From assembly GCA_016190245.1 (NCBI GenBank), contig JACPQY010000065.1:1-9723 (forward strand): a stretch of 9,723 bases of DNA. Reading direction: 5' to 3'. Shown piece after piece: positions 1 to 9,723 of the stretch. The stretch is from Nitrospirota bacterium (GTDB lineage Bacteria > JACPQY01). Positions within the stretch are counted from its first letter, which is position 1. Every line of letters begins with the position of its first letter. The notes under the pieces were generated by a model. It was not told the origin of the DNA and did not search any database. It worked only from the letters and a program-made list of their open reading frames with translations. Made by a program: the position numbers and the translations under genes.

Positions 1-112
1 CATGAACAACAAGATCAAGCTGGTCAGCCACCGGTCCTTCGGCTTCCGCAAGCTCGACACGTACATCACCAACATCTATCACAACTGCTCCAACCTCCCG
101 CTACCCTCGTAA
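1..112 (+). CDS. ISL3-family transposase, C-terminal fragment (5' end outside window)
   Basis: The open frame enters from the left edge (first full codon at base 2) and ends at TAA 110-112. The visible 36 residues contain MNNKIKLVSHRSFGFR followed by a short Tyr-, Ile- and Cys-containing tail. This matches the end of the DDE catalytic domain of ISL3 transposases, where a conserved Asn-Lys-Ile-Lys and an aromatic-Gly-aromatic-Arg motif follow the last catalytic acidic residue. The enzyme cuts and joins DNA at the element ends. The catalytic residues lie upstream of the window, so I cannot say whether the transposase is intact. The ATG at base 2 is an internal methionine, not a start. Confidence 0.75.
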   Translation, partial: MNNKIKLVSHRSFGFRKLDTYITNIYHNCSNLPLPS

Positions 113-140
113 CCCCATGTACCCAAAATGCAGACGAGCC
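1..140 (+). mobile_element. 3' end of an ISL3-family insertion sequence (left part outside window)
   Basis: The stretch contains the last codons of a transposase followed by a short non-coding end. Reading inward on the reverse strand from base 140, the sequence begins GGCTCGTCTGCATTTTGGGT. This fits the GGCTCT-like terminal inverted repeats of ISL3-family elements, with one difference at the sixth base. The boundary also coincides with the point where the reverse-strand hydrolase stops resembling its family, which supports base 140 as the element end. The other end and the expected 8-bp target duplication lie outside the window, so the exact boundary is inferred. Confidence 0.7.
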
Positions 141-1062
141 AGAAGTCGTACCAGCCCGTGAGCATGAGGACAGGCATGCGCGCGCGCGAGGCCACTCCCA
201 CGGGATGGCGGAGCCAGAACTCGTCCCTCGCCGGGTGGTGAAGAAAGTCGTCGTGAAATGGCACGTTCCCGACCGTCGTGTCGTCCGCCTCCGACGCCGG
301 CCAGTGTCGGGTGAAGGCGTCGAAATGCCGCCGCACATCGAACACGGTCAATTCCGGCGTGTGCATCGCGAGGATCCAGGAGCCGACGACATCCGACCGT
401 ATCATCCCGCGCTGGTAGGCGACGATGTAGGGATCGAGACTGCCCACGGCGAGGACCATCGTCTTCACGGCATCGGGCACCTGATCGGCAACAAGCCAGG
501 CGGTGACCGTTAGGTAGCTCGCGCCCAGGAGGCCGAGCGAGCCGTTGCACCAGGGCTGGGCGAGAACCCATCGGGCGGTGTCGGCGCCGTCTTCCAACTC
601 GTGCAGGACGGGATACCATTTGCCCTCGGACCGGTACCGGCCGCGCACGTCCTGAATGACCACGGCGTATCCGTAGCGCGCGAAGAAACGTCCCACGACT
701 TCCATGAACATCGGCACGCCCGACTTGGAGTAGGGCGTCCGGACCAGCAACGTCGGCCACGCTTGTCCCCCCTTGGTACCCGTCTCCTGAATACCTCCTG
801 CCGATTCCCGATTCCCGACTCCCGACTGTCCGCCGAATGGCGGACTCCCGACTGCCGAACCGGGCAGATACACATCCGTCGCCAACTTGATGCCATCCCG
901 CATCGGCACCATCATCTCGATTTCCTCGCCGGCGTCGTGGCGGAACGGGGGAAGATCGAGCCACCACTGGGCGGTTCGGTAGCATCCACTCGAGAGGGAG
1001 CATGCGCATACGAGCGCGAGGAGAGCGGAGGACCGCGGGGCCAGGCGCGATGGGGGGCGCAT
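79..1062 (-). pseudogene. CocE/NonD-type alpha/beta hydrolase (X-Pro dipeptidyl-peptidase S15 family) lipoprotein, truncated by insertion sequence
   Basis: The family cleaves ester or amide bonds (cocaine esterase, glutaryl-7-ACA acylase, X-Pro dipeptidyl peptidases). From the ATG at 1062 the first 27 residues look like a lipoprotein signal, with candidate lipid-bearing Cys at 21 or 27. Family hallmarks follow: VPMRDGIKLATDVYLPG (residues 52-68), LLVRTPYSK (105-113), GYAVVIQDVRGRYRSEG (131-147), nucleophile motif GASYLT with Ser182, and GWYD with Asp306, expected to be the catalytic acid. The family usually writes GxSYxG, so the final Thr is a departure. After Trp308 the frame runs into insertion-sequence DNA and stops at 79, about 19 meaningless residues later. 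Relatives are about 550-670 residues long, so the catalytic His and the C-terminal jelly-roll domain are missing. Residues about 69-100 are an extra segment encoded by a repeat tract. An upstream in-frame ATG at 1344 is unlikely because it would precede the signal peptide and overlap the transporter gene. Confidence 0.8.
801..860. repeat. 7-nt tandem repeat tract with hairpin and 12-bp direct repeat, inside the hydrolase gene
   Basis: On the + strand four 7-nt units follow one another at 802-829: CGATTCC, CGATTCC, CGACTCC, CGACTGT. They lead into a perfect hairpin with a 7-bp stem and 4-nt loop, GTCCGCC (828-834), GAAT, GGCGGAC (839-845). The 12-mer GACTCCCGACTG occurs at 817-828 and again at 843-854. 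The tract encodes Ser-Arg/Gly-Asn-Arg-like residues in an otherwise well-conserved region of the hydrolase. A change of one unit would shift the frame. Confidence 0.85.
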
Positions 1063-1091
1063 GATCCCGCGCAATCTATCACCCCGCGCCG

Positions 1092-1120
1092 TTGGCTTCG
1101 AGCGGTCGTCCGGGTATTCT
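1092..1120 (+). promoter_or_regulatory. Possible sigma-70 promoter for the transporter
   Basis: TTGGCT (1092-1097) and TATTCT (1115-1120) are separated by 17 nt, placing a start site near 1127, 24 nt before the transporter ATG at 1151. The match is moderate. A 6-codon frame, MPRLRS (1134-1154), would lie in the leader and overlaps the transporter start as ATGA. The preceding GAGG (1145-1148) is closer to the ATG than usual. Confidence 0.4.
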
Positions 1121-1150
1121 GGGCCAAACGAAGATGCCCAGACTGAGGTC

Positions 1151-2641
1151 ATGAGCGGAGCGACCGGCGGCGGGACGCCCCGGTCCTGGCTGCGCCCGAG
1201 AAAGGCCTTCGGGCTTGTCTTGGGGGCGGCGGCCTTCGCCGCGGTGCTGGTCCTCCCGTCCGAGTTGCACGTTGTGCCCGCCTTCGGCGATCGCCCCGCG
1301 CGCGCCGCGGCCGTGGCGGTGTTGATGGCGGTGCTCTGGTTCACGGAAGCGATCCCAATGAGTTGGACGGCGTGCCTTCCCCTCGTCTTATTCCCGGCCT
1401 TGGGTGTCTTCGGCGGGACGCTACCCGGCGACGTGCCCAGGTCGCTGGAGCCCTACGTGGACGCCTACATCTTCCTCTTCCTTGGTGGGATGATGATCGG
1501 GGCGGCGATGGAGCAGTCGAACCTGCATCGCCGGGTGGCCCTTCACGTCCTTCGCGCGATCGGAACCGACCCCGCCCGCCTCCTTCTCGGAATGTTGGTT
1601 GCCACGGCCGGCATCTCGCTCTGGATCTCGAACACAGCGACGGCGGTGATCATGATGCCGATCGGGCTGGCGCTTCTGCGCCGGCTCGAGGCCGGCAGCC
1701 CGGAGGGCAGGGCCGTCCACTTCGGAACGGCACTCATGCTGGCCGTGGCGTACGGCGCGAACGTCGGTGGGATCGGCACGAAGATCGGAACGGGCACGAA
1801 CTCGATCTTTTGCGGCTTCGCATCGCGGGAAATGGGCATCGAGATCGGCTTTGGAGAGTACGTTGCCATGGCCCTGCCGTTCGTGGCCCTTTTTCTCCCG
1901 CTTGTCTGGCTCGTGCTCTGGCGAGTGGGCCGCCGGGATCGGCTGAGTGGATCGCTGGGGAGGGCGGTTCTGGACGTGGAGTTGCGCGCGCTGGGCAAGA
2001 TGACGCCGTGCGAGCGGAAGGTGGCGGCGGTCTTCGGAGGCGCGGCCCTCCTGTGGATCGCCGGCGACCTCATCCGGCCTGTCCTCGCGCCACACGTTCC
2101 GGAGTTCTGGCCTGGCTTCAAGTTCCAGAACAAGCACTACGAGGCCTGGGTGGCGATGGGCGGCGGGTTGACGCTCATGGCGTGGCGCGCGCTTTCCTGG
2201 CGGTCGGTCCAGAGGATCCCCTGGGGTACGCTTCTCCTCCTGGGCGGGAGCTTCGCGCTCGCCTCAGGCATCGAGGGGAGCGGCCTTGCGGTCTGGCTCA
2301 CCGGCCGGCTCGGGGCGCTCGCCGAGCTTCCCCTTCTCCATCAGGTGGGTCTCGCTGCCGCTTCCACGATCGCGCTCTCCGCGTTGGCTTCGAACACGGC
2401 GACGATCAACGTCATGCTCAACATCCTGCCTCGCCACATGACGGTGCTCACGGCGTCCACGATCGCGGCGTCCTGCGATTTCATGCTGCCGGTCGGCACG
2501 CCGCCGAACGCCATCGTCTTCGGCAGCGGCTACGTGAGGCTGCCGGTCATGATGAAAGTGGGGGCGCTCCTCGACCTGCTGGCGGCCGGCCTCGTGACGC
2601 TGTACACCGGCCTCTACCTGCGCCTCTTCTTCTCTACGTAG
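1151..2641 (+). CDS. SLC13/DASS-family sodium-coupled dicarboxylate or sulfate transporter
   Basis: A 496-residue inner-membrane protein, probably importing a di- or tricarboxylate or sulfate with sodium ions. It has the two-fold pseudo-symmetric design of the divalent anion:Na+ symporters (VcINDY type). The signature TEAIP is at residues 65-69. The first Ser-Asn-Thr tip motif is at 160-162 (within ISNTATAVIMMP), the second at 414-416 (ASNTATINVML), and a late TPPN at 450-453 (MLPVGTPPNAIVFGSG). Long hydrophobic segments lie between them, and the length is normal for the family. In the first half the expected TPPN-like motif reads TGTN (214-217). The start at 1151 is preferred: the in-frame ATG at 1061 overlaps the divergent hydrolase start and would add 30 non-hydrophobic residues. 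The substrate cannot be read from sequence, and no catabolic neighbour helps. Confidence 0.9.
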   Translation: MSGATGGGTPRSWLRPRKAFGLVLGAAAFAAVLVLPSELHVVPAFGDRPARAAAVAVLMAVLWFTEAIPMSWTACLPLVLFPALGVFGGTLPGDVPRSLEPYVDAYIFLFLGGMMIGAAMEQSNLHRRVALHVLRAIGTDPARLLLGMLVATAGISLWISNTATAVIMMPIGLALLRRLEAGSPEGRAVHFGTALMLAVAYGANVGGIGTKIGTGTNSIFCGFASREMGIEIGFGEYVAMALPFVALFLPLVWLVLWRVGRRDRLSGSLGRAVLDVELRALGKMTPCERKVAAVFGGAALLWIAGDLIRPVLAPHVPEFWPGFKFQNKHYEAWVAMGGGLTLMAWRALSWRSVQRIPWGTLLLLGGSFALASGIEGSGLAVWLTGRLGALAELPLLHQVGLAAASTIALSALASNTATINVMLNILPRHMTVLTASTIAASCDFMLPVGTPPNAIVFGSGYVRLPVMMKVGALLDLLAAGLVTLYTGLYLRLFFST

Positions 2642-2762
2642 CTGCCCTTCGCGTCAGGCGCCCGCTCTCAGCGTGGCGATCCGGTGCCCATGGGCAGCAG
2701 GCATTCCTCCGCCTGCACTCGCTTCACTCTTGACGATTCACTATTCACGGCGCTTCGCCCAG
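2642..2762. other. Intergenic region between transporter and tRNA-Gln
   Basis: Transporter and tRNA genes are convergent here. The region holds a 6-bp inverted repeat, GCAGGC (2697-2702) with GCCTGC (2711-2716) around an 8-nt loop, and a longer-range pair GCTGCCC (2641-2647) with GGGCAGC (2692-2698). Neither is followed by a T-run on either strand, so an intrinsic terminator is not supported. The 7-nt repeat tract (listed separately) occupies 2723-2750. I see no gene here. Confidence 0.6.
2723..2750. repeat. Second 7-nt periodic repeat tract, beside the tRNA gene
   Basis: Four 7-nt units follow one another: TTCACTC, TTGACGA, TTCACTA, TTCACGG. The run CGATTCAC inside it resembles CGATTCCC of the tract at 801-860, sharing a GATTCMC core and the same period. 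It lies 12 bp beyond the 3' end of the tRNA gene. Confidence 0.7.
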
Positions 2763-2837
2763 TGGCTGGGCCGGGAGGGGTCGAACCTCCATTGACGGAT
2801 CCAAAGTCCGCTGTCCTGCCAATTGGACGACGGCCCA
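2763..2837 (-). tRNA. tRNA-Gln (anticodon UUG)
   Basis: The reverse strand folds into a complete 75-nt cloverleaf. The acceptor stem is TGGGCCG with CGGCCCA, followed by discriminator G and an encoded CCA. The D stem is GTCC/GGAC with GG in its 8-nt loop. The anticodon stem is GCGGA/TCCGT (one G-T pair) with loop CTTTGGA, giving anticodon TTG at 2802-2804. The variable loop is CAAT, and the T stem GGAGG/CCTCC carries a TTCGACC loop. A G discriminator and UUG anticodon identify glutamine (CAA, and CAG by wobble). All stems are intact. The gene diverges from the lipoprotein gene. Confidence 0.97.
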
Positions 2838-2900
2838 ATTGAAAGCCATCCAATACGCGGCCCCATTTTGCACGATTTCTCGGCACACGTCACCGTCTTA

Positions 2901-2930
2901 TTGGCTTCCTGGTCGGCCCCGCAGTACAAT
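2901..2930 (+). promoter_or_regulatory. Sigma-70-type promoter for the lipoprotein gene
   Basis: TTGGCT (2901-2906) and TACAAT (2925-2930) are separated by 18 nt. The predicted start near 2937 gives a short leader that keeps the AGGGGAG ribosome binding site (2944-2950) before ATG 2953. The -10 box is close to consensus and stands out in this GC-rich DNA. Confidence 0.6.
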
Positions 2931-2952
2931 GCCGTGCAAGGGCAGGGGAGAA

Positions 2953-4080
2953 ATGGGGAGTGGCTTGGGGCTGCGTTTCAGGTCGATTTGTCTTGCCATC
3001 GGGCTCGCGCCCGCCGTCCTCGCCACGGCATGCTCCAATTCCGGCGACCGGACGGACGGGACAGAGACCGCGCAGGCCCCTTCGATCGACACGAGCCAGG
3101 CCCGCTCAGAGATCGAGTCCGCCTATCGGCTGATTTCGGAGGAGATCACCGACCCCTGCGTGGACGAGGCGTGTCTATCGGACCCCGTGGAGTTCAAGAT
3201 TGGCGACCGCGTGGCCGTTGCTTTCGTGGGCACCGAGCAGCCGATTCCAGGTGCTCCGCCCAGATCGATGGCGCACCAACCACTCCCTTTCAGCCGGCTC
3301 GCCCTGCGCGATGGCGAGAACAGTTCAAGAGACTGTCCGAGCGTGGAACGGAACCTCGACGAGGTCACCGGCGCCGCGGTGGAGACCATCCAGGGGGATT
3401 GCTTCGTCCAAGGAGTGGAAATAACCGGGGTCTGGAAAGAGAGTACGCTCGAGACCACGACGCGAAAGGCCGTTGAGATTTCGGCTGACCGGTTCGGGGT
3501 GCGTCGTGATGAAGGGCGACGCAGATTCTCGTACGCGTTCTACGGGAATGGTCTGATGGATGAGCAGAAGTCGCCGGGGGGCGGCTTCGAGATCTCAAAA
3601 AGCTCCGATATCCGCCTCTCGCAGGACGATGGTGAGCAGGTCCCCGCAAGCCGGGGTGAGCTACGAGCCTCGGGGGATTCGACAACCTCGAGCGTGAATT
3701 ACACACTTGAAGTGATGGGTGAGTTTATGCGGTCCTTCGCGCAGGCAATGAGGCCGGACACGTTTCAGGACCTGCCCGGTTCCGAGCCCGTGCACATCGA
3801 GGCTGACCTTCAAGCCCAGCACAGCGGGGGTGGAATCCTCCTGTCCTTTACCATCGTGGTCTGGGACGATCTGTATCGGCTGACGTTCAGGTCCGATGGC
3901 GTCCAGGTAAACCGTGCTGCGTGCACAAACGAGCCGGTCCGCGGCACGGTGGATGTATTTGGGACGCTCTCGGCGGGAGACGTCAGCGGCGTCATCGCCT
4001 ATGCTCCGGATTGCGATGGCTGCGCACCCCTCGATCTTTTCGGTCAGCCCGCCGGCGAGGTTTGCGCCCCTCGTCCGTAG
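2953..4080 (+). CDS. Putative lipoprotein of unknown function
   Basis: A 375-residue protein I do not recognise. Residues 1-26 form a signal peptide (basic start with Arg8 and Arg10, then a hydrophobic core), ending in LATAC with Cys27 as the likely lipidated residue. Ser28 follows, which in proteobacteria favours outer-membrane sorting. An acidic, Thr/Ser-rich linker comes next. The rest is polar with many alternating hydrophobic stretches, suggesting beta structure, and has no further membrane segment. Several Cys could pair as disulfides, notably DPCVDEAC (about 83-90), one in SRDCPS, one in QGDCFV, and a C-terminal cluster including DCDGCAP. ATG 2953 is chosen because AGGGGAG precedes it and the signal peptide starts there; the longer frame from 2839 would overlap the promoter. 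By eye the composition is less GC-rich than its neighbours. It appears monocistronic. Confidence 0.8.
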   Translation: MGSGLGLRFRSICLAIGLAPAVLATACSNSGDRTDGTETAQAPSIDTSQARSEIESAYRLISEEITDPCVDEACLSDPVEFKIGDRVAVAFVGTEQPIPGAPPRSMAHQPLPFSRLALRDGENSSRDCPSVERNLDEVTGAAVETIQGDCFVQGVEITGVWKESTLETTTRKAVEISADRFGVRRDEGRRRFSYAFYGNGLMDEQKSPGGGFEISKSSDIRLSQDDGEQVPASRGELRASGDSTTSSVNYTLEVMGEFMRSFAQAMRPDTFQDLPGSEPVHIEADLQAQHSGGGILLSFTIVVWDDLYRLTFRSDGVQVNRAACTNEPVRGTVDVFGTLSAGDVSGVIAYAPDCDGCAPLDLFGQPAGEVCAPRP

Positions 4081-4087
4081 TCCCCCT

Positions 4088-4105
4088 TGCACGGTCATGC
4101 GTGCA
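4088..4105. other. Small inverted repeat after the lipoprotein gene
   Basis: TGCACG (4088-4093) pairs with CGTGCA (4100-4105) around a 6-nt loop, 7 nt after the lipoprotein stop codon. The position suits a transcript-end hairpin, but the stem is short and no T-run follows. It is a weak terminator candidate only. Confidence 0.25.
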
Positions 4106-4144
4106 CCAGCTACCCGTGTGAATATGAAACAGGGGTGAGGAATT

Positions 4145-4172
4145 TTGACTCAGTCGCCCAACATGGTATCCT
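4145..4172 (+). promoter_or_regulatory. Sigma-70-type promoter for the kinase-sigma-54 regulator
   Basis: TTGACT (4145-4150) and TATCCT (4167-4172) are separated by 16 nt. The predicted start near 4179 is only about 7 nt before ATG 4186, so the message would be leaderless or nearly so. The sole ribosome-binding-site candidate is GGA at 4177-4179, which would be at or before the transcript start. Confidence 0.5.
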
Positions 4173-4185
4173 CTGCGGACGCACA

Positions 4186-7100
4186 ATGGCCACGCTTGTG
4201 GCTGGACGCCTCGACCTACACCATCTCCTGGGTCAGGGGCATTTCGGGAGGGTGTTCAGCGGGTTCGATCGGGTTCTAGGCCGCCGGATCGCCGCCAAGG
4301 AGTTTTGCGGGCGCGAGGGGAAGGCGCCCGTGCGCACTTTCGAGAAGGAGATGAGACTGCTTTCCCAGCTTCGACATCCTTCGCTCGTTCAAGTGTACGA
4401 CCTGGTCTACGATGAAGCCAACGGAAACCACTATCTGACGGAGGAGCTGATCGAAGGTCCCCCCCTGGATGGCTACCTCTCGAGGGTTGGTGAACCCCGG
4501 CGCTTGCTGGCGTTCGTGCAGGTCCTGCAGGGCCTGGAGTATCTGCATCAGCGCGGGATTGTTCATCTGGATATCAAACCCTCGAACATTCTGGTTGCGG
4601 GTGCGGATAGTCCTCAACCTCAGGCGAAGATCCTGGATTTCGGAATTGCCGACGAGACCGTGAGGGTCTCCAGGAGTGCCTTCATCGCGGGTACCTTCCC
4701 CTACATCGCGCCGGAGATGGCGCGGCGGGAGGCGGTTGACGGGCGCGCGGACCTGTACGCCCTCGGAATGACGTTCTTTCGGGCCTTGGCAGACCCGTCG
4801 GCTGTGGGCGGCCGCAGCGCGCCGCATGGAGAAAAGGAGTCCGCGGATGCCTCCGTCGGCGAACGGTCGCGCTCGCTGGAGGATATGCTCTGCGAAACGG
4901 CAACTCGCACTCCCCCAACGGAACAAGAATTTCGGGAAGGTGTGTCACTGAGTTTCCGGAAAGTTCTGATCACCCTCTTGGATCCCGAGCCGAGGCGTCG
5001 CTTTTGGTCCGCCAACGACGTGATCCGCCGGCTCAATCACGAACTGGAAACCGCGTTCCCCTTGGAACCGGGCCGGGTCCGGATCCCCGACAAGGCGACC
5101 GCCTTGGCCGCCGGCCTACGCACCGAACTGGGGCGCCTGGCGGAGTGGCATGAGGCATTCAGGCAGCCAGGGTCGGCCTCCTTCGTCGGGATCATCGCCG
5201 GATCCGCCCAAACGGGGAAGAGCGCGCTTCTGGACGAGTTCCGCAGGTGGTGCGAGCTCAGAGACATTTTCGTCGTGAGCCCCTCGCGCGGAGGCGATGG
5301 CGTCGCCGACCTCTTCGCCCAACTGCTTGCCCGCGAACCCCTGCCGGACCTGGGACCGTGGGCTCCGTATCTGAAGTCGATCGTTCCGGCGCGGTTCCGC
5401 GATGTCCCGGATCCTGCGGAGGTGGAGCAGACCCCTGATCTCCATCGCGAGGCTCTGCGCGAGAAATGGGCGGAGGCGTTGTCCTGCCTGCTGCTGAGCC
5501 GACCCACCGTGCTTCTCTTGGATGACGTCGATCTGCGTCCTGAGTTGCTCGCTCTCCTGGAGCGATTGCGGCTGCTGCCCGACGCGGACCGGGAGGCTCC
5601 TGCGGGGTCAACGCAGGGTTTCTTCCTCGTCGCGACGGCGACCAGGAGGGAGGGGCTGCCGCTCGGTCTCCTGGCCGACGAGGTTCTAGAACTGCTCCCT
5701 TGGCCGCGAGAGCGGGTGGAGCGCTTTCTTGCCGAGCTTCTCGGGGTCGAGAGGATGCCGGATCAGACCCTCCGCGAGGCCATGTCCCGAACGGAATCTC
5801 GGCCGGGTTTTCTCGTGGAGTTTGCTCGGTGGCTGGCCGCCCATGCCTTGGCGCCGGGCGAGGCGGTGGACGTGCAGCTTGAGGCCGTCGACTGGAGCCG
5901 GATGCCCAGCCTCTCAGACGGCGCGGAGTGGTGCCGCAACCAACTGAAAGAGGTGCCCCACACGGATCGACAAGTGCTTGAATGGCTATGCTTGGCCCCG
6001 CTTCCCCTGACACCGGACGATGTCGAAACGCTTGAATTGTACCTGTCGGGATTGGTGCTTCCCTCGATTCGGAGACTCTCGGATCTGGGATGGATTCGCG
6101 AGGACGGTGTGGCTGCGATTCCGGCCAGCTCCCTTCGCCGAGAGGTGGTACTCGGCGAGCTGACGTCGGAGGGACGGGCCCGAATGTCTCGGCGGCTGGC
6201 CGAACGATGGGATCGGCTCAGCTTGGCCCACGAGGTCATGGAGGCTCCGAGCGGAAACGCCGGCCTCGAGCGCGCACGAGCCTTCTGGCTGGGCGGTGAG
6301 GCGGACAAGGGATTCGAGCTGGCGCAGTCCGAACTAGAGGTCCGCCTGAGGCTTCATCGGCCGGACGAAGTGGCGGGGTTCCTGCGATCCGTGATGCGCG
6401 AAGCGGACGCCATGGAGGATTCCCACCGGAACGCCTGCCGGTGGCTGCTGGCGCGAGCTGCGCTCGCCACGGGTAACTACCCCGAGGCGGCCCGGGTTCT
6501 CGAGGAGGCCGAGATCATGGCGGGGTCACCCAGGGAGCACATGGATGTGGTGGTCGCGTTGGCACGTGCGTATCGGTACGGTGGCCGTCTAGCGGATGCT
6601 CTCCTGCTGATCGAAGGGGAGAAGGGGAAGGTCACACCCGGTTCGGGTTACCTTTCCACGCTCGATGCCCTGCTCGCGGACCTGCTCCTGGAGCAGGGGC
6701 GGTACGACGATGTCACCCGCCTCGCGCAACCCTACACGGCCGGTTCCAGGCCGAGCCGGCCGGGAGAACTCTTCGCCTTCCGGCATGTCCTTGCAAAAGT
6801 GCATTTCTATCAAGGCCGAGTTCGGGAGGCGATCGGCTTGTTCGAAGAGAATCTGCAAGCCGTCCGGGCTGAGGGGGCGAAGGGTCGTATCCCATTGGCG
6901 CTCAACGCTCTTGGAAGCGCTCTCTTGGAGGCGGGGGAGGTGGCCCGCGCCCTGGCGCTCCTCGAGGAGTGCGTGAGCGTCGCCAAGAAGGTCGGCGACC
7001 TCCGAGGGCGCGCACTCGGGGAGGTGAATCTGGGTGTCGGCTACCAACGCAAAGGCGAGTGGATCGCTTCGTTGCGGCACTATGAAACGGCCCTCACCAT

Positions 7101-9474
7101 CCTCCGCCGGATTTCAGACCGAGCGAACGTCGCGCGAACGCTCCTGAACATCGGCGTGATCCGGAGTCACACCCTCGATCTCGAGGGGGCGCGGAATGCG
7201 CTGGTCGAAGCGGCCCGGGAGGCTGAGGCGCTCGGCATGACCCACCTCCTGGCAAACGTTCACGTGGTCCGGTCCAATTGCGGCCTTCTCAAGGGGGACT
7301 TCGAGTCGGCGCGACAGGATGCCTTGACCGCCGAGCGGCTCTTCCGCCAGGCCGAGCGGCCGGAGGACGCCGCCTTCGCCGGGCTCAGGCACGTGGAAGC
7401 TCTACTGGGCCTGGGTCTGACCGACGAGGCGGGCGGCGAATTGGATCGCCACGTGGCGGCGCTCGGCCCGGCGCCGGACGAGCCCTTCGATGCCCTGATC
7501 CTTTACCTGCGCGGGCTCCTGCTGCCCAAGGGCGAGGCGGACAGATGCAGGAGCATCCTGAATCAGGCGCTGGCGAGGGCTCCGGCCGGCACCACGCTGG
7601 GGGAGGACGTTCGAAAGAAGGTTGGATTCCGACTCGCCCGGATGCACGTGGGGAGCGAGGCCCGGAATGCCATGACGCGTCTTCCGCTCTCAGATGGAAG
7701 ATGGAGCTCGAAGGAGGGAGGAATGGAAAGCCCTGATCCTGCCAAGGAGCCTTTGCCCGAATCCACCACGGCGTACCTGCCGAGCGATCGCCCTGCCCCC
7801 TCGATCGGTCGCGCCCCGAACGAAAATCCTCGAGGCTACAGTCTGGCGGCGGTGGAGGTGGTGCGCAAGATGAGCCTCGCGGTGGACGTGCAGGACGTTC
7901 TGGTCGAGATCGTGGATTCCCTGCTGGGATTCACGGGCGCGGAACGTGGGTTTCTCCTGATCCTCGAAAACGGGGACCTGAAGGTTCGCGTCGGACGTCA
8001 GGCGGAAGGGAAGGATCTCTCGCTCGACGCCGCCACGTTCAGTCTCACGATCGCCGAGGAATGCATCGAGAAGCGGGCCGCCGTCGTCGCGCTCGATGCG
8101 ATGCAGGACTCCCGGTTCAAGGAGTCCGAGAGCGTCTACCAGTTTCACGTCCAGTCGGTGATGGCCGTGCCGCTCGCGCTGGGGCATGAGATCGTGGGGG
8201 CGATCTACCTGGATACGCGGCTGCGGAAACGGGCTTTTGGCGATCAGGACGTGGAGGTCCTCACTGCCCTCGCCGATCTGGCTGCAGTAGCCATCCAGAG
8301 GGCACGCCTCATGGCTCAGAACCTCCGAGACCAGAAGGAGCTCCGGCGAACGCTGCGTGAGCTGAAGGAGTCCAGGTCGAAGATAGAGGCCCTGAATGAG
8401 GATTTGCGCCAGGCCAATGAGAAACTCTCGCGGCGCGTGACCGAACAGGAGGAGGAGCTCGAGACTGTCCGCGAGCGCATCAAACTCCTGGTTCAGGAGG
8501 GCAGCCCGAAGTATCGATACGATCAGATCATCGGTCAGAGCCCGGCCCTTCGCCGGGTCCTTTTGCTCCTGGACAAAGCGGTCGAGAGCCGCATTCCCGT
8601 CCACATCAGCGGTGCGAGCGGCACGGGGAAGGAGCTGTTCGCTCGCGCCCTCCACTTCAATTCCACCCGAAAGGAGGGGCCTTTCGTTCCCGTGAACTGC
8701 TCCGCTATCCCGGCGGATCTTTTCGAAGCCGAGCTGTTCGGATACGTCCGGGGCGCTTTCACGGGCGCGGAACGAGAAAAGCCGGGTCTTTTTGAGTTGG
8801 CCCACACGGGCGCGCTCTTCCTCGATGAGGTGGCGGACCTGCCACTCGGCCTCCAGGCGAAGCTGCTGCGTGTTTTGCAGGAGGGCGTGGTCCGGCGGGT
8901 AGGCGGCACGCGCGAGGTGGCTGTGGACGTGCGCGTGGTCTCCGCCTCGAATCAGGACCTGAAAGCCCTGGTGGAACAGAAGAGGTTCCGCGAGGATCTC
9001 TATTTCCGGTTGGGCGTGTTTCGAATCGAAATCCCCGCGCTGCGGGAGCGACGCGAGGATGTCCCCCCTCTGGTCCAGCACATCCTCGGGCAAGTCGCGC
9101 GGGCCGAGGGCGTGCCGTCGAAGGAGATCTCGCCCCGCGCCCTGCGGCTTCTCCAAGCCTATGACTGGCCGGGCAACGTCCGGGAGCTGGAGAACACGAT
9201 CCGCAACGCGGTTGTGATGAGCGAAGGGCCACAGATCCAGGCGGAAGCCTTCAGCCAGAAGCCCGAGTTGCTCGGCGGCGCACGCCCCTCACGCAGGGGT
9301 TCCGCCCAGGGCCTCCGAGAGGCCATGATCGACTTCCAGAAGCAGATGCTCCTGACCGCGCTTGAGCGTCGCAACTGGAACATCACGGCCGCCGCCCGGG
9401 ATCTGAAGGTGGATCGGTCGCAGCTGTCGAACTGGATCAGGAAGTTTTCCCTGGCTAAGAGGAGGTCGGGCTAG
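4186..9474 (+). CDS. Giant one-component regulator: Ser/Thr kinase - AAA_16 ATPase - TPR - GAF - sigma-54 AAA+ activator - Fis HTH
   Basis: A 1762-residue cytoplasmic protein with no membrane segment. The Hanks kinase (about 8-288) has P-loop GQGHFG (16-21), Lys38, alpha-C Glu in FEKE, catalytic HLDIKPSN (127-134), DFG (151-153) and APE (175-177), so it looks active; HLD in place of HRD makes it a non-RD kinase. A STAND/AAA_16-like NTPase follows (Walker A GSAQTGKS 339-346, Walker B LLLDD to 447), then helical repeats of TPR type (about 690-1150), as in PknK-like kinases. After a polar linker come a GAF domain (about 1225-1372), a coiled coil (about 1375-1437) and a sigma-54 activator AAA+ module: Walker A GASGTGKE (1476-1483), GAFTGA (1523-1528), Walker B LFLDE to 1548, candidate Arg fingers 1602 and 1608, WPGNVRELEN (1661-1670). 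A Fis-type helix-turn-helix ends it (about 1715-1755). It probably senses a signal, hydrolyses ATP and remodels RNA polymerase-sigma-54 at unknown promoters. ATG 4186 is chosen because the kinase fold begins at once; the frame extends to 4087 but would cover the promoter. Confidence 0.92.
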   Translation: MATLVAGRLDLHHLLGQGHFGRVFSGFDRVLGRRIAAKEFCGREGKAPVRTFEKEMRLLSQLRHPSLVQVYDLVYDEANGNHYLTEELIEGPPLDGYLSRVGEPRRLLAFVQVLQGLEYLHQRGIVHLDIKPSNILVAGADSPQPQAKILDFGIADETVRVSRSAFIAGTFPYIAPEMARREAVDGRADLYALGMTFFRALADPSAVGGRSAPHGEKESADASVGERSRSLEDMLCETATRTPPTEQEFREGVSLSFRKVLITLLDPEPRRRFWSANDVIRRLNHELETAFPLEPGRVRIPDKATALAAGLRTELGRLAEWHEAFRQPGSASFVGIIAGSAQTGKSALLDEFRRWCELRDIFVVSPSRGGDGVADLFAQLLAREPLPDLGPWAPYLKSIVPARFRDVPDPAEVEQTPDLHREALREKWAEALSCLLLSRPTVLLLDDVDLRPELLALLERLRLLPDADREAPAGSTQGFFLVATATRREGLPLGLLADEVLELLPWPRERVERFLAELLGVERMPDQTLREAMSRTESRPGFLVEFARWLAAHALAPGEAVDVQLEAVDWSRMPSLSDGAEWCRNQLKEVPHTDRQVLEWLCLAPLPLTPDDVETLELYLSGLVLPSIRRLSDLGWIREDGVAAIPASSLRREVVLGELTSEGRARMSRRLAERWDRLSLAHEVMEAPSGNAGLERARAFWLGGEADKGFELAQSELEVRLRLHRPDEVAGFLRSVMREADAMEDSHRNACRWLLARAALATGNYPEAARVLEEAEIMAGSPREHMDVVVALARAYRYGGRLADALLLIEGEKGKVTPGSGYLSTLDALLADLLLEQGRYDDVTRLAQPYTAGSRPSRPGELFAFRHVLAKVHFYQGRVREAIGLFEENLQAVRAEGAKGRIPLALNALGSALLEAGEVARALALLEECVSVAKKVGDLRGRALGEVNLGVGYQRKGEWIASLRHYETALTILRRISDRANVARTLLNIGVIRSHTLDLEGARNALVEAAREAEALGMTHLLANVHVVRSNCGLLKGDFESARQDALTAERLFRQAERPEDAAFAGLRHVEALLGLGLTDEAGGELDRHVAALGPAPDEPFDALILYLRGLLLPKGEADRCRSILNQALARAPAGTTLGEDVRKKVGFRLARMHVGSEARNAMTRLPLSDGRWSSKEGGMESPDPAKEPLPESTTAYLPSDRPAPSIGRAPNENPRGYSLAAVEVVRKMSLAVDVQDVLVEIVDSLLGFTGAERGFLLILENGDLKVRVGRQAEGKDLSLDAATFSLTIAEECIEKRAAVVALDAMQDSRFKESESVYQFHVQSVMAVPLALGHEIVGAIYLDTRLRKRAFGDQDVEVLTALADLAAVAIQRARLMAQNLRDQKELRRTLRELKESRSKIEALNEDLRQANEKLSRRVTEQEEELETVRERIKLLVQEGSPKYRYDQIIGQSPALRRVLLLLDKAVESRIPVHISGASGTGKELFARALHFNSTRKEGPFVPVNCSAIPADLFEAELFGYVRGAFTGAEREKPGLFELAHTGALFLDEVADLPLGLQAKLLRVLQEGVVRRVGGTREVAVDVRVVSASNQDLKALVEQKRFREDLYFRLGVFRIEIPALRERREDVPPLVQHILGQVARAEGVPSKEISPRALRLLQAYDWPGNVRELENTIRNAVVMSEGPQIQAEAFSQKPELLGGARPSRRGSAQGLREAMIDFQKQMLLTALERRNWNITAAARDLKVDRSQLSNWIRKFSLAKRRSG
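7712..7725 (+). promoter_or_regulatory. Strong internal ribosome binding site and in-frame ATG at the TPR/GAF junction
   Basis: AGGAGG (7712-7717) lies 5 nt before ATG 7723, which is codon 1180 of the large regulator. It is a near-perfect Shine-Dalgarno at good spacing. Translation from it would give a 583-residue protein made of linker, GAF, coiled coil, sigma-54 AAA+ and Fis helix-turn-helix, the usual size of a free-standing sigma-54 activator. The codons involved (Lys-Glu-Gly-Gly) could also produce the motif by chance. I saw no convincing promoter just upstream, so any internal product would come from the long message. Confidence 0.5.
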
Positions 9475-9526
9475 TACGGCGTTGATGAGTTCTTGGAGCA
9501 GTTTCCGGCTCTGTCGCCGTGCGGTA

Positions 9527-9565
9527 GCCCCGCCCTCCGTTCGAATTCCCGAATAGGGGCGGGGC
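9527..9565. repeat. GC-rich hairpin in the middle of the MITE-like element
   Basis: GCCCCGCCC (9527-9535) pairs perfectly with GGGCGGGGC (9557-9565). Inside the 21-nt gap TTCG (9540-9543) can pair with CGAA (9550-9553). It could stall or end transcription of the upstream regulator, but no T-run follows on the + strand. Confidence 0.6.
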
Positions 9566-9569
9566 GTAT

Positions 9570-9631
9570 GTACCGTGTTGACGAGAACCTGCCCTTTTTC
9601 GATCTGTTCCAAGACCTCTTCAACACGGTAC
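9570..9631. repeat. Third copy of the terminal repeat, forming a long hairpin
   Basis: GTACCGTGTTGACGAG (9570-9585) repeats the start of the left terminal repeat in the same orientation. It pairs with CTCTTCAACACGGTAC (9616-9631) at 15 of 16 positions around a 30-nt loop. The right part of the element can therefore fold on its own. Confidence 0.65.
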
Positions 9632-9633
9632 TA

Positions 9634-9723
9634 GGCTCTGTTTGAAAACGACCTTAAGGGGATCGACCATGGGCGGGGCGGTTCTTCGTACCTTGGCCCA
9701 GGAAGGCCAGGTACCACGCAATG
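9634..9723 (+). mobile_element. Possible left end of a second insertion sequence (continues outside window)
   Basis: From 9634 the sequence reads GGCTCTGTTTGAAAACGACC, the kind of start seen at many insertion-sequence ends. It is followed 35 nt later by a well-placed ATG. This layout of short end plus transposase start is typical of insertion sequences, but only 90 bases are visible and I cannot name a family. A bulged hairpin (TACC/GGTA and TGGCC/GGCCA, 9689-9713) lies inside. Confidence 0.3.
9669..9723 (+). CDS. Start of an unidentified gene, truncated by the window edge
   Basis: ATG 9669 is preceded by AAGGGG (9656-9661) at 7-nt spacing, a good ribosome binding site. Eighteen codons are visible, MGGAVLRTLAQEGQVPRN, still open at the edge. 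The fragment is too short to identify. Its place just inside a possible insertion-sequence end suggests a transposase, which is inference. Confidence 0.35.
   Translation, partial: MGGAVLRTLAQEGQVPRN

Follow-up and report, generated by a model that had tools for sequence, protein, structure and literature searches.

We consider it fairly likely that one gene in the window, the whole 9,723-bp stretch of DNA that was analyzed, encodes two isoforms: a long form made by leaderless initiation, and a short form made by initiation at an internal in-frame ATG led by a Shine-Dalgarno (SD) sequence. A single mRNA would yield two proteins, one of 1762 residues and one of 583 residues. Equivalent SD-ATG pairs recur in the same interdomain linker of two of six full-length paralogues, and it is this recurrence, rather than the window site by itself, that gives the site its significance.

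A candidate internal start in a kinase/sigma-54 fusion gene

The window is a complete contig (C58) of an incomplete assembly (3.29 Mb, 84.8% complete). The full-length gene, at 4186–9474 on the + strand, encodes 1762 amino acids from ATG 4186, and the ORF itself can be counted from an upstream TTG at 4087. It is a kinase-to-Fis fusion with the domain order Ser/Thr kinase, STAND/AAA_16 NTPase, TPR, linker, GAF, coiled coil, sigma-54 AAA+ and Fis HTH. Domain matches, all on the + strand, place the protein kinase domain (PF00069) at 4219–5004, the AAA_16/STAND-type ATPase domain (PF13191) at 5125–5568, and the sigma-54 interaction AAA+ domain (PF00158, 9e-65), which has a GAFTGA loop, at 8527–9030. 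The catalytic Lys, HxD and DFG of the kinase are invariant in all aligned paralogues. TPR (MalT-like) helices occupy 6790–7668 (+), with the final predicted helix ending at ~7668, and are followed by the TPR-GAF linker at 7669–7848 (+), which is unconserved and contains the candidate internal start. In a structure model of residues 1000–1480 (ORF numbering from TTG 4087), the TPR helices end at residue 1194 and the GAF domain follows after a low-confidence stretch; pLDDT is below 50 over ORF residues 1189–1263, such that the linker is predicted to be disordered. Elsewhere in the window, 79–1344 on the - strand holds a CocE/NonD-type hydrolase-like ORF; judged by eye, it seems to be missing the C-terminal part normal for such proteins, close to where the contig begins.

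The internal SD, AAGGAGG, lies at 7711–7717 (+), 5 nt before an ATG at 7723–7725 (+; spacer GAGGA, 7718–7722) in the frame of the 4186–9474 gene. This ATG encodes Met1180 when counted from ATG 4186 and Met1213 when counted from TTG 4087, and the surrounding peptide is SKEGGM. The original prediction had described AGGAGG-N5-ATG at 7711–7725; we find it present and in frame, with a 583-residue product. The same prediction had placed the site at the boundary between the TPR part and the GAF-AAA+-Fis part, and both the domain matches and the structure model bear this out, with the last predicted TPR helix ending 19 residues before the internal ATG. Another in-frame ATG of the window gene, M1262 (about 7870), where the GAF domain begins, pairs with the anti-SD as well as the Met1180 site does by duplex energy (-14.1), at longer spacing.

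The proposed short isoform (7723–9474, + strand; 583 aa) would comprise a GAF domain (residues 55–191), a sigma-54 AAA+ domain (269–436), a lid (441–512) and a Fis-type HTH (537–575; PF02954, 1.9e-7). GAFTGA, the Walker A and B motifs and the kinase catalytic residues are invariant in the seven full-length members of the family described below. The gene for the cognate sigma factor, rpoN, is present both in the window's genome, G000 (PF04552, 1e-58), and in G001, the other genome of the phylum in our comparison (3e-59). Because of this layout, the invariant motifs and the presence of rpoN, we conclude that the short form, if made, would be a complete NifA-like sigma-54 activator. Its layout is almost the same as that of L211, a free-standing activator in the window's genome, which is 603 aa long, with GAF at residues 53–197 and AAA+ at 276–442.

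Recurrence of SD-ATG pairs in the paralogue linkers

We measured the chance background for a single site in ~400-kb samples of each of the two genomes, counting an SD match at a spacing of 3–10 nt before an ATG. In a 398-kb sample of the window's genome, an SD of at least 7 nt preceded 3 of 1,668 internal in-frame ATGs (0.18%) and about 6% of predicted gene starts; SDs are in use in this genome, though not widely. A 16S gene against which to check the anti-SD was not found in the incomplete assembly. With both genomes pooled, an SD of at least 7 nt preceded 4 of 3,448 internal ATGs. The window gene has 23 internal in-frame ATGs, and about 4–5% of genes of this size would be expected to carry one such site. 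Taken alone, the window site is uncommon, yet chance could account for it.

We compared the window gene with its relatives in the window's genome and in G001, which belongs to the same family but a different genus. G001 carries six full-length paralogues (L031–L036) with 42–46% identity to the window protein, all within one 4.7-Mb genome. The window's genome has a shortened paralogue, L037 (G000:C1:8300-13400), in which the kinase, ATPase and TPR parts and the linker are retained and GAF matches weakly; L037 lacks both the AAA+/Fis half and an SD-ATG in its linker. Our genome searches turned up the complete fusion, from kinase to Fis, in no phylum but this one. A search of 386 genomes across the domain returned no AAA_16-TPR relative beyond the phylum's two, apart from two weak TPR matches, and in 146 genomes of the phylum of G029 the matching proteins cover the N-terminal part only. 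One contig scan for relatives elsewhere gave no match and another gave kinase-domain matches only, and a search of viral contigs gave one match, to the kinase region.

Whereas the domains of the seven full-length members align well, identity falls to 16–23% in a 100-residue block spanning most of the linker. The linker is unalignable, and no counterpart of Met1180 was found in register among the six paralogues. By contrast, the same linker has equivalent sites in two of the six: L031 has AAGGAGG, 8 nt and an ATG (590-aa product; peptide KEEREM), and L032 has AGGAGGT, 5 nt and an ATG (607-aa product; peptide SEEVPM). The original prediction had looked to conservation of the motif and of Met1180, and neither is conserved in register; what recurs, in these two paralogues, is the position of an SD-ATG pair within the linker. 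No comparable linker SD-ATG was found in L033, L034 or L035. L036 has two possible, weaker candidates for internal starts: an AGGAGG-5-ATG slightly upstream, at M1135 within the final TPR helix, and the linker ATG M1176, which follows a run rich in G.

The likeliest alternative to internal initiation is that these pairs arose by chance, with Lys/Glu/Gly-rich disordered linkers giving rise to AAGGAGG-like runs, one of which happens to fall beside a Met codon, and with no internal initiation; we judge this rather unlikely. Several observations are consistent with chance. Four of the seven full-length members (L033–L036) have no equally good site. Genome-wide, AGGAGG-N5-ATG occurs 63 times, as compared to 47 times for a reversed control. 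An equally good SD arises in 31–55% of synonymous codings of the three peptides, the KEGG peptide of the window giving a 7-nt SD in ~55% of them. Since the peptide alone often yields an equal SD, the SD itself is no evidence of codon selection; the evidence is its recurrent position in the linker, beside an in-frame ATG. That position argues against chance. Across the seven genes, an SD of at least 7 nt precedes 3 of the 17 ATGs in the linkers and none of the 152 internal ATGs outside them (Fisher P = 9e-4). Codon shuffles of the linkers, which preserve their Lys/Glu richness and codon use, gave P values of 2e-4, 8e-4 and 1.6e-3 for three definitions of the linker with the window gene left out, indicating that the enrichment is independent of the site that prompted the analysis. 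Moreover, the AGGAGG of all three linkers is followed in frame by a suitably spaced ATG, as compared to 4 of 312 occurrences of AGGAGG in sampled coding sequence of the two genomes. Only three sites, of which the window holds one, carry the significance, and it is weaker at a threshold of at least 6 nt (P = 0.02 for linker versus rest; 0.001–0.009 for shuffles without the window gene). In the two genomes we could examine 28 sigma-54 activator loci; an SD of at least 6 nt before an internal ATG was confined to the kinase-fused activators and was found in none of the ordinary ones.

The original prediction had also raised the possibility that the SD-ATG is a fusion scar, an idle start codon left over from a GAF-AAA+-Fis gene that used to stand alone. 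Both halves do exist alone, the kinase-ATPase-TPR half in another phylum and the GAF-AAA+-Fis half in the same genome. However, the fusion is common to all seven genes, and trees built separately from the N- and C-terminal halves do not conflict. In each, L033 pairs with L034 and L035 pairs with L036, and the end branches are long, at about 0.3–1.2 changes per site, indicating that the fusion is old and shared. Similarity in the linker has been lost over that time, so an idle, unselected motif should have decayed and been erased. We therefore regard the fusion scar as extremely improbable. For the same reasons, namely the unconserved linker peptide and the long branches, recurrence of the SD-ATG is not explained by an inherited peptide.

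Initiation of the long form and RNA folding around the internal ATG

The gene's own start had been described as almost devoid of a ribosome binding site, and we found the same: ATG 4186 is preceded by GGA only, with no SD. Upstream lies a sigma-70-type promoter-like sequence with an extended -10, TTGACT-16-TATCCT (4145–4172, + strand), the sole such site found in 3900–9723. The -10 is at -19 and the predicted leader is about 6–7 nt, which predicts a near-leaderless transcript for the window gene; in a true leaderless start, the -10 lies about 12–14 nt before the start codon. In all seven full-length members, a promoter-like sequence matching at 8 or more of 12 positions has its -10 starting 12–19 nt ahead of a start codon, and there is next to no SD. 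Such a match was found for about 13% of genes, with several start codons allowed, and for 1–2.5% of internal control points. The long forms of all seven genes are probably read from leaderless or near-leaderless mRNA, a reading that explains the missing ribosome binding site at the native start better than a fusion scar does. Leaderless translation from a 5'-terminal ATG or GTG has been well documented, for example in mycobacteria (PMC4633059).

A separate internal transcript could instead be the main source of the short form, as suggested by AerR, which has an internal promoter as well as an internal start codon (PMC6199135). We consider this improbable, since our scan of 3900–9723, which covered promoters of the sigma-70-like type, found the 4145 site and none inside the gene.

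Predicted RNA folding gives modest support for an internal start. From -25 to +25, the three linker sites fold more weakly than about 97–98% of their synonymous recodings (fractions of 0.026, 0.029 and 0.021), and this result persists with the SD held fixed. Together with L036 M1176 (0.013), they are the four lowest of 19 linker ATGs, whereas 3.5% of ordinary internal ATGs have a fraction as low. The effect depends on the size of the folding window, with other sizes giving synonymous fractions of 0.02–0.27 at the three sites.

The folding result also bears on a further alternative, that AGGAGG is an SD-like pause element that slows ribosomes between folding domains and that the ATG is incidental. 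The site does lie directly after the TPR helices and ahead of the GAF domain. A pause element, however, has no need for an in-frame ATG 5–8 nt downstream, yet all three sites have one, and reduced folding around an ATG is a feature of start sites; we consider a pause element very improbable. Overall, the prediction of a hidden second start for a 583-residue activator is supported by the complete layout of the product, the paralogue statistics and the reduced RNA structure, but not by conservation of the motif in register.

Proposed function and comparison with known systems

The sequences themselves show the motif, its frame, the domain layout, the recurrence in paralogues and the promoter-like sites with their positions; that translation does begin at the internal ATG, that the long form's transcript is leaderless, and that the two forms mix in hexamers and have a regulatory effect is what we infer. 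The long form (kinase, STAND ATPase, TPR sensor, GAF, sigma-54 AAA+ and Fis) would start at ATG 4186 on a leaderless or near-leaderless transcript, and the short form would start at ATG 7723, by ordinary SD-led initiation within the disordered TPR-GAF linker. Without kinase, ATPase or TPR input, the short form could form complexes by itself or together with its long counterpart, mixed hexamers of the two being plausible, and could thereby provide basal activity or alter the sensitivity of the switch; titration by the short form is another possible action. With two modes of initiation, the ratio of isoforms could change as the condition of the translation apparatus changes. It is conceivable, though we put this forward tentatively, that a little-known phylum has a kinase-STAND-TPR-sigma-54 family with two isoforms and two initiation modes, leaderless for the long sensor-activator and SD-led for the bare activator, in which the proportion of the isoforms, and through it the output of sigma-54, is governed by the state of the ribosome or of initiation factors.

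If true, a gene that combines a leaderless start with an SD-led one would offer an easy means of making an isoform ratio respond to the state of translation. Recurrence among paralogues without an alignable linker also suggests a rule for searching for such sites, namely that an SD-ATG recurs at a domain boundary, rather than that residues are conserved.

Individual cases are known in which an internal start divides a regulator into isoforms with and without its sensor. In the open literature, we found no internal-start isoforms described for a sigma-54 activator, and no description of kinase/sigma-54 fusions. AerR of Rhodobacter capsulatus has two in-frame isoforms with opposite effects (PMC6199135). 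Like the protein described here, AerR is a transcription regulator whose short isoform begins at an internal codon preceded by an SD-like sequence; unlike it, short AerR loses only 41 residues, starts at CTG, belongs to an unrelated protein family and involves two transcripts (PMC6199135). In SpaO/SctQ, the gene also gives a short C-terminal variant, and this assembles with the full-length product, as the short form described here may do, but SpaO/SctQ is a structural secretion component and not a transcription activator (PMC13059759). PknK-like kinase-AAA_16-TPR (STAND) proteins in the phylum of G029 match our N-terminal-half profile over a stretch that begins in the kinase and reaches the ATPase/TPR region; by contrast with the fusion, their match ends at ~670 of 1,120 profile positions, and most of the ORFs are ~1,240 aa, too short for a sigma-54 half. 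The short form also resembles GAF-type sigma-54 activators (NifA/FhlA-like, PF00158), with which it shares the GAF-AAA+-Fis layout, the GAFTGA loop and the Walker motifs. Ordinary activators of this type are separate genes, whereas the one proposed here would be nested in a kinase fusion.
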